In this document: positions 1 to 64,000 of the stretch, piece by piece
Numbering within the stretch: the first letter of the stretch is position 1
How the letters are laid out: every line of letters begins with the position of its first letter
DNA from: Melioribacteraceae bacterium
GTDB lineage: Bacteria > Bacteroidota > Ignavibacteria > Ignavibacteriales > Melioribacteraceae
Assembly (NCBI GenBank): GCA_011525875.1
Contig: WYBN01000013.1
Coordinates: forward strand, 62,001 to 126,000
Reading direction: 5' to 3'
Length of the DNA stretch: 64,000 nucleotides
The notes under the pieces: model-generated
Database searches by the model: none
Told to the model about the DNA's origin: nothing
Seen by the model: only the letters and a program-made list of their open reading frames with translations
Position numbers and translations under genes: made by a program

Positions 1-254
<254 letters not shown>

Positions 255-301
255 AGGCTTATTTTCTTATAATTCTCACAGACTTCCGCTTTTTCTCCTT
301 T

Positions 302-332
302 TTGCAATAATACGCTTCAATACATATATTTG
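302..332 (+). promoter_or_regulatory. Putative promoter of the M16 protease gene
   Basis: TTGCAA (302-307) and TATATTTG (325-332) are separated by 17 bases. The downstream box matches the Bacteroidetes TAnnTTTG element exactly, and the upstream box also reads TTTG-N20. The start codon lies 25 bases further on. The same layout recurs at several other gene starts in this window. Confidence 0.5.
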
Positions 333-357
333 CCCCTCTTAATTATGATATTATGAA

Positions 358-1608
358 ATGAATTCTTACAGATTGACAAAACTTAATAATGGAATTATGG
401 TCGTTTCGGAAAATCTTCCTTATGTCAGGTCATTTTCCTTAGGCTTTTGGTTTAATACAGGTTCAACAAATGAAACTGCATCAAATAACGGCATAAGTCA
501 TTTTATCGAACATATGCTTTTTAAAGGTACCGAACACCGCACGGCAAAAAAAATTGCCGACGATATAGAATCACTTGGCGGTTATTTGAATGCCTTTACA
601 TCAAAAGAACATACCTGCTATTACGGGAGAGGTCTAAGCCAACATTTGCCCAAAACATTTGAAGTGCTTGCCGATATGGTTCAATATTCTGTTTTTAAAG
701 AGCGTGATATTAAAAAGGAAGCGGGCGTTATTATTGACGAACTTAATGATATAGAAGATTCACCCGAAGAGTTAATATTCGATAAATTTGAAAGCAACAT
801 TTACAACGGGGCTTCGCTTCAATATCCTATAATTGGAGCTGCAGAAAATATTGAAAATTTTACCAGCGCAGAGATTATCGGTTATTTAAATAAATTTTAT
901 TCTTTTAATAATTTGTACATCGTTGCTTCCGGAGCGGTTGAACACGATATGATTGTTGACTTAACAAATAAATTTTTGACAAAAAATATGGGATTAAGAT
1001 TTAAGCGAAAAATAAAAATCAAACTTCTTTCTGCAAAAGATCTGTTTGTAGAAAAAGACATTCAACAGACGCACGTAATTCTAGGCAAGCCTACATATGG
1101 AATTTCAAACAAAAAAAGAATTGCTGTTAGTCTTCTTTCGCATATCATAGGTGAAGGCAGCAGTTCCAGATTGTTTCAAGCATTGAGGGAGAGAAACGGA
1201 ATTACTTATCAGGTCAATTCTTTCTTAAATTCCTTTTACGATGTATCCTCTTTCGGAATATACTTTTCGACTAATCCCAAGTTAGCCTCAAAAGCAATGA
1301 ACATTATATATATTGAACTCCAGAAACTATTAAATAAACCAGTTAGCGCTAAAGAGCTTAAGCGGGCAAAAGAATACATAAAAGGCAGTGTTGTCATGAG
1401 TTTAGAAAGCACAACCAACAGAATGCTGCGTATTGCACAATCTGTAATTTATTTTAATAAAATTAAATCCGTAGAACAAACTATGGCAGAAATTGAAAAC
1501 GTTACCATTGATGAATTATTCGAGCTCGGGAAAACGATTCTCGATCCGGGGGATTTTGTTAAAACAATAATCAGTTCCGACGACAGATTAATTAAGTCGG
1601 CGTCTTAG
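358..1608 (+). CDS. M16 family zinc metallopeptidase (processing-peptidase type)
   Basis: This is a 416-residue insulinase/mitochondrial-processing-peptidase-like protease. The inverted zinc motif HxxEH is present as H48-F-I-E51-H52, and the third ligand is E128 in VIIDEL, 76 residues later, so the active site is intact. The C-terminal half holds the typical M16 inactive repeat (IGEGSSSRLFQALRER). The length fits the single-subunit bacterial PqqL/YmxG-like group of about 410-430 residues. No clear signal peptide is visible, so it may act in the cytoplasm, although some family members are exported. A putative promoter lies just upstream at 302-332. The natural substrate cannot be told from sequence. 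Confidence 0.92.
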   Translation: MNSYRLTKLNNGIMVVSENLPYVRSFSLGFWFNTGSTNETASNNGISHFIEHMLFKGTEHRTAKKIADDIESLGGYLNAFTSKEHTCYYGRGLSQHLPKTFEVLADMVQYSVFKERDIKKEAGVIIDELNDIEDSPEELIFDKFESNIYNGASLQYPIIGAAENIENFTSAEIIGYLNKFYSFNNLYIVASGAVEHDMIVDLTNKFLTKNMGLRFKRKIKIKLLSAKDLFVEKDIQQTHVILGKPTYGISNKKRIAVSLLSHIIGEGSSSRLFQALRERNGITYQVNSFLNSFYDVSSFGIYFSTNPKLASKAMNIIYIELQKLLNKPVSAKELKRAKEYIKGSVVMSLESTTNRMLRIAQSVIYFNKIKSVEQTMAEIENVTIDELFELGKTILDPGDFVKTIISSDDRLIKSAS

Positions 1609-1702
1609 TTATTCTTATTAAGACAACAAATTCCTATTAGCTATTTAAATAATTGATTGTTATTTTAAGAACAGGATGTTACTAAAAGAGATGTTGTATT
1701 TT

Positions 1703-3370
1703 ATGAAACGCTTAACTGCAATATTTTTTATTTTAAGCAACGTAGTTTTTGCGAACGGCAGGGTAATATTGCAAACAACCTATCCCGAATACATTACTAA
1801 AGATTCAAGTTTTCAAATTTCTATCGTACCATTAATTAAGCTTAGTGATTATTCTGAAATTAAGCTCTATATTCTCACCGACGGAAAAATTGAATTGCGT
1901 AAAGCCAAGATACGCAATGATTTGACCGAACGTAGATTAGAAATTCAGCCGGTAAATTACGAAAAGCATCATGAGAGAACCTATATGATTACGCTGGCTG
2001 GCTGCGACAGAGATTCGTCTTACTTATCAAAGAATCAGCTCGTGCTGAATTTCAAATCGAAGGGTGCGGAAACATCCAGATTAAAATTTGCGCTTGAGCT
2101 CTTTAAAGAAGGAAGTATGGTCAAAAAGTATTCGAGCGATCAAAATTCCTTCAGCCAAGAATTACCCTCAATTAATTTGACGTTCTATAAGTCTCAAAAG
2201 CAAGCCGGGAAATCAATTCAACTTCTTAATGGTTCTGAATTTTCGATAAACCTCAAGGACAATTCAATTAAGAATAATCTCACTGTTGAATTTTGGGCAA
2301 AACTTAATAAGGATACAAGAAGATTTTTTAATATAAAAAACAATGCGACTGACCGAGATTTTTTTTCTATTCTATTAAATAAGTTTCAAATGGTAACTAT
2401 TCCTGAGGCAGCGCTCAACAACGAGTTTACCGAATATTTTATAGATGAAACTTCATGGAATCATTTTTTAATTGCGGTCGACAGCGAAAGCAAATTTGCA
2501 TCGCTTTTCATTAATGGTAGTTTAATCTTTTCTTACCAGATCGTAAACATCAACGAACTCAAAGACATTTCAATTAACTTTCTGTCAAATACCAAATCTA
2601 AAATCTCGATTGACGGACTTAAGATTTGGGATTTTAATAACAACATAACACTTGCTTTTAGAAATAGAAATTATAACAGTTATATCGCTGACAGCTCGCG
2701 AGCTATTTTAATGCTTAGTTTTGATGAAGAAAACCTTCAAGATAAGTTCATGCAATTGACAAACGTAAATATTTCTTCGAAAGAGATACGACAAAGAATC
2801 TCAACTGCTCCCATTTTTTCGATGAAGCCTGAAATCTCTGTAAAGAGTTATGACTCCTTCTACGAGATAACATGGTTTAATAGGGAGGATGTGCAAGTTG
2901 AAAGATACGAGGTTCAGAAATCATATGACGGAAAAACTTTTGATTTTATTTTTTCAAAAGCTTCTGAACAACTGCCCGAAAAGTATTATATGTATATTGA
3001 TTCAAGAAGTGATGCTGTCGGAATTGTATATTACAGAATCATGCAGATCAATAAAGACGGTTCGGTAGTTTATTCGCCGCAAGTAAAAATAGGGATCGGT
3101 AAGTTGAAGCAGTTTAATATCAATCAAAACTATCCAAATCCGTTTAATCCTCTCACCTCCATCGCCATTGAAGTATTGCAGGACTCAGAATTTAACATTC
3201 GGGTTTATGATTTAGTTGGTAAAGAAGTGCAGCAAATTTTTCAAGGACCTTTGAGTGCCGGGCAGCATTTATTTGAATTTGACGGAACCAATTTGCCTTC
3301 GGGAATTTATTTTCTCGAAGCAGTTAATCAGGGCAATATTCAAGTTATTAAAATGGTTCTGGCAAAGTAG
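1703..3370 (+). CDS. Secreted LamG-like protein with T9SS sorting domain
   Basis: From the start at 1703 this is 555 residues. The open frame extends to an ATG at 1676, but starting at 1703 (MKRLTAIFFILSNVVFA) gives a normal signal peptide. A central region (LTVEFWAKLN, about residue 190 on) resembles the concanavalin/LamG jelly-roll fold. A fibronectin-III-like stretch follows (ITWFNREDVQVERYEVQKS). The last 80 or so residues are a type A T9SS sorting domain starting QNYPNPFNP and ending in a basic tail (KMVLAK). It is therefore probably exported through the outer membrane and attached to or released from the cell surface. No catalytic motif was recognised. It sits between the M16 protease and YifB genes without an obvious functional link. 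Confidence 0.8.
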   Translation: MKRLTAIFFILSNVVFANGRVILQTTYPEYITKDSSFQISIVPLIKLSDYSEIKLYILTDGKIELRKAKIRNDLTERRLEIQPVNYEKHHERTYMITLAGCDRDSSYLSKNQLVLNFKSKGAETSRLKFALELFKEGSMVKKYSSDQNSFSQELPSINLTFYKSQKQAGKSIQLLNGSEFSINLKDNSIKNNLTVEFWAKLNKDTRRFFNIKNNATDRDFFSILLNKFQMVTIPEAALNNEFTEYFIDETSWNHFLIAVDSESKFASLFINGSLIFSYQIVNINELKDISINFLSNTKSKISIDGLKIWDFNNNITLAFRNRNYNSYIADSSRAILMLSFDEENLQDKFMQLTNVNISSKEIRQRISTAPIFSMKPEISVKSYDSFYEITWFNREDVQVERYEVQKSYDGKTFDFIFSKASEQLPEKYYMYIDSRSDAVGIVYYRIMQINKDGSVVYSPQVKIGIGKLKQFNINQNYPNPFNPLTSIAIEVLQDSEFNIRVYDLVGKEVQQIFQGPLSAGQHLFEFDGTNLPSGIYFLEAVNQGNIQVIKMVLAK

Positions 3371-3404
3371 CTAATATCTTTGTTAAATTTATTATCGGGT
3401 TTTA

Positions 3405-4943
3405 ATGTTTTCGAAAGTTTACTCCAGTTCGACGTATGGAATAGATGCGTTTATCATTGAGGTAGAAACCCATTGCGAAAAACAGCTCCCTTCAATTACA
3501 ATAGTAGGACTTCCGGATTCGGCGGTAAAAGAATCGCGGGAGCGCGTTACCGCTGCAATAAAAAACAGCGGTTTTGAATTCCCCCTAAAAAAAGTTACTG
3601 TCAATCTTGCACCTGCAGATATTAAAAAGGAAGGAAGTTCTTTTGATCTGCCGATCGCAATCGGCATTCTTTCCTCAACTAACCAGGTTAAAACAAATCA
3701 CATAAATAATTCCGTCATTTTGGGGGAACTTTCATTGGATGGAAGCTTAAGGAAAATTAAGGGCGCGCTTCCAATCGCCGTCGAATGCAAGGGAAAGGGT
3801 ATAATGCAAATGTTATTGCCCAAAGAATCAACCGCAGAAGCTTCAATAGTTGACGGAATAAAAGTTTATGGCTTTGAGAACCTGCGGGGGGTAGTTGATT
3901 TTCTTAACGATGAAATAACTCTCGAACCAGTAGTTACTGATAAAAATGCATTATTTAATCGAATTAATAAATATCAACTTGATTTTTCTGATGTAAAAGG
4001 ACAAGAAAATGTAAAAAGAGCTTTGGAAATTGCTGCTGCTGGAGGCCATAATATAATTATGATCGGTCCGCCCGGTTCTGGAAAGACGATGCTGGCAAAA
4101 AGATTCCCTTCAATACTACCGCCTCTCAGTTTTGAAGAAGCTCTCGAAACAACAAAAATTCACTCAGTTGCAGATATCTTACAATCGGATACAGCTTTGA
4201 TAACCGAAAGACCTTTCAGAAATCCTCATCATACTGTTTCTGATGCTGCATTAATTGGTGGTGGTAGTTTCCCAAGACCCGGGGAGGTTTCATTTGCGCA
4301 TAATGGAGTGCTGTTTCTTGATGAATTCCCAGAATTTAAAAAAAATGTCTTGGAAGTAATGCGTCAACCCATGGAGGATTATAAAGTTACTATAAGCAGA
4401 TCGAAAATGTCGCTCGAGTTTCCGGCGAATTTTATGCTGGTCGCTGCTATGAATCCCTGTCCTTGCGGATTTTTCACAGACCCAAATAAAGAATGTACTT
4501 GCAATACTCAGCAAATCCAACGATATATGTCTAAAATTTCCGGACCGCTGCTTGATAGAATAGATATTCATATCGAAGTACCTGCGGTTAAATATAAAGA
4601 ACTTTCATCTAATAGAATTAGTGAAAAATCAGAAGCTATACGGTCGAGAGTCGTTAAAGCCCGGGAGATTCAGACCAGCCGGTTTGCAGAAAGTAGGTTT
4701 ATTCATTCAAATGCCGATATGGGGACAAAAGAAGTTCGAATATTTTGCCAGATTGATGAATCTGGCGCTGAATTGTTAAAAATGGCAATGACTAAGCTTG
4801 GGCTTTCAGCTCGTGCTTATGATAGGATACTAAAAGTAAGCCGGACAATTGCAGATCTTGAAAATTCACAGTCCATTTTGTCCCAGCATATCAGCGAAGC
4901 AATTCAATACCGAAGTTTGGATAGAGAGCTCTGGAATCATTAA
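3405..4943 (+). CDS. YifB/ComM family Mg-chelatase-like AAA+ ATPase
   Basis: This 512-residue protein has the family's three parts. The N-terminal ribosomal-S5/Lon-like fold includes [21 protein letters not shown]. The central AAA+ domain has Walker A GPPGSGKT at about residues 221-228 and Walker [11 protein letters not shown]. Between them the AAA+ domain carries the conserved stretch [19 protein letters not shown]. The C-terminal Mg-chelatase-like helical domain ends near [13 protein letters not shown] cysteine cluster, [16 protein letters not shown], is typical of the family. In Gram-negatives the relative ComM is a branch-migration helicase that helps integrate transformed DNA. That role is known for the family and not shown here. 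Confidence 0.93.
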
Positions 4944-5003
4944 ATAACCAACCCGATAAAGCCGTATATAAAATATTTTTGAAAAAAATAACTGGTCTAA
5001 TTC

Positions 5004-5034
5004 TTGCTTTTGATAAAAAAGCAATATAAATTTG
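5004..5034 (+). promoter_or_regulatory. Putative promoter of the tRNA-rpmG-secE-nusG operon
   Basis: TTGCTT (5004-5009) and TAAATTTG (5027-5034) are 17 bases apart. The latter matches TAnnTTTG perfectly. It lies 31 bases upstream of tRNA-Tyr, a sensible distance for a short 5' leader. Confidence 0.5.
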
Positions 5035-5065
5035 TAGCTCGTCTAATTTTATACTGTTTCAATTT

Positions 5066-5149
5066 GGGCAGGCGCCAAAGTAGGAGAGTTGGGGCGGACT
5101 GTAAATCCGTTGGCTTACGCCTTAGGGGGTTCGATTCCCTCCCTGCCCA
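5066..5149 (+). tRNA. tRNA-Tyr (GTA)
   Basis: The acceptor stem GGGCAGG (5066-5072) pairs with CCTGCCC (5142-5148), with A as discriminator. The anticodon loop reads CTGTAAA, giving GTA. A long variable arm makes this an 84-base class II tRNA, as expected for bacterial tRNA-Tyr. CCA is not encoded. Confidence 0.96.
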
Positions 5150-5180
5150 CTTTGGGTTCTTTTAAATATTGAGTATGTAA

Positions 5181-5254
5181 GCGGGAGTAACTCAGTTGGC
5201 TAGAGTCACAGCCTTCCAAGCTGTTGGTCGCGGGTTCGAGTCCCGTCTCCCGCT
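5181..5254 (+). tRNA. tRNA-Gly (TCC)
   Basis: The acceptor GCGGGAG pairs with CTCCCGC and the discriminator is T. The anticodon stem ACAGC/GCTGT closes the loop CTTCCAA, giving TCC. The T loop is GGTTCGAGTCC. CCA is not encoded. Confidence 0.96.
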
Positions 5255-5261
5255 CATTACC

Positions 5262-5334
<73 letters not shown>

Positions 5335-5433
5335 CAATAATAATTTTTAATGATAATATTCTTTTTTTTTGGTTTTTACAAGAAAAGTGTTACAATCGAT
5401 CAAATATGATCGTTTTGAAATTGGAGTTTTAAT

Positions 5434-5601
5434 ATGGCAAAAGCAAAAAATGCACGGCAAATAATAATACTTGAAAGCAGCGCCGGCACTGGGTACCGTT
5501 ATTCAACGAAGAAGAATAAACGTAACCACCCAAACCGTGTGGAATTTAAAAAATACGATCCTGTAGCTAAAAAACATGTTATTTTTAAGGAAACCAAGTA
5601 G
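5434..5601 (+). CDS. rpmG: 50S ribosomal protein L33
   Basis: This is a 55-residue basic protein beginning [20 protein letters not shown] and ending KHVIFKETK, a clear L33. No CxxC pairs are present, so it is the zinc-independent form. A good ribosome-binding site (TTGGAG) lies 8 bases before the ATG. It is located between tRNA-Thr and tRNA-Trp, where many bacteria carry a tuf gene. A small hairpin (CGATCA-AATA-TGATCG, 5397-5412) lies in its leader. Confidence 0.95.
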
Positions 5602-5603
5602 TT

Positions 5604-5676
5604 ACGAGAGTAGCTTAATTGGTAGAGCAGCGGTCTCCAAAACCGCAGGTTGGGGGTTCGAGTCCCTCCTCTCGTG
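5604..5676 (+). tRNA. tRNA-Trp (CCA)
   Basis: The acceptor ACGAGAG pairs with CTCTCGT and the discriminator is G. The anticodon stem GCGGT/ACCGC closes the loop CTCCAAA, giving CCA. It starts 2 bases after the rpmG stop, so it must be processed out of a common transcript. Confidence 0.96.
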
Positions 5677-5700
5677 CATCTATAATTAAGGTTGGATTTT

Positions 5701-5883
5701 ATGAAGGAAAAAATTGTAAATTTTGTAAGTGATGTGGTTAAGGAAATGAAAAAAGTTACCTGGCCAACAAAAGAAGAACTAAAAGAGTCAACAACAATTG
5801 TGATCGTTGTTTGCCTCATTATAGCAGCATTCACTTATGCTATAGACATGACCATTTCGCAAATTATCAAAGGTATATTTTAG
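5701..5883 (+). CDS. secE: Preprotein translocase subunit SecE
   Basis: This is a 60-residue single-span SecE. A conserved amphipathic N-terminal part contains VVKEMKKVTWPTKEEL and is followed by one membrane helix (TTIVIVVCLIIAAFTYAI). It clamps SecY in the SecYEG channel of the inner membrane. The ATG at 5701 is preferred over an in-frame TTG at 5692, because the AAGG ribosome-binding site directly abuts the TTG. It lies directly upstream of nusG, the standard bacterial order. Confidence 0.95.
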   Translation: MKEKIVNFVSDVVKEMKKVTWPTKEELKESTTIVIVVCLIIAAFTYAIDMTISQIIKGIF

Positions 5884-5885
5884 TC

Positions 5886-6431
5886 TTGGATAATCTTGGA
5901 GCAAAATGGTATGTCGTTAGAACCTTTTCGGGACACGAGAATAAGGTGAAAACCTTAATTGAGTCCGAATTAAAGGATAATGCTGAACTCCGCGCAAGGA
6001 TTTTCGAAATATTAGTGCCAACCGAGAAAGTCTTCGAAGTCAAAGACGGCAAGAAAAAGACCAAGACTAAGAATTTTTTCCCCGGATATATTTTACTAAA
6101 CGCCGACCTTGACAATAAAGTTAAGGACTTTATCTCAAATGTTCCAAGTATTATGGGCTTTCTTGGAACAAAGACCCACCCTGTAGCCTTGATGCCGGAT
6201 GAAGTAAAACGAATAGTTGGTAGAATTACACAGGATGAAAATACCGAACGCGCAGATACAGTTTTTAGAACCGGCGATTTTGTCAAGATTATTGACGGTC
6301 CATTTAATAATTTCTCTGGAATTATTGAAGAAGTAAATGAAGAAAAATTAAAAATTAAGGTTATGGTCTCAATATTTGGCAGAAAAACCCCAATTGAGAT
6401 CGATTTTGTTCAAGCTGAATTAGAAAAATAA
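5886..6431 (+). CDS. nusG: Transcription termination/antitermination factor NusG
   Basis: This is a 181-residue NusG with an N-terminal NGN domain (KWYVVRTFSGHENKVKT) and a C-terminal KOW domain (FRTGDFVKIIDGPFNNFSGIIEEV). It binds RNA polymerase and couples it to Rho or to the ribosome. The open frame runs back to 5811 but overlaps secE. A TTG at 5886, three bases after secE ends, gives the family's usual length and N-terminus (MDNLGAKWYVV), so it is taken as the start. Confidence 0.94.
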   Translation: MDNLGAKWYVVRTFSGHENKVKTLIESELKDNAELRARIFEILVPTEKVFEVKDGKKKTKTKNFFPGYILLNADLDNKVKDFISNVPSIMGFLGTKTHPVALMPDEVKRIVGRITQDENTERADTVFRTGDFVKIIDGPFNNFSGIIEEVNEEKLKIKVMVSIFGRKTPIEIDFVQAELEK

Positions 6432-6448
6432 ATTAAATAGGTTGATTT

Positions 6449-6874
6449 ATGGCAAAGAAGATTGAAGGTTATATTAAACTTCAGATACCCGGCGGACAAG
6501 CTAATCCATCGCCGCCCGTAGGACCAGCTCTCGGTCAAAAGGGTGTCAATATTATGGAGTTTTGTAAGCAGTTTAATGCAAGAACTTCAGATAAAACGGG
6601 GCTTATAATTCCCGTGGTTATAACGGTTTTTTCTGATAAATCTTTCACTTTTATTACTAAGACACCCCCCGCAGCGGTTTTATTGAAAAAGTCTTTGAAC
6701 ATCCCTAAAGGCTCTGCCGAACCAAATAAAGTGAAAGTGTCGAAAGTAACGAAAGATCAGTTAAAAGAAATTGCCTCAACAAAAATGCCTGATTTGAATG
6801 CAAATGATATAGACCATGCGATGAGTATGATAGCAGGAACTGCAAGAAGTATGGGCATCACAGTTGAGGAATAA
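6449..6874 (+). CDS. rplK: 50S ribosomal protein L11
   Basis: This is a 141-residue L11. The proline-rich N-terminal segment [20 protein letters not shown], the thiostrepton-binding region, is intact. The C-terminal rRNA-binding domain ends in [13 protein letters not shown]11 forms part of the GTPase-associated centre. It is 17 bases after nusG and 25 before rplA. Confidence 0.97.
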
Positions 6875-6899
6875 AATTTAAATTTAGGATGGTGTACAA

Positions 6900-7601
6900 A
6901 TGAACTTATCAAAAAGAACAAAAACTTTTCAAGACAAATTTAATAAAGAGAAAGAATATTCTTTACAAGACGCCATTAAAATTCTTAAAGATGTATCTAA
7001 AGTAAAGTTTATTGAATCTTTGGATTGTGCTATTCGATTAGGCGTTGATCCTCGTCATGCTGATCAAATGGTTAGAGGAACGGTAAGTCTTCCGCATGGT
7101 ACCGGCAATACTGTTAAAGTACTTGTTATTGCAAGAGGAGCAAAAGCTGAAGAAGCTACAAAAGCGGGTGCAGATTATGCCGGTTTCGAAGAATATTTAG
7201 AGAAGTTAAAAGAGGGTTGGGTTGATTGTGACGTGATCATAGCAACTCCAGATACAATGGCTGAATTAGGAAAATTGGGGCGTGTGTTGGGTCCGAAAGG
7301 GCTAATGCCTAATCCAAAAAGTGGAACCGTAACTATGGATGTTGCTAACGCAGTTAAAGAAGTAAAAGCGGGAAAAATAGAATTTAGGGTTGATAAAACA
7401 GGTATCGTCCATTCATCTGTGGGAAAATTATCCTTTACCGAGAACGAATTATTTGAAAACGCCAAAACATTTATCCAGATGATTGTCAAGATGAAGCCTG
7501 CTTCAGCCAAAGGTCAATATATTAAAAGCCTTTATCTGTCAAGCACAATGGGGCCTGGCATCAAGATATCAAAGGAAGATGAAGTATTAAGTCTTAAATA
7601 G
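6900..7601 (+). CDS. rplA: 50S ribosomal protein L1
   Basis: This is a 233-residue L1 with the signature [18 protein letters not shown] and rRNA-binding residues in both domains. It forms the mobile L1 stalk at the E site and in many bacteria represses its own L11-L1 mRNA. It has the standard position after rplK. Confidence 0.97.
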
Positions 7602-7643
7602 AAATTACGCACTCAATCAATAAATAATCGCTTCTATCTTAAG

Positions 7644-7668
7644 TCACTTTGTAATTACAATTAGGTGA
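7644..7668 (+). promoter_or_regulatory. Hairpin covering the rplJ ribosome-binding site
   Basis: TCACT (7644-7648) can pair with GGTGA (7664-7668 region), which contains the rplJ Shine-Dalgarno sequence. An inner palindrome TTGTAATTACAA (7649-7660) forms the top of the stem. The location fits a translational operator for the L10-L7/L12 unit, but no homology to known L10 leaders can be claimed from reading alone. Confidence 0.3.
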
Positions 7669-8196
7669 ATGATGAATAAGAATCAAAAAGCTGAAATGAT
7701 TGCCGAAATAAAAGATCAGCTTAGTAAAGCTACGGCAGTTTATCTTGTTAATTATTCTGGTATTAATGTAGATGAGATAAACGGTCTTAGAAGAGAATTC
7801 AGGAAAGAAGGTGTCAGATATAAGGTATATAAGAATACTTTATTTAAGAAAGCATTGCTCGATCTTGACAGATACCCTGAGTTCCAGAATACTCTCGAAG
7901 GTATGATCGGAACCGCTTTTGCCGGCGAGAACAATTTTGTTGCTCCGGCAAAAATCATCAAGAAGTTCAGTGATGAGAAGAAAAAACTCTCGTTAGCTGG
8001 ATGTTATATCGATTCTCAATTTTATGCTGGCGATCAATTAAACACGCTCGCTTCAATGCCTACCAAGGAAGAAATAATGGCAAGCATTGTCGGAAGTATT
8101 AATGCTCCTATCTCTGGTGTTGTTGGAGCTATAAATGCGGTAATGAGAGATCTTGTTATGCTTGTTGACGAGATAAGCAAGAAGAAAGCCGCTTAA
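7669..8196 (+). CDS. rplJ: 50S ribosomal protein L10
   Basis: This is a 175-residue L10. The N-terminal rRNA-binding domain contains VYLVNYSGINVDEINGLRRE and KVYKNTLFKKAL. The C-terminal helix (ISGVVGAINAVMRDLVMLVDE) anchors L7/L12 dimers. Two adjacent ATG codons (7669, 7672) follow AGGTGA, and either could be used. It pairs with rplL to build the ribosomal stalk. Confidence 0.96.
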   Translation: MMNKNQKAEMIAEIKDQLSKATAVYLVNYSGINVDEINGLRREFRKEGVRYKVYKNTLFKKALLDLDRYPEFQNTLEGMIGTAFAGENNFVAPAKIIKKFSDEKKKLSLAGCYIDSQFYAGDQLNTLASMPTKEEIMASIVGSINAPISGVVGAINAVMRDLVMLVDEISKKKAA

Positions 8197-8236
8197 GTAA
8201 ATAATAAAGAAGATTTAAATAAAAGGAGTATTAGAA

Positions 8237-8614
8237 ATGTCAGAAAAAGTAAACGAAATTGTCGAAAAAATTAAAGCACTTACATTAGTAGAGGCTGCCG
8301 AACTTAAAAAGGCTTTGGAAGAAGAATTCGGCGTAACAGCCGCCGCTCCGGTAATGATGGCAGGTGCAGCTGCACCAGCAGCCGCTGCAGTAGTCGAAGA
8401 GAAAACCGAATTCGACGTTATCCTAAGCGTTGTCGGCGATAAAAAGATCAACGTAATTAAAGTTGTAAGAGCTCATACCGGGTTAGGCTTGAAAGAAGCT
8501 AAAGACTTAGTAGACTCAGCTCCCAAACCGGTTAAAGAAGGCGTTTCAAAAGACGAAGCCGAAAAAATCAAGAAAGAACTTGAAGAAAACGGCGCAACAG
8601 TAGAATTAAAGTAA
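8237..8614 (+). CDS. rplL: 50S ribosomal protein L7/L12
   Basis: This is a 125-residue stalk protein. It has an N-terminal dimerisation helix pair, an alanine-rich hinge at about residues 35-53 ([13 protein letters not shown]), and the C-terminal factor-binding domain with [26 protein letters not shown] lies 9 bases before the start. Confidence 0.97.
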
Positions 8615-8641
8615 TTGGATAAATAGAAATCATTATTAAAT

Positions 8642-8680
8642 AAAGTGGTATGACGACTTAGTTACGTCATACCACTTTTG
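8642..8680 (+). terminator. Hairpin between rplL and rpoB (terminator/attenuator)
   Basis: AAAGTGGTATGACG (8642-8655) and CGTCATACCACTTT (8665-8678) form a perfect 14-bp stem with a 9-base loop, followed by TTTTGTTTG. This looks like a Rho-independent terminator. Because rpoB follows only 50 bases later with no obvious promoter, partial read-through is likely, as in the E. coli rplL-rpoB attenuator. Confidence 0.75.
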
Positions 8681-8728
8681 TTTGTTTTTAAAGAGTAAAA
8701 ATCAAATTCCATTTAATGGGAGGTTAGG

Positions 8729-11700
8729 TTGGAAAAGAAAATAAGTAAACTGACTAATAGAATCACTTTTGGATCTATTATTTCTGCAATCGATCAACCG
8801 GACTTGCTGAATATTCAGACAGAATCTTTTGAAGACTTCTTGCAATTAAAAACTAAACCCTCTGAAAGAGAAAGCAAAGGTCTTCAATCAGTTTTTAATA
8901 CAAACTTCCCGATTCTTGATAATAAAGAATTTTACAGATTAGATTTTATTGAATACTACATTGAAAAACCAAGATTTTCAATTCAAGAATGCGAAGAAAG
9001 AGGACTTACGTACAGTACTCCTCTAAAAGCTAAATTACGCTTATCAACCAAGGATGATGAGACTAACGAATTTATCAATGCCGTTGAACAAGAGGTCTAT
9101 CTTGGCAACCTTCCCTTCATGACCGAAAGGGGAACTTTTATTATCAACGGCGCCGAAAGAGTAATTGTTTCGCAGCTTCATCGTTCGCCGGGTGTTGCCT
9201 TCTCGCAGACTCTTCATCCGAACGGTACGCCTATATACTCTGCGCGTATTATTCCTTTCAGAGGATCGTGGGTTGAATTTGCTACCGATATTAACCATGT
9301 TTTATATGTTTATATCGACCGGAGAAAAAAATTCCCTGCAACTACTTTATTGCGAGCATTGAATTTTACTACTGATGAGGAAATATTAAACCTCTTCAAT
9401 CTTATAGAGAAAATAAAAACTAAAAAACTTGACCCCGAAAATCATAACGGTCGAGTAGTTGCCGAAGATGTTATAGATAGCCATACCGGCGAGATATATG
9501 TGGCGAATGAGGGAATACTGACTCCGGAAATAATTGACAATATTAAATCCTCCGATATTGAAGAAATAAAACTTATCAGTTCCAACACCTCTGTTGAACA
9601 AGATTTGATAATTAATACACTGAAAAAAGATTTGGCAAAAACCAAGGAAGAAGCACTTTATGCAATTTATAGACAATTGCGTTCCGGTGAAGCGCCTGAT
9701 CTCGAGACGGCTAATTCCCTTATTGAAAAACTTTTCTTTAACGATAAAAGGTATGATCTTGGCGATGTCGGCAGATTTAGAATGAACGATAAACTCGGAT
9801 TAGATATTTCGCCTGAAATCAAAGTTCTTACGATTGAAGATATAATTGCTATTATGAAAAATATAATTCTGCTCAAAGACGGAAATGTTCCCGTTGACGA
9901 TATAGATCACCTCGGAAACAGACGCGTAAGAACAGTAGGCGAGCAGTTGATGCAGCAATATAATGTAGGTTTAGCCAGAATGGGCAGAACCATTCGTGAA
10001 AGAATGAACATGCGTGATACAGAAAACATGCAGCCACAAGATCTTGTAAACGCACGAACCATCAGTTCTGTTATCAATGCTTTTTTTGGCACGAATCAGC
10101 TATCGCAGTTCATGGATCAGACAAATCCTCTTTCGGAATTGACACATAAAAGAAGGGTATCTGCTTTAGGTCCAGGTGGTCTTACAAGAGAAAGAGCCGG
10201 ATTCGAAGTGCGTGACGTTCATCATTCTCATTATGGAAGATTGTGTCCTATCGAAACTCCCGAAGGACCAAATATCGGTCTTATTTCTTCTTTAACTATC
10301 TATTCGAAAGTTAATCATTACGGTTTTCTTGAAACTCCCTACCGAAAAGTTGTTAACAATAAGGTGACAAAAGATGTTACATATTTAAGTGCCGATCAAG
10401 AAGATGAATTTACGATAGCACAGGCAAATGCTCCTATTGATGAGCAGGGAAGATATGTTAGAGAGAGGGTTAAATGCCGGCACAAGGGCGAGTTTCCCGT
10501 AGTTACTCCCGATCTAATTCATTATATGGACGTAGCCCCTTCGCAGATCGTTAGCGTTGCGGCTTCATTAATACCTTTCTTAGAACACGATGACGCCAAC
10601 AGAGCTCTCATGGGTTCTAACATGCAGCGTCAGGCTGTGCCATTAATGGTGTCCGAAGCTCCGCTTGTTGGAACAGGCATGGAATACAAAGCCGCAAGGG
10701 ATTCAAAATCGATGATAGTTGCCGAGGATGACGGCATAGTAGAATATGCAGACGCTAAACGGATTCTTGTAAAATATAAAGTTGATGAAAATAGTTTTGA
10801 ATCATTAACAAATTTTAATGACGAAAGGAAAATTGAATATCAATTAACCAAATTTTCCGGTACTAATCAGGAGACCTGTTTTAATCAGAAAGTGATTGTA
10901 AGAACAGGAGATAAAATAAAAAAGGGACAAGTTTTAGCCGACGGCTCCGCAATTGACAACGGGGAGCTCGCGCTCGGCAAAAATGTTTTTGTAGCATTCA
11001 TGCCCTGGCGTGGTTATAATTTTGAAGATGCTATTGTAATCAGCGAAAGGCTTGTTGCTGAAGATGTGTTTACATCTATACATATTGAAGAGTTCGAACT
11101 ACAGGTTAGAGAAACAAAACGCGGTGAGGAAGAGCTTACCCGCGATATTCCGAATGTTAGCGAAGATGCCACAAAAAACCTTGATGAGAACGGTATTATC
11201 ATGGAGGGTGCCGAAGTTAAAGAAGGGGATATCTTAATTGGCAAAATTACGCCAAAAGGCGAGTCCGATCCGACTCCCGAGGAAAAATTACTTAAAGCTA
11301 TTTTCGGGGATAAGGCCGGTGATGTTAAAGATGCTTCTTTGAAAGCTCCCCCTGGGCTTAAAGGCACTGTGATCAAAACGCGTCTCTTTAGCAGAAAGAA
11401 AAAAGATGTTGATTCCAAAAAAATAGAAAAGAAACAACTTGATAAGCTTGAACTTGATTATCAGAGAAATAAGTCGAGCCATTACAAAAAATTAGTTGAG
11501 AAACTCACAAAGATATGCTCTGGTTTATCAACCACGGGAATCCGTGATCTTGACGGCACTTTAGTTTTCAGAAGTGGAACAACTCTTAAAGATAACACCT
11601 TTACGAGTATTGATGATGTAACAAAACTGGATTATACTCAAGATTGGTTTGATAATTCCAAATCGAATCAGATGATTAAAGTTCTATTTTCAAATTATTT

Positions 11701-12505
11701 CAATATACTTTCGGATATCGAAGAAGAAAACAAACGCGAAAAATTAAAAATACAAAGCGGCGATGAATTACAGCCCGGAATTGTACAGCTTGCTAAAGTT
11801 TACGTTGCTAAAAAGCGAAAACTTTCTGTCGGTGATAAAATGGCAGGAAGACACGGTAATAAAGGTGTAGTCGCCAAAATTGTTCCTTTGGAAGATATGC
11901 CGAGAACAGCAGACGGTACGCCCGTTGATATAGTTTTGAACCCGCTGGGCGTTCCTTCGAGAATGAATTTAGGACAGCTTTATGAAACAGCACTGGGATG
12001 GGTTGGGAAAATTCTTAACTGCAAATTTGAAACCCCGATTTTTGATGGAGCCAATGCTGAAGATGTTGAAAAATATCTGGCTGAAGCCGGCTTAGAGAGC
12101 GGTAGTAAAACAACTCTTTATGACGGAAGAAGCGGCGAAAAATTCCATCAAAAAGTTACGTGCGGTTATATTTATATGTTAAAATTAGGTCACATGGTTG
12201 ATGATAAAATACACGCAAGATCAATCGGGCCATATTCGTTGATCACCCAGCAGCCTCTTGGAGGCAAAGCTCAATTTGGAGGTCAACGTTTCGGCGAGAT
12301 GGAAGTCTGGGCTCTTGAAGGCTATGGAGCCGCAAACATATTGCAAGAAATTCTTACAGTTAAAAGTGACGATGTTAGTGGAAGAGCAAAAACTTATGAA
12401 TCCATCGTCAAAGGTGAGAATATACTGCGGCCGGGTATTCCCGAATCTTTCAATGTGATGATTAAAGAATTGCAAGGATTGGGGCTTGACATTAAAGTCA
12501 ACTAA
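8729..12505 (+). CDS. rpoB: DNA-directed RNA polymerase subunit beta
   Basis: This is a 1258-residue beta subunit. The rifampicin region reads FMDQTNPLSELTHKRR followed by SALGPGG and matches the sensitive-type consensus. Catalytic-region blocks GDKMAGRHGNKGVV and MEVWALEGYGAANILQEILT are present, and the C-terminus is complete. The start is TTG at 8729, with GGGAGG 8 bases before it. It probably depends on read-through of the upstream hairpin for part of its transcription. It is followed by rpoC after 36 bases. Confidence 0.97.
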   Translation: MEKKISKLTNRITFGSIISAIDQPDLLNIQTESFEDFLQLKTKPSERESKGLQSVFNTNFPILDNKEFYRLDFIEYYIEKPRFSIQECEERGLTYSTPLKAKLRLSTKDDETNEFINAVEQEVYLGNLPFMTERGTFIINGAERVIVSQLHRSPGVAFSQTLHPNGTPIYSARIIPFRGSWVEFATDINHVLYVYIDRRKKFPATTLLRALNFTTDEEILNLFNLIEKIKTKKLDPENHNGRVVAEDVIDSHTGEIYVANEGILTPEIIDNIKSSDIEEIKLISSNTSVEQDLIINTLKKDLAKTKEEALYAIYRQLRSGEAPDLETANSLIEKLFFNDKRYDLGDVGRFRMNDKLGLDISPEIKVLTIEDIIAIMKNIILLKDGNVPVDDIDHLGNRRVRTVGEQLMQQYNVGLARMGRTIRERMNMRDTENMQPQDLVNARTISSVINAFFGTNQLSQFMDQTNPLSELTHKRRVSALGPGGLTRERAGFEVRDVHHSHYGRLCPIETPEGPNIGLISSLTIYSKVNHYGFLETPYRKVVNNKVTKDVTYLSADQEDEFTIAQANAPIDEQGRYVRERVKCRHKGEFPVVTPDLIHYMDVAPSQIVSVAASLIPFLEHDDANRALMGSNMQRQAVPLMVSEAPLVGTGMEYKAARDSKSMIVAEDDGIVEYADAKRILVKYKVDENSFESLTNFNDERKIEYQLTKFSGTNQETCFNQKVIVRTGDKIKKGQVLADGSAIDNGELALGKNVFVAFMPWRGYNFEDAIVISERLVAEDVFTSIHIEEFELQVRETKRGEEELTRDIPNVSEDATKNLDENGIIMEGAEVKEGDILIGKITPKGESDPTPEEKLLKAIFGDKAGDVKDASLKAPPGLKGTVIKTRLFSRKKKDVDSKKIEKKQLDKLELDYQRNKSSHYKKLVEKLTKICSGLSTTGIRDLDGTLVFRSGTTLKDNTFTSIDDVTKLDYTQDWFDNSKSNQMIKVLFSNYFNILSDIEEENKREKLKIQSGDELQPGIVQLAKVYVAKKRKLSVGDKMAGRHGNKGVVAKIVPLEDMPRTADGTPVDIVLNPLGVPSRMNLGQLYETALGWVGKILNCKFETPIFDGANAEDVEKYLAEAGLESGSKTTLYDGRSGEKFHQKVTCGYIYMLKLGHMVDDKIHARSIGPYSLITQQPLGGKAQFGGQRFGEMEVWALEGYGAANILQEILTVKSDDVSGRAKTYESIVKGENILRPGIPESFNVMIKELQGLGLDIKVN

Positions 12506-12541
12506 TTGAACTGATTTAATAATAGTTTAAGGAGAAATTTT

Positions 12542-15500
12542 ATGAGGCATAGAACTCAAGAAAATAAAATGAGACAAATTGAGAAGTTGACTATTAGCTT
12601 AGCCAGTCCCGATGATATACTTTCACGATCTCACGGTGAGGTTACAAAACCTGAAACAATAAACTATCGATCTTTCCGACCGGAAAAAGACGGACTTTTC
12701 TGCGAAAAGATTTTTGGTCCGGTTAAAGATTGGGAGTGCGCTTGTGGTAAGTATAAAGGCATAAGATACAAAGGAATTGTATGCGACAGATGCGGCGTTG
12801 AAGTTACCATGAAAAGTGTCAGACGTGAAAGAATGGGTCACCTCGCCCTTGCAGTTCCAATAGTCCACATCTGGTTCTTTAAGGCTCTGCCTTCAAAAAT
12901 TGGAAACCTGATTGGAATGACAACTAAAGAGCTTGAGAAAATTATTTATTACGAATCTTATGTCGTTATTAATCCCGGACCCACCGGATTAAAAGAAAAA
13001 GATTTGATATCTGAGGATCAGTACTTCGAAATATTATCGACGCTGCCTCATGATAACGAGGCTCTCGATGATAACGACCCAAATAAATTTTTGGCTTTAA
13101 TAGGCGGCGACGGTGTTAAAAGACTTCTTAAGAATCTTGATATTGAATCTTTGTTTAGAGCTTTAAAGGAGCAGCTGGATGAAGAAACCTCCCAGCAGAA
13201 ACGGGGCGATATCTTAAAACGCCTCCGAGTATTAGAAGCTTTTAGAGAACATGAAGAGAAAGTCCCCAACAAACCGGAATGGATGGTCATGAGCGTAATC
13301 CCTGTCATTCCACCCGAACTCAGACCACTGGTACCTCTTGAAGGCGGTAGATTTGCGACTAGCGATCTAAATGATCTTTACAGGCGGGTAATTATTCGTA
13401 ACAACAGATTAAAAAGATTAATTGATATTAAAGCTCCTGAAGTAATTTTACGAAACGAAAAGCGAATGCTTCAAGAAGCTGTGGATGCTTTATTTGATAA
13501 CTCGCGCCGTGCAAGTGCTGTTAGAAGCGACGGCAATAGACCGCTTAAATCTTTAAGCGATATGCTTAAAGGTAAGCAGGGAAGGTTCAGACAAAATCTT
13601 TTAGGAAAACGCGTTGATTATTCGGGAAGATCTGTAATAGTAGTTGGTCCCGAACTAAAACTCCACGAATGCGGGCTTCCCAAAGATATGGCAGTTGAAT
13701 TATTCAAACCATTTGTTATAAGAAAACTAATAGAACGCGGCTACTTCAAAACGGTAAAGAGTGCCCGCAAAGCCGTCGATAGGAAGGACGCAGTTATTTG
13801 GGATATTCTTGAAAAATTAATTCAAGGACATCCGGTGCTTCTTAATAGAGCCCCGACGCTGCATAGACTTGGCATTCAAGCTTTTCAACCGATTTTGATC
13901 GACGGAAAAGCTATTCAGCTTCACCCAATGGTTTGCACTGCTTTTAATGCTGACTTCGATGGCGACCAAATGGCTGTTCACGTTCCGCTTTCTTATGAAG
14001 CGCAGCTCGAAGCTTCTTTATTAATGCTTTCTAGTCATAATATTTTATCTCCCCAGAACGGCAGCCCAATTGTTCTTCCCACTCAGGATATTGTTCTCGG
14101 ATGCTATTACCTTACTAAGGTAAAACAGAATGCGAAAGGCGAAGGACTCGTCTTTAGCGATCCGGAAGAAGTAATAATAGCTTATGACAATAAGGTTATA
14201 GAATTACACGCGAAAATTAAAGTTAAGTTAGATGGAGAATTTATAGAGACAACGGTTGGAAGAGTGATTTTCAACCAAATCGTGCCGAAGGAAATGGGCT
14301 TCTTTAATGAATTGTTAGTTAAAAAGATTTTTAGCGGTTTTATTTATAAGATGTTTATTAAGCTGGGTAATGTTGTGACTGCTAAGTTTCTTGATGATTT
14401 AAAAGATCTCGGCTATAGATATGCCACTGCTGCCGGCATTTCCATCAGCTATAGTGATATGCTCATACCCGTAGAAAAATCGAAATTAGTTGACGATTCT
14501 AATAAAAAGGTTTCTGCAATACTTTCTGAACATGAGCAAGGTTTAATTACAGACGCAGAACGTTATAATAAAATTATCGATGTTTGGACACATACTACAA
14601 ATAACGTAAGTAAGATCTTAATGGAAAAGATTAGAACCGATCAAGGCGGGTTCAATTCAGTTCACATGATGGTTGATTCCGGTGCTCGAGGTTCTCAGGA
14701 ACAGGTTAGGCAGCTTGCAGGAATGCGTGGTCTTATGATGAAACCACAAAAAAGCCTTACAGGTCAATCGGGAGAAATCATCGAGAATCCCATTGTAGCT
14801 AACTTTAAGGAAGGCTTAAGCGTTCTTGAGTATTTTATTTCAACGCACGGCGCGCGTAAAGGTTTGGCTGATACTGCCTTAAAAACTGCAGATGCCGGCT
14901 ATTTGACAAGAAGATTATGCGATGTCGCCCAGGATGTTATTATATCAGAAATCGACTGCAGCACAATCAGAGGCGTGTATGTAACTGCTTTGAAAGATGT
15001 TGAATTGGAAAGGGAGCCGCTTGCCGAAAGAATAGTTGGCCGTGTAACCCAGGAAGACGTTTACGACCCTCGGACAGATGAAATTATAATTGAAAACGGT
15101 GAGGTTATTACCGAGGAAATTGCTGAAAAAATTGACGACGCATTGATTGATTCTGTCTATATACGAACTGTTTTAACTTGTGAATCAAAGAGAGGCGTTT
15201 GCGCAAAATGTTATGGTAGAAATTTAACTACAGGCAAATTAGTTGAAATTGGTGAAGCGGTAGGAATTATTGCAGCACAATCTATTGGTGAACCAGGTAC
15301 GCAGCTTACTCTACGAACTTTCCACCTTGGCGGTACTTCTTCAAGAATTGCCAGCCAGTCACAGGTTGACGCAAATGTTGCTGGTATTGTTAAATACGAT
15401 AAAGTCATGTTCGTTGAAAAAACAGATTTCCTTGGGATAAAAGTTAAAGTTATCACTGGACGAAGAGGATCAATCAGTATTTATGATGAAGATAATAGAC

Positions 15501-16795
15501 AATTAAAGAAATTCGATATACCTTACGGGGCAGAGTTAGTCGTTAATGACGGGCAATCCGTTAAAAAAGGAGACCCATTATATAATCACGACCCATACAA
15601 CTCCTTGATATTAACGGATATTGGCGGAAAGGTAAGCTTTTCAGATCTCGTTGAAAACGTCACTTTCCAACATGTAGCTGATGAGCAGACCGGTCACGTC
15701 CAAAAAGTTATTATTGAATCTAAGGATAAAAATTTAACCCCGAGCGCAGTAATTACTGATAATAAGGGTAACGAGAAGATGTTCAATCTTCCAAACCGAG
15801 CATATTTATCCATAGAGGAAGGTGAAGTAGTACAACCTGGTACAATTCTCGCAAAGATTTCCAAACAACAGGCAAAAAGCCGTGATATTACCGGTGGTCT
15901 TCCAAGAGTAACTGAGTTATTTGAAGCCCGCAGCCCTCATGACCCTGCAGTTGTTTCTGAAATTGAAGGTGTTGTTAAATTCGGTAATAAGAAAAAAGGG
16001 TCAAGAGAAATAATTATTGAATCTCTTGATGGTATGGATAAGAAGATATATAATGTTCCTTACGGAAAACACATTCTTGTTCAGGAAAATGATGAAATAC
16101 CGGCTGGTGAAAAAATTACAGACGGTCCAGTAAATCCGCACGATATCTTGAAAATAAAAGGTACAAATGCGGTTCAGGAGTATTTAGTAAATGAAATTCA
16201 GGAAGTCTACCGTCTACAAGGCGTTAAAATTAATGATAAACACATTGAGGTTATTGTAAAGCAAATGCTTCAAAAACTTAGAATTATTTCGGCAGGAGAT
16301 TCAAAGTTTATCGAAGAAGATTATGTAGATAGAGTTAGGGTGAATGAAGAAAACGATAACTTGAAAAATTTAGTTTATGTTGAAGATCCAGGTCAATCTA
16401 GATTCGTGGCTGGACAATTAATCTCTAAATTGAAAATACGTGAAATTAATGCCGATTTAAGCAAGAAAAACAGAAAACCAATCATAACCCGAGATGTGGT
16501 GCCTGCGACTTTTGATAATGTTTTACTTGGTATTACTCAAGCTGCTTTATCAACCGAAAGTTTCTTGTCTGCTGCTTCATTCCAGGAAACTACGAAAGTT
16601 CTGACAAATGCAGCCATAGAGGCAAAAGTAGACAATCTAAATGGTCTAAAAGAAAATGTTATTATGGGCCATTTGATACCTGCCGGCACAGGACTTAGGA
16701 AATATGACAGTATCATATTATTAAATGAAGTTAATTTGGAAAATGAAACTCCGGAAATTGTTGCAGAGGGAAAAGAAGAGGCTAAAACATCTTGA
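12542..16795 (+). CDS. rpoC: DNA-directed RNA polymerase subunit beta'
   Basis: This is a 1417-residue beta' subunit. The catalytic Mg-binding loop NADFDGDQM lies at about residues 469-477. The N-terminal zinc finger ([20 protein letters not shown], about residues 65-84) and the second zinc site ([11 protein letters not shown]) are both complete. The bridge-helix and trigger-loop region ([19 protein letters not shown]) is conserved. AAGGAG precedes the ATG. The C-terminal tail is short and acidic. Confidence 0.97.
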
Positions 16796-16822
16796 TTATC
16801 GGTCAAAATAAAGGTTTAATTC

Positions 16823-16853
16823 TTGACAATAAATCATAATAATTCTATATTGA
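16823..16853 (+). promoter_or_regulatory. Putative promoter of the str operon
   Basis: TTGACA (16823-16828), 17 bases, then TATATTGA (16846-16853). This is the best -35 match in the window and lies 43 bases before the rpsL start. It suggests that rpsL-rpsG-fusA-tuf can be transcribed independently of rpoBC. Confidence 0.6.
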
Positions 16854-16896
16854 GAGTCTGAATTTTTACAAACTCGACTTAAATGGAGGTATTTTA

Positions 16897-17271
16897 GTGC
16901 CAACAATCAATCAGTTGGTTAGAAAAGGTAGGAAGGTAGTCGTTTCGAAGAATAAGGCGCCTGCATTAAACGCATGCCCTCAAAAGCGGGGTGTTTGTAC
17001 ACGTGTTTATACGACTACTCCTAAAAAACCAAATTCAGCTTTAAGGAAAGTTGCCAGAGTCCGTCTATCGCATGGAATCGAGGTTACTGCCTATATTCCA
17101 GGTGAAGGGCACAATTTACAGGAGCACTCGATTGTAATGATTAGAGGCGGTAGAGTTAAGGACCTTCCTGGTGTACGTTATCATATAATCCGAGGTACCC
17201 TGGATACAAGCGGCGTTGAGGATAGAAAAAAAGGCAGATCAAAATATGGTGCAAAAAAACCTAAGAAATAA
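16897..17271 (+). CDS. rpsL: 30S ribosomal protein S12
   Basis: This is a 124-residue S12 with a GTG start (GGAGG 8 bases upstream). The decoding-centre loops [10 protein letters not shown] and [13 protein letters not shown] have the wild-type lysines at the positions where streptomycin resistance changes arise. First gene of the str operon, with its own putative promoter. Confidence 0.97.
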
Positions 17272-17282
17272 GAATTAAAATT

Positions 17283-17750
17283 ATGAGAAAAAGAAGAGCA
17301 GAAAAAAGGTATATCAAACCCGACCCAAAATTTAACGATGCAGTTGTAGCAAAGTTTATCAACTATATCATGTGGAGCGGTAAGAAATCCACTACCAGAA
17401 GAGCGATTTATGACAGCTTTCAAGTGATTGAAGAGAGAACAAAAAAACCTGCGCTTGAAGTATTTAAAAAAGCGATAACTAATGTGCAGCCTCTCGTGGA
17501 AGTTAGGAGTCGTAGAGTTGGCGGAGCTACTTATCAGGTTCCAATGGAAGTAAGACCTGAAAGAAGAATGGCATTAGCTTTCAGGTGGATAAGAAACTAC
17601 TCGCGGGATAGAAAAGATAAATCTATGGCATTGAAACTTGCTTCAGAAATAATAGCAGCTTCAAATAATGAGGGTTCTGCAGTTAAGAAAAAAGATGATA
17701 CACACAGAATGGCTGAAGCTAACAAAGCTTTTGCGCACTTTAAGTGGTAG
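17283..17750 (+). CDS. rpsG: 30S ribosomal protein S7
   Basis: This is a 155-residue S7 with [21 protein letters not shown] and [15 protein letters not shown], both typical. It nucleates assembly of the 30S head. It lies 11 bases after rpsL and 12 before fusA, in the canonical str order. Confidence 0.97.
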
Positions 17751-17762
17751 GAAAGGGATTCG

Positions 17763-19862
17763 ATGGCAGCTAAGAAATTAGATATATCGCGTGTAAGAAA
17801 TATTGGAATTATGGCTCATATTGATGCCGGTAAAACGACAACAACCGAAAGGATATTGTTTTATACTGGCAAACTGCACCGAATGGGTGAAGTGCACGAG
17901 GGAGCCGCAACAATGGACTGGATGGAACAAGAAAAGGAAAGAGGAATTACTATTACCAGCGCTGCTACAACAGCGTTTTGGAATGACCATCAAATTAATA
18001 TTATTGATACGCCGGGACACGTTGATTTTACAGTTGAAGTTGAACGTTCTTTGAGAGTTTTGGATGGAGCAATTGCTCTTTTTTGCGCGGTAGGAGGTGT
18101 TGAACCTCAATCAGAAACAGTATGGAGACAGGCAGACAAATACAGAGTGCCTAGGATTGCCTTTGTTAATAAAATGGACCGGGTTGGCGCAGACTTTTTT
18201 CACGCAGTCGATATGATGCGAGATAGACTTAAAGCAAACGCTATCCCAATCTCATTGCCTATTGGCGAAGGAGATATTTTTGCCGGAATCATAGACTTGA
18301 TTTCAATGAAAGCAAGGATGTATCATGAAGAATCTCAAGGCGCTACTTTTGAAGACATTGATATTCCTTCTGATTTAGTGCCAGCTGCTAACAAATATCG
18401 CACCTTAATGCTTGAAGCAGTATCCGATGTTGATGATACACTCTTGGAAAAATATCTTGAAGGCGAGGATATTTCTGCCGATGAAATCAAAAAGGTTCTT
18501 CGGGAAGCCACAATACAATTAAAAATTACTCCCGTATTATGCGGTTCCTCATTTAAGAATAAAGGTGTACAGAAATTGCTTGATGCGGTTGTGGACTTTC
18601 TGCCTTCTCCTTTAGATTCGGTTGAATTAACTGCGCATCACGTTAATAAGAATGATATCGTTACAAGAAAAATTTCCGAAAACGAAAAATTTTCAGGACT
18701 GGCATTTAAAATTATGACTGACCCCTATGTGGGTAAATTGACTTATGTTAGAGTGTATAGCGGCAAATTAAATTCAGGTTCTTACATTCATAATTCGGTC
18801 TCTGAAAGGAAAGAAAGAGTTGGCCGAATATTGATGATGCATGCCAATAGAAGAGAAGATATTGATGAAATACGTGCCGGGGATATAGTAGCGATGGTTG
18901 GACTTAAACACACTCGAACCGGAGACACTCTTTGTTCGGAAGATGATCCTATTGTTTTAGAGCGAATGGCATTTCCTGAACCTGTCATTCAGATTGCTAT
19001 TGAACCTAAAACTAAAGCCGACCAGGATAAATTATCTGACGCGCTTGCGAAATTATCTGATGAGGATCCGACTTTTAAGGTTAAGATAGACGAAGAAACT
19101 GGACAGACATTAATTAGCGGTATGGGTGAGTTGCACCTTGAAATTCTCGTAGATAGAATGAAAAGAGAGTTTAAGGTAGAAGCCAATGTTGGAAAACCAC
19201 AAGTAGCTTACAGAGAAACAATTTCTAAAGCAGTAGAAGTTGAAGGTAAGTTTATCAAACAAAGCGGTGGTAGAGGTAAGTACGGTCATGTTTGGCTTGA
19301 GCTTAGCCCAAATGAACCGGGCAAGGGTTTTGAGTTTGAAAATGCGATTGTTGGCGGAGTTGTTCCAAGAGAGTATATTCAACCCGTTTCAAATGGAATT
19401 CAAGAAGCTATGCGGAATGGTGTAATTGCCGGCTACCCAGTTGTGGATGTGAAAGCGAAATTATTCGACGGCTCTTATCACGATGTTGACTCTGATGAAA
19501 TTTCATTCAAGGTTGCTGGTTCAATGGCATTTAGAGAAGGCGCGAGAAAAGCCGAGCCTATTTTGCTTGAACCACTGATGAGCATTGAAATAATTACGCC
19601 GGAAGAATATATGGGTGATGTTATGGGTGACCTTAATTCGAGGAGGGGAAAAATTGAAGGATTTGTTGCTCGTCGTGACGCACAAGTGATAAAAGGCACA
19701 GTTCCACTGTCGGAAATGTTTGGATACGCCACTCAATTAAGATCAATGACACAAGGAAGAGCAATTTACACCATGCAATTTTCACATTATTCACAGGCTC
19801 CTAAGTCCGTTGTTGAGGAACTATCTGAAAAAGTACAATTAACTAAAAAAGTAACAGTTTAA
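17763..19862 (+). CDS. fusA: Elongation factor G
   Basis: This is a 699-residue translocase GTPase. G1 [14 protein letters not shown]3 DTPGHVDFT and G4 NKMD are intact. Domain IV contains [16 protein letters not shown] and the C-terminal part has [22 protein letters not shown]. It catalyses ribosomal translocation. Only one fusA copy is seen here, in the standard position between rpsG and tuf. Confidence 0.97.
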
Positions 19863-19896
19863 CAAAGTAATTTAATAGAAAAACAAGGAGTATTCG

Positions 19897-21102
19897 ATGG
19901 CAAAAGAGAAATTTGATCGTAGTAAACCTCACGTAAACGTAGGTACTATCGGGCACGTTGACCATGGCAAAACTACCTTAACAGCCGCCATCACCATGGC
20001 ACTTGCAAAAAGGGGTCTTTCCCAAATCAGATCGTTCGATAGTATTGACAACGCTCCCGAAGAGAGAGAAAGAGGAATTACAATAGCTACTGCACACGTG
20101 GAATATTCAACTGAGAATAGACACTATGCTCACGTTGACTGTCCTGGTCACGCAGACTACGTAAAGAACATGATAACCGGAGCTGCTCAGATGGACGGAG
20201 CTATTCTTGTTGTTGCAGCAACAGACGGCCCCATGCCTCAAACAAGAGAACATATTCTATTGGCAAGACAGGTAGGCGTTCCAAGAATAGTTGTTTTTAT
20301 GAATAAAGTTGACATGGTAGATGATCCGGAATTATTAGATCTTGTCGAAATGGAATTGAGAGAACTGCTTTCTCAATATGAATTTCCAGGCGACGATATT
20401 CCGATAATCAGAGGATCAGCTTTAAAGGCATTAGAAGCAGGAACTTCAGATGCACCCGTTGAAGACGAAAGATATAATTGCATATGGGAATTAATGAAAT
20501 CGGTTGACGATTATGTCCCGCTTCCGCAAAGAGATGTTGATAAGCCGTTCTTAATGCCGGTTGAAGACGTATTTTCAATTACCGGGCGTGGAACCGTTGC
20601 TACAGGAAGAGTTGAAAGAGGGCAAGTAAAGATTTCTGAGGAAATTGAGTTAATAGGACTTGGTGTACACAAAAAAACAGTCGTTACTGGTATTGAGATG
20701 TTCAGAAAGGAATTAGATTCTGCATTGGCTGGCGATAATGCCGGAGTTCTTATGAGAGGTGTTGATAAGAAAGAAATTATGAGGGGCATGGTTCTTGCGA
20801 AACCCGGTTCAATTACTCCGCACAGAGTATTTGACTGCGAAGTTTATATCCTTTCGAAAGAAGAAGGTGGGAGACATACTCCATTCTTTACTGGATATAG
20901 ACCACAGTTCTATTTCAGAACAACTGACGTAACCGGAGTCGCTCATTTACCTGAAGGAACCGAAATGGTTATGCCCGGCGATAAAGTAAAAATGAAAATT
21001 GATTTGATTTCAGAAATTGCGATGGAAGAAGGTTTACGTTTTGCTATCCGTGAAGGCGGCAGAACAGTTGGTGCCGGCTTAGTAACAAAAATTCATGAGT
21101 AA
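19897..21102 (+). CDS. tuf: Elongation factor Tu
   Basis: This is a 401-residue EF-Tu. G1 GHVDHGKTT, the switch II motif DCPGHADYV and [19 protein letters not shown] are present, with domains II and III complete to [11 protein letters not shown]. It delivers aminoacyl-tRNA to the ribosome. It is preceded by CAAGGAG. It is the only tuf in the window; the tRNA-Thr/tRNA-Trp position where a second copy often lies carries rpmG instead. Confidence 0.97.
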
Positions 21103-21110
21103 AATTATAA

Positions 21111-21133
21111 TCCGGTTATGAATAATAACCGGA
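21111..21133 (+). promoter_or_regulatory. Hairpin between tuf and rpsJ
   Basis: TCCGGTTAT (21111-21119) and ATAACCGGA (21125-21133) form a perfect 9-bp stem with a GAATA loop. No run of T follows, so it is more likely an RNA-processing or stabilising stem, or a weak attenuator, than a simple terminator. It divides the highly expressed tuf message from the S10 operon. Confidence 0.45.
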
Positions 21134-21156
21134 GTTTAAATAGGAGATATTAAAAA

Positions 21157-21465
21157 GTGCCTGGTCAGAAAATAAGAATCAAATTAAAATCTTACGATCA
21201 CATTTTGATCGATAAGTCGACTGAGAAGATAATTAAAACCGTAAAAAGTACTGGTGCAGTTGTCTCGGGACCGATACCGCTTCCCACAAAACGTTCTGTA
21301 TATACGGTCTTGCGTTCGCCTCATGTTGACAAAAAATCAAGAGAACAATTTGAAATCAGAGCACATAAAAGATTAATAGACATCCATAATTCAAACAATA
21401 AAACAGTTGACTCCCTAAGTAAATTGGAAATTCCAGCGGGCGTTGATATAGAGATTAAGTTATAA
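21157..21465 (+). CDS. rpsJ: 30S ribosomal protein S10
   Basis: This is a 102-residue S10 starting with GTG after AGGAG ([15 protein letters not shown]). The extended loop reads [28 protein letters not shown]. First gene of the S10 operon, and the NusE partner of NusB in antitermination in many bacteria. Confidence 0.97.
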
Positions 21466-21475
21466 GGATCAAAAA

Positions 21476-22096
21476 ATGTCTGGTTTGTTAGGAAAAAAAA
21501 TTGGGATGACAAGTATTTATACTGAAGACGGGCAGATAATACCAGTTACTGTAATCGAAGCCGGTCCGTGCAAAGTTATTTCAATCCGTACAAAAGAAAA
21601 AGACGGCTACGAAGCATTGCAGTTAGGTTTCGGGAATAAAAAAGGAAAGCATGTTTCCAAGCCTCAGATGGGATATTATTCTAAACATAATTTAGAACCC
21701 GTTTCTGCGCTCAAAGAATTTAAAGGTTTTGATGTAGCTTCCTTCAAGATTGGGGACAGTGTTGAAGTTGATCTTTTTGCTGTCGGAGAGAAAATTAAAG
21801 TTGTCGGGAAGTCAAAAGGGAAAGGGTTTCAGGGCGTTGTCAGGAGGCATAATTTTGGAGGTGTTGGCAGCAGATCGCATGGTCAGCATAACCGCGAAAG
21901 AGCGCCTGGCTCTATCGGTTCAAGTTCCTATCCGTCAAGAGTTTTTAAAGGACAGAAAATGGCTGGGAGAATGGGCTACCACCAGGTAACTGTAAAAGGC
22001 TCAAAAGTTGTAAAAATTGATCCTGAAAAAAATCTGTTATTTGTAAAGGGAGCAGTACCCGGTTCAATAAATAGTATTGTTGAAATAATAAAGTAA
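21476..22096 (+). CDS. rplC: 50S ribosomal protein L3
   Basis: This is a 206-residue L3 with the conserved loop SRSHGQHNRERAPGSIG and RVFKGQKMAGRMG, which reaches towards the peptidyl-transferase centre. Follows rpsJ after 10 bases. Confidence 0.97.
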   Translation: MSGLLGKKIGMTSIYTEDGQIIPVTVIEAGPCKVISIRTKEKDGYEALQLGFGNKKGKHVSKPQMGYYSKHNLEPVSALKEFKGFDVASFKIGDSVEVDLFAVGEKIKVVGKSKGKGFQGVVRRHNFGGVGSRSHGQHNRERAPGSIGSSSYPSRVFKGQKMAGRMGYHQVTVKGSKVVKIDPEKNLLFVKGAVPGSINSIVEIIK

Positions 22097-22106
22097 TGGT
22101 CAATAG

Positions 22107-22733
22107 ATGAAGTTAGATATTTATAAAATAGACGGCTCAAAATCTGAAGAACAGATTGAACTTTCGGATAATGTTTTTGCCATAGAACCGAATGATCATG
22201 TAATTTATCTATCCGTGAAAGCTTTTCTTGCAAATCAAAGACAAGGCACTCATAAAACGAAGGAAAGAAATGAGGTAAGCGGCGGCGGCAAGAAACCCTG
22301 GAAGCAAAAAGGCAGAGGTACTGCTAGAGCAGGTACTACCAGATCGCCTTTATGGGTTGGCGGTGGCACCATTTTTGGCCCAAAACCCCGCGATTATAGT
22401 CAGAAAATTAATAAGAAAGTAAGTAAATTGGCAAGAAAGTCGGCTCTATCCATCAAAGCAAAAGCAAATCAGATTATTGTTGTTGAAGATTTCAATTTGG
22501 ATGAACCGAAAACAAAAAACTTTAAAAATGTTCTGGATGCTTTGAAAATTAAAGGAAAAAAAACTTTGCTGCTTACGCCGGAAAATTTAAGTAATGTTTT
22601 CAAATCTGGTCGTAATATTTCAAAGATAGCGGTATTAGAAGCCGAAAAAGCTTCCACTTATGATTTGTTAAATAACCAAGTATTACTGCTGCAAAAAAGT
22701 GCGGTAGGAAAATTAGAAAGTATTCTCAACTAA
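22107..22733 (+). CDS. rplD: 50S ribosomal protein L4
   Basis: This is a 208-residue L4. The extended exit-tunnel loop GGKKPWKQKGRGTARAG is present. The ribosome-binding site is weak (AATGGT). L4 often represses the S10 operon in gammaproteobacteria, but no corresponding leader is evident here. Confidence 0.97.
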   Translation: MKLDIYKIDGSKSEEQIELSDNVFAIEPNDHVIYLSVKAFLANQRQGTHKTKERNEVSGGGKKPWKQKGRGTARAGTTRSPLWVGGGTIFGPKPRDYSQKINKKVSKLARKSALSIKAKANQIIVVEDFNLDEPKTKNFKNVLDALKIKGKKTLLLTPENLSNVFKSGRNISKIAVLEAEKASTYDLLNNQVLLLQKSAVGKLESILN

Positions 22734-22751
22734 TTAAGCTGAGGAGCGAAG

Positions 22752-23045
22752 ATGCATAATGTTGTGATCAGACCCTTATTAACGGAAAAAATGACCGGCT
22801 TAACCGAAAAGAAAAGTCAATACGGTTTTGTAGTTGATATAAATGCAAATAAAATCGAGATTGCTAAAGCTATCGAAGAAAAATTTAATGTAGAGGTTGT
22901 GGCTGTCAACACAATTAAACGTAAAGGTAAAACAAAGACACAGTTTACGCGAAAGGGTCGTTTTAGCGGAAGAACACCAAGAATAAAGAAAGCAATAATC
23001 ACCCTTAAAGAAGGTCAAACAATTGACCTGTTTGAGCAAGTTTAG
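22752..23045 (+). CDS. rplW: 50S ribosomal protein L23
   Basis: This is a 97-residue L23 beginning MHNVVIRPLLTEKMTGLTEK, with the central KRKGKTKTQFTRKGRFSGRTP segment. It sits at the tunnel exit, where trigger factor and SRP dock. Confidence 0.96.
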   Translation: MHNVVIRPLLTEKMTGLTEKKSQYGFVVDINANKIEIAKAIEEKFNVEVVAVNTIKRKGKTKTQFTRKGRFSGRTPRIKKAIITLKEGQTIDLFEQV

Positions 23046-23069
23046 TTAGATAGGAATCGGAGTTTTTTA

Positions 23070-23894
23070 ATGGGCATCAGAAAATTAAAACCAAATACCC
23101 CCGGGACGCGCTTCATGTCAATTTCTTCATTTGAAGAAATAACAAAATCTACTCCCGAAAAATCATTAACGGTTACGCTGAAAAAATCCGGTGGCAGGAA
23201 CAATTTAGGTCGTGTTACCAGCAGACATATAGGCGGCGGCCATAAAAGAAAATATAGAATTATTGATTTTAAACGCAATAAGCATGGAATTGCTGCAAAA
23301 GTATTTTCCATTGAATATGACCCAAATAGATCGGCAAGAATAGCACTTTTGCATTATAATGACGGAGAGAAAAGATATATTCTCGCCCCCGATGGACTTA
23401 AGGTTGGCTCTACTGTCATGTCTGGTGAAGGCTGTGAGATTAAAGTTGGGAATTCATTAAAACTAAAAGATATACCGCTTGGAAGTTTCATTCACAACGT
23501 AGAATTAAAACCCGGTAAAGGCGGACAGTTAGGCCGCTCGGCAGGCATGGGAATACAGTTGATGGCAAGAGAAGGCAATCAGGCGCAGCTCAAATTACCT
23601 TCGGGCGAAGTTAGACTTGTTAGCACCGAATGTATGGCTACTTATGGAACTGTTGGAAATGCCGATCAAGAGAATATCAGCCTTGGTAAAGCCGGCAGAA
23701 GCAGATGGCTTGGTATAAGACCCTATAACCGAGGCGTTGCACGTAATCCAGTGGATCACCCAATGGGCGGTGGTGAAGGAAAAACCTCCGGCGGTGGTCA
23801 TCCGGTTTCTCCATGGGGGCAAAAATCCAAAGGTCTAAAAACCAGAAAAAAGAAGAATCAATCGAATAAATACATAATCAAAAGAAGAAAATAA
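23070..23894 (+). CDS. rplB: 50S ribosomal protein L2
   Basis: This is a 274-residue L2 with the C-terminal signature [16 protein letters not shown] and GGHPVSPWG, including the conserved histidine implicated in peptidyl-transferase function. AATCGGAG precedes the start. Confidence 0.97.
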
Positions 23895-23904
23895 GAGTTA
23901 AAAC

Positions 23905-24192
23905 ATGCCTCGATCAGTCAAAAAAGGACCTTTTATTGATGTGAAACTCGTTAAGAAAATTCAAGTTCTTAACGAAAAAAATCAGAAAAAAATTATTAAA
24001 ACCTGGTCAAGAACCAGCACAATTTCTCCCGAGTTTGTGGGGCATACAATAGCAATTCATAACGGAAATAAAATGATTCCCGTTTATATTTCCGAAAATA
24101 TGGTCGGGCACAAACTTGGTGAATTTGCACCAACAAGAATTTTTAGAGGTCACCCGGGAACAAAAGCTGAAAAAGCTTCAAAAGTAAAGTAG
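23905..24192 (+). CDS. rpsS: 30S ribosomal protein S19
   Basis: This is a 95-residue S19 ([18 protein letters not shown] ... [18 protein letters not shown]). It binds the 30S head with S13. Follows rplB after 10 bases. Confidence 0.97.
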
Positions 24193-24212
24193 ATTGAATA
24201 AGGGAAGGATAA

Positions 24213-24557
24213 ATGGAAGCAAGAGCGACACATAAGTATATTACCTCATCACCTCGAAAAATGAGGTTTGTTATTGACATGATACGAGGTAAATCGGTGG
24301 ATAAAGCCATTGAGATATTACACTTTAATGCTAATCATGGCTCGGCACACGCTGAAAAAGTTTTAAGGTCTGCCGTTGCAAACCTTTTTAATAAAGATGA
24401 AAATACGAAGTATGAACCTTCGGATTTATTTGTAAAGGAAGTTTTTGTAAATCAAGGTCCTACCGTAAAACGGATGTTACCTGCACCGATGGGTAGGGCA
24501 TATAGAATGAGAAAAAGATCAAATCATTTAACAATTATTGTTGCAACAAAAAATTAA
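24213..24557 (+). CDS. rplV: 50S ribosomal protein L22
   Basis: This is a 114-residue L22 (ARATHKYITSSPRKMRFVID). Its long hairpin towards the exit tunnel contains GPTVKRMLPAPMGRAYRMRK, intact at the macrolide-related tip. GGAAGG lies before the ATG. Confidence 0.97.
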   Translation: MEARATHKYITSSPRKMRFVIDMIRGKSVDKAIEILHFNANHGSAHAEKVLRSAVANLFNKDENTKYEPSDLFVKEVFVNQGPTVKRMLPAPMGRAYRMRKRSNHLTIIVATKN

Positions 24558-24575
24558 TTTTATTTGGAGGACTTT

Positions 24576-25217
24576 TTGGGTCAGAAGACAAATCCAATAG
24601 GCTTAAGAGTTGGAATTATTCGAGGATGGGAATCTAATTGGTACGAGAATAAAAGTTATTCGGGAAAACTTTTAGAAGATATCAAATTACGTAAGTATGT
24701 TCACAATAGACTGAAGAAAGCCGGTATATCAAGAATAATTATCGACCGCACTTCAAAAAATGTGATTTTAACAATTCATACATCCAGACCCGGCGTTGTT
24801 ATCGGGAAGAGCGGAAAAGAAATTGCTCAGTTAGAAGAAGAATTGAAAAAGGTTACCGATAAGGAAGTAAAAGTTCAGATTACAGAGATTAAAAGACCCG
24901 AACTCGATGCAAAGTTAGTAGCCGATAATATAGCTTCGCAGCTTCAGGGAAGAATTTCCTTTAGAAGAGCTATGAAATCTGCAATAACAGCCGCAAGAAG
25001 AATGGGAGCTGAAGGTATTAGGGTTATGTGCGCAGGGCGGTTAGGCGGAGCTGAAATGGCTCGCACCGAACAGTATAAGGATGGCCGCATACCGCTACAT
25101 ACTTTAAGAGCAGATATTGACTATGCAACCAGCACTGCTCATACTATTTACGGGGCAATCGGAATTAAGGTTTGGATTTGCCGCGGAGAAATTTTAGGTA
25201 AACGATTATCTGAATAA
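24576..25217 (+). CDS. rpsC: 30S ribosomal protein S3
   Basis: This is a 213-residue S3 with a type II KH domain ([18 protein letters not shown]) and the C-terminal mRNA-entry domain. The frame stays open back to a TTG at 24564. However, the ribosome-binding site GGAGG is at 24566-24570, and the family-standard N-terminus [13 protein letters not shown] starts at the TTG at 24576, so that start is chosen. Confidence 0.96.
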
Positions 25218-25238
25218 GATTTATTAGGAGTTTTTTTT

Positions 25239-25658
25239 ATGTTAATGCCAAAACGAGTTAAGTACAGGAAAGCACATAGAGGCAGAAGAAGAGGTAAAGC
25301 TTATAGAGGCAGCCAAGTAAATTTTGGAGATTTCGGGCTGAAAGCAATTGAAGTGGGCTGGGTAACCAGCCGGCAAATTGAAGCATGCCGTGTCGCTATT
25401 ACAAGAACTATGAAGAGGGATGGTAAAGTTTGGATTAGAATATTTCCCGATAAACCAGTTACCAAAAAGCCTCTTGAAACCAGAATGGGCAAGGGAAAAG
25501 GCGCTCCTGAATTTTGGGTTGCCGTTATTAAACCGGGACGAATTCTTTTTGAAGTTTCGGGAGTTAGCAAAGAGGTTGCTGCAGAAGCATTTAGATTAGC
25601 TTCTTATAAATTACCCATTAAAACAAAAGTCACTGCAAGACCAGATTACCAAAACTAA
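25239..25658 (+). CDS. rplP: 50S ribosomal protein L16
   Basis: This is a 139-residue L16 ([19 protein letters not shown]), with the conserved loop near the A-site tRNA elbow ([22 protein letters not shown]). AGGAG lies 10 bases before the ATG. Confidence 0.97.
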
Positions 25659-25671
25659 AAAGGTTTTTGAA

Positions 25672-25878
25672 ATGAAGATATATGAAATACGCGAAATGAG
25701 CGACGATGAAATTATAAAGAGAATCAAAGAAGAAGAATCTAACTTGGTTGACCTGAGATTTCAACATGAGCTTAAAAATTTAACTAACACAGCCAAGTTA
25801 AAATTAGTAAAAAAAGATATTGCGAAGATGAAAACAATTCTTCGTCAACGAGAATTATCAAAAGAACAAAATAAATAG
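25672..25878 (+). CDS. rpmC: 50S ribosomal protein L29
   Basis: This is a 68-residue two-helix L29 (MKIYEIREMSDDEIIKRI ... LRQRELSKEQNK). It lies near the tunnel exit next to L23. Standard position between rplP and rpsQ. Confidence 0.95.
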   Translation: MKIYEIREMSDDEIIKRIKEEESNLVDLRFQHELKNLTNTAKLKLVKKDIAKMKTILRQRELSKEQNK

Positions 25879-25893
25879 GAGCTTCAAGAATTA

Positions 25894-26151
25894 ATGGAAA
25901 AACGTGGCACTAGAAAAACTAAGTTAGGGATAGTTGTAAAAAATAAAATGGATAAAACCGTATCCATCGCTATCGAAAGAAAAGTAGCTCATCCTATTTA
26001 TAAAAAGTATTTTAAGAAAACGACTAAGTTCATGGCGCATGATGAGAAAAATGAATGCGGCATCGGCGACTTGGTAAAGGTTATGGAAACCAGACCCCTT
26101 AGCAAAAATAAGAAATGGCGGGTCGTTGAAATAGTTGAAAAAGCGAAATAA
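25894..26151 (+). CDS. rpsQ: 30S ribosomal protein S17
   Basis: This is an 85-residue OB-fold S17 ([20 protein letters not shown] ... [19 protein letters not shown]). It helps organise the 30S body. Follows rpmC after 15 bases. Confidence 0.96.
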
Positions 26152-26183
26152 TACGCTGACTATATAAGGAGAGTATTCAGAAA

Positions 26184-26552
26184 ATGGTACAACAAGAAAC
26201 AAATTTAGTGGTTGCCGATAATTCAGGGGCAAAAAAAGTAAGATGCATAAAAGTCCTTGGCGGCAGCAGAAAGCGGTATGCAACCGTTGGTGATTTGATT
26301 GTAGTCAGCGTTAAAGCAGCTATTCCAGGCGGCGGAGTTAAAAAAGGCGAAGTCTCGAAAGCAGTTGTTGTTAGAACAAGTAAAGAAATTAGACGTAACG
26401 ATGGGTCCTATATCAGATTTGACGAGAATGCTGCTGTATTGTTAAACAATCAATTAGAACCGAGAGGAACAAGAATTTTCGGTCCGGTTGCAAGAGAATT
26501 ACGTGATAAAAAGTTTATGAAAATTATTTCACTTGCACCTGAAGTACTTTAA
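26184..26552 (+). CDS. rplN: 50S ribosomal protein L14
   Basis: This is a 122-residue L14 ([20 protein letters not shown] ... [20 protein letters not shown]). It forms an intersubunit bridge. By usual operon nomenclature it opens the spc segment, but no separate promoter is visible in the 32-base gap. Confidence 0.97.
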
Positions 26553-26567
26553 AGAGGATTTTATAAG

Positions 26568-26891
26568 ATGAAAATTAAAAAGAACGATAATGTTATTGTA
26601 ATAGCCGGAAACAATAAAGGCAAAACCGGCAAAGTGTTGAAGGTCTTCCCTAAAGAAAGCAGGATAATAATTGAAGGCGTTAACATTCGCAAAAGACATA
26701 CAAAGGCGAATCAGAAAAATCCGCAAGGTGGAATTATAGAGAAGGAGGCTCCTATACACGTTTCGAATGTTATGATTGTAGATCCGAAAACCGGAGAACC
26801 AACAAGATTGGGCACAAAAATAATTATAGATGATAAAACCGGCAAGAAACGCGGCGCAAGAATCAGCAGAGTAACCGGTGAAATGTTGTAA
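26568..26891 (+). CDS. rplX: 50S ribosomal protein L24
   Basis: This is a 107-residue L24 with an N-terminal KOW motif ([23 protein letters not shown]). It is an assembly initiator that binds the 5' end of 23S rRNA. Confidence 0.96.
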
Positions 26892-26914
26892 TAATTTTAA
26901 GGTTGAGTAACTAA

Positions 26915-27568
26915 ATGGCACAGAAAAAAGAAACTAAAAAAGAGACAAAGGAAACTAAAAAAGCAGGCGAAGTTAAAGCCGATAAAGTTAAACCGGCTGC
27001 CGAAAAAGCAGCAAGGGAAAAAATACCGGTTCTACTTCTTCAGAAATATAAAGAAGAAATTGTACCAAAACTTATGGAACAATTTTCTTATAAAAGTGTT
27101 ATGCAGGTTCCGAGACTCGAAAAGATAGTAATTAACATGGGTGTTGGAGAAGCAGTACAGGATCAGAAAGCGCTCGAGTCGGCGGTAAAAGAACTTGAAA
27201 CAATTGCCGGGCAGAAGGCATCAATTAGATCGGCTAAGAAATCAATCTCAAATTTCAAGTTGAGAGAAGGAATGAAGATTGGCGCAAAGGTTACGCTCAG
27301 GAAAGATAATATGTATGAATTTTTACTGAGACTAATTGCAATTGCTCTTCCGCGTGTGCGGGACTTTAGAGGAGTTTCCGATAAATCATTTGACGGCAAA
27401 GGCAATTATACACTCGGCATTAAAGAACAAATAATTTTCCCGGAAATAAATGTCGATAAAATCAATAAAGTACGCGGTATGGATGTTACGTTTGTAACAA
27501 CTGCAAAAACTGACGCCGAAGCTTATCAATTATTAAGCTCATTCGGTGTGCCCTTTAGGAAAAAATAA
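26915..27568 (+). CDS. rplE: 50S ribosomal protein L5 with N-terminal extension
   Basis: This is 217 residues, longer than the usual roughly 180. The normal L5 core starts near residue 38 ([18 protein letters not shown]) and is complete ([18 protein letters not shown]). About 36 residues in front are low-complexity, rich in Lys, Glu and Ala. The extension is real if the ATG at 26915 is used; it follows GGTTGAG, and no good internal ATG start is present before the core. L5 belongs to the central protuberance and contacts 5S rRNA. Confidence 0.94.
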
Positions 27569-27579
27569 TAAGGTTTAAT

Positions 27580-27849
27580 ATGGCAAGAAAATCATTATTT
27601 GCACGAGAAGTTAAAAGAAAAAAAACAGTTGCAAAATATGCTAAACTGCGGGAAGAACTGAAAAAGAAAGGTGATTACGAAGCTTTGCAGCAACTGCCGC
27701 GCGATGCATCCCCGATTCGTGTTCGAAACAGATGTATGTTAACGGGTCGTTCAAGAGGATATTACAGAAAGTTCGGAGTTTCAAGACTCGTATTTAGAGA
27801 AATGGCTCTTCGCGGGGAAATTCCCGGAATTAAAAAATCAAGTTGGTAA
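27580..27849 (+). CDS. rpsN: 30S ribosomal protein S14 (zinc-independent form)
   Basis: This is an 89-residue S14 of the long form, which lacks the two CxxC zinc pairs; only one Cys is present, in [20 protein letters not shown]. It binds the 30S head. Standard place between rplE and rpsH. Confidence 0.96.
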
Positions 27850-27865
27850 AATTAGGAGATAATAA

Positions 27866-28261
27866 ATGTCGGTATCCGATCCGATTGCTAATTTCTTAAC
27901 TCAAATAAGAAATTCAGTTAAAGCTAAGAAAAAATTTGTTGATGTTCCTTCATCTAATATGAAAGTGAAAATGGCTGAGATTATGAAGGATGCAAAATTC
28001 ATTAAGGATTTTAATGTTATTGAGGATAATAAGCAAAACCTGCTTAGAATTCATTTGCAGTATTTAAGCGGCACTCCTTCAATCACCGGCTTGAAAAAAA
28101 TTAGCAAACCGGGCTTGCGAATGTACGCCGCAAAAGAAAATGTACCCAGGGTTTATAACGGTTTGGGTATCGCTATAATCTCAACCTCAAAAGGATTGAT
28201 GACCGATAGTCAGGCTAGAAAAAATTCTGTCGGCGGCGAAATTATTTGTCATATTTGGTAA
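27866..28261 (+). CDS. rpsH: 30S ribosomal protein S8
   Basis: This is a 131-residue S8 (DPIANFLTQIRNSVKAKKKF ... GLGIAIISTSKGLMTDSQAR). In enterobacteria S8 is the repressor of the spc operon. No look-alike binding site was recognised here. Confidence 0.97.
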   Translation: MSVSDPIANFLTQIRNSVKAKKKFVDVPSSNMKVKMAEIMKDAKFIKDFNVIEDNKQNLLRIHLQYLSGTPSITGLKKISKPGLRMYAAKENVPRVYNGLGIAIISTSKGLMTDSQARKNSVGGEIICHIW

Positions 28262-28280
28262 TAACATAACGGAGTTTGAA

Positions 28281-28817
28281 GTGTCACGAGTTGGAAAGAA
28301 GCCAATAAATATTAAGGATGTTCAAATAACAAAATCGAATGGTTCGATAAAAGTCAAAGGTAAATTAGGTGAATTGGAAATGAAAGTTCATCCTAAAATA
28401 TCTGTTAACGTTGAAGGCGGAGAGCTTGTAGTAACAAGGCCTGATGATCAGAAGGAAAACAAAGCTCTTCACGGTCTGACAAGAGCGTTGCTCCAGAATA
28501 TGGTTACCGGTGTGACTGCAGGTTTTACTAAAACGTTGAATATAGTTGGGGTTGGATATAAAGCTGAGCTTAAAGGCTCAAATTTATTTCTTAATATCGG
28601 TTATTCGCACCCAATTTATTTTCAACCGCCTAAAGAAATTAAGATTGAGGTGCCAACACCGACGCAAATCGTAATTAGCGGGATGGACAGAGAATTGGTT
28701 GGACTGGTTGCTGCAAAGATACGCTCTTTCAGAAAACCTGAACCCTACAAAGGAAAAGGCATCAAATATTCCGATGAAATTATTATTAAGAAAGCCGGTA
28801 AGACAGCGGGTAAATAA
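28281..28817 (+). CDS. rplF: 50S ribosomal protein L6
   Basis: This is a 178-residue L6 with a GTG start after CGGAG (MSRVGKKPINI). Both L6 repeats are present, with the C-terminal signature near KIRSFRKPEPYKGKGIKYSDE. It lies near the sarcin-ricin loop. Confidence 0.97.
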   Translation: MSRVGKKPINIKDVQITKSNGSIKVKGKLGELEMKVHPKISVNVEGGELVVTRPDDQKENKALHGLTRALLQNMVTGVTAGFTKTLNIVGVGYKAELKGSNLFLNIGYSHPIYFQPPKEIKIEVPTPTQIVISGMDRELVGLVAAKIRSFRKPEPYKGKGIKYSDEIIIKKAGKTAGK

Positions 28818-28838
28818 AAAAGTTAGGGAATTTCAAGA

Positions 28839-29204
28839 ATGAACAAAAACGAAAAGAAAAGAAAAGAACGCAAAGTATTTAGAGTAAGAAGAAAAATTAC
28901 CGGAACGCCGGAATGTCCTCGTCTTTCTGTTTTCAGAAGCCTGAATCATATTCATGCACAATTAATTGATGATAGTAATGGGATTACGCTTGCCGCTGCT
29001 TCAACAAAATCGAAAGAAATACTCGAAGACATAAAAACTTCAAAAGGAAAAACCAGTAAGTCAAAACTTGTCGGAAGTTATTTGGCAAAAAAAGCATTAG
29101 AAAAAAATATATCACAAGTTGTTTTCGACAGAGGCGGCTATAAATACCATGGACGCGTTAAAGCTTTAGCCGACGGTGCAAGAGAAGCGGGATTAAAATT
29201 TTGA
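28839..29204 (+). CDS. rplR: 50S ribosomal protein L18
   Basis: This is a 121-residue 5S-rRNA-binding L18 ([19 protein letters not shown] ... [20 protein letters not shown]). A tRNA gene begins 10 bases after its stop, so the transcript must be cut here. Confidence 0.97.
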
Positions 29205-29214
29205 TTAGTTCAAA

Positions 29215-29285
29215 TGCCGGATCGTCTAATGGTAGGACAGCGGCCTTTGGAGCCGTATGTGGAGGTTCGAATCCTCCTCCGGCAG
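29215..29285 (+). tRNA. tRNA-Gln (TTG) inside the spc operon
   Basis: The acceptor TGCCGGA (29215-29221) pairs with TCCGGCA (29278-29284) and the discriminator is G. The anticodon stem GCGGC/GCCGT closes the loop CTTTGGA, giving TTG. The T arm GAGGTTCGAATCCTC is standard. CCA is not encoded. It lies between rplR and rpsE on the same strand with no promoter of its own visible. Confidence 0.95.
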
Positions 29286-29328
29286 CAAATTAATAATTAA
29301 GGTTATTTACTGAATTAAGGAGTTTAAA

Positions 29329-29838
29329 TTGAAGCACAAAAAAGTTTCCGGACTTGAATCTTTAAAAGAAAAAGTTGTATATATCAACCGAGTTGCAAAG
29401 GTTGTAAAAGGCGGCCGACGTTTTAGTTTTAATGCTATTATTGTTGTAGGCGACGGAGCCGGTCATGTAGGCGTGGGTCTTGGAAAAGCGAATGAAGTCA
29501 CCGATGCTATTTCAAAAGGCATTGACGATGCGAAGAAAAATGTGTTCAGAGTCCCGGTCATTAAAGGCACAATTCCTCATGAGATTCTCGGTAGATACGG
29601 CGCTGGGAAAGTTTTGTTAAAACCTGCAACACCCGGAACAGGACTTATTGCCGGCGGTGGCGTTAGGGCGGTTTTAGAATCTGCCGGTATTCAGGATATC
29701 TTAACAAAATCTTTGGGCTCTAGTAATCCGCATAATCAAGTTAAAGCAACGCTTAACGGATTGTTGAACTTGGTAGATGCAAGGAGTATGGCTGCTAAAC
29801 GCGGAATGAAAGTATCAGAATTATTCAATGTGAACTGA
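29329..29838 (+). CDS. rpsE: 30S ribosomal protein S5
   Basis: This is a 169-residue S5 ([21 protein letters not shown], then [20 protein letters not shown]). The start is TTG, 6 bases after AAGGAG. It sits at the mRNA entry site. It is separated from rplR by tRNA-Gln. Confidence 0.96.
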
Positions 29839-29843
29839 GGATT

Positions 29844-30035
29844 ATGATGGCAAAGAAACTTAAAATTACACAGATCAGAAGTGTTATCGATCGTCCGCAC
29901 GATCAAAAAAGAACAATTGAAGCCCTTGGTTTGGGCAGACCGAATTACTATAAGCTTCATAACGATACTCCGCAGATACGCGGTATGGTTCGAAAAGTCA
30001 ACCATTTAGTAAAAGTAGAAGAAATTGAAGGATAG
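29844..30035 (+). CDS. rpmD: 50S ribosomal protein L30
   Basis: This is a 63-residue L30 ([32 protein letters not shown]). Two adjacent ATG codons follow GAGG, so the first residue is uncertain. Standard place between rpsE and rplO. Confidence 0.95.
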
Positions 30036-30044
30036 GTGAAATAA

Positions 30045-30509
30045 ATGGATGCATTAAGCAATCTTAAAAAAGCGAAAGGATCTACAAAACAGAGAAAACG
30101 TATAGGAAGAGGCGAAGGATCAGGACATGGCGGTACAGCAACAAAAGGTATGAACGGTCAGAATTCAAGAGCTGGCGCCAAATACAGAGCATGGTTTGAG
30201 GGTGGTCAGATGCCGCTTCAGAGAAGAGTTCCTAAGCGTGGATTTAAAAACATATTTAAAGTTGTTTATCAAACCGTGAATTTAAACCGCTTACAAGAGC
30301 TGGCAGACAATAAAAAAATTGAAGATGGAATTATCAATGCATCTGTGCTGCTCGCTAACGGTGTTATATCAAAGAAATCAGTTCCTTTCAAAATTCTTGG
30401 GAGCGGAGAACTGAAAACTAAATTAAATATTGAAGCTCATGGATTTAGCGCTTCAGCAAAAGAAAAAATTGAATCTGTTGGTGGCACTATTAAAGAGATA
30501 AAAGTTTAA
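30045..30509 (+). CDS. rplO: 50S ribosomal protein L15
   Basis: This is a 154-residue L15 with the glycine- and arginine-rich N-terminal extension (RKRIGRGEGSGHGGTATKG) that threads into 23S rRNA. Its stop overlaps the secY start by one base (TAATG), implying coupled translation. Confidence 0.97.
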   Translation: MDALSNLKKAKGSTKQRKRIGRGEGSGHGGTATKGMNGQNSRAGAKYRAWFEGGQMPLQRRVPKRGFKNIFKVVYQTVNLNRLQELADNKKIEDGIINASVLLANGVISKKSVPFKILGSGELKTKLNIEAHGFSASAKEKIESVGGTIKEIKV

Positions 30510-31855
30510 TGGCAAAATTACAAGATACTTTCCGGAATATTTTCAAAATTCATGAGCTTAGACAAAGAATACTTTATACCTTAGCTCTATTATTTATTGT
30601 AAGATTGGGATCGCACATAACTCTGCCCGGCGTTGACGCTTATTTATTATCCGAGGCAATGGCAAATAAAACCTCTGATAATCTTTTGGGGCTTTACGAT
30701 TTGTTTGCCGGCGGGGCATTTTCAAACGTTGCTATTTTTGCTCTCGGTATTATGCCATATATTAGTGCGTCAATTATCATTCAGTTAGCCGGAGCGGTGG
30801 TCCCTTATTTTCAGAAACTTCAAAGGGAAGGCGAAGAAGGCAGAAAGAAAATAACTCAATTAACCCGTTATGGCACTGTTTTAATATCTGCATTCCAAGC
30901 GCTCGGAGTCGTTACTGGGGTTGTTCTTCCGCTTTCTGTAAACGGTATGCCCGTTATTCCCGCCGAAGTGCAGGGGTTTGGATTCATTTTCTCTTCGGTT
31001 GTATTGATGGTTGCCGGCGTTGTTTTTATGATGTGGATGGGCGAACAGATTACCGAAAAAGGCATTGGCAATGGAATTTCATTAATAATATTTATTAATA
31101 TCATAAATAGACTGCCTTTTGCATTACTTGATGAGTATCGCCTTCTTGCTGCCGGTACAAGAAATATAGTAATTGAAGTTGTTATTCTTGCTTTAATGGT
31201 TCTGATTATAGCAGCTATTGTGCTCGTTACACAAGGCACGAGGAGAATTCCCGTGCAGTATGCTAAAAGGGTTGTTGGAAGAAAAGTTTACGGCGGTGTT
31301 ACTCAGTATATACCGCTTAGAGTTAATACTGCAGGTGTGATGCCAATTATTTTTGCTCAAGCGATTATGTTCATACCCCAAACTGTTTTGGCGTTTTTCC
31401 CCGAGAGTGAATTCATGCAGTCTTTTGCATCACATTTTGATTTTACATCGTTCACATACTCGTTTATCTATGCGGCGATGATAGTGTTCTTTACATACTT
31501 CTATACTGCTATAGCTTTCAATCCTCAGGATGTCGCCGAGACTATGAAAAAACAAGGCGGTTTCGTGCCGGGTATAAGACCGGGGAAACAGACTGCCGAT
31601 TTTATTGATAATATATTAACAAAGATCACTTTACCCGGGTCAATATTCCTGGCAATTGTGGCTATTTTACCTGCATTTGTCTCAAGACTTGGAGTATCGG
31701 GCAACTTCGCTTCTTTTTTTGGGGGAACAAGTTTGTTGATTATGGTTGGTGTTGCTCTTGACACGCTTCAGCAGATTGAGTCGCATCTGCTGATGAGACA
31801 TTATGATGGATTTATGAAATCCGGTAAAATGAAAGGTCGCAGAGGTGGTATTTAG
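30509..31855 (+). CDS. secY: Preprotein translocase subunit SecY
   Basis: This is a 448-residue channel protein with ten predicted membrane spans. Family signatures include SHITLPGVDAYLL near TM1, the TM2-region AIFALGIMPYISASIIIQL, and the cytoplasmic loop TQGTRRIPVQYAKRVVGRK. It forms the SecYEG pore with SecE (5701). Export of the many signal-peptide proteins in this window would pass through it. Confidence 0.97.
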   Translation: MAKLQDTFRNIFKIHELRQRILYTLALLFIVRLGSHITLPGVDAYLLSEAMANKTSDNLLGLYDLFAGGAFSNVAIFALGIMPYISASIIIQLAGAVVPYFQKLQREGEEGRKKITQLTRYGTVLISAFQALGVVTGVVLPLSVNGMPVIPAEVQGFGFIFSSVVLMVAGVVFMMWMGEQITEKGIGNGISLIIFINIINRLPFALLDEYRLLAAGTRNIVIEVVILALMVLIIAAIVLVTQGTRRIPVQYAKRVVGRKVYGGVTQYIPLRVNTAGVMPIIFAQAIMFIPQTVLAFFPESEFMQSFASHFDFTSFTYSFIYAAMIVFFTYFYTAIAFNPQDVAETMKKQGGFVPGIRPGKQTADFIDNILTKITLPGSIFLAIVAILPAFVSRLGVSGNFASFFGGTSLLIMVGVALDTLQQIESHLLMRHYDGFMKSGKMKGRRGGI

Positions 31856-31857
31856 TT

Positions 31858-32619
31858 TTGATTTTTTTGAAATCTCAAAAAGAAATTCATCTTATTAGTG
31901 AAAGTTGTAAGATAGTTGCCGATACGCTGAAATTAGTTAAGAGATACGTTGAACCGGGTATAACGACAATTGAACTTGACAGGATTGCCGAAGACTTTAT
32001 TCGAAGTAATGATGCTGATCCGGCTTTTAAGGGATACAGCAGCCCTGGAGTGATTGATTTTCCAGGTTCTTTGTGTACGTCCATCGATGCCGAAGTTGTA
32101 CATGGAATCCCGGGCAGTCGGAAATTGAGGGAAGGCGAGATAATCTCGATTGATGTTGGTGTTCTTAAAAATAATTATTATGGCGATGCGGCAATAACGG
32201 TTGCGGTCGGGAAAATATCCGCTGAAAAACAAAAACTTATGGATGTTACTGAAAAATCACTTTACCTTGGTATCGAGCATGCTGTTGAAGGAAATAGAAT
32301 TGGTGATATTTCATTTACAGTCCAAAAAATTGTTGAGGAAAACGGGTTTTCTATTGTCAGAGATCTTTGCGGACACGGTGTAGGCAGGCATCTGCACGAA
32401 GATCCGCAGGTTCCAAACTTTGGCAAAAAAAACACCGGCGCTTTGATAAAAAACGGTTTAACAATTGCTATTGAACCTATGGTAAATTTTGGGAGTCATA
32501 AAGTGATAGTTGCAGAAGATGGTTGGACAGTTGTAAGTGCGGATAGTTTGCCTTCTGCGCACTTTGAGCATACAATAGCAGTTATAGACGGTAAACCTGA
32601 AATATTAACAGTATCATAA
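31858..32619 (+). CDS. map: Type I methionine aminopeptidase
   Basis: This is a 253-residue enzyme that removes initiator methionine from nascent proteins. Metal ligands are visible in ISIDVGVLKNNYYGDAA (two Asp), GHGVGRHLHEDP (His), IEPMV (Glu) and FEHTIAV (Glu). The start appears to be TTG at 31858, 2 bases after secY, with AGAGGTGG upstream; a second in-frame TTG lies at 31867. Confidence 0.95.
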   Translation: MIFLKSQKEIHLISESCKIVADTLKLVKRYVEPGITTIELDRIAEDFIRSNDADPAFKGYSSPGVIDFPGSLCTSIDAEVVHGIPGSRKLREGEIISIDVGVLKNNYYGDAAITVAVGKISAEKQKLMDVTEKSLYLGIEHAVEGNRIGDISFTVQKIVEENGFSIVRDLCGHGVGRHLHEDPQVPNFGKKNTGALIKNGLTIAIEPMVNFGSHKVIVAEDGWTVVSADSLPSAHFEHTIAVIDGKPEILTVS

Positions 32620-32622
32620 ATT

Positions 32623-32841
32623 ATGGCAAAGCAAGGACCAATAAAAGTTGACGGGATTGTTTCCGAAACATTACCAAACGCTCACTTTAAAGTGAAGCTT
32701 GATAACGGTCATGAAATACTTGCTCATATTTCGGGAAAAATGAGAATGCATTTTATCAAAATATTAGTCGGCGATAAAGTTTCGGTTGAGTTATCGCCTT
32801 ATGATTTAAATAAAGGTAGAATTACCTATAGATATAAATAA
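32623..32841 (+). CDS. infA: Translation initiation factor IF-1
   Basis: This is a 72-residue S1/OB-fold protein ([39 protein letters not shown]). It blocks the A site during initiation. It is 3 bases after map and 10 before rpmJ. Confidence 0.97.
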
Positions 32842-32851
32842 CGGAGTTGAT

Positions 32852-32965
32852 ATGAAAGTCCGATCTTCTGTACGGAAAATATGTGAAAATTGTAAAATTA
32901 TTAAACGCAAAGGCGTTGTACGAGTAATCTGTAAAAACGCTAAACACAAACAACGTCAAGGATAA
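32852..32965 (+). CDS. rpmJ: 50S ribosomal protein L36
   Basis: This is a 37-residue protein starting [20 protein letters not shown]. The zinc ligands C11, C14, C27 and H32 are all present, so this is the zinc-binding form. It lies in the usual position between infA and rpsM, and GGAG precedes the ATG. Confidence 0.96.
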
Positions 32966-32982
32966 AATTAGGAGGTTTTCAT

Positions 32983-33366
32983 TTGGCAAGAATCGCAGGT
33001 GTTGATTTACCAAAACAAAAAAAAGCTTATATAGGGTTGACCTATATTTTCGGGATAGGACAGGTTTCTGCAAAAGAAATTTTGACAAAAGCCGAAGTGG
33101 ACTTGAATAAAAAAGTTTCAGAACTTACCGAATCCGATATCGCTAAGATACGAGCAATAATGACTGCCGAATACAAAGTTGAAGGCGCCTTGCGAAGTGA
33201 AGTTCAGCAGAATATTAAAAGGCTGATGGACATCGGCACCTACAGGGGTTTGCGCCACAGAAGAGGTTTGCCTGTGCGAGGTCAGAGAACAAAAACAAAT
33301 TCGAGAACCCGCAAGGGTAAGCGCAGAACAGTAGCCGGAAAAAAGAAAGCGCCGTCTAAGAAATAA
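32983..33366 (+). CDS. rpsM: 30S ribosomal protein S13
   Basis: This is a 127-residue S13 with a TTG start 8 bases after AGGAGG ([20 protein letters not shown]). The C-terminal basic tail ([20 protein letters not shown]) reaches the P-site tRNA. First gene of the alpha segment. Confidence 0.97.
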
Positions 33367-33386
33367 TTAAAAACAGGAGTTGAATT

Positions 33387-33773
33387 TTGGCAAAAGTTGC
33401 AAAAAAAACTAAGAAAAAAGTTCATGTAGATGCTGTCGGTGTAGCTCATGTAAAAGCTTCTTTTAATAATATTATTGTTACCATTACTGATATTTACGGT
33501 AACACTATTTCCTGGTCTTCAGCCGGTAAAAACGGATTTAAAGGCTCAAGAAAAAATACTCCTTTCGCAGCTCAGGTATCAGCCGAAGCCGCTGCAAAAG
33601 AAGCTTACGATTTAGGTTTACGTAAAGTTGATGTTTATGTTAAAGGTCCCGGCACTGGAAGAGAAGCGGCTATACGAGCATTAAACACGGCAGGATTACA
33701 TATATTATCAATAAAAGATATTACACCAATCCCACACAACGGATGCCGGCCGCCGAAGAAAAGAAGAGTGTAA
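33387..33773 (+). CDS. rpsK: 30S ribosomal protein S11
   Basis: This is a 128-residue S11 with a TTG start after [24 protein letters not shown] and [19 protein letters not shown] are typical. It lines the mRNA exit channel. Confidence 0.97.
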
Positions 33774-33799
33774 TAATTAAATAAGGAAATTATATAAAG

Positions 33800-34411
33800 A
33801 TGGCACGTAATACAGAATCAATTGTTAAATTATCAAGAAAGCTTGGTATTCCTTTAAGTCCAAAAGCCAGCAAGTACATGGAGCGAAGACCCTACGCACC
33901 GGGTCAGCATGGAAAAAGCCGGCGGGGCAAAGTCTCGGAGTATGCGCTGCAGCTCAAAGAGAAACAAAAAATGAAATATACATATGGAGTACTCGAGCGT
34001 CAATTCAGAAATTATTTTGAAAAAGCAACGAGAATGAAGGGCAAGACCGGTGATAATTTGGTAAAACTTCTTGAAAGCCGCTTGGATAATGTAGTTTATA
34101 GATTGGGATTAGCGCCCACACGACGTTCTGCAAGGCAGTTGGTTAATCATGGCCATTTTCTGGTCAATAATGAAAAGGTTAATATACCGTCATTTCTTAT
34201 GAGCCCCGGAGATGTAATTTCCGTACGTGATAAAAGCAAAAGATTGGATATTATTCATAACTCTATGAAGAGAGTTAAGGACGCATCGCTTTATGCCTGG
34301 TTATCACTTGATAAGGCAAACTTGACCGGAACTTTCGTAGAAATTCCAAGCAGGGAAGACGTACCGTTAAATGTTAACGAACAATTAGTTGTAGAATTAT
34401 ATTCAAAATAA
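33800..34411 (+). CDS. rpsD: 30S ribosomal protein S4
   Basis: This is a 203-residue S4 with the S4 RNA-binding domain (ESRLDNVVYRLGLAPTRRSA, RQLVNHGHFLVN). The N-terminal zinc cysteines are absent (SPKASKYMERRPYAPGQHG), so it is the zinc-free form. It is an early 16S rRNA binder, and in enterobacteria it represses the alpha operon. Confidence 0.97.
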   Translation: MARNTESIVKLSRKLGIPLSPKASKYMERRPYAPGQHGKSRRGKVSEYALQLKEKQKMKYTYGVLERQFRNYFEKATRMKGKTGDNLVKLLESRLDNVVYRLGLAPTRRSARQLVNHGHFLVNNEKVNIPSFLMSPGDVISVRDKSKRLDIIHNSMKRVKDASLYAWLSLDKANLTGTFVEIPSREDVPLNVNEQLVVELYSK

Positions 34412-34440
34412 TTTATAAAATTTAAAAAAGAGGAATCTAA

Positions 34441-35436
34441 ATGAGCTATCCGTTCATAAAGATGCCAGAAAGTGTAGTGCTTGAAGATGCAACTGCTACT
34501 GAAACTTACGGCAAATTTTCAATTCAACCATTAGAAAGAGGATTTGGAATTACACTCGGGAATTCATTCCGAAGAGTGCTTTTGTCCTCAATCCCCGGAA
34601 GTGCGATAAATGCAATAAAAATAGACGGCGTTCTGCACGAATTTACTAATGTTCCGGGCGTTTTAGAGGATGTAACCGAAATCATCCTAAACTTAAAAAA
34701 AGTCCGTATGCGGTTGTTGAACAAAAAAACGAACAAAATTGATCTTACTTTGCACGGACCGTCAAAATTTATTGCAGGTGATTTACAAAAGTTTTGCCCG
34801 GATATTGAGATTCTTAATCCAGAGCAGCATATCGCAACGCTTAATGCAGAGGCAAAAATTGTGGTAGAGTTACGAATTGGCACTGGCAAAGGATATGTAC
34901 CTTCATCCGAGCAGGTCATACCCGATCAAACGATTGGTATTATTCCGATTGATTCAATTTACACACCCATCCGTAAAGTCGTATATGATGTAAAGAACGT
35001 GCGAATCGGCGAAAGTAATGATTTTGAAGCACTCACACTTGAAATCTTTACCGATGGCTCGATCAAACCAGAGGATGCGCTCTCTAGTGCAGGCACTATT
35101 CTCCGCGATCATATAAATCTTTTCATCAATTTTGATGTTGAACAGGAAGAGCAAAAAGTTGAAAATGAAAAAGATGCAGAGTCCGAAAGAATTAGAAAAA
35201 TTCTTCTTACCAGCGTTGATGATCTCGAGTTAAGCGTAAGATCACATAACTGCCTCAAAGCCGCTAATATTAAGACGCTTGCTGACCTGGTTAAGAGAGA
35301 CGAAAGCGAAATGCTTAAGTTTAGAAATTTTGGACGTAAATCCCTGGCCGAACTAATCGAAATTGTTGAAACTTATGGTCTTGATTTTGGTATGGATGTA
35401 GATAAATATATTAAAGAACCAATTGAAAATAATTAA
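34441..35436 (+). CDS. rpoA: DNA-directed RNA polymerase subunit alpha
   Basis: This is a 331-residue alpha subunit. The N-terminal dimerisation domain contains [22 protein letters not shown]. The C-terminal domain ([33 protein letters not shown]) binds UP elements and activators. Linker is acidic ([16 protein letters not shown]). It is in the standard alpha-operon position between rpsD and rplQ. Confidence 0.97.
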
Positions 35437-35456
35437 ACTCTGACAAGGGAATTGTA

Positions 35457-36011
35457 ATGAGACATAGAGTAAAAGGAAGAAATTTAAGCAGAACAGCTTC
35501 GCACCGTAAAGCAACTTTACGGGCATTAGCTACATCATTATTAAAACACAAGAAAATTAAAACCACTGTAGCAAAAGCGAAAGAACTTAGAGTATTTGTT
35601 GAACCTATTATCACCAAAGCAAAAGAGAACAGTGTTCATGCAAGGAGATTGATAGCATCCGATATACAAGACAAAGATGTAGTTAAAGAATTATTCAACG
35701 AGATCGTGCCGAAGATTGGCGATAGACCGGGCGGATATACAAGGATTGTTAAACTTGGCAATAGAGTCGGCGATGCTGCCGATATGGCTATAATTGAATT
35801 GGTTGATTATAATGCTTTGTTGGCTAAGAAAGAAAAGAAAGAAAATGTTAAAAAAGCAAAAACCAAAGCAGCGAAGGCAGAAGTTGAAGATGCAAAAGTG
35901 ATTGAAGAAACTGCAAAAACTGAAATGAATCCGGATAACTCACAAGAAACAAAAGCCGAAGATTATTCTTCAGCCGAAGGCGAAGCAGATACTCCTGCAG
36001 AAAAGAAATGA
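35457..36011 (+). CDS. rplQ: 50S ribosomal protein L17 with C-terminal extension
   Basis: This is 184 residues. The L17 core ([20 protein letters not shown] ... [13 protein letters not shown]) ends near residue 120. About 60 further residues form a low-complexity Lys/Glu/Ala tail, probably disordered. C-terminal tails on L17 are common in Bacteroidetes relatives. Last gene of the long ribosomal run, followed by a strong terminator. Confidence 0.96.
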
Positions 36012-36030
36012 CAATCGATTATATTTATTG

Positions 36031-36063
36031 AAAAGAGTAACCCCTTCAGGTTGCTCTTTTTTT
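36031..36063 (+). terminator. Rho-independent terminator after rplQ
   Basis: AAAAGAGTAACC (36031-36042) pairs with GGTTGCTCTTTT (36049-36060) over 12 bp with one G-U pair and a CCTTCA loop, followed by a T run to 36063. It closes the ribosomal-protein block. Confidence 0.88.
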
Positions 36064-36157
36064 ATTAATGGCATGTATAGATCGTGCTATTTTAAATTGG
36101 ATTTCTTTTTGCAAGCTTTCTGCTGATAATAAAATTTCAAGAGCAATTCTGAAATCT

Positions 36158-36739
36158 ATGGAAGAAATTAAATTCATAAAATCAATTGTCAGTCTCAAAG
36201 AAAGACCGAAACTACAGCTTCCTGAAATTATTCTTTGCGGCAGATCAAACGTCGGTAAATCCTCTTTCATTAATTCCCTTTCAAGTAAAAAAGACGTCGC
36301 AAAAATAAGTTCCTCGCCGGGCAAAACCCGTACTATCAATTATTACATGGTAAAAGAAAAATTTTACATTGTTGATCTTCCTGGTTTTGGTTACGCAAAG
36401 GTTTCTAAAACCGAGCGTGAAAAATGGCAAAAACAGATATTAAATTTTATAAATAACTCAAGCAGAATAAAACTTGCTTTTCATATAATTGACAGCCGGC
36501 ATAAACCTACCGAGCTTGACATCGCATTAAACCTATTTCTAAAATCGATCGATCTTCCGACTATTGTCCTTCTTAATAAATCGGACAAATTAAAGCAGTC
36601 AGAAATTAAGAAAAGCCTTACCGATGCAATCCGCGTTTTTCCAGAGCTTAGCTATGGCGACAACCTCTTTTTGTATTCTGCCGTTAAAGCAACCGGAAGA
36701 AAAGAGGTTGCCTCTTTGATAATCAATGCTTTCTCTTAA
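36158..36739 (+). CDS. engB: Ribosome biogenesis GTPase EngB (YsxC/YihA)
   Basis: From 36158 this is a 193-residue GTPase for 50S maturation. G1 is GRSNVGKSSFINSL, G2 is in SSSPGKTRTINYY, G3 is VDLPGFGYAKV and G4 is LLNKSDKL. The frame is open back to an ATG at 36068, but family members begin about 24 residues before the G1 motif, which matches MEEIKFIKSIVSLKERPKL at 36158. The ribosome-binding site is weak for either start. Confidence 0.93.
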   Translation: MEEIKFIKSIVSLKERPKLQLPEIILCGRSNVGKSSFINSLSSKKDVAKISSSPGKTRTINYYMVKEKFYIVDLPGFGYAKVSKTEREKWQKQILNFINNSSRIKLAFHIIDSRHKPTELDIALNLFLKSIDLPTIVLLNKSDKLKQSEIKKSLTDAIRVFPELSYGDNLFLYSAVKATGRKEVASLIINAFS

Positions 36740-36829
36740 TGACTTTTTACGATAGATTTGTTATAATTCAACATAATTTTTGATTTTTTTTGTCCGAACC
36801 TTTTTAAACACAAAGCTTGGATATTTTTC

Positions 36830-38701
36830 TTGAACGCCCGGAATAAAAAACGCATACTCATTTTCTTGTTAATCCCTATACTCACTGCCGTGCAGTTTTT
36901 TACGGACGATTTCTTAATCAAAATTATTGCGGCTATATTATTACTTACTTACATTAGTTTTATAATTTTTCTGCGCGATTCAATACGAGGCATTGAACAT
37001 TCGACCGAAGATTCTCTCGAACCCGTTGAAGATGAATCTTTCAGCTCAAAAATCCGAGGCGATTATGACACGGACGCCGGTGAAGAGATAAAAATAATTT
37101 CAGGCAATAAAAACATCGAGGTTATCAGTCAATTCGATGCAATCTCTTCTGTAAAAACGCCTGGAAAAAACTTCTTCAAGCCTCCAGAATTAAAACACGC
37201 ATTTCATAAAATTGCTAATGAAAAACTTCCGCCGGATATTAATTACGATGATCACTTTGGTTTTATTCTTGAAAAAGTCCTTAGTGTTGTAAAAGAAGCT
37301 TACATTGCGCACACTGCTTTATTTTTCTGGTATAACAAGAAAAAAGAAAAATTAACCCTCGAAAAATTCGCATCAAGTTCAGGCGCGGAAATCTCGCAGC
37401 AGAAATTTGAAATTGAAGATGATATCCTTAGTAAAATCGTTTTGAAGGAAGAGCCCGAAATTCTCACCGAAGTATCCCCAAACGCTGAGTCGGATGTTAT
37501 TCGCTATTATGTTAAACCGCAGGGCATTAAAAGTTTTGTAGGTGTTCCTTTATTTTACGGAGATCAACTTGCAGGCGTACTGGCAATAGACTCTAAAATG
37601 CCCGATGCATTTGGAATTGAAACTATTTACTCATTAGGCAGATTTGTCCGCGTTATCTCTTCAATTATTGCTCTGTTTGACGAAAAATATGCTGAATCTC
37701 AAGCCGAGTCTAGGCTTAAAAGTCTGCTTGGCGTTCTATCGGCCGACAGAAAATTTGAGAGTGAAACCGAATTATATAACGCTGTTGAAAATGCAGTTAA
37801 AGGTCTGACTACTTGGGATATTTTTACTTTCGTTTCCTATAATATAATTGAACAAAAATTTAGAATATCGCGCGTAACAAATAACACTTCATTAAAATAC
37901 GCCGGCGAACAGCTTCAAGTTGATTTAGCCGGCACTATAGTGGGCAAGTCTATTGTCAGCGGAATGCCTGTTAAACTTGACGACACTTCTCAGTCAGAAC
38001 TCCCGCGCTTTTCTAAATCGGAAGATGTTACATTCGACGGGTCTTTTCTTGCAATACCATTGACATACGATAATCAGAATTACGGTGTATTATGCTTTGA
38101 ATGCCTCAAGAAAAATGTGTATAATAATTCCGATGTCGAGTTCTTGAGGAAAGCGATGAAAATTTTCTCTTATATTGTTTTTTCTTACTCAACGCAAAGC
38201 ATGCTTAAGAGCTTGTTGACTGTCGATGTCGAAACAAAATTTATGAACAACAAAACTTTTGTTAAGTCTCTCGAAAGCGAGTTGCTTAAAGCCTCCAAAG
38301 TTGAAGTTCCCGGCGCTCTCGCATTGCTTAAAATTGATGATTTTCTGGAAGAAGGTTCGCTATTCGAAGGGGATCCGTTCCCAAAAGTATTAAAGGGGAT
38401 TTCTCAACTAATAAGAGAAGAAACTTCACCTTCAAATATTATCGGACGACTTAACACAAAAGTTTTCGGGATATTCTTTTTTAATCAATCCTCCAAAGAT
38501 GTTTTTCTTTGGGCTGAAAAATTACGCATCAAAATTGCACGGAAACCGATTGCGGTCATTTCTAAACAAACTACTTTCACCGTTTCTATTGGAATTGCGA
38601 CAACGACGAATAAAACAGATGTTGATGAAGTTGTAGAAAACGCAGAGCTTGCGTTGAAGAAAGCAATTGAAAAAGGCGGAAACACAGTCAAGAGTATTTA
38701 A
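36830..38701 (+). CDS. Membrane GAF-GAF protein with degenerate GGDEF domain
   Basis: This is 623 residues, apparently from a TTG start. Two membrane helices lie near the N-terminus (ILIFLLIPILTAVQFFTDDF and IIAAILLLTYISFIIFL). An acidic linker follows, then two GAF-type sensor domains, the first with GVPLFYGDQLAGVLAIDSKM and the second with AIPLTYDNQNYGVLCFECLK. The C-terminal domain has the GGDEF fold outline (DVETKFMNNKTFVKSLESEL ... VSIGIATT ... NAELALKKAIEKGGNTV). However, the signature after IGRL is NTKVF (about residues 540-544) instead of GGDEF, so cyclase activity is unlikely. It may sense ligands or bind nucleotides without catalysis. A TAnnTTTG match at 36753-36760 lacks a good -35 partner. 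Confidence 0.82.
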   Translation: MNARNKKRILIFLLIPILTAVQFFTDDFLIKIIAAILLLTYISFIIFLRDSIRGIEHSTEDSLEPVEDESFSSKIRGDYDTDAGEEIKIISGNKNIEVISQFDAISSVKTPGKNFFKPPELKHAFHKIANEKLPPDINYDDHFGFILEKVLSVVKEAYIAHTALFFWYNKKKEKLTLEKFASSSGAEISQQKFEIEDDILSKIVLKEEPEILTEVSPNAESDVIRYYVKPQGIKSFVGVPLFYGDQLAGVLAIDSKMPDAFGIETIYSLGRFVRVISSIIALFDEKYAESQAESRLKSLLGVLSADRKFESETELYNAVENAVKGLTTWDIFTFVSYNIIEQKFRISRVTNNTSLKYAGEQLQVDLAGTIVGKSIVSGMPVKLDDTSQSELPRFSKSEDVTFDGSFLAIPLTYDNQNYGVLCFECLKKNVYNNSDVEFLRKAMKIFSYIVFSYSTQSMLKSLLTVDVETKFMNNKTFVKSLESELLKASKVEVPGALALLKIDDFLEEGSLFEGDPFPKVLKGISQLIREETSPSNIIGRLNTKVFGIFFFNQSSKDVFLWAEKLRIKIARKPIAVISKQTTFTVSIGIATTTNKTDVDEVVENAELALKKAIEKGGNTVKSI

Positions 38702-38705
38702 CAAC

Positions 38706-39869
38706 TTGAAAAATTTTTTGATAATTGTCCTCGACGGCGTTGGTATTGGCGAGCTTCCCGATGCAGAAAAATTTGGGGACTCCGGCAGTAATACGCTTAA
38801 AAACATTGCAGTTCGTCTCGGCGGATTAAAACTTCCAAATTTGGAGAGATTGGGTTTAGGCAATATTGAAGATATCCCCGGGATTTCGAAACTTTCTGCT
38901 CCGCTTGCTTCTTTTGGAAAGATGAATGAAGTCTCTTCGGGGAAAGATTCAACAACCGGACATTGGGAACTGGGCGGGTTAAGAATTGATTTTGAGTTTC
39001 CATATTATCCCCACGGTTTCCCGGATGAAATTATAAATAATTTTTTAAGGCATGCGGGAGTTGAGGGCGTATTGTGCAATAAGCCTGCTTCTGGCACTGC
39101 GGTTATTGAACAATTTGGTAAAGAGCATTTGCTCACAGGATTTCCGATAGTATATACTTCAGCTGATTCTGTCTTTCAAATTGCCGCTCATGAAGAAATT
39201 ATTCCAATCGAAAGACTTTATAATATTTGTAAAATAACCCGCGAAAAAATTCTAACCGGCAAAGATGCTGTGGGACGGGTAATTGCTCGTCCGTTTATAG
39301 GCGAATTTGGAAATTTTAAGAGAACAACCAACCGCAAAGATTTTTCTCTAGATCCTCCATCCGATACAATTTTAAACGTGCTTCAGAAATCCGGCATCAA
39401 AACTATCGGAATCGGAAAAGTGAACGATCTTTTCAATTATTCCGGATTGGATATTTCACAAAATACAAAATCAAACTCCGAAGGGATCAACTTTATTATT
39501 GAAAATCTCAGATCAAAAATAAATTCTTTCATCTTCAGCAATCTTGTTGATTTTGATGTTTACTTCGGACATCGAAACGATGCTGAAGGATTCGCAAAGG
39601 CGCTTCAAGAATTTGATAATAGACTGGGCGAAATTATTGAAGCGATGGATAAAGAAGATATTTTGATAATTACCGCCGATCACGGCAACGATCCGACAAC
39701 ACCGAGCACAGACCATAGCAGAGAATATGTGCCTTTGCTTTATTTTAATAAAAAACACAAGGGCAATTATCTTGGAATTAGAAAAACATTTGCCGACGTG
39801 GCTCAAACTGCAGCTCATTTTTACGGAGTAAATAACTCCCTTCACGGAGAGAGTTTTTTAATTGAATAG
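38706..39869 (+). CDS. deoB: Phosphopentomutase
   Basis: This is about 387 residues from TTG at 38706; the frame opens earlier (38667), inside the preceding gene. It interconverts (deoxy)ribose-1-phosphate and -5-phosphate in nucleoside breakdown. Alkaline-phosphatase-superfamily metal sites are seen in IIVLDGVGIGELPDAEKFGD, the phospho-acceptor region GKDSTTGHWEL, and ITADHGNDPTTPSTDHSRE. FGHRNDAEGFAKALQEFD is also conserved. The start overlaps no neighbour and follows the GAF gene by 4 bases. Downstream lie two microcompartment vertex genes, which suggests a link to pentose-phosphate metabolism in a shell. Confidence 0.94.
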   Translation: MKNFLIIVLDGVGIGELPDAEKFGDSGSNTLKNIAVRLGGLKLPNLERLGLGNIEDIPGISKLSAPLASFGKMNEVSSGKDSTTGHWELGGLRIDFEFPYYPHGFPDEIINNFLRHAGVEGVLCNKPASGTAVIEQFGKEHLLTGFPIVYTSADSVFQIAAHEEIIPIERLYNICKITREKILTGKDAVGRVIARPFIGEFGNFKRTTNRKDFSLDPPSDTILNVLQKSGIKTIGIGKVNDLFNYSGLDISQNTKSNSEGINFIIENLRSKINSFIFSNLVDFDVYFGHRNDAEGFAKALQEFDNRLGEIIEAMDKEDILIITADHGNDPTTPSTDHSREYVPLLYFNKKHKGNYLGIRKTFADVAQTAAHFYGVNNSLHGESFLIE

Positions 39870-39928
39870 AATTATTTGTCGTATTTTCGCCCATGAAAAT
39901 ATTCGTCTCCGAATTCTGACAAATAATT
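39870..39928. repeat. 11-bp inverted repeat upstream of the microcompartment genes
   Basis: AATTATTTGTC (39870-39880) and GACAAATAATT (39918-39928) are perfect inverted copies. A 6-bp hairpin (ATTTTC-GCCCAT-GAAAAT) lies between them. The right arm covers the -35 box of the putative promoter at 39916. It could be an operator or an AT-rich stem; nothing decides between these. Confidence 0.5.
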
Positions 39929-39946
39929 AATAAAAATACTATTTTG
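39916..39946 (+). promoter_or_regulatory. Putative promoter of the BMC vertex gene pair
   Basis: CTGACA (39916-39921), 18 bases, then TATTTTG (39940-39946), about 42 bases before the first vertex gene. The -7 box is one base shorter than TAnnTTTG, so this is a weaker match than the others. Confidence 0.35.
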
Positions 39947-39988
39947 CAGCTATAGAGTTTTAATTACCCAACGATTTGCGAGGTTAAT

Positions 39989-40291
39989 TTGATTTTAGGA
40001 AAAGTAATAGGGACGGTTTGGTCAACACGAAAGGATGAAAATTTAGTCGGCGCTAAATTTTTAATCGTAAGAGAACTTAATCTGGACTATTCACCAAAAA
40101 AAAATAGCCTTATTGCGGTTGACTCGGTAGGAGCCGGAGTGGGAGAAAATGTTATTGTGGCGCAAGGCAGCTCTGCACGCCAAACCAACTTAACGAAAAA
40201 CAAGCCGGTTGATGCGGTTATAATGGCTATTGTGGATAAACTCGACATTTCGGTTAAAGAGAAAGTTGAAGAACTGGTCGAAACAAAATGA
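39989..40291 (+). CDS. EutN/CcmL family microcompartment vertex protein (first copy)
   Basis: This is a 100-residue BMC-P (pentamer) protein, starting at TTG (MILGKVIGTVWSTRKDENL). Family hallmarks GKVIGTVW, FLIVREL and IAVDSVGAGVGENVIVAQGSSAR are all present. Such pentamers cap the twelve vertices of bacterial microcompartment shells. It overlaps the second copy by 4 bases (ATGA), so the pair is co-translated. No hexameric BMC-H shell gene is in the window. Confidence 0.93.
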   Translation: MILGKVIGTVWSTRKDENLVGAKFLIVRELNLDYSPKKNSLIAVDSVGAGVGENVIVAQGSSARQTNLTKNKPVDAVIMAIVDKLDISVKEKVEELVETK

Positions 40292-40560
40292 CGCTCGGTA
40301 AAGTAATAGGGACAATCTGGGCTACCCGTAAGTTTGAAACGACGAAAGGATATAAACTTCTTCTCGTTCAGCCGTTAAACGGCAGGCTGGAGAAAACAGG
40401 CGACCCCATTATTGCGGTTGATACTGCAGGCGCTGGTGTGGGCGAAGTGATTTATTTTGTAACAGCCAGCGAAGCAGTTATTCCAATGGATGTTGACATG
40501 GCCCCGGTTGATGCTTCAATTGTAGGAATTGTTGATTCAATTAATTCGGAATTGAACTGA
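40288..40560 (+). CDS. EutN/CcmL family microcompartment vertex protein (second copy)
   Basis: This is a 90-residue BMC-P protein (MTLGKVIGTIWATRKFETTK), with YKLLLVQPLNGRLEKTGDPI and IAVDTAGAGVGEVIYFVTASEA. It is clearly a paralogue of the gene just upstream, though diverged, so the two may form different pentamers or mixed vertices. The sigma factor gene starts 7 bases later. Confidence 0.93.
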   Translation: MTLGKVIGTIWATRKFETTKGYKLLLVQPLNGRLEKTGDPIIAVDTAGAGVGEVIYFVTASEAVIPMDVDMAPVDASIVGIVDSINSELN

Positions 40561-40567
40561 GGGCTGA

Positions 40568-41422
40568 ATGAAAATTGTAAAACAATTTACCAACCGCGAA
40601 AGTCTTTCACTTGATAAATACTTGCAGGAAATTGGAAGAGTAAATCTGCTTACGTCCCAAGAGGAAATAGAATTAGCAAAAAAAATTAAGCATGGTGATC
40701 AAACAGCTCTTGAAAAACTCGTGAAGGCGAACTTGAGATTCGTTGTAAGTGTTGCCAAGCAGTATCAAAGTCAAGGTTTATCTTTGGGTGATTTGATTAA
40801 TGAAGGAAACCTTGGTCTTATAAAAGCGGCTAAACGTTTCGATGAAACCCGGGGCTTCAAATTTATTTCGTATGCAGTTTGGTGGATCAGGCAATCCATA
40901 CTACAGGCGATTGCCGAACAATCGAGAATTGTAAGGCTGCCATTGAACCGAGTCGGGGCATTAAGCAAGATTGGTAGGGCATACAGTAATTTGGAACAAG
41001 AATTCGAAAGGGAACCGAATCCGACCGAGATTGCAAGAGAACTTCAGATGGACTTAACAGATGTAGCCGAAGCGTTGAAAAATGCTGGCAGAGCCGTATC
41101 AATGGATGCTCCGTTTACTCAGGGCGACGAAAACAGATTGATTGACATACTTAGTAATGAAGATCAGCCTTCGCCCGATTATTCTCTTATGAGCGATTCT
41201 CTTAAGACCGAAATAGAGCGGGTGCTTGCCACTTTATCTGAAAGAGAAGCCGCAGTGATTAAACTTTATTTTGGATTAAATAAAGAACACTCATTGACTC
41301 TTGAGGAAATTGGAGAGAAGTTTAATCTTACACGTGAACGTGTGCGGCAGATAAAGGAAAAAGCTATCAGAAGACTAAGGCACGCATCGAGAAGCAAAAA
41401 TTTACGGGCATATCTTGGTTGA
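40568..41422 (+). CDS. rpoD: Primary sigma factor, RpoD/SigA family (short form)
   Basis: This is a 284-residue sigma-70. Regions 1.2 ([20 protein letters not shown]), 2 ([40 protein letters not shown]), 3 and 4 ([20 protein letters not shown]) are present. Region 1.1 and the long non-conserved region are absent, as in Bacteroidetes/Chlorobi primary sigma factors. [10 protein letters not shown] and the WWIRQSI melting motif mark it as the housekeeping type rather than an ECF factor. It would recognise the promoters listed here. Confidence 0.94.
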
Positions 41423-41426
41423 ATGG

Positions 41427-42128
41427 ATGGCATGTACTGCAAAATTATATTTTCGAATCTTGTTTTTGCTGATTGTCATTTTGGTAAGCGGATGTTCCTC
41501 CTCAAGTTCAAGTGCGCGCTACGGTAAGCAGCCGCCTGAGATACTGAAGCCTGAAAAACCTTCCGTAAGATTTACGTCGAATGAAAAGAACGCTCCAGCC
41601 GCTGCCGATACTTTATCGGTCAAACCTGAAATTTATTTGGATTCACAGCCTGAATTTGATGAAACGCCTCCAGCCGATTTTGAGATTGATTATTCTCCAT
41701 TAATCAGTAAAGTAAAAAATTTCAGCCAGTTAAACTCCGCTTTAACAAAACGCGAAAAAGTACTTCTCGAAATCATTAAGTATTTAGAGACTCCTTATAA
41801 ATACGGGGGAGAATCAACTAACGGAATTGATTGTTCAGCATTTACAAAAAACGTTTTTGGTTCTGCAATAAGTTTTAATCTTCCCCGTACGACGAGCGAA
41901 CAGTTTAAAATTGGGGACTCCGTAAACGATAAAACGGAATTAAAATTCGGCGACCTGCTTTTTTTCAACACTACTAAAAGGTCCTACCCCGGTCATGTAG
42001 GCATATACATAGGGGAAGAGTTATTCGCTCATGCGAGCAGATCAAGAGGCGTAACAGTATCATCCCTTACAAGCGATTATTTTAAAAAACGATTCATCGA
42101 CGCTAAACGTGTTGCTGAGATAAATTAA
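41427..42128 (+). CDS. NlpC/P60 family lipoprotein (cell-wall endopeptidase)
   Basis: From the ATG at 41427 this is 233 residues. A lipoprotein signal (FRILFLLIVILVSGC followed by a serine run) points to membrane anchoring. After a spacer comes the NlpC/P60 domain: catalytic Cys in YKYGGESTNGIDCSAFTKNV, His in SYPGHVGIYIGEE, and a second polar residue near FAHASRSRGV. Such enzymes cut peptide bonds in peptidoglycan stems. The frame opens 12 bases earlier inside rpoD (TTG 41415); the ATG is preferred. It is separated from rpoD by 4 bases and so may share its transcript. Confidence 0.9.
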   Translation: MACTAKLYFRILFLLIVILVSGCSSSSSSARYGKQPPEILKPEKPSVRFTSNEKNAPAAADTLSVKPEIYLDSQPEFDETPPADFEIDYSPLISKVKNFSQLNSALTKREKVLLEIIKYLETPYKYGGESTNGIDCSAFTKNVFGSAISFNLPRTTSEQFKIGDSVNDKTELKFGDLLFFNTTKRSYPGHVGIYIGEELFAHASRSRGVTVSSLTSDYFKKRFIDAKRVAEIN

Positions 42129-42180
42129 TTAATCTGATTAAGGAGCCGGTGAGAAAATTTATCACGAAAAAAAAATCCAA

Positions 42181-42212
42181 TTGTAATATCCATTCAGCCG
42201 TTCCTATTTTTA
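42181..42212 (+). promoter_or_regulatory. Weak candidate promoter of the AbgT gene
   Basis: TTGTAA (42181-42186), 18 bases, then TATTTTTA (42205-42212). The -7 box has one mismatch to TAnnTTTG and the spacer is one base longer than in the other candidates. Confidence 0.25.
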
Positions 42213-42246
42213 AATCAAATACTTTTCTATTAATAAAGAGTTTCAA

Positions 42247-43773
42247 ATGAATAATAACGGTAAAAATAGTTTTTTGAATAAAGCTCTATCAATGGTAGAG
42301 AAAATAGGGAATGCACTGCCCGATCCTGTATTTTTATTTGCACTTCTTGCGTTCCTGGTTGTACTACTTTCTGGAGTAACAAGTTTATTCGATATCGAAG
42401 TAGTCCATCCCGGCACCGGAGAAATTGTTAAGCCAGTTAACCTTTTTTCTGTTAAAGGACTGCATAAAATTCTCACTGGTATGGTACATAACTTTACATC
42501 CTTTGCTCCTTTGGGAACAGTGCTTGTTGCATTGCTCGGTATAGGTGTGGCAGAAGGGAGCGGATTTATCGGAACAATTTTAAGGCTGCTTGTTCTTTCA
42601 TCCCCCAAAAAACTTCTCACCTTCGTTGTGATCTTTACGGGCATTCTTTCCAATACTGCAAGCGAAGTTGGGTATGTGCTGCTTGTGCCGTTATCTGCAA
42701 TTATCTTTTTATCTGTGGGTCGAAATCCATTAGCAGGAATCGCCGCCTCGTTTGCAGCTGTTTCCGGAGGCTATAGCGCAAATCTTTTACTGGGAACGAT
42801 TGACCCATTATTAGCCGGCTTGTCGGAAGAGGCGGCTCATATAATTGATCCCTCTTATACTGTTAATCCCGCATGCAATTATTATTTTATGTTTGTCTCT
42901 ACATTCATCATTGCGGGAATTGGAACATACGTAACTGAAAAGATTGTTATACCCCGGCTTGGCATATATGACGGAGAAGTCAAATCTGAGACGATACAGA
43001 AATTAACGTATGAAGAAAAAAGAGGTTTGAAATATGCCGGTATAACCGCTTTGTTTTTTACTATAATAATTTTATTGGGAACGGTGCCGTCGTGGGGTTT
43101 TCTGCGCGATGCAGAAACCGGCAGCCTTCTTCGTTCTCCGTTTATGAGCGGTATAGTAGCCATAATTTTTATCGGCGGCGCGGTGCACGGAATAGCTTAC
43201 GGTTTAGGCGCCCGGACAATTAAAAGTGACAAGGATATAGTTGACGGAATGGCAAAAGCAATGAAAACGCTGGGAGCTTATATAGTGCTGACATTCTTCG
43301 CCGCTCAGTTCGTGGCATATTTCAATTGGACAAATTTAGGTTTAATAGTAGCTATAGAAGGCGCAGGTGTGTTAAGAGCTTCCGGGTTAGGGGATATCCC
43401 ACTTATAATAGGATTTGTAATTGTAAGCGCAATGGTAAATATGGTTATGGGAAGCGCGTCGGCAAAATGGGCGATTATGGCTCCGGTGTTCATACCCATG
43501 TTTATGCTTCTTGGCTACAGCCCGGAACTTGTCCAGGCTACTTACCGAGTAGGTGACAGTATTACCAATATAATTTCACCGATGATGTCTTACTTTGCTC
43601 TTGTTGTCGCATTCTTTCAACAGTATGATAAGAAAGCCGGTATTGGAACAATTATAGCGACTATGCTGCCTTATTCCATATTCTTTTTTATCGGATGGAG
43701 TTTGCTTCTAATTGTCTGGATTCTTTTGGGGCTGCCTGTCGGACCTGGCGCAGATTTATTCATCCAATTATAG
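42247..43773 (+). CDS. AbgT family transporter
   Basis: This is a 508-residue membrane protein of the AbgT (p-aminobenzoyl-glutamate transporter) family with many hydrophobic spans. Typical segments are [20 protein letters not shown] near the N-terminus, [32 protein letters not shown], and the C-terminal [20 protein letters not shown] and [18 protein letters not shown]. Characterised members import p-aminobenzoyl-glutamate or export sulfonamides using ion gradients. The substrate here is not determinable. It lies alone between the NlpC gene and a MITE-like element that starts 11 bases after its stop. Confidence 0.92.
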
Positions 43774-43784
43774 ATGCCCTGCGC

Positions 43785-43992
43785 TTAAGAGTCTGTTGCA
43801 CGAGTCATACAATTGCCGTTCACTTTAGTGAACGGGGGAAATAGCAACAAACTAAATGGACTTTAGTCCCATAAAATGGCAAGAATGGCCTAAAGCCCAG
43901 AGATAAGTTGGCAATCTTAATCCCTGACTTTCCCATAGGGATGCCCTTGGCAAAAAGTAGGGGCAAATAAAAGTTTTGCAACAGACTCTTAA
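43785..43992. mobile_element. MITE-like element with 16-bp terminal inverted repeats
   Basis: A 208-bp non-coding block is bounded by TTAAGAGTCTGTTGCA (43785-43800) and its perfect inverse TGCAACAGACTCTTAA (43977-43992). The outermost TTAA at both ends may be a target duplication. Inside are short hairpins that share a TTTA loop: CCGTTCAC-TTTA-GTGAACGG (43816-43835), GGAC-TTTA-GTCC (43858-43869) and, on the other strand, an imperfect one near 43886-43899. A further TCCC-ATA-GGGA stem lies near 43931. No transposase is encoded. The inner TIR (CTGTTGCA) resembles ends of some DDE-type insertion sequences, so it is probably a non-autonomous derivative. Confidence 0.7.
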
Positions 43993-44012
43993 ATAAAGGG
44001 GGAATGATACTA

Positions 44013-47000
44013 TCAAGATTTTACAGTTTCGAAAATAACGGTAAAAGTTGTGCCGTTATTTTTTTTACTGCTGACTTGTATTTCAGCATCGTTTATTTCA
44101 CAGTATTTTTTTACGAGAGCCAACCCAAGTCCGTTTCCTTCAAACGAACGAGTATAACCCTGTTCTTCCTGGCTGAATGGCTCAAACAGATGTTCCTGAA
44201 ATTTTTTGCTCATTCCAATGCCAGAATCTTTAATCTTCACCGATACCTTGTTCTTACCTATATTCTCAAGATAGATCTCTACCGAGCCTTTTATCGTATA
44301 TTTAATAGCATTATCAACAAGGTTAGCAAATATCTGTCCAAGGCTGTATTCATCTCCTTTCACATCAGTGTTTTGCGCTTTATTGGTATAAATTAATTGC
44401 AGACCTTTTGTGCTTGCAGTAAGTTTATATTCCATATATATCTTCAATAGTATATCCGACTCCAGATCTATTTTGCGTAAAATTGGTTTGTAACTTCCAC
44501 TTTGAATTTCGGACATATTCAAAATCAACTCAATGGTTCTGATTATTCTTTCGGAAGCATTGCGCATGCTGTCAAAGCAGCTTTTAATTGTAGGGTCTAT
44601 TGAATCGCCGAGTTCGTCCCGCAAATAATTTGCGTTGCTGGTAACAATGTGAATAGGAGTTCGAATTTCATGAGACATCTGAGCGAGGAATTCGGATTTC
44701 AATTTCTCCGATTGCTCCGCCAGTTCTTTAGCTCTTATAAGTTCTTCTTGAGTTTTCTTCTTATCGGTGATATCCTCTTTAACGGCGACAAAGTGTGTTA
44801 TATCTCCATCGTTATTTACCAGCGGAGAAATCAGCACAGTTTCCCAAAATAATTCTCCGCTTTTTTTCTTATTAAATATCTCGCCGTTCCAATCTCTGCC
44901 GGATAGGATAGTATTCCATAGATTTTCATAGAACTCCCTTCCATGGTAACCGGATGATAAGATTGTAGTTTTCTGCCCGATCAACTCTTCATTACTATAA
45001 CCTGAAACTTCAGTAAATTTTTTATTTACATATTCAATAATGCCTGCTGGGTCTGTAATGATTACCGAAGCGGGACTCTGTTCAATAGCCCGCGATAACT
45101 GCAGTATTTTTTTCTCGGAAATTTTTCTTTCTGTAATATCTCTGAATATACTTAGTATAAGCGGGGAGGATTCAATATTTCCAAGCACTGCGGTTGAGAC
45201 GGCAAACCATTTAATTTCACCGTTCCATAAATTAAATTCTCTTTCGATAAAAGGACTGAAAGAATTTTTATTATAATTATTTATGTATGATTCTAAAACT
45301 CTTTCGTTGTCAGGTTGGCGGTAGAATATATCGAGGGGATTCCCGATAATTTCTTCGGCAGGTTTATTAACAAGCTCACAGAATGCCTGATTAACCTTAA
45401 TAATTTTTCCTTCTCCGTCAGTTAAACGCATGCCGTCATTCGAACTTTCCCACACTGACCGGAATAGACTTTCGGAACGTTTAATAACTTCTTGAGCATT
45501 TTTTCGTTCAGTTATATCTCTTATCAAATTTCTAAATTGAATAATTCTTCCTTCATTATCACGAACCATTCGTGATAACTGTTCAGTCCACACTATACTT
45601 CCATCCTTTTTTAATATTCGTATTTCTATTGTTGTATCAATATCATTCGATTTAGCTTTTTGTGCATAATGATCAATTACACGCCTTCTGTCTTCTTTAG
45701 CAATTAAACGTATATAAGACTTCCCGATAATTTCTTTGATAGAATACCCTGTTTGACTTGCTATGTTTGGACTCACGTAAACGAGTTTTCCATCAGCGTC
45801 TGTTATGTAAAAGACATCGCTGATATTTTCGACCAGATTTCTAAATTTACTTTCACTTTCCTTTAAAGCTCGCTCGGCTTGCTTCCGATCGGTAATATCA
45901 CGCGCAATTGCAATCACTGCTCGTTGTTCAAAATAAATTCCGGGCGCAAGGCTTACTTCCTTCGGGAAAATTGTACCGTCTTTTTTCAATCCCCAAAATT
46001 CAAATCGTTGTATCTCTCCGTTAAGAGCAGCCTCTATTGCGGTTTTCAATGCGCTCAAATCGTTTCTGCCGGGCGCAGATAAGAACTCGGGAGTTTTACC
46101 GATAAAAAATTCCCGGGAATAGCCGTAGGTTTCAACGGCGGTTTTATTTACATCCAGAAAACGTCCGTGTTCGTCCTGTATATAAATTGAATCGCTGACG
46201 CTGTCTATTATTCCTCTGTGTGTTATTTCCGAGATACGAAGTTCTTCTTCAATCTTCTTCCGTTCGGTGATATTATGAAGCATGCAGTGTGTCTGCATGA
46301 AATTGCCTTGATAATCATAGCCAACTCTGCCCTCAACCGAATAGATAATTATTTCGCCGTCTCTATTGATGAACTGAAATTCTAAGCCGCTCGATTTGCC
46401 GGGTTTTATAAATTGAGGAAATCTTTCTCTAAATAACTCTTTGCTTGATTCGCAAAGGAATTTGGAAATATTTTTCCCCAGCACATCTTCCCTTTTATAA
46501 TGCATCTCTTCAAGCCATATATTGTTGACTTCGATTATATTGCCGTCCTTATCAAGTGATTGATATGCTACCGGCGCATTCTCAAAAAGTTTTCGGAAAC
46601 GGTTTTCGCTTTCTTTGATCCTTGTAATATCTGTCTGAAGACCCCAGTTGCCGATAAGTACGCCGTCTCGTAATTCTGCAATCACGCTGTTAAGAAAATA
46701 TTTTTCATTGCCTTCTTTATCGTATTCAAGGGTTTCGATGTTTTCAAGCCGGTAGCCGTTCTTTATAAAAGTCTTTGTCGCTTCAAGATTAGTATCATTA
46801 ATTTCGTTGCCGTATAGTTCAAGCAGGTTCATGCCTATCAGCTCCTTGCTGCTGCTGAACCCGTACATTTTGACGAAGGAATTATTACACTCTTTAATCT
46901 TTCCAGTAGAAATAATCTTCTCAATTTGGATATCGATTGGTTCTGAGATATTAATGGGATTGGAATATTCGACGTAGTAAATACCTTCGCTGCTTTTTTC

Positions 47001-49730
47001 GATAAAGTTTTGATATTTTTCCTTGCTTGCCCTCAAAGCTTCTTCGATAGTTTTTCTCTCCGTAATATCAGTTATCGTTCCTATATAACCGAGCAGATTT
47101 CTCTCGGGGCTGTATTCGGGGACCGATTGACCCATAACCCAGGTCGTTTTTCCGCCGGGATGGAGAAATCTATATTCAACAACGGAGATCTCTTGCTTCC
47201 TAGTAACAACTTCCCAATTCTTTTTCAATTGTTCTCTATCGTCTGGATGAACTGCTTTGAACCATCCGTTTCCCAGAGCTTCTTCTGCGGATATGCCGGA
47301 CAGCAGACACCATTTGGGATTAACGTAAGTAGTATAGCCGTCTGCTTTCGTTCTAAAAATTCCTACCGGCGACATGCGCGCAAGAGTATTAAACAGATAC
47401 TCACTCTGTCTTAAAGCCTCCAAAGTGTTTCTTCTATCAGTTACATCAGTAATAAAACCTTCGAGATTTGTGAGACTGCCGTCTGCAGAAAAAATGCCTA
47501 ATCCTTGTTCCCAAACCCATTTTATTTTTCCAGATGCGGTAATAATTCTATAATTCAATTGAAATTTTTCTCTGTTTTTGACTGCAGCCTGGATTTCCTC
47601 GAAGACATAGCCTCTATCTTCCGGGTGAATAATATCGTTGAATGATAGCTTTGTATTATTAATGAAGTCGGAAACTTCGTAGCCCGTAATTTCTTTAACG
47701 CCCGAACTTATGAACTGCATTGTCCAGCCATGGTCGTTATTACATTTGTAGACGATTCCATTCAAATTGCCAATCAGAGTTGAAAGCTCGCGTTCTCTTT
47801 CCTTCAACTTCTCTTTAATGTTTTGTCTAAGCTTATCGTTTTCAATTACTTCTATGGCGAAAGCAATATCAATTGCGAGTTCATCAAGGAGTTTGATTTG
47901 GTCTTTATCGAAGAAATAATTCTCATCTGAATACAGATTCAAAATACCAAAAACTTTTCCGGAAACAATAACCGGGAACGAAGCCATGGAAACAAATCCA
48001 TGCTTTAATGCAGAATCCCTCCATCTCAATATGTTCGGGTCGGAAGAGATATCATTACAAATATAATGACTTCCAGTAAAAACAGCTCTCCCGCTTGGCC
48101 CCTGTAAAATACTCTCATCGTTTAAAGAGAATGGGGCATTTTCTAAATATGTTCCGGTATTTCCGAAACTCGTAAACGGTGATAATTGATTATTTGCAGT
48201 CTCGTAAATACCAAACCAAGCCATTACAAGCTTGCCGTCTTCAACAACTATTTTGCATGCTTCGGTTAATAGTTCTTCCAAATCATGAATACGGACGATT
48301 ACCTGATTTATATTGCTCAAGACGGCATAAATTCTATTTATCTTAATAGTATTCCGCTCGGCTATTCGATGCTCGGTAACATCACGTGCCGTAGCGATTG
48401 CACCAGATACTTCGCCGTCAACATTTTTCAAGGCTCTTAAAGACCAATCAAGAATCCGTTCTTCTCCGTCGGTTAGCCGATGAGAAAATTCAAAAAACAA
48501 ATTGTTATCATTCCCGGAGAATAAATTCTCTAAGGCAGAAATATCATTTGCAGTCGCTGCAAAATCTGTGAATTGTTTACCTATAATTTCACTGCCGAAG
48601 AACTTAATCCCCGCTTGATTTGCCCAAATAAATATTTTATCGGTGTTAAGTTCCATTATTATTTCAGGGATAGACTTAAGAAGAGCTTCATGCCGATCGG
48701 ATAATTCTCTAAGTTTTTCAAGATTCTCATAGTTCTCAGCGTAATATTTATATTGAATTTGTTTCCAGCCCATTGCGAAAAGCGCAGCGGCGCAGACTAA
48801 TATTAACAATACAAAAAGTAAGATTGTTAAGAGCCTCTCGTTCAATGCTTCATCAATTACGGCTAAGTCGGTTTTGGCGATTATAAACCATTGTGATCCC
48901 TCAATTTTATTTATCGAAGCGATAACCGGTTTGCCTTGATAATCAATCCCTTCGATGATTCCTGTTTTTCCTTCAACGGCTTGTACCGAAGGCAAATGTT
49001 TATTTTCATTAATGTTAAATCGAAGTTTCAGAGCTGTGTTTTTTCTAAAACGCAATTCGTTCAAAAAAACAACTTCATCATCGTCACGCCTGACTAAAAA
49101 AGTTTCAACTTCTTCATTGGGTACAGGCCATTGGCTGATCATCGGGAATAAATATTTTCCCGGATCAATTCTAATTATTACAACACCTATTCTTTCTTTT
49201 GCCGCTTCGTCATGTATCTGGATCAAAATTGAAATATAAATCTTGCCTTCCTCTTCATTATGATATAAGTCAGTCATTGTGATTTCATCAGACTTAAATA
49301 AGCTTTCTTCTCTCTTTAATAAACCGGAGTGGGTGTGCTTATCCCTATCCGGCTGTGAAAATCTTTCTTGACCTGTAATATCATGGAAACAGATTCTATC
49401 ATATTGATACGCGTTAATTATTTTTTCGAACCATGCCAGTAGTCTGTTTTTATCTGAATTAATTTCATTCAAAGAATTTTTTACTAATGAGGAGAAACCC
49501 GGGTTCTTATAAATAATTGAGGCATCACTCATCCGCTCGCTGCGCCATATAGAAATTTCGCCTGCTTTTAATTCGGTGATTGTTGCAAGGTGTTCGGAAT
49601 ATTCTTTCTTGTAGTTTTTTTCTATTTGTTTGTAATAGAAATATCCGGCAAGAATTATCAAGACGGAACTAACCGTGAAAGCGAGCAGAAATAATTTTGG
49701 AAAGGATTTCTTTTGTAACTTAACTTTCAT
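44013..49730 (-). CDS. Very large multi-PAS sensor histidine kinase
   Basis: This is a 1905-residue membrane kinase. Two membrane helices (about residues 12-34 and 300-320) enclose a roughly 265-residue extracytoplasmic Cache-like sensor. Then come one PAS (about 345-455), one GAF (about 470-630) and eight more PAS/PAC units, each ending in a D[IV]T-[ED]-[RK]-type signature, up to about 1660. The HisKA box is AQMSHEIRTPIHIV with phospho-acceptor H1687. The ATPase domain follows, with an N box (FANLVDNAIKYT), a G1 box (KDSGIGMSKK) and a G2 box (FEGNGLGLALVKKYCE). No receiver domain is fused and no regulator gene adjoins. It is the only minus-strand gene here. PAS variety suggests that it integrates several redox, light or small-molecule cues, but ligands are unknown. 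Confidence 0.93.
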   Translation of the reverse strand: MKVKLQKKSFPKLFLLAFTVSSVLIILAGYFYYKQIEKNYKKEYSEHLATITELKAGEISIWRSERMSDASIIYKNPGFSSLVKNSLNEINSDKNRLLAWFEKIINAYQYDRICFHDITGQERFSQPDRDKHTHSGLLKREESLFKSDEITMTDLYHNEEEGKIYISILIQIHDEAAKERIGVVIIRIDPGKYLFPMISQWPVPNEEVETFLVRRDDDEVVFLNELRFRKNTALKLRFNINENKHLPSVQAVEGKTGIIEGIDYQGKPVIASINKIEGSQWFIIAKTDLAVIDEALNERLLTILLFVLLILVCAAALFAMGWKQIQYKYYAENYENLEKLRELSDRHEALLKSIPEIIMELNTDKIFIWANQAGIKFFGSEIIGKQFTDFAATANDISALENLFSGNDNNLFFEFSHRLTDGEERILDWSLRALKNVDGEVSGAIATARDVTEHRIAERNTIKINRIYAVLSNINQVIVRIHDLEELLTEACKIVVEDGKLVMAWFGIYETANNQLSPFTSFGNTGTYLENAPFSLNDESILQGPSGRAVFTGSHYICNDISSDPNILRWRDSALKHGFVSMASFPVIVSGKVFGILNLYSDENYFFDKDQIKLLDELAIDIAFAIEVIENDKLRQNIKEKLKERERELSTLIGNLNGIVYKCNNDHGWTMQFISSGVKEITGYEVSDFINNTKLSFNDIIHPEDRGYVFEEIQAAVKNREKFQLNYRIITASGKIKWVWEQGLGIFSADGSLTNLEGFITDVTDRRNTLEALRQSEYLFNTLARMSPVGIFRTKADGYTTYVNPKWCLLSGISAEEALGNGWFKAVHPDDREQLKKNWEVVTRKQEISVVEYRFLHPGGKTTWVMGQSVPEYSPERNLLGYIGTITDITERKTIEEALRASKEKYQNFIEKSSEGIYYVEYSNPINISEPIDIQIEKIISTGKIKECNNSFVKMYGFSSSKELIGMNLLELYGNEINDTNLEATKTFIKNGYRLENIETLEYDKEGNEKYFLNSVIAELRDGVLIGNWGLQTDITRIKESENRFRKLFENAPVAYQSLDKDGNIIEVNNIWLEEMHYKREDVLGKNISKFLCESSKELFRERFPQFIKPGKSSGLEFQFINRDGEIIIYSVEGRVGYDYQGNFMQTHCMLHNITERKKIEEELRISEITHRGIIDSVSDSIYIQDEHGRFLDVNKTAVETYGYSREFFIGKTPEFLSAPGRNDLSALKTAIEAALNGEIQRFEFWGLKKDGTIFPKEVSLAPGIYFEQRAVIAIARDITDRKQAERALKESESKFRNLVENISDVFYITDADGKLVYVSPNIASQTGYSIKEIIGKSYIRLIAKEDRRRVIDHYAQKAKSNDIDTTIEIRILKKDGSIVWTEQLSRMVRDNEGRIIQFRNLIRDITERKNAQEVIKRSESLFRSVWESSNDGMRLTDGEGKIIKVNQAFCELVNKPAEEIIGNPLDIFYRQPDNERVLESYINNYNKNSFSPFIEREFNLWNGEIKWFAVSTAVLGNIESSPLILSIFRDITERKISEKKILQLSRAIEQSPASVIITDPAGIIEYVNKKFTEVSGYSNEELIGQKTTILSSGYHGREFYENLWNTILSGRDWNGEIFNKKKSGELFWETVLISPLVNNDGDITHFVAVKEDITDKKKTQEELIRAKELAEQSEKLKSEFLAQMSHEIRTPIHIVTSNANYLRDELGDSIDPTIKSCFDSMRNASERIIRTIELILNMSEIQSGSYKPILRKIDLESDILLKIYMEYKLTASTKGLQLIYTNKAQNTDVKGDEYSLGQIFANLVDNAIKYTIKGSVEIYLENIGKNKVSVKIKDSGIGMSKKFQEHLFEPFSQEEQGYTRSFEGNGLGLALVKKYCEINDAEIQVSSKKNNGTTFTVIFETVKS

Positions 49731-49870
49731 TCATCTGCCTTAAATTCCCCTTATAAAATAACAATTTTCTTTTAAGTTTGCCCGTAAATATGAATAATTA
49801 AATCAACGCCGATTCTTACATAAACTCAATATATTATCGAAAATCTCCCGCATATTTTAATCTTTATAAG

Positions 49871-49901
49871 TTGATAAAAACATCTTATTCGAGTAATTTG
49901 G
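49871..49901 (+). promoter_or_regulatory. Putative promoter of the fumarase gene
   Basis: TTGATA (49871-49876), 17 bases, then TAATTTGG (49894-49901), about 33 bases before the start codon. The -7 box is TAnTTTG, one base short of the full consensus. Confidence 0.45.
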
Positions 49902-49933
49902 AAACATGAATTTATCATCAATAGGAGATTAAA

Positions 49934-51325
49934 ATGGAATACAGAATTGAAACTGATACTATGGGGGAAGTAAAAGTCCCGTCGGACAAATATTATGGCG
50001 CTCAAACAGCACGTTCGCTTATGAACTTCAAAATCGGGGGTGAAAGATTTCCGGCTGAAATGATTAGAGCTTTGGGTATTGTTAAAAAAGCTGCGGCGTT
50101 GGTGAATAACGAATTAGGCGCTCTAAGCGATGAAAAGAAATCTCTGATACTCAAAGCTGTTGATGAGGTTATTGAAGGTAAGCTTAATGATCACTTCCCA
50201 TTAGTAGTCTGGCAGACGGGCAGCGGCACTCAGACCAATATGAATACGAATGAAGTGATAGCAAACCGGGCTATTGAAATTGCAGGCGGCAAATTAGGCA
50301 GCAAAACACCGGTACATCCGAATGACGATGTAAATAAAGCCCAATCCACAAACGATGCATTCCCCACTGCAATTCACGTTGCGGCTGTGGAAGAAATTCA
50401 CCGTAGATTGATGCCGATGGTGGCAAAACTTCGAGATTCGCTCGAGGCAAAAGCAAAAGAATTCTCCGGTATGATCAAAATCGGCAGAACACATCTAATG
50501 GATGCTACACCGCTCACTCTCGGTCAGGAGTTTTCGGGTTATGCTTGGCAGTTGACAAACGGGCTTGAGCGGATTAATGATGCCTTAAAACGGTTATACG
50601 AAATCCCGCTGGGGGGAACGGCAGTCGGAACTGGATTAAACACTCATCCCGCCTATGCCGAGAAAGTCGCCTCTAAAATTTCAGAAATTACAGGTAAAAG
50701 TTTTGTTACTGCTCCAAATAAATTTGAAGCTATGGCAGGAAAAGACGCTTTGGTTGAAATGCACGGCGTGCTTAAAACTTTAGCCGCTTCGCTTATGAAA
50801 ATCTCGAATGATATTAGATGGCTGGGTTCAGGACCGAGATGCGGCATCGGTGAAATTGCTCTGCCGGAAAACGAACCCGGCAGTTCAATAATGCCAGGCA
50901 AGGTTAACCCTACACAGAGCGAAGCAATGACTATGGTTTGCGCTCAAGTTTTCGGAAATGACGTAACAATCAACTTCGCAGGCGCCAGTGGAAATTTTGA
51001 ATTGAACGTTTTTATGCCTGTAATGGCATTTAATGTTCTTCAATCAATTAAACTGATTGCCGACGCATGCGAAAGCTTTAGCGATAACTGTGTTGAGGGT
51101 ATAACGGCAAACGAAATGAATATAAAAAAACATCTCGAAAATTCTTTAATGCTCGTAACATCGCTAAATCCGGTTATCGGATATGATAATGCGGCTAAAG
51201 TTGCAAAGAAAGCTCATAAGGAAAATAAAACTCTTAAAGAAGCCGCAATGGAACTGGGTTTGCTGTCTTCAGAAAAATTTGATGAAGTTGTGCGTCCCGA
51301 AAAAATGATCGGCCCCAAAAAATAG
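49934..51325 (+). CDS. fumC: Class II fumarate hydratase
   Basis: This is a 463-residue fumarase/aspartase-superfamily enzyme that converts fumarate and malate in the TCA cycle. The signature [20 protein letters not shown] (about residues 316-335) carries the catalytic serine loop. The substrate-site segments [17 protein letters not shown] and [19 protein letters not shown], followed by [20 protein letters not shown], favour fumarase over aspartase. It starts after AGGAG and is a single-gene unit with its own putative promoter and terminator. Iron-free class II fumarases tolerate oxygen. Confidence 0.95.
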
Positions 51326-51350
51326 TTCTTAGACGAAAATTATTTAAAGT

Positions 51351-51390
51351 ATTCAACCCTTTGGAAAAATCCGGAGGGTTGAATTTATTA
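51351..51390 (+). terminator. Terminator after fumC
   Basis: ATTCAACCCTTTGGA (51351-51365) pairs with TCCGGAGGGTTGAAT (51370-51384) over 15 bp with two G-U pairs and an AAAA loop. The tail (TTATTAATTCTTTTTG) is T-rich but interrupted, so termination may be incomplete. Confidence 0.75.
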
Positions 51391-51402
51391 ATTCTTTTTG
51401 AA

Positions 51403-51433
51403 TTGAAAGACTACCGGAAGTTCAATATCTTTC
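51403..51433 (+). promoter_or_regulatory. Putative promoter of the secretion/TonB operon
   Basis: TTGAAA (51403-51408), 17 bases, then TATCTTTC (51426-51433), one mismatch to TAnnTTTG. It lies 27 bases before the first gene of the seven-gene operon and just after the fumC terminator. Confidence 0.45.
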
Positions 51434-51460
51434 AACCCGCTAATTCAAAATACGGTGTAA

Positions 51461-53536
51461 ATGAGAATAAATCTACAAGTAATATTTTTTGTAATTATTG
51501 CCTTCGCTTCGATAGTTGACGGACAAGAAAGAAAAACACTGTCAAAAGTACTTGATGATGATAACTCTAAATTTACTAATGTTGGGAATATAGGGCTTAC
51601 CGTTACAAATTTTGGAACTTACGGACACGGTTTCTCTCTTTGGCCCGAGCAGCCTTCCTGCCAGTATCCGTTAAACAGCGGTATCGAACATTTATTTGAC
51701 GGGGGCTTATGGATTGGAGCGTTTTTAAGTAATGACGCATCCGGTTCGGGACGTCAAGGACCTTTTGTTACAACAGGCGCAGTGGATGCCTCATCAATTG
51801 CAAACCGGGGCGGGGGATTTGAGTTTACTAATTCGCCCGGTTCAAAAGTTATCGAAAGATCTTCTCTAACCGATTCCAGATTTTTTAGCCCGCAATCAAT
51901 TTCTCACCAAGATTTTTTAATGGAGTTTACCGATACAAATACAAAATTCAACAACGGCGAAGTTATTGTAGATCATAAACCGCTGGGAGTGGTAATTCGT
52001 CAGGAGTCCTATGTATGGAATTATCCATTTGCTGATTTTTTTGTGATAATGAATTATTGGATTAAGAACGTCAGCAATAAATATATTGACAGTGTTTACA
52101 TTGGGCTGTGGACTGATGCGGTTGTCCGTAATACGAATGTAACTTCACCGCGTACAGGCGGTTCATTTTTTAACAAAGGCGGAAACGGGTATAACGATTC
52201 GCTTTTTATTGCTTATGAGTTTGATGCAACAGGCGATGTAGGTTTCACTGATAGCTATATCGGCATTCAATATCTTGGCGCTGATAAAACCAATGATACC
52301 GTTTGGTTTACAAGCTGGCAGTTTAGGAATACAGATGACCCAAACTTTTTTGCACCTCAAAATGACATTGAGCGGTACCGAAAACTCCAGGGATATTTCG
52401 GCGGCAATAACCGGCTTAATAACGGCATCAACCCGTCAATATTAAGAGCGCCGAGCAACAGATCGGTGCTGATATCCGCAGGCTCGTTTAAGACAATTCC
52501 GCCGGGCGATTCAATAAACATAACTTTTGCAATTTTTGCGGCAAAGAAATCGGGAAGCGAACCTGCGTCTCAAGATACAGAGGAACAGAAAGCTAATTTA
52601 TATTCCAATGCCGGGTGGGCTTTAAGAGCGTATCTCGGCGAGGACAAAAACGGCAATGGGATTTTGGACCCGGGTGAAGATCTTGACGGCGATGGAATAA
52701 TCACAAGATATATTCTGCCAAGCCCGCCAATCAGCCCGGTAGTTAAAGTTATTCCAGAGAACAGAAAGGTTACTATTTATTGGGATAAAAGAGCCGAAGA
52801 TTCCATCGATCCCATTTCAAACGAAAAGGATTTTGAAGGATACAGAATTTATAGAACTAACGCTGGGTTCGATCTTACTGAATCACAGGATGTACTTTCA
52901 TCCTTAAAATTAATTGCTGAATTTGATTCATTAAATTCAATTGGTTTTAATACAGGCTTCTCTGCTATTGAATTAACTGAGCCAGTCTTTTTTGAGGAGG
53001 ATTCTATTGCATATTATTATAAGTTCGAAATCAATGATCTCTTAAATGGATGGCAGTATGTTTATTCCGTCACTGCCTATGATACCGGCGATGAAGCAAA
53101 TAATCTCGAAAGTCTTGAATCAAGCAAACTTGCGGCTGCAAAAAGAATATTACCCGGAACCCCGCCTACAAGAAGCAAAGATGTTGAGGTGGGTGTATAT
53201 CCAAACCCTTATTATGGGAATGCCTATTGGGACGGGAATTCCGAGCGGTTGAGAAAAATTTATTTCTATAACCTGCCTGATGAGTGCGAAATTTATATTT
53301 ACACCCTTTCGGGCGACATTGTTAAGAAGATTCTTCATAACAGCGCCAGCAACGGTTCGGATCTTCGATGGTTTCAGACATTCGCCGACGGCAAACAGCA
53401 GTTTGCCGGAGGTGAGCATGCATGGGATTTGGTATCAGAGCGGGATCAGGCGATTGCAACCGGACTTTATTTATTTACTGTAAAAGATCTTAAGACAAAC
53501 AATATTAAAACTGGTAAATTTTTAGTAATAAAATAA
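51461..53536 (+). CDS. Secreted protein with C-terminal T9SS-like domain, unknown function
   Basis: This is a 691-residue protein with a signal peptide (LQVIFFVIIAFASIVDGQ). The N-terminal 380 residues have no domain I recognise. A calcium-binding-like segment, DKNGNGILDPGEDLDGDGI, sits near residue 400, and a fibronectin-III-like stretch follows (KVTIYWDKRAEDSIDPISNE). The C-terminus (GVYPNPYYGNAYW ... TGLYLFTVKDLKTNNIKTGK) resembles FlgD-like/T9SS sorting tails, although the lead motif is YPNPY instead of NPFNP. First gene of a tight operon with 13 bases to the next gene. A structural or binding role at the surface is an inference. Confidence 0.75.
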   Translation: MRINLQVIFFVIIAFASIVDGQERKTLSKVLDDDNSKFTNVGNIGLTVTNFGTYGHGFSLWPEQPSCQYPLNSGIEHLFDGGLWIGAFLSNDASGSGRQGPFVTTGAVDASSIANRGGGFEFTNSPGSKVIERSSLTDSRFFSPQSISHQDFLMEFTDTNTKFNNGEVIVDHKPLGVVIRQESYVWNYPFADFFVIMNYWIKNVSNKYIDSVYIGLWTDAVVRNTNVTSPRTGGSFFNKGGNGYNDSLFIAYEFDATGDVGFTDSYIGIQYLGADKTNDTVWFTSWQFRNTDDPNFFAPQNDIERYRKLQGYFGGNNRLNNGINPSILRAPSNRSVLISAGSFKTIPPGDSINITFAIFAAKKSGSEPASQDTEEQKANLYSNAGWALRAYLGEDKNGNGILDPGEDLDGDGIITRYILPSPPISPVVKVIPENRKVTIYWDKRAEDSIDPISNEKDFEGYRIYRTNAGFDLTESQDVLSSLKLIAEFDSLNSIGFNTGFSAIELTEPVFFEEDSIAYYYKFEINDLLNGWQYVYSVTAYDTGDEANNLESLESSKLAAAKRILPGTPPTRSKDVEVGVYPNPYYGNAYWDGNSERLRKIYFYNLPDECEIYIYTLSGDIVKKILHNSASNGSDLRWFQTFADGKQQFAGGEHAWDLVSERDQAIATGLYLFTVKDLKTNNIKTGKFLVIK

Positions 53537-53549
53537 CGGAGTAAGTAAA

Positions 53550-55634
53550 ATGAAAAAGATTGCACTAGTGTTTCTTTTTATAACGGTGATAGTAAGTGCG
53601 CAAGATTATCCGTTGACGCCGATCTACGATATTCAATACATAAACGACATTAATAATGTCGGCGATATTGCTTCGCCGCTTAACGGTGATACGCTAACTA
53701 TTGAAGGTGTAGTTCTTGTTGCCCCGCTTGTGAACGCTCAAACTGACAGACGAAGAATAATTGCTGCCGGCGCTCGGTGGTCTGCTTATATTCAAGATAA
53801 GAACGGGCAGCTATGGGGAGGGATGAATGTAATTCAACACGATACAGCCGGTCAGAATCAAAATACTTTTTGGGACTTAGCCGATACAGCACAGGTCGTT
53901 CGTGTTACAGGCATCGTTGAAGAGTATATTACTTCTACTCAGTTTTCTATTTTACTCAATCCGATTATCCCGGTGCAGGTTGTTGAACAATTGAACGAAA
54001 GACCGCAGCCTAAAGAAGTTGATATGAGCGAATTGATGGTTAACGGCGTTAAGAATCTTGAAGGCGAAAAATATGAGGGGATGTATGTTATTGTGCGCAA
54101 CCTATTTTCTTCCGACAGAAACTTAAGTAATGGTACATTCAAGCTGAATGATGCTGAGGGGAATTTTTTGATGATGTATGACCAGTCGGGATTCTTCACG
54201 CTGCGCACCCATCGGCTGACTGGCATTACCGATTACGAACCTCCGGTGGATGGTTCTGTGATAGGATTTATTAGAGGTATTGTAACAACACGCGACGATG
54301 CATATTATATAGTTCCGCTATATCCCGGGGATATTCATATCGGCGCTACGCCGCCTAATATTTCTAATCTTCAGCGTTCTGAAAAGATTGTCGCTCCGAA
54401 TCAACCTATGCAGGTTTCGGCAAGAATTGTTGACTTTGACGGAAATGTTGAATCGGCTCAGTTGAATTATCGTGTTAATAACGGCGGACTTATATCGGTT
54501 GACATGACCACCGATAATGATACGCTTTACACGGCTGAAATTCCCGGCGTTGCTCTCGATTCAGCGCTGGTTGATTATTACATAAGAGCGATTGATGATT
54601 CTAATAAAACTGCAATATATCCTGTCGATACAACTAAAAATAAATTCTTCTATTTCGTATTGAACAGAGATTTAACTATTCAGGATGTACAATACAATCC
54701 TTTCGGCGGCGGCTATAGTTCTCTTAATGGTTTTGAGGTTACTGTAAGCGGTGTTGTAACTGCGGATACTTCAGATCTTGGAACTGTAATTTATATTCAA
54801 AACGGGGAAGGACCATGGAGCGGAATTAGATTATTCGGTACTGAAACGCTCAAACTCAAAAAAGGCGATTTAGTTACGGTTACAGGGACAGTGCAAGAAG
54901 ACTTTAATTTTACGCAGATCAGAGATCTGAATGAACCTGCAAGCGTAGTTGTAAATGCCAGCGGAGTTGAGCTGCCCGAACCTGCGGAATTGCTTACTGG
55001 ACAGATAAACCTTCTGCCAAACGGTGCTGTACAAGCTGAACAATGGGAAGGCGTTTTAATAAAATACAAAAATGTTGCAGTCATTGCTGAGTCTGCTGAC
55101 GGTAACAGCAATTTCGGTGAAATGCTTGTTTCTGACGGAAGCGGCGATACCAGAGTTGAACTTCAAGACGGTAATCATAGATATCATAATTTGTGGGATC
55201 CGCTCTTGTATGATGATCCAAATCTCATCTACCTGAATCTCGCTTCTACTATCGAAGAACTTACGGGAGTTTTATATTTCTCATTCAGCAACTACAAGCT
55301 TATACCGCGAAACAATGATGACTTCAGTAATGTTGTCGGGGTTAAAGAAAATGACGGCGGGCTGCTTCCTTCAAAATTTATGCTCAGTCAGAATTATCCT
55401 AATCCATTTAATCCAAGCACAATAATAAATTATGAACTCCCTGTAAACGGACATGTATCATTAAAGATTTTTGATATACTCGGAAGGGAAGTTGCCGAGT
55501 TAGTTAATTCTCAGAAATCAGCCGGGAGTTATGAAGTGAATTTTAACGCTGCAAATCTCTCCAGCGGGGTTTATTTTTATGAAATTAGATCAGGCAGTTT
55601 TTATTCGGTAAAAAAGATGATGTTAATAAGATAA
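53550..55634 (+). CDS. Secreted OB-fold protein with T9SS sorting domain
   Basis: This is a 694-residue protein with a signal peptide (KKIALVFLFITVIVSAQ). Two stretches resemble the OB-folds found in extracellular nucleases (YhcR/ExeM type): about 45-150 (DTLTIEGVVLVAPLVNA) and about 385-500 (LNGFEVTVSGVVTADTSDLG, then KKGDLVTVTGTVQEDFNFTQ). Between them lies an Ig-like domain (PPNISNLQRSEKIVAPNQPM). The tail is a full type A T9SS domain (QNYPNPFNPSTIINYELP ... KMMLIR). No nuclease catalytic domain is present in this polypeptide. The EEP enzyme at 62073 in the same operon could be its catalytic partner. Confidence 0.8.
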   Translation: MKKIALVFLFITVIVSAQDYPLTPIYDIQYINDINNVGDIASPLNGDTLTIEGVVLVAPLVNAQTDRRRIIAAGARWSAYIQDKNGQLWGGMNVIQHDTAGQNQNTFWDLADTAQVVRVTGIVEEYITSTQFSILLNPIIPVQVVEQLNERPQPKEVDMSELMVNGVKNLEGEKYEGMYVIVRNLFSSDRNLSNGTFKLNDAEGNFLMMYDQSGFFTLRTHRLTGITDYEPPVDGSVIGFIRGIVTTRDDAYYIVPLYPGDIHIGATPPNISNLQRSEKIVAPNQPMQVSARIVDFDGNVESAQLNYRVNNGGLISVDMTTDNDTLYTAEIPGVALDSALVDYYIRAIDDSNKTAIYPVDTTKNKFFYFVLNRDLTIQDVQYNPFGGGYSSLNGFEVTVSGVVTADTSDLGTVIYIQNGEGPWSGIRLFGTETLKLKKGDLVTVTGTVQEDFNFTQIRDLNEPASVVVNASGVELPEPAELLTGQINLLPNGAVQAEQWEGVLIKYKNVAVIAESADGNSNFGEMLVSDGSGDTRVELQDGNHRYHNLWDPLLYDDPNLIYLNLASTIEELTGVLYFSFSNYKLIPRNNDDFSNVVGVKENDGGLLPSKFMLSQNYPNPFNPSTIINYELPVNGHVSLKIFDILGREVAELVNSQKSAGSYEVNFNAANLSSGVYFYEIRSGSFYSVKKMMLIR

Positions 55635-55643
55635 TTTAATTCG

Positions 55644-57194
55644 GTGTTGAATAAAACAAATAATATATCGTATTTAATTGCCGCCGCGCTGTTTTCGGCA
55701 TTAATTATTTTTGCTTGTTCGGAAACGCTTACTGATAATAAAATTGCTAACGAACCGCCGGATACAAAGCTGTTCATATTTCCCGACAGCAGCATTAGCA
55801 AACAGCAAAGCCGCCTGCGGATACATTGGTGGGGAGACGACCCCGACGGTCTTGTGATAGGCTATTATTATTCATGGGACGGTATCAACTGGAGTTTTAC
55901 TGATAAGAACGAAATACTTTTTACGCTTCAAATCGGAGCCAGCGATACAAGTTATATTTTCCATGTAGCAGCTGTTGATAATTCGGGCAACGGCAAATAC
56001 GATCAAAGTGTTTTTCAAAATGGCTTGAATTTCGGGACTGAACCATTCATTGATGCTAACTCTAATGGTCTGTACGACAGCGGCGAAAAATATTTTGATA
56101 TCGGGCTTATTGACCCTACACCCGCCATGCAGGAATTCCCTATCAAAAACTCACCGCCTTCTATCAAGTGGAATGACTTAAGTGCTGTTCCCGATACTTC
56201 GTATCCGGTCATGACTTTTGCATGGTCAGCTTCCGATATAGACGGTGATGAGTCAATAATATCTATCAATATCGCACTGAACGACACAACTAATTTTGTA
56301 ACTATTGACGGTTCGATAAGGCTTATAACCATAAGGACAAAACAGTTTGACACAGACAATCCATTAATGGATATTTATATAAACGGTCAGCCGAATTTTA
56401 CGGCGGACGTAAAACTGCCGGGTCTTCTATTCAATTCAAACAATAAATTTTTTATCCGCTCTGTTGATGTTTCCGGCGCTGCAAGTAAATTTATATCTCT
56501 TCCCGCCGATGATAAAAATTGGTTTGTTAAAAAACCGAGAGGCAAAATATTAGTAATAGACGATTATGTAACGGCGGATCAATCAGCTCAGTTCTACAGA
56601 GAAAAATTTGACAGTCTGCAGGGCAGCGCTCTTAAAAACAATTATGATGTGTGGGACTTAAAGAGAAACCCTTCGCCTTATGCTGCCACAACATTTCTGG
56701 AAACAATAAAATTGTACAACGCACTATTTTGGTATTCCGATAATTCGCCGACACTTGATCTTGCCTCAACGAGTATCCAAACATATCTCAACAGCGGCGG
56801 CAAGGTATTCTTCTCAATGCTGCTGCCGAGGACAATTGACCTTGAGCAGATGCAGAGTTTCTTGCCTGTTGACTCTTTCGATCAATTGTTTATAACTTCT
56901 GTAGTTGCAGGCGCTGATATTGTCCCGGACAGCGCTCTCTCGCACTATCCTTCTTTAAAAACAACCGATCCGGTTTTTATTGTAAGAACGTTTTATCCCT
57001 CGCAGACAAGCGCATCGACATTATATTATATCAACAGTTCTCAGGTTACAGGGAATAATATTGTCGGACTCAGGAACAATGATAATAATTTATATTTTCT
57101 CGCTATGCCTTTGAATAAATCAAATGCTATGGGGGGAACCGTAGTGGAATTACTTAACAGAATTTTCTTTGAAGAATTCAATATAAATTTATGA
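55644..57194 (+). CDS. Predicted lipoprotein, unknown function
   Basis: This is 516 residues, from GTG at 55644 or TTG at 55647. A lipobox (ALIIFAC) ends the signal, so the protein is lipid-anchored. Ig/fibronectin-like segments follow (HWWGDDPDGLVIGYYYSWDG), with an EF-hand-like DANSNGLYDSGE. The last 200 residues look like a flavodoxin/glutamine-amidotransferase-like fold (GKILVIDDYVTADQSAQFYR, LNSGGKVFFSMLLP) without clear catalytic residues. Its stop overlaps the TonB receptor start by 4 bases. In Bacteroidetes, lipoproteins beside TonB receptors often act as surface substrate-binding partners (SusD-like in role, though not in sequence here). Confidence 0.75.
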   Translation: MLNKTNNISYLIAAALFSALIIFACSETLTDNKIANEPPDTKLFIFPDSSISKQQSRLRIHWWGDDPDGLVIGYYYSWDGINWSFTDKNEILFTLQIGASDTSYIFHVAAVDNSGNGKYDQSVFQNGLNFGTEPFIDANSNGLYDSGEKYFDIGLIDPTPAMQEFPIKNSPPSIKWNDLSAVPDTSYPVMTFAWSASDIDGDESIISINIALNDTTNFVTIDGSIRLITIRTKQFDTDNPLMDIYINGQPNFTADVKLPGLLFNSNNKFFIRSVDVSGAASKFISLPADDKNWFVKKPRGKILVIDDYVTADQSAQFYREKFDSLQGSALKNNYDVWDLKRNPSPYAATTFLETIKLYNALFWYSDNSPTLDLASTSIQTYLNSGGKVFFSMLLPRTIDLEQMQSFLPVDSFDQLFITSVVAGADIVPDSALSHYPSLKTTDPVFIVRTFYPSQTSASTLYYINSSQVTGNNIVGLRNNDNNLYFLAMPLNKSNAMGGTVVELLNRIFFEEFNINL

Positions 57195-60001
57195 AAAAGA
57201 TTCTCTTAATATTGCTTTTAGTCTTATTCAGTAATCAGATGAATGCCCAGAACAAGGGTAGAATTGAAGGTAGTATTATAGACAAAACCACCAAACAGCC
57301 GCTGCCGGGAGTAAATATTCTGCTGAAAGGCACATACTACGGCGCAGCTGCGGATATTGACGGCAATTTTAAAATCGAAGGAATTTCACCGGGAGTTTAT
57401 TTGGTTGAAATATCATTCATCGGATATAAAACGAAACAATTCACCGGAATCGAAGTACAGGCGAATAAAACTCTTCAGTTAAATGTTGATATGGAGGAAA
57501 CATCTCTTACGATGGAGCAGGACGTTGTTGTTGTCGGCGATAAACCATTAATTGACGTTGAAGAGACTCAGAGCAAAAGAACCATTTCCAAGGAAGACAT
57601 AGAGCTTGCAGTCGTCGAAAATATCAAAGACCTTGTAACACAGCAGGCGGGCGTAATTCAGAACGATAATGCAATTCATATTCGCGGCGGTCGTTCGTAT
57701 GAAAATGCTTTTTTGCTCGACGGAGTTTCTGTGCAGGATCCCCTTGCCGGCACTGGTTTTGGACTGCAGCTTAGCGCAAGCGCAATTGAGGAGGTGGAAA
57801 TTATAACCGGCGGATTCAATGCGGAGTTTGGACAGGCGACATCCGGCGTTGTTAACGTCAGAACCCGAGAAGGTGATCAGAAATATTCCGGCTTCTTATC
57901 GTACAAGAAAGATAATTTGGGCAGCAAAACTTCAAGTAATGTTTTCAACATAGATATAGCAGAAGCTAATCTTTCCGGACCTGAGCCGGTAACGCGTTTC
58001 ATTCTTCCTGCTTTAGGCATTCAAATCCCCGGCGAGATAAGTTTCTTCGGTAGTTTTTATATGGGTATAAGCGACGGTATTACACAAGGGTATTTTAAAC
58101 CGACGGCGAAGCAGTTGTATTCATCAACTTTTTTTGGAACGCGTTTCGCCCCGCGAGCCGAAAACAGTTGGTTTTGGCTTGGTAAACTTACATATAAAAT
58201 TACACCGACAATGAAACTTGGTTATTCTTACAATCAGTCGGTGAATATAAATCAAAATTCACAGACGCTTCAAGCTAATTTAGAATACGTTGAACCGAGC
58301 CCGGGTTATCAGTATACGTTCCAAAACATTCTTGATAATGCAAATACATTTACACATAATAATAAATATAATTCTTTCAGCTGGACGCATACTCTAAACT
58401 CGAGAACATTTTATGAGCTGAAGTTCAATCATTACTTTTCGAATCTACGTGCAGACGCAAACGGCAAATTCTGGTACGAATACGAAGAGCGGAAGGATAT
58501 TGTAACATTTCCACCCGAATATTATAACACCGACAGAGATACAATAGGAGTTATTCCGGGCGACGGCTTCTGGGATGTCGGCAATCCGACTACTTGGCGT
58601 GACCATTACATTGAAGAATTTTCGATCAAAGGCGATTTAACAAGTTTCTTCGATGAAAAAAACAAATTTAAGGCAGGCTTCAATTTTGTATTCCAGGAAA
58701 TGCAGGTTATAGATATTTATATGCCCTGGATAGGCGAGCTTGGATTGAATAACGATATCTATAAAGTTTATCCTGCCCGCGGTTCGATGTATGCTCAGGA
58801 TAATATTAATTTCAGCGGGATGATACTTAATTTTGGATTACGATTTGATTATTGGTTCCCGGGAAAATATGTTGATGATGCAGTAAAAAATTCCGAAGTT
58901 GTTACAATCCCGGATGAAGTAAGAAAGAGATATAAGAATGATACTTACGGCTGGTTTGGTGATAGGAGATTCAAAGCACGGCTAAGTCCGCGGCTCGGTA
59001 TATCGCACCCCGTAACTGACAATCAAATTCTATTTTTCTCCTACGGACATTTTAATAAATGGCCCCGCCCTCAGTTTGTTTATGCTAAGTTAAGCCCGTC
59101 GAATGCTCAGTCATCTTTTCAAAGGTTTGGTAATCCTAACCTGAATCCCGAAACGACCGTTGCCTACGAACTCGGTTTAAAAACTCAATTCACACAAAAT
59201 GATGTTTTGACGGTTATAGCATACTATAAAGATATATTTGATTACGTCCGGACACGCACTGCAAGAATAACTTCCGCAAGATTCGCAACTCAATCTTTTA
59301 TCACCTATGCTAATCTTGATTATGCAAGATCACGCGGAATTGAAATAGAATACAAGAAAAGAATTGGGAAATGGTTTTCCGGAATGTTCTCGTTTTCTTA
59401 TGCCATCGTCACCGGCAAAAGTTCATCGGCTGACGAAGGTGTTTTAATACTTCGCGGCGATCTCGACGAATCTATTAAGGAAGAATATGTTTCGTGGGAC
59501 AGACCATTTACAGTTTCCAGCAGTTTGAATTTCTTTATTCCGAAAGGGCAGCCGTTATTTGGATTCGGTGAAGGAATATTGGATAACATCAGCTCACACA
59601 TACGATTATTTTTCCAATCCGGGAAACGTTATACGCCGGCTGTTTTTACCGGCAGCTATGCAACGGATGGCAGACCCGAATATGAATTTTTGCGAACCGA
59701 TAGGAATAATAAAATCGGCGATAACTGGTTCTGGGTTGATGTGAATTTGGAAAAATCATTCGAGTTATTCGGAATGAACTATTCAATCTTCATCGAAATA
59801 AGCAACTTGTTTGATACAAAAAATTCTGCAATAATAAATCCGGTTACGGGTAAAGCTTACGAGTACGGCGATGCGACCCCGTCTTCATGGAACGATCCGC
59901 TTTATCCTGATTTACAGGCGCCAATCACTCCATTCCCGGATAATCCGGCAAGATATTTAACGAGACGCAGCATTAAATTTGGAATTAATCTCAGATTTTA
60001 A
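57191..60001 (+). CDS. TonB-dependent receptor with N-terminal CarboxypepD_reg-like domain
   Basis: This is a 936-residue outer-membrane transporter. After the signal peptide (ILLILLLVLFSNQMNAQ) comes a carboxypeptidase-regulatory-like domain (GRIEGSIIDKTTKQPLPGVN, about 24-105). Next are a plug domain (VVENIKDLVTQQAGVIQNDN, HIRGGRSYENAFLLDGVSV) and a 22-strand-type barrel ending in the terminal phenylalanine (KFGINLRF). It imports a large substrate using TonB energy. It overlaps the lipoprotein gene by 4 bases and is followed 3 bases later by the PorV-like gene. The substrate is not evident; nucleic-acid fragments are possible given the neighbours. Confidence 0.93.
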   Translation: MKKILLILLLVLFSNQMNAQNKGRIEGSIIDKTTKQPLPGVNILLKGTYYGAAADIDGNFKIEGISPGVYLVEISFIGYKTKQFTGIEVQANKTLQLNVDMEETSLTMEQDVVVVGDKPLIDVEETQSKRTISKEDIELAVVENIKDLVTQQAGVIQNDNAIHIRGGRSYENAFLLDGVSVQDPLAGTGFGLQLSASAIEEVEIITGGFNAEFGQATSGVVNVRTREGDQKYSGFLSYKKDNLGSKTSSNVFNIDIAEANLSGPEPVTRFILPALGIQIPGEISFFGSFYMGISDGITQGYFKPTAKQLYSSTFFGTRFAPRAENSWFWLGKLTYKITPTMKLGYSYNQSVNINQNSQTLQANLEYVEPSPGYQYTFQNILDNANTFTHNNKYNSFSWTHTLNSRTFYELKFNHYFSNLRADANGKFWYEYEERKDIVTFPPEYYNTDRDTIGVIPGDGFWDVGNPTTWRDHYIEEFSIKGDLTSFFDEKNKFKAGFNFVFQEMQVIDIYMPWIGELGLNNDIYKVYPARGSMYAQDNINFSGMILNFGLRFDYWFPGKYVDDAVKNSEVVTIPDEVRKRYKNDTYGWFGDRRFKARLSPRLGISHPVTDNQILFFSYGHFNKWPRPQFVYAKLSPSNAQSSFQRFGNPNLNPETTVAYELGLKTQFTQNDVLTVIAYYKDIFDYVRTRTARITSARFATQSFITYANLDYARSRGIEIEYKKRIGKWFSGMFSFSYAIVTGKSSSADEGVLILRGDLDESIKEEYVSWDRPFTVSSSLNFFIPKGQPLFGFGEGILDNISSHIRLFFQSGKRYTPAVFTGSYATDGRPEYEFLRTDRNNKIGDNWFWVDVNLEKSFELFGMNYSIFIEISNLFDTKNSAIINPVTGKAYEYGDATPSSWNDPLYPDLQAPITPFPDNPARYLTRRSIKFGINLRF

Positions 60002-60004
60002 TTT

Positions 60005-60994
60005 ATGAGAAAAGTTTTTTTAATTATAACGATATTAATTTTGACTGTGAATAATAATTATTCACAGCTTTTCCCTACACTCGGCGGACAGAGAGCGGGC
60101 ATTTCCACCGCACAGTTTCTTAAGATTGGAGTTGGCGCGCGCGCTTCGGCTATGGGCGATGCTTTCATTGCGGTTGCCGATGATGCTTCAGCTTTATATT
60201 GGAACCCTGCCGGTTTAGTTTTCTCTAAACGCAATGAAGTTATTTTTTCACACAATCAATGGGCTGCAGAAATCCGCCATGAATTTATTGGGGCTTTCTA
60301 TAAGGTTTCTGCGAACGATGTTATCGGCGTTTCGGTGATTTCACTTCACATGGACGATATGAAGGTAACCACAGAAGTTATGCCCTTCGGAACCGGCGAA
60401 TATTTTTCATTCAGCGATTTGGCTTTCGCTTTAACGTATTCGAGAAAAATGACCGAACAATTTAGTTTCGGCGGATCAATTAGATATTTTGAAGAGACTT
60501 TAGCAAAACTAAAGATGAGAGGTTTGATGGTTGACCTCGGCACAATGTATTGGACAGGACTGGGCACAACTCGATTTTCTGTGGCAATAACAAATTTCGG
60601 CAATGAGCTTGCGCCTGATGGAAAAGTGATTTTATTCGGCAAGAGAGAAAAATCTGATTGGCAGTCATTTTCCCCGCCGACTATGTTCCGCATCGGATTT
60701 GCCTTTGAACCTTATCATACCGACGAACACAGGATTACCAATTCTGTTCAGCTTAACCATCCCAACGATAACAGCGAGAATGTCTCTTTTGGACTGGAAT
60801 ATTCGTGGCGGGAAATTCTCTTTCTGAGAGGCGGTTATAAGTTAAATGTCGAAGGGCAGGACTTTAGTTTTGGAATCGGCTCCCAACTGCCTTTGGGTAT
60901 TGCAGCTGTAACAGTAGATTATGCTTATGTTAATCTTGACAGGCTGGGCGCATCGCATAGATTTTCAATTCTGCTTGGGTTATACGAATGGTGA
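60005..60994 (+). CDS. PorV/PorQ family outer-membrane protein
   Basis: This is a 329-residue barrel protein with a signal peptide (FLIITILILTVNNNYSQ). The family's N-terminal motif is clear: FLKIGVGARASAMGDAFIAV followed by ADDASALYWNPAGL. PorV and PorQ shuttle or help attach T9SS cargo at the outer membrane; relatives in Ignavibacteria are numerous, so this copy may be dedicated to the neighbouring cargo proteins. It overlaps the next gene by 7 bases. Confidence 0.9.
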   Translation: MRKVFLIITILILTVNNNYSQLFPTLGGQRAGISTAQFLKIGVGARASAMGDAFIAVADDASALYWNPAGLVFSKRNEVIFSHNQWAAEIRHEFIGAFYKVSANDVIGVSVISLHMDDMKVTTEVMPFGTGEYFSFSDLAFALTYSRKMTEQFSFGGSIRYFEETLAKLKMRGLMVDLGTMYWTGLGTTRFSVAITNFGNELAPDGKVILFGKREKSDWQSFSPPTMFRIGFAFEPYHTDEHRITNSVQLNHPNDNSENVSFGLEYSWREILFLRGGYKLNVEGQDFSFGIGSQLPLGIAAVTVDYAYVNLDRLGASHRFSILLGLYEW

Positions 60995-62070
60995 AAAATT
61001 TTAAAATATTTTTAACTATTGTAGTTCTTATCGGAGCTATTGCATGCACCGATAAATTCGATGCGCCAGATAATTCCGTTAATCCCAATAATCAAGTCGT
61101 CGGAGACACTGTGTATATTCAACAGTTCCCTGTATGGGAAGGCTTCAACAATCCGCATGATATGATTGTCGGCAGAGAACCATTTCTTTATATTGCTGAT
61201 ACCGACAACGATAGAATTTTGATGATGGATGTTTCCGGTAAGATATATGGCTCGAAAACGGTAAGACGCCCGATTGCAATCGCACAGGATTTTAATTTGA
61301 ATTTAATCGTCTGCGCTCAATTCGATACAACGATAAATAATGTCTCTCAAGCATACAGCGCTGTATATAAGCTTGACCTTTTCTCAGTCTCGCACAATAT
61401 TTCGCAGGCACCGCTAAAAAGGCTGCTGCCACGCACTTCATTTGACTTTTCCAGACCGCTCAGAGAATATACAGGCGTATGCGTTTTCGGAGGCAATGAT
61501 TTTTATATCGCAAGAAAAGGTCCGGTAAATTCAAGTCCGATCGATCCGGATAATTCGATTTTAATCTTCAAAAATATTACTAAATCCGACGGTATTAAGA
61601 AAGACACATTAGTCGGACGTGTACCACTAATTGCACCGCAAGGCACGGGAATTGTCTCAGCTAATCAAATCAGTTCGCTTACCTCGTTCAATAACGGCAC
61701 GCTCGATATAGTTGTTACGCTGATAGGCGAGAACAGCTTCAAGGTACAATGGCTCGAATATGTGCAGACTACAATCTTTACCGGATATGAATCAAAACTT
61801 TCGCCATTCTCATGTGAAATGATGGATGTAGGTAAATTCGGCAAACCCGAGGGAACTGCCCTCGATAACTACAAGAATTTTTATATCGCCGATGCTGAAA
61901 AAGATAGTGTTTTCAAATTCAATAATTTCGGAGATGAACTGCAGTCCTTCGGCGGCTCGAATGTGATGAAAAACCCTCATGCAGTTGCTTTTCATGACAG
62001 AACCTTATACGTTCTTGATACAGGGAACAATCGCATTCTTCGATTTATTCTTTCAACTGATATTGACTAA
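60988..62070 (+). CDS. Predicted NHL-type beta-propeller lipoprotein
   Basis: This is 360 residues with a lipobox (LIGAIAC). Repeats of NHL type are visible: NPHDMIVGREPFLYIADTDN, PEGTALDNYKNFYIADAEKD and NPHAVAFHDRTLYVLDTGNN, each with the pattern of a propeller blade. Such propellers usually bind ligands or proteins at the cell surface. It is translationally coupled to the PorV-like gene and separated by 2 bases from the EEP gene. Confidence 0.85.
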   Translation: MVKNFKIFLTIVVLIGAIACTDKFDAPDNSVNPNNQVVGDTVYIQQFPVWEGFNNPHDMIVGREPFLYIADTDNDRILMMDVSGKIYGSKTVRRPIAIAQDFNLNLIVCAQFDTTINNVSQAYSAVYKLDLFSVSHNISQAPLKRLLPRTSFDFSRPLREYTGVCVFGGNDFYIARKGPVNSSPIDPDNSILIFKNITKSDGIKKDTLVGRVPLIAPQGTGIVSANQISSLTSFNNGTLDIVVTLIGENSFKVQWLEYVQTTIFTGYESKLSPFSCEMMDVGKFGKPEGTALDNYKNFYIADAEKDSVFKFNNFGDELQSFGGSNVMKNPHAVAFHDRTLYVLDTGNNRILRFILSTDID

Positions 62071-62072
62071 TT

Positions 62073-63320
62073 ATGGTTTTATTAAGAAAATTAATTTTGA
62101 TCAGCATTTTTACCTGCACTATAATCTTCCCGCAGGAAAAAGTAAGAATTATGACTTATAATCTTCTCAGATATCCTCAGGCGCAGGCTTCAAGCCGTGA
62201 GCCGAGATTTAAACAGATAATCGAGCATGTCAACCCGGACATTCTTATTGTACAGGAGATTACATCTCCTTCGGGTGTTACTTCGTTTCAGAATAATGTT
62301 TTGGGAGGAAAATATAAAGCCGGCACCTTCATTGACGGCTACGATATGGATAACGCTCTGTTTTATAAGGACTCGCTTTTTACTTTTCTCAGCAATGTTC
62401 CTATACCGACTCAGCTAAGGGATATTTCTATTTTTACATTAGTTCATAATTTTGCGAAAGACACAATTATAATACACAGCGCTCACCTCAAAGCAGGAAG
62501 CGGAAGTAGTGAAGAACAGCGCAGATTAAATGAAGTAAATCAATTAAGATTAAGAACTGACCAATACAAATCAAATACATGCTATATATTAGTCGGGGAT
62601 TTAAACCTTTACACATCAGAAGAACCTGCATATCAAAGATTAATGGATCAGACTAAGAGCGGTTATTTTCTTGATCCACTCAACAGACCAGGGAGCTGGG
62701 GGAATAATCCTAATTTTGCAGATATACACACGCAGTCAACGAGGGTGGAAAGTTTACCCGACGGAGGCAGTTCAGGAGGCTTGGACGATAGATTCGACTT
62801 TATTTTAATTTCGCAGGGTATTAAAGATTCCGGCAGAGTCACTTATCTTGAAGGCAGCTATACTTCATTTGGGAATGACGGTAGCCATTTTAATAAATCA
62901 ATAAATACCGCTCCATATAATGTAATAGGAATATCCATGGCGAATGCGCTTTATCTTGCCTCTGACCATCTGCCGGTATTTGCCGATTTCGAATTTGAAA
63001 TTCTTACAGATATAAATGAGCGCATTGAAAATCCGGTCGAATTTTATCTCTTTCAAAATTATCCGAATCCGTTCAACCCAGAAACTATTATAAATTTCTC
63101 ATTTAATGCAAAAAGCGGAATATTCTCGGGCAGGCAGTTTGTCTCTTTGAAAGTTTTTGATATACTCGGAAGAGAAATTAGCGTACTTGTAAACGGGATT
63201 TTAACTCCGGGCACCCACAGCGTAAAATTTGACGGAACCGGGCTGTCCAGCGGGGTTTATTTCTATGCTCTTTCGGTGAATGGTTCTGTATTAACGAGGA
63301 AAATGCAATTAATCAGATGA
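62073..63320 (+). CDS. Secreted endonuclease/exonuclease/phosphatase family enzyme with T9SS tail
   Basis: This is a 415-residue protein with a signal peptide (LRKLILISIFTCTIIFPQ) and an EEP (DNase I-like) domain with an apparently complete active site. N30 lies in MTYNLL, E62 in ILIVQE, H138 in HSAHLK, D176 and N178 in VGDLN, and D298 and H299 in ASDHLP. The family cleaves phosphodiester or phosphomonoester bonds with a divalent metal. The last 80 or so residues are a T9SS sorting domain (QNYPNPFNPETIINFSF ... RKMQLIR), so the enzyme acts outside the cell. Whether it is a nuclease, a sphingomyelinase-type enzyme or another phosphatase cannot be settled. Last gene of the operon. Confidence 0.9.
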   Translation: MVLLRKLILISIFTCTIIFPQEKVRIMTYNLLRYPQAQASSREPRFKQIIEHVNPDILIVQEITSPSGVTSFQNNVLGGKYKAGTFIDGYDMDNALFYKDSLFTFLSNVPIPTQLRDISIFTLVHNFAKDTIIIHSAHLKAGSGSSEEQRRLNEVNQLRLRTDQYKSNTCYILVGDLNLYTSEEPAYQRLMDQTKSGYFLDPLNRPGSWGNNPNFADIHTQSTRVESLPDGGSSGGLDDRFDFILISQGIKDSGRVTYLEGSYTSFGNDGSHFNKSINTAPYNVIGISMANALYLASDHLPVFADFEFEILTDINERIENPVEFYLFQNYPNPFNPETIINFSFNAKSGIFSGRQFVSLKVFDILGREISVLVNGILTPGTHSVKFDGTGLSSGVYFYALSVNGSVLTRKMQLIR

Positions 63321-63408
63321 CCTTTGCCGCCGTTAGTAATTCTTATTAAAATCTGCTCAACCACCTGCCGGCAAGTCACTTTTTTCAATAAGTTAGCGCA
63401 ATATTTAA

Positions 63409-63439
63409 TTGATAAAAAAGTAGTTTATCTATAAGTTTG
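63409..63439 (+). promoter_or_regulatory. Putative promoter of the atpD operon
   Basis: TTGATA (63409-63414), 17 bases, then TAAGTTTG (63432-63439), a perfect TAnnTTTG. It lies 31 bases before atpD, which implies independent transcription of the ATP synthase beta gene. Confidence 0.55.
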
Positions 63440-63470
63440 TACCTTCATTTAATTTGATTTAAGGAGAAAA

Positions 63471-64000
63471 ATGGCAAGTAACGAAGGAAAGCTGGTCCAG
63501 GTTATTGGACCTGTTGTTGATATTGATTTCGAAGACGGCTATCTGCCAAAAATTAACAATGCAATCAAAATTCCAAGAATTAACCTTGAAAATATAGAAG
63601 AAGAACTCACCGTTGAAGTTCAGCAGCACCTCGGAGAAAACAGAGTACGGACTATTGCTATGGATTCTACAGACGGTTTAGTCCGCGGCATGAAGGCAAT
63701 AGATACAGGAAATCCGATTTCTATTCCGGTCGGTCCCTCGACTCTGGGCAGATTAATTAATGTTATAGGTGAAGGCATTGACGGACTAGGTGAAATCAAA
63801 TCCGATAAATATTATCCCATACACAGACATGCGCCTAAATTCGAAAACCTTTCTACAAAACAGGAAGTTTTTGAAACCGGGATTAAAGTAATTGACTTAA
63901 TCGAACCGTATTCGAGAGGCGGCAAAACAGGGTTATTCGGCGGCGCCGGAGTTGGAAAAACGGTTATCATTCAGGAATTGATCCATAATATTGCAAAGCA
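63471..64000 (+). CDS. atpD: F0F1 ATP synthase subunit beta (5' part)
   Basis: The gene runs off the window end after 176 full codons. It starts [20 protein letters not shown] after [22 protein letters not shown] and [15 protein letters not shown] are conserved, and the P-loop is [14 protein letters not shown]. It makes ATP in the membrane-bound enzyme. Finding it with no other atp gene upstream matches the separate atpD-atpC cluster known in Bacteroidetes and Chlorobi. Confidence 0.96.

Follow-up and report, generated by a model that had tools for sequence, protein, structure and literature searches.

For some members of the IS1182 family of insertion sequences (NF033551; PF13751 together with PF05598), palindromic targets were reported by Siguier et al., as cited in PMC5678879 and PMC4923244. 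According to the same two papers, the family members IS1272 and TnSha1 take hairpins of any sequence as targets, often terminators, and neither leaves a target duplication: IS1272 replaces the target stem-loop (Wan et al. 2017, PMC5678879), and TnSha1 partially deletes its hairpins (Furi et al., PMC4923244). Duplication of the loop only is drawn as a possibility in pathway c of Fig. 13 of Wan et al. (PMC5678879). Among the bacterial miniature elements (MITEs) listed in PMC3733652 are RUP, NEMIS, ERIC and Nezha, which are 70-300 bp long, non-coding, bounded by inverted ends, robustly folded and mobilized in trans. REP and BIME repeats are short, clustered intergenic palindromes, and REPs are known targets of insertion sequences (PMC2817692, PMC3116915 and PMC3733652).

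Here we describe a 200-bp element (positions 43789-43988) within the window, the 64,000-nucleotide stretch of Melioribacteraceae DNA that was analysed. Its ends are identical to those of an IS1182 family member in a related genome (G020), and it shares the palindromic targets of that family, but it lacks a transposase gene, its cargo being hairpins. Like IS1272 and TnSha1, elements of this group insert into hairpins; however, the stem is retained as two separated halves with the 4-nt loop copied, as in pathway c, in contrast to the stem-loop replacement of IS1272. With RUP, NEMIS, ERIC and Nezha it has in common its size range, inverted ends, non-coding sequence, robust fold and probable mobilization in trans, but it differs from them in its ends, its parent family, and the use of hairpin-loop targets with loop duplication. 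Its cargo resembles REP and BIME repeats, whereas the lack of a detected RAYT in its own genome (G000), and the swapping of whole cargo stems between relatives, set it apart from REP/RAYT systems. Taken together, we conclude with considerable confidence that it is a non-autonomous MITE of IS1182 type that carries REP-like cargo and belongs to a group inserting into hairpin loops with duplication of the loop. The kind of element is known, but no description of the loop-copying variant or of its hairpin-carrying MITEs was found in the literature covered; for loop-only duplication by IS1182 elements this is a weak negative, drawn from a body of literature with few subscription papers and with ISfinder outside its scope.

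An earlier note on this DNA placed a 208-bp element with perfect 16-bp termini, including TTAA, in the gap between convergent AbgT and kinase genes. The setting is as described, with an AbgT-like gene ending at 43773 (+ strand) and a gene for a 1905-aa kinase-like protein ending at 44013 (- strand), names that come from that note and from inspection. An inverted-repeat scan also recovered the perfect 16-nt repeat (43785-43800 and 43977-43992, arms 176 nt apart), but the outer four bases on each side lie outside the element: the constant end portion comprises 12 bp, with a direct 4-bp repeat beyond it, and the element proper is therefore 200 rather than 208 bp. The 16-bp repeat combines 12 bp of end with a target duplication that is palindromic by coincidence. 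TTAA itself does not form the element's end and is no fixed target, being one of several 4-bp duplications; piggyBac-like TTAA targeting was rejected because a single copy has TTAA as its duplication. The internal stems with a common TTTA loop that the note had seen are present as hairpins 1 and 2 (Table 1), and a third, hairpin 3, shows the same loop on the opposite strand as TAAA. Hairpin 4 is perfect in copies 3 and 4 (CCCCGACTTT...AAAGTCGGGG).

Table 1. Features of the window copy and of its insertion point (window positions).
Feature	Position	Strand	Basis or remark
CCCT, left arm of weak palindrome at insertion point	43777-43780	+	pairs with 43997-44000
Left target duplication, TTAA	43785-43788		direct repeat with 43989-43992; TTCG and TTCA in the other intact copies
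Left terminal inverted repeat, GAGTCTGTTGCA	43789-43800	+	inverted-repeat scan, copy comparison, 12-mer search
Hairpin 1, CCGTTCAC-TTTA-GTGAACGG	43816-43835	+	relatives hold other stems in this slot
Hairpin 2, GGAC-TTTA-GTCC	43858-43869	+	alternatively forms one long stem with hairpin 3
Hairpin 3, GGCCTAAAGCCC (copy 3: GGGC-TAAA-GCCC)	43887-43898	+	inverted-repeat scan, copy comparison
Hairpin 4, CCCTGACTTT...AAAGTAGGGG, two mismatches in window copy	43922-43963	+	folding, copy comparison
Tip of hairpin 4 (22 bp), formed by two mini hairpins of 11 bp, TCCCATAGGGA and TGCCCTTGGCA	43931-43952	+	G022 homologue has no such tip
Right terminal inverted repeat, GAGTCTGTTGCA	43977-43988	-	inverted-repeat scan, copy comparison, 12-mer search
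Right target duplication, TTAA	43989-43992		copy comparison
AGGG, right arm of weak palindrome at insertion point	43997-44000	+	flank pairing, folding

Four copies of the element occur in its own genome, the other three, at 91-94% identity, on contigs 9 (two) and 11 (one), which argues against a chance pattern. Multiple copies with the same ends, which the note had looked to, along with empty sites, as proof of mobility, are thus present. The three intact copies have the ends GAGTCTGTTGCA...TGCAACAGACTC and perfect duplications that differ from copy to copy (TTAA, TTCG and TTCA), and the fourth has lost its right end; intact copies with different 4-bp duplications identify the element as a mobile MITE. 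It is short and non-coding (no open reading frame of at least 60 aa lies within it), with perfect terminal inverted repeats, a target duplication and four copies at unrelated sites. A search of plasmid DNA gave no match to it. No orthologous empty site was found for any of the own-genome copies, and for the window copy none was found in the 58-genome set, which holds no other member of the window's genus, or at the AbgT loci of 19 relatives.

The ends are widespread in related genomes. A search of 58 genomes, the element's own included, gave 105 matches to the 12-mer GAGTCTGTTGCA (48 forward and 57 reverse), spread over 25 genomes, against 6 for a reversed control. Exact ends without an inverted partner within 400 bp at up to two mismatches made up 62 of the 105, which counts against the reading given here and may reflect decay, longer elements, contig ends or chance. 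Among genome contigs, the end-pair pattern at 184-214 bp was found at three loci (L106, L107, L108) in two MAGs titled Bacteroidetes bacterium, and L107 and L108 were folded and showed other palindromic cargo; viral contigs gave no end-pair pattern, and no shared site was seen when the flanks of G053 were compared with those of G055 and G057. In G020, a 1558-bp element (G020:C288:4743-6300) carries both exact 12-bp ends around a transposase gene of the IS1182 family (NF033551, 376.7 bits against a cut-off of 270; PF05598 and PF13751), with a reading frame of 529 aa whose start is possibly further in. The left end of copies 2-4 is the same as the right end of this insertion sequence over 17 nt, GAGTCTGTTGCACAAGT, so that beyond the 12-mer both read CAAGT; the window copy differs there. 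G037 and G034 also have IS1182-like genes at a distance of about 120 bp from an exact end, one of them broken and the other cut by a contig end. These shared ends, together with the 17-nt match, point to a parent of IS1182 type and suggest that an enzyme of this type would act on the ends of the MITE. At 1e-20 the G020 protein has matches in 7 of the 58 genomes, and the same search found no IS1182-type transposase in the element's own genome, an assembly 81% complete, which also has no match to PF01609. A parent in the same genome is usual for MITEs and not required, and the failure to find one lowers only the claim of present mobility.

The sites into which these elements have inserted were compared across the set of genomes. 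Among 35 distinct end pairs with readable flanks, chosen regardless of those flanks, the 4-bp duplication was exact in 18 (chance, about 0.14 of 35), matched at three of four bases in 6, and shared two or fewer in the remaining 11. Pairing of the flanks was scored by counting Watson-Crick pairs over the seven bases to the left and right of the duplication, and averaged 4.23 of 7 over all 35 pairs, compared with 1.86 at random places. In a curated set of 41 pairs with at least three of four duplicated bases, reduced to 37 with one partner per end, it averaged 4.27 of 7 when centred on the duplication, and fell to 1.76 and 2.32 when the centre was moved by one base. Dealing the right flanks among the elements gave a pairing of 3.75, with 4.27 reached in 23 of 10,000 deals; the high value of dealt flanks comes from many of the targets being one type of palindromic repeat (GCCTGCC-like, 27 of 37), and the other 10 elements score 3.4 of 7. 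Folding of the joined target halves at 40 sites, of which L256, L183 and L184 were added by hand, gave a mean of -4.9 kcal/mol compared with -1.3 (P 1.4e-15). As a group, the elements target hairpins, and what they duplicate over 4 bp is the hairpin loop.

Individual loci display the same arrangement. In G032, a 170-bp element (L255) lies between CCGTCTGC-TTCA and TTTA-GCTGACGG, and the same genome holds CCGTCTGC-TTTA-GCTGACGG without an element (L259), which is a related empty site for a sister element; with the element taken out, L255 and L259 can be aligned through the junction (131 columns, 81%), so that filled and unfilled hairpins occur side by side in G032. A 191-bp element in G022 (L256) splits ACCGTCGGT-TTCA-ACCGACGG, with TTCA on both sides and one end at GAGTATGTTGCA. 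To the left of the G020 insertion sequence stands CTCCGTCAGT-TGAA (L086), and TGAA-GCTGACGG comes after the right ends at L087 and L088; no single locus shows the two hairpin halves together, since the contig breaks off at the element's right end. Two IS1182 elements with different ends show TGCCGAGGTG-TGGA / TCGA-TACCCCGGCA (L183) and, as a 3-bp case, GCAGGGGT-ACG-ACCCCTGC (L184). In the element's own genome, copy 2 splits GCTCAC-TTCG-GTGAAC and copy 3 splits CCCCGG-C-TTCA-AA-CCGGGG. The target of the window copy is a weaker palindrome than most, CCCT-GCGC-TTAA-ATAA-AGGG, in which a stem of four pairs encloses a 12-nt loop with four unpaired positions on each side of the duplication, and its stability (-1.9 kcal/mol) is matched by 26% of random 32-mers. 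As a separate observation, a hairpin in G020 (CCGTCAGC...GCTGACGG at L088:620-665) contains only the right end TGCAACAGACTC and TGAA, and resembles a trace left behind when the insertion sequence was lost imprecisely.

It could be argued that this is an ordinary MITE without target preference, and that its palindromic flanks reflect tolerated intergenic sites rich in terminators and REPs, as the weak palindrome at the window site and the high value of the dealt-flank control might suggest. However, elements landing at random near hairpins would not place the duplication on the loop, the pairing is centred on the duplication to the base, dropping from 4.27 to 1.8-2.3 on a slide of one base, and the two IS1182 elements with different ends follow the same pattern, all of which makes this alternative unlikely. 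Under the reading that we favor, an IS1182-type transposase, now lost from the genome or encoded in the missing part of the assembly, would have bound the 12-bp ends in trans and excised the element. Its 3' ends would then have been joined to both strands of a palindromic target that had been extruded as a hairpin or cruciform, in each case at the loop's 5' edge, so that repair would have duplicated the loop only, with half a stem left on each side. The REP-like hairpin cassette would ride along as cargo and not as machinery.

The cargo was compared across eleven sequences from G000, G009, G020, G022 and G032. In the copies, two central hairpins, which can also pair with each other, lie between hairpin 1 and hairpin 4. 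Central arms CTTTAGTC...GGCTAAAG, or a near form, occur in 9 of the 11, and the window copy and L088 fold otherwise under the rule of the script. Slot 1 is occupied by the stems CCGTTCAC or CTGTTCAC (G000), CCGTCGGT (G032), CCCGTGGC (G022, G009) or CCGTCCAC (G032, G009), with complementarity maintained across the differing stems, and slot 4 by CCCCGACT or CCGTCGGT; in both slots, whole stems have been swapped between relatives while loop and slot are unchanged. Cassettes with both ends are found in G000 and G022, with one recognizable end in G032 (L005, L017), and without ends in G009 and G032 (L008, L014, L015); in G000 the cassette is seen only within the four copies. The insides of 34 of 38 elements folded more than two standard deviations better than mononucleotide shuffles. 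Palindromes of the cargo are thus repeated in intergenic DNA, also outside the element, in the manner of REP and BIME repeats, and the idea of REP-like units carried in a MITE, put forward in the earlier note, agrees with a multicopy element that has the same ends in each intact copy and with hairpin units that also occur without ends in related genomes.

These cassettes without ends, and RAYT-family matches in 50 of the 58 genomes, might suggest that the hairpin cassette is itself the mobile unit, a REP or BIME moved by a RAYT, a Y1 transposase, with the 12-bp ends as part of the repeat. We consider this quite improbable: the ends enclose very different palindromic cargo in other genera, it is the 12-bp ends and the duplication that define insertions, regardless of cargo, and no match to PF01797 or NF047646 was found in the element's own genome. 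Inverted ends with a 4-bp duplication mark a DDE transposase and not Y1 enzymes, which also speaks against it. The cassette on its own may nevertheless be spread by RAYT. Hairpins flanking RAYT genes (L250-L253) were rejected as a link to the TTTA hairpins, as their loops differ (CCAT, ATGG, CCAC and others). At L011 (G037:C27:1-1595), a weak RAYT-family match below the cut-off (G037:C27:878-1189) is flanked on both sides by hairpins with TTTA, TAAA or TTCA loops (473 and 1442; 718 and 1335), and is a candidate mover of such hairpins.

That the element is a functional two-way transcription terminator, as the earlier note had ventured, or a structured RNA under selection, is highly improbable in spite of its position between convergent genes and its strong fold (about -68 kcal/mol for the whole element; inside, z -5.1 against mononucleotide shuffles), for a consensus scan of both strands gave no terminator-like site in the element, an Rfam scan of the window returned only tmRNA and tRNAs and nothing at the element, copies occur at other places, and the gene order around it was seen at none of the AbgT loci of 19 relatives (own locus left out), where the kinase gene converged on AbgT in 0 of 19 and a weak kinase match lay on the other side of AbgT in 2.

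If loop-copying is borne out, transposases of IS1182 type would be integrases guided by structure that, unlike IS1272, yield a clean product with the whole target preserved. They would offer a natural probe for hairpin or cruciform DNA in living cells, a matter of long debate, and would account for the nesting of REP-like hairpins and MITEs in these genomes. A broader picture, which we hold tentatively and as possible rather than probable, is that hairpin tips are a common landing platform in this order, where IS1182-type elements would read shape and not sequence and copy only the loop, while their ends would wrap palindromic cassettes that vary between genera and whose hairpins are landing sites in turn, or carry 22-bp twin-hairpin tips, with intergenic regions growing by nesting. 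The G020 insertion sequence sits in a cassette-type hairpin.

Several further observations were made on the repeats and on the window. The same IS1182-type ends hold cargo that differs by genus (CCCTCTCTT-type, GTCATTCTGA-type and TTTA-hairpin type), with differing cargo at L071 and L255 (G032), L256 (G022), L095 (G001), L171 (G034) and L107. Twin mini-hairpin tips of 22-24 bp (TCCCATAGGGA plus TGCCCTTGGCA, and variants with other stems) lie in the loops of larger hairpins at window positions 43931-43952 and at L008, L088, L257 and L267, and once, at L013 (G029), apparently in coding DNA; such tips could represent another mobile unit, a very small one, with a preference for hairpin tips as well. 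Five near-identical multi-hairpin units in G034 (L203, L204, L207, L208, L209) contain the hairpins GGACTTTAGTCC, GGGCTAAAGCCC and CCCCGACTT, and no IS1182-type ends were seen at these five loci; from L190-L229, only the rows displaying a hairpin were used. A second AbgT-like gene in the same genome (G000:C11:287226-288731) has 51% identity to the one beside the element, and a tmRNA gene, truncated by the window start, occupies positions 1-254.
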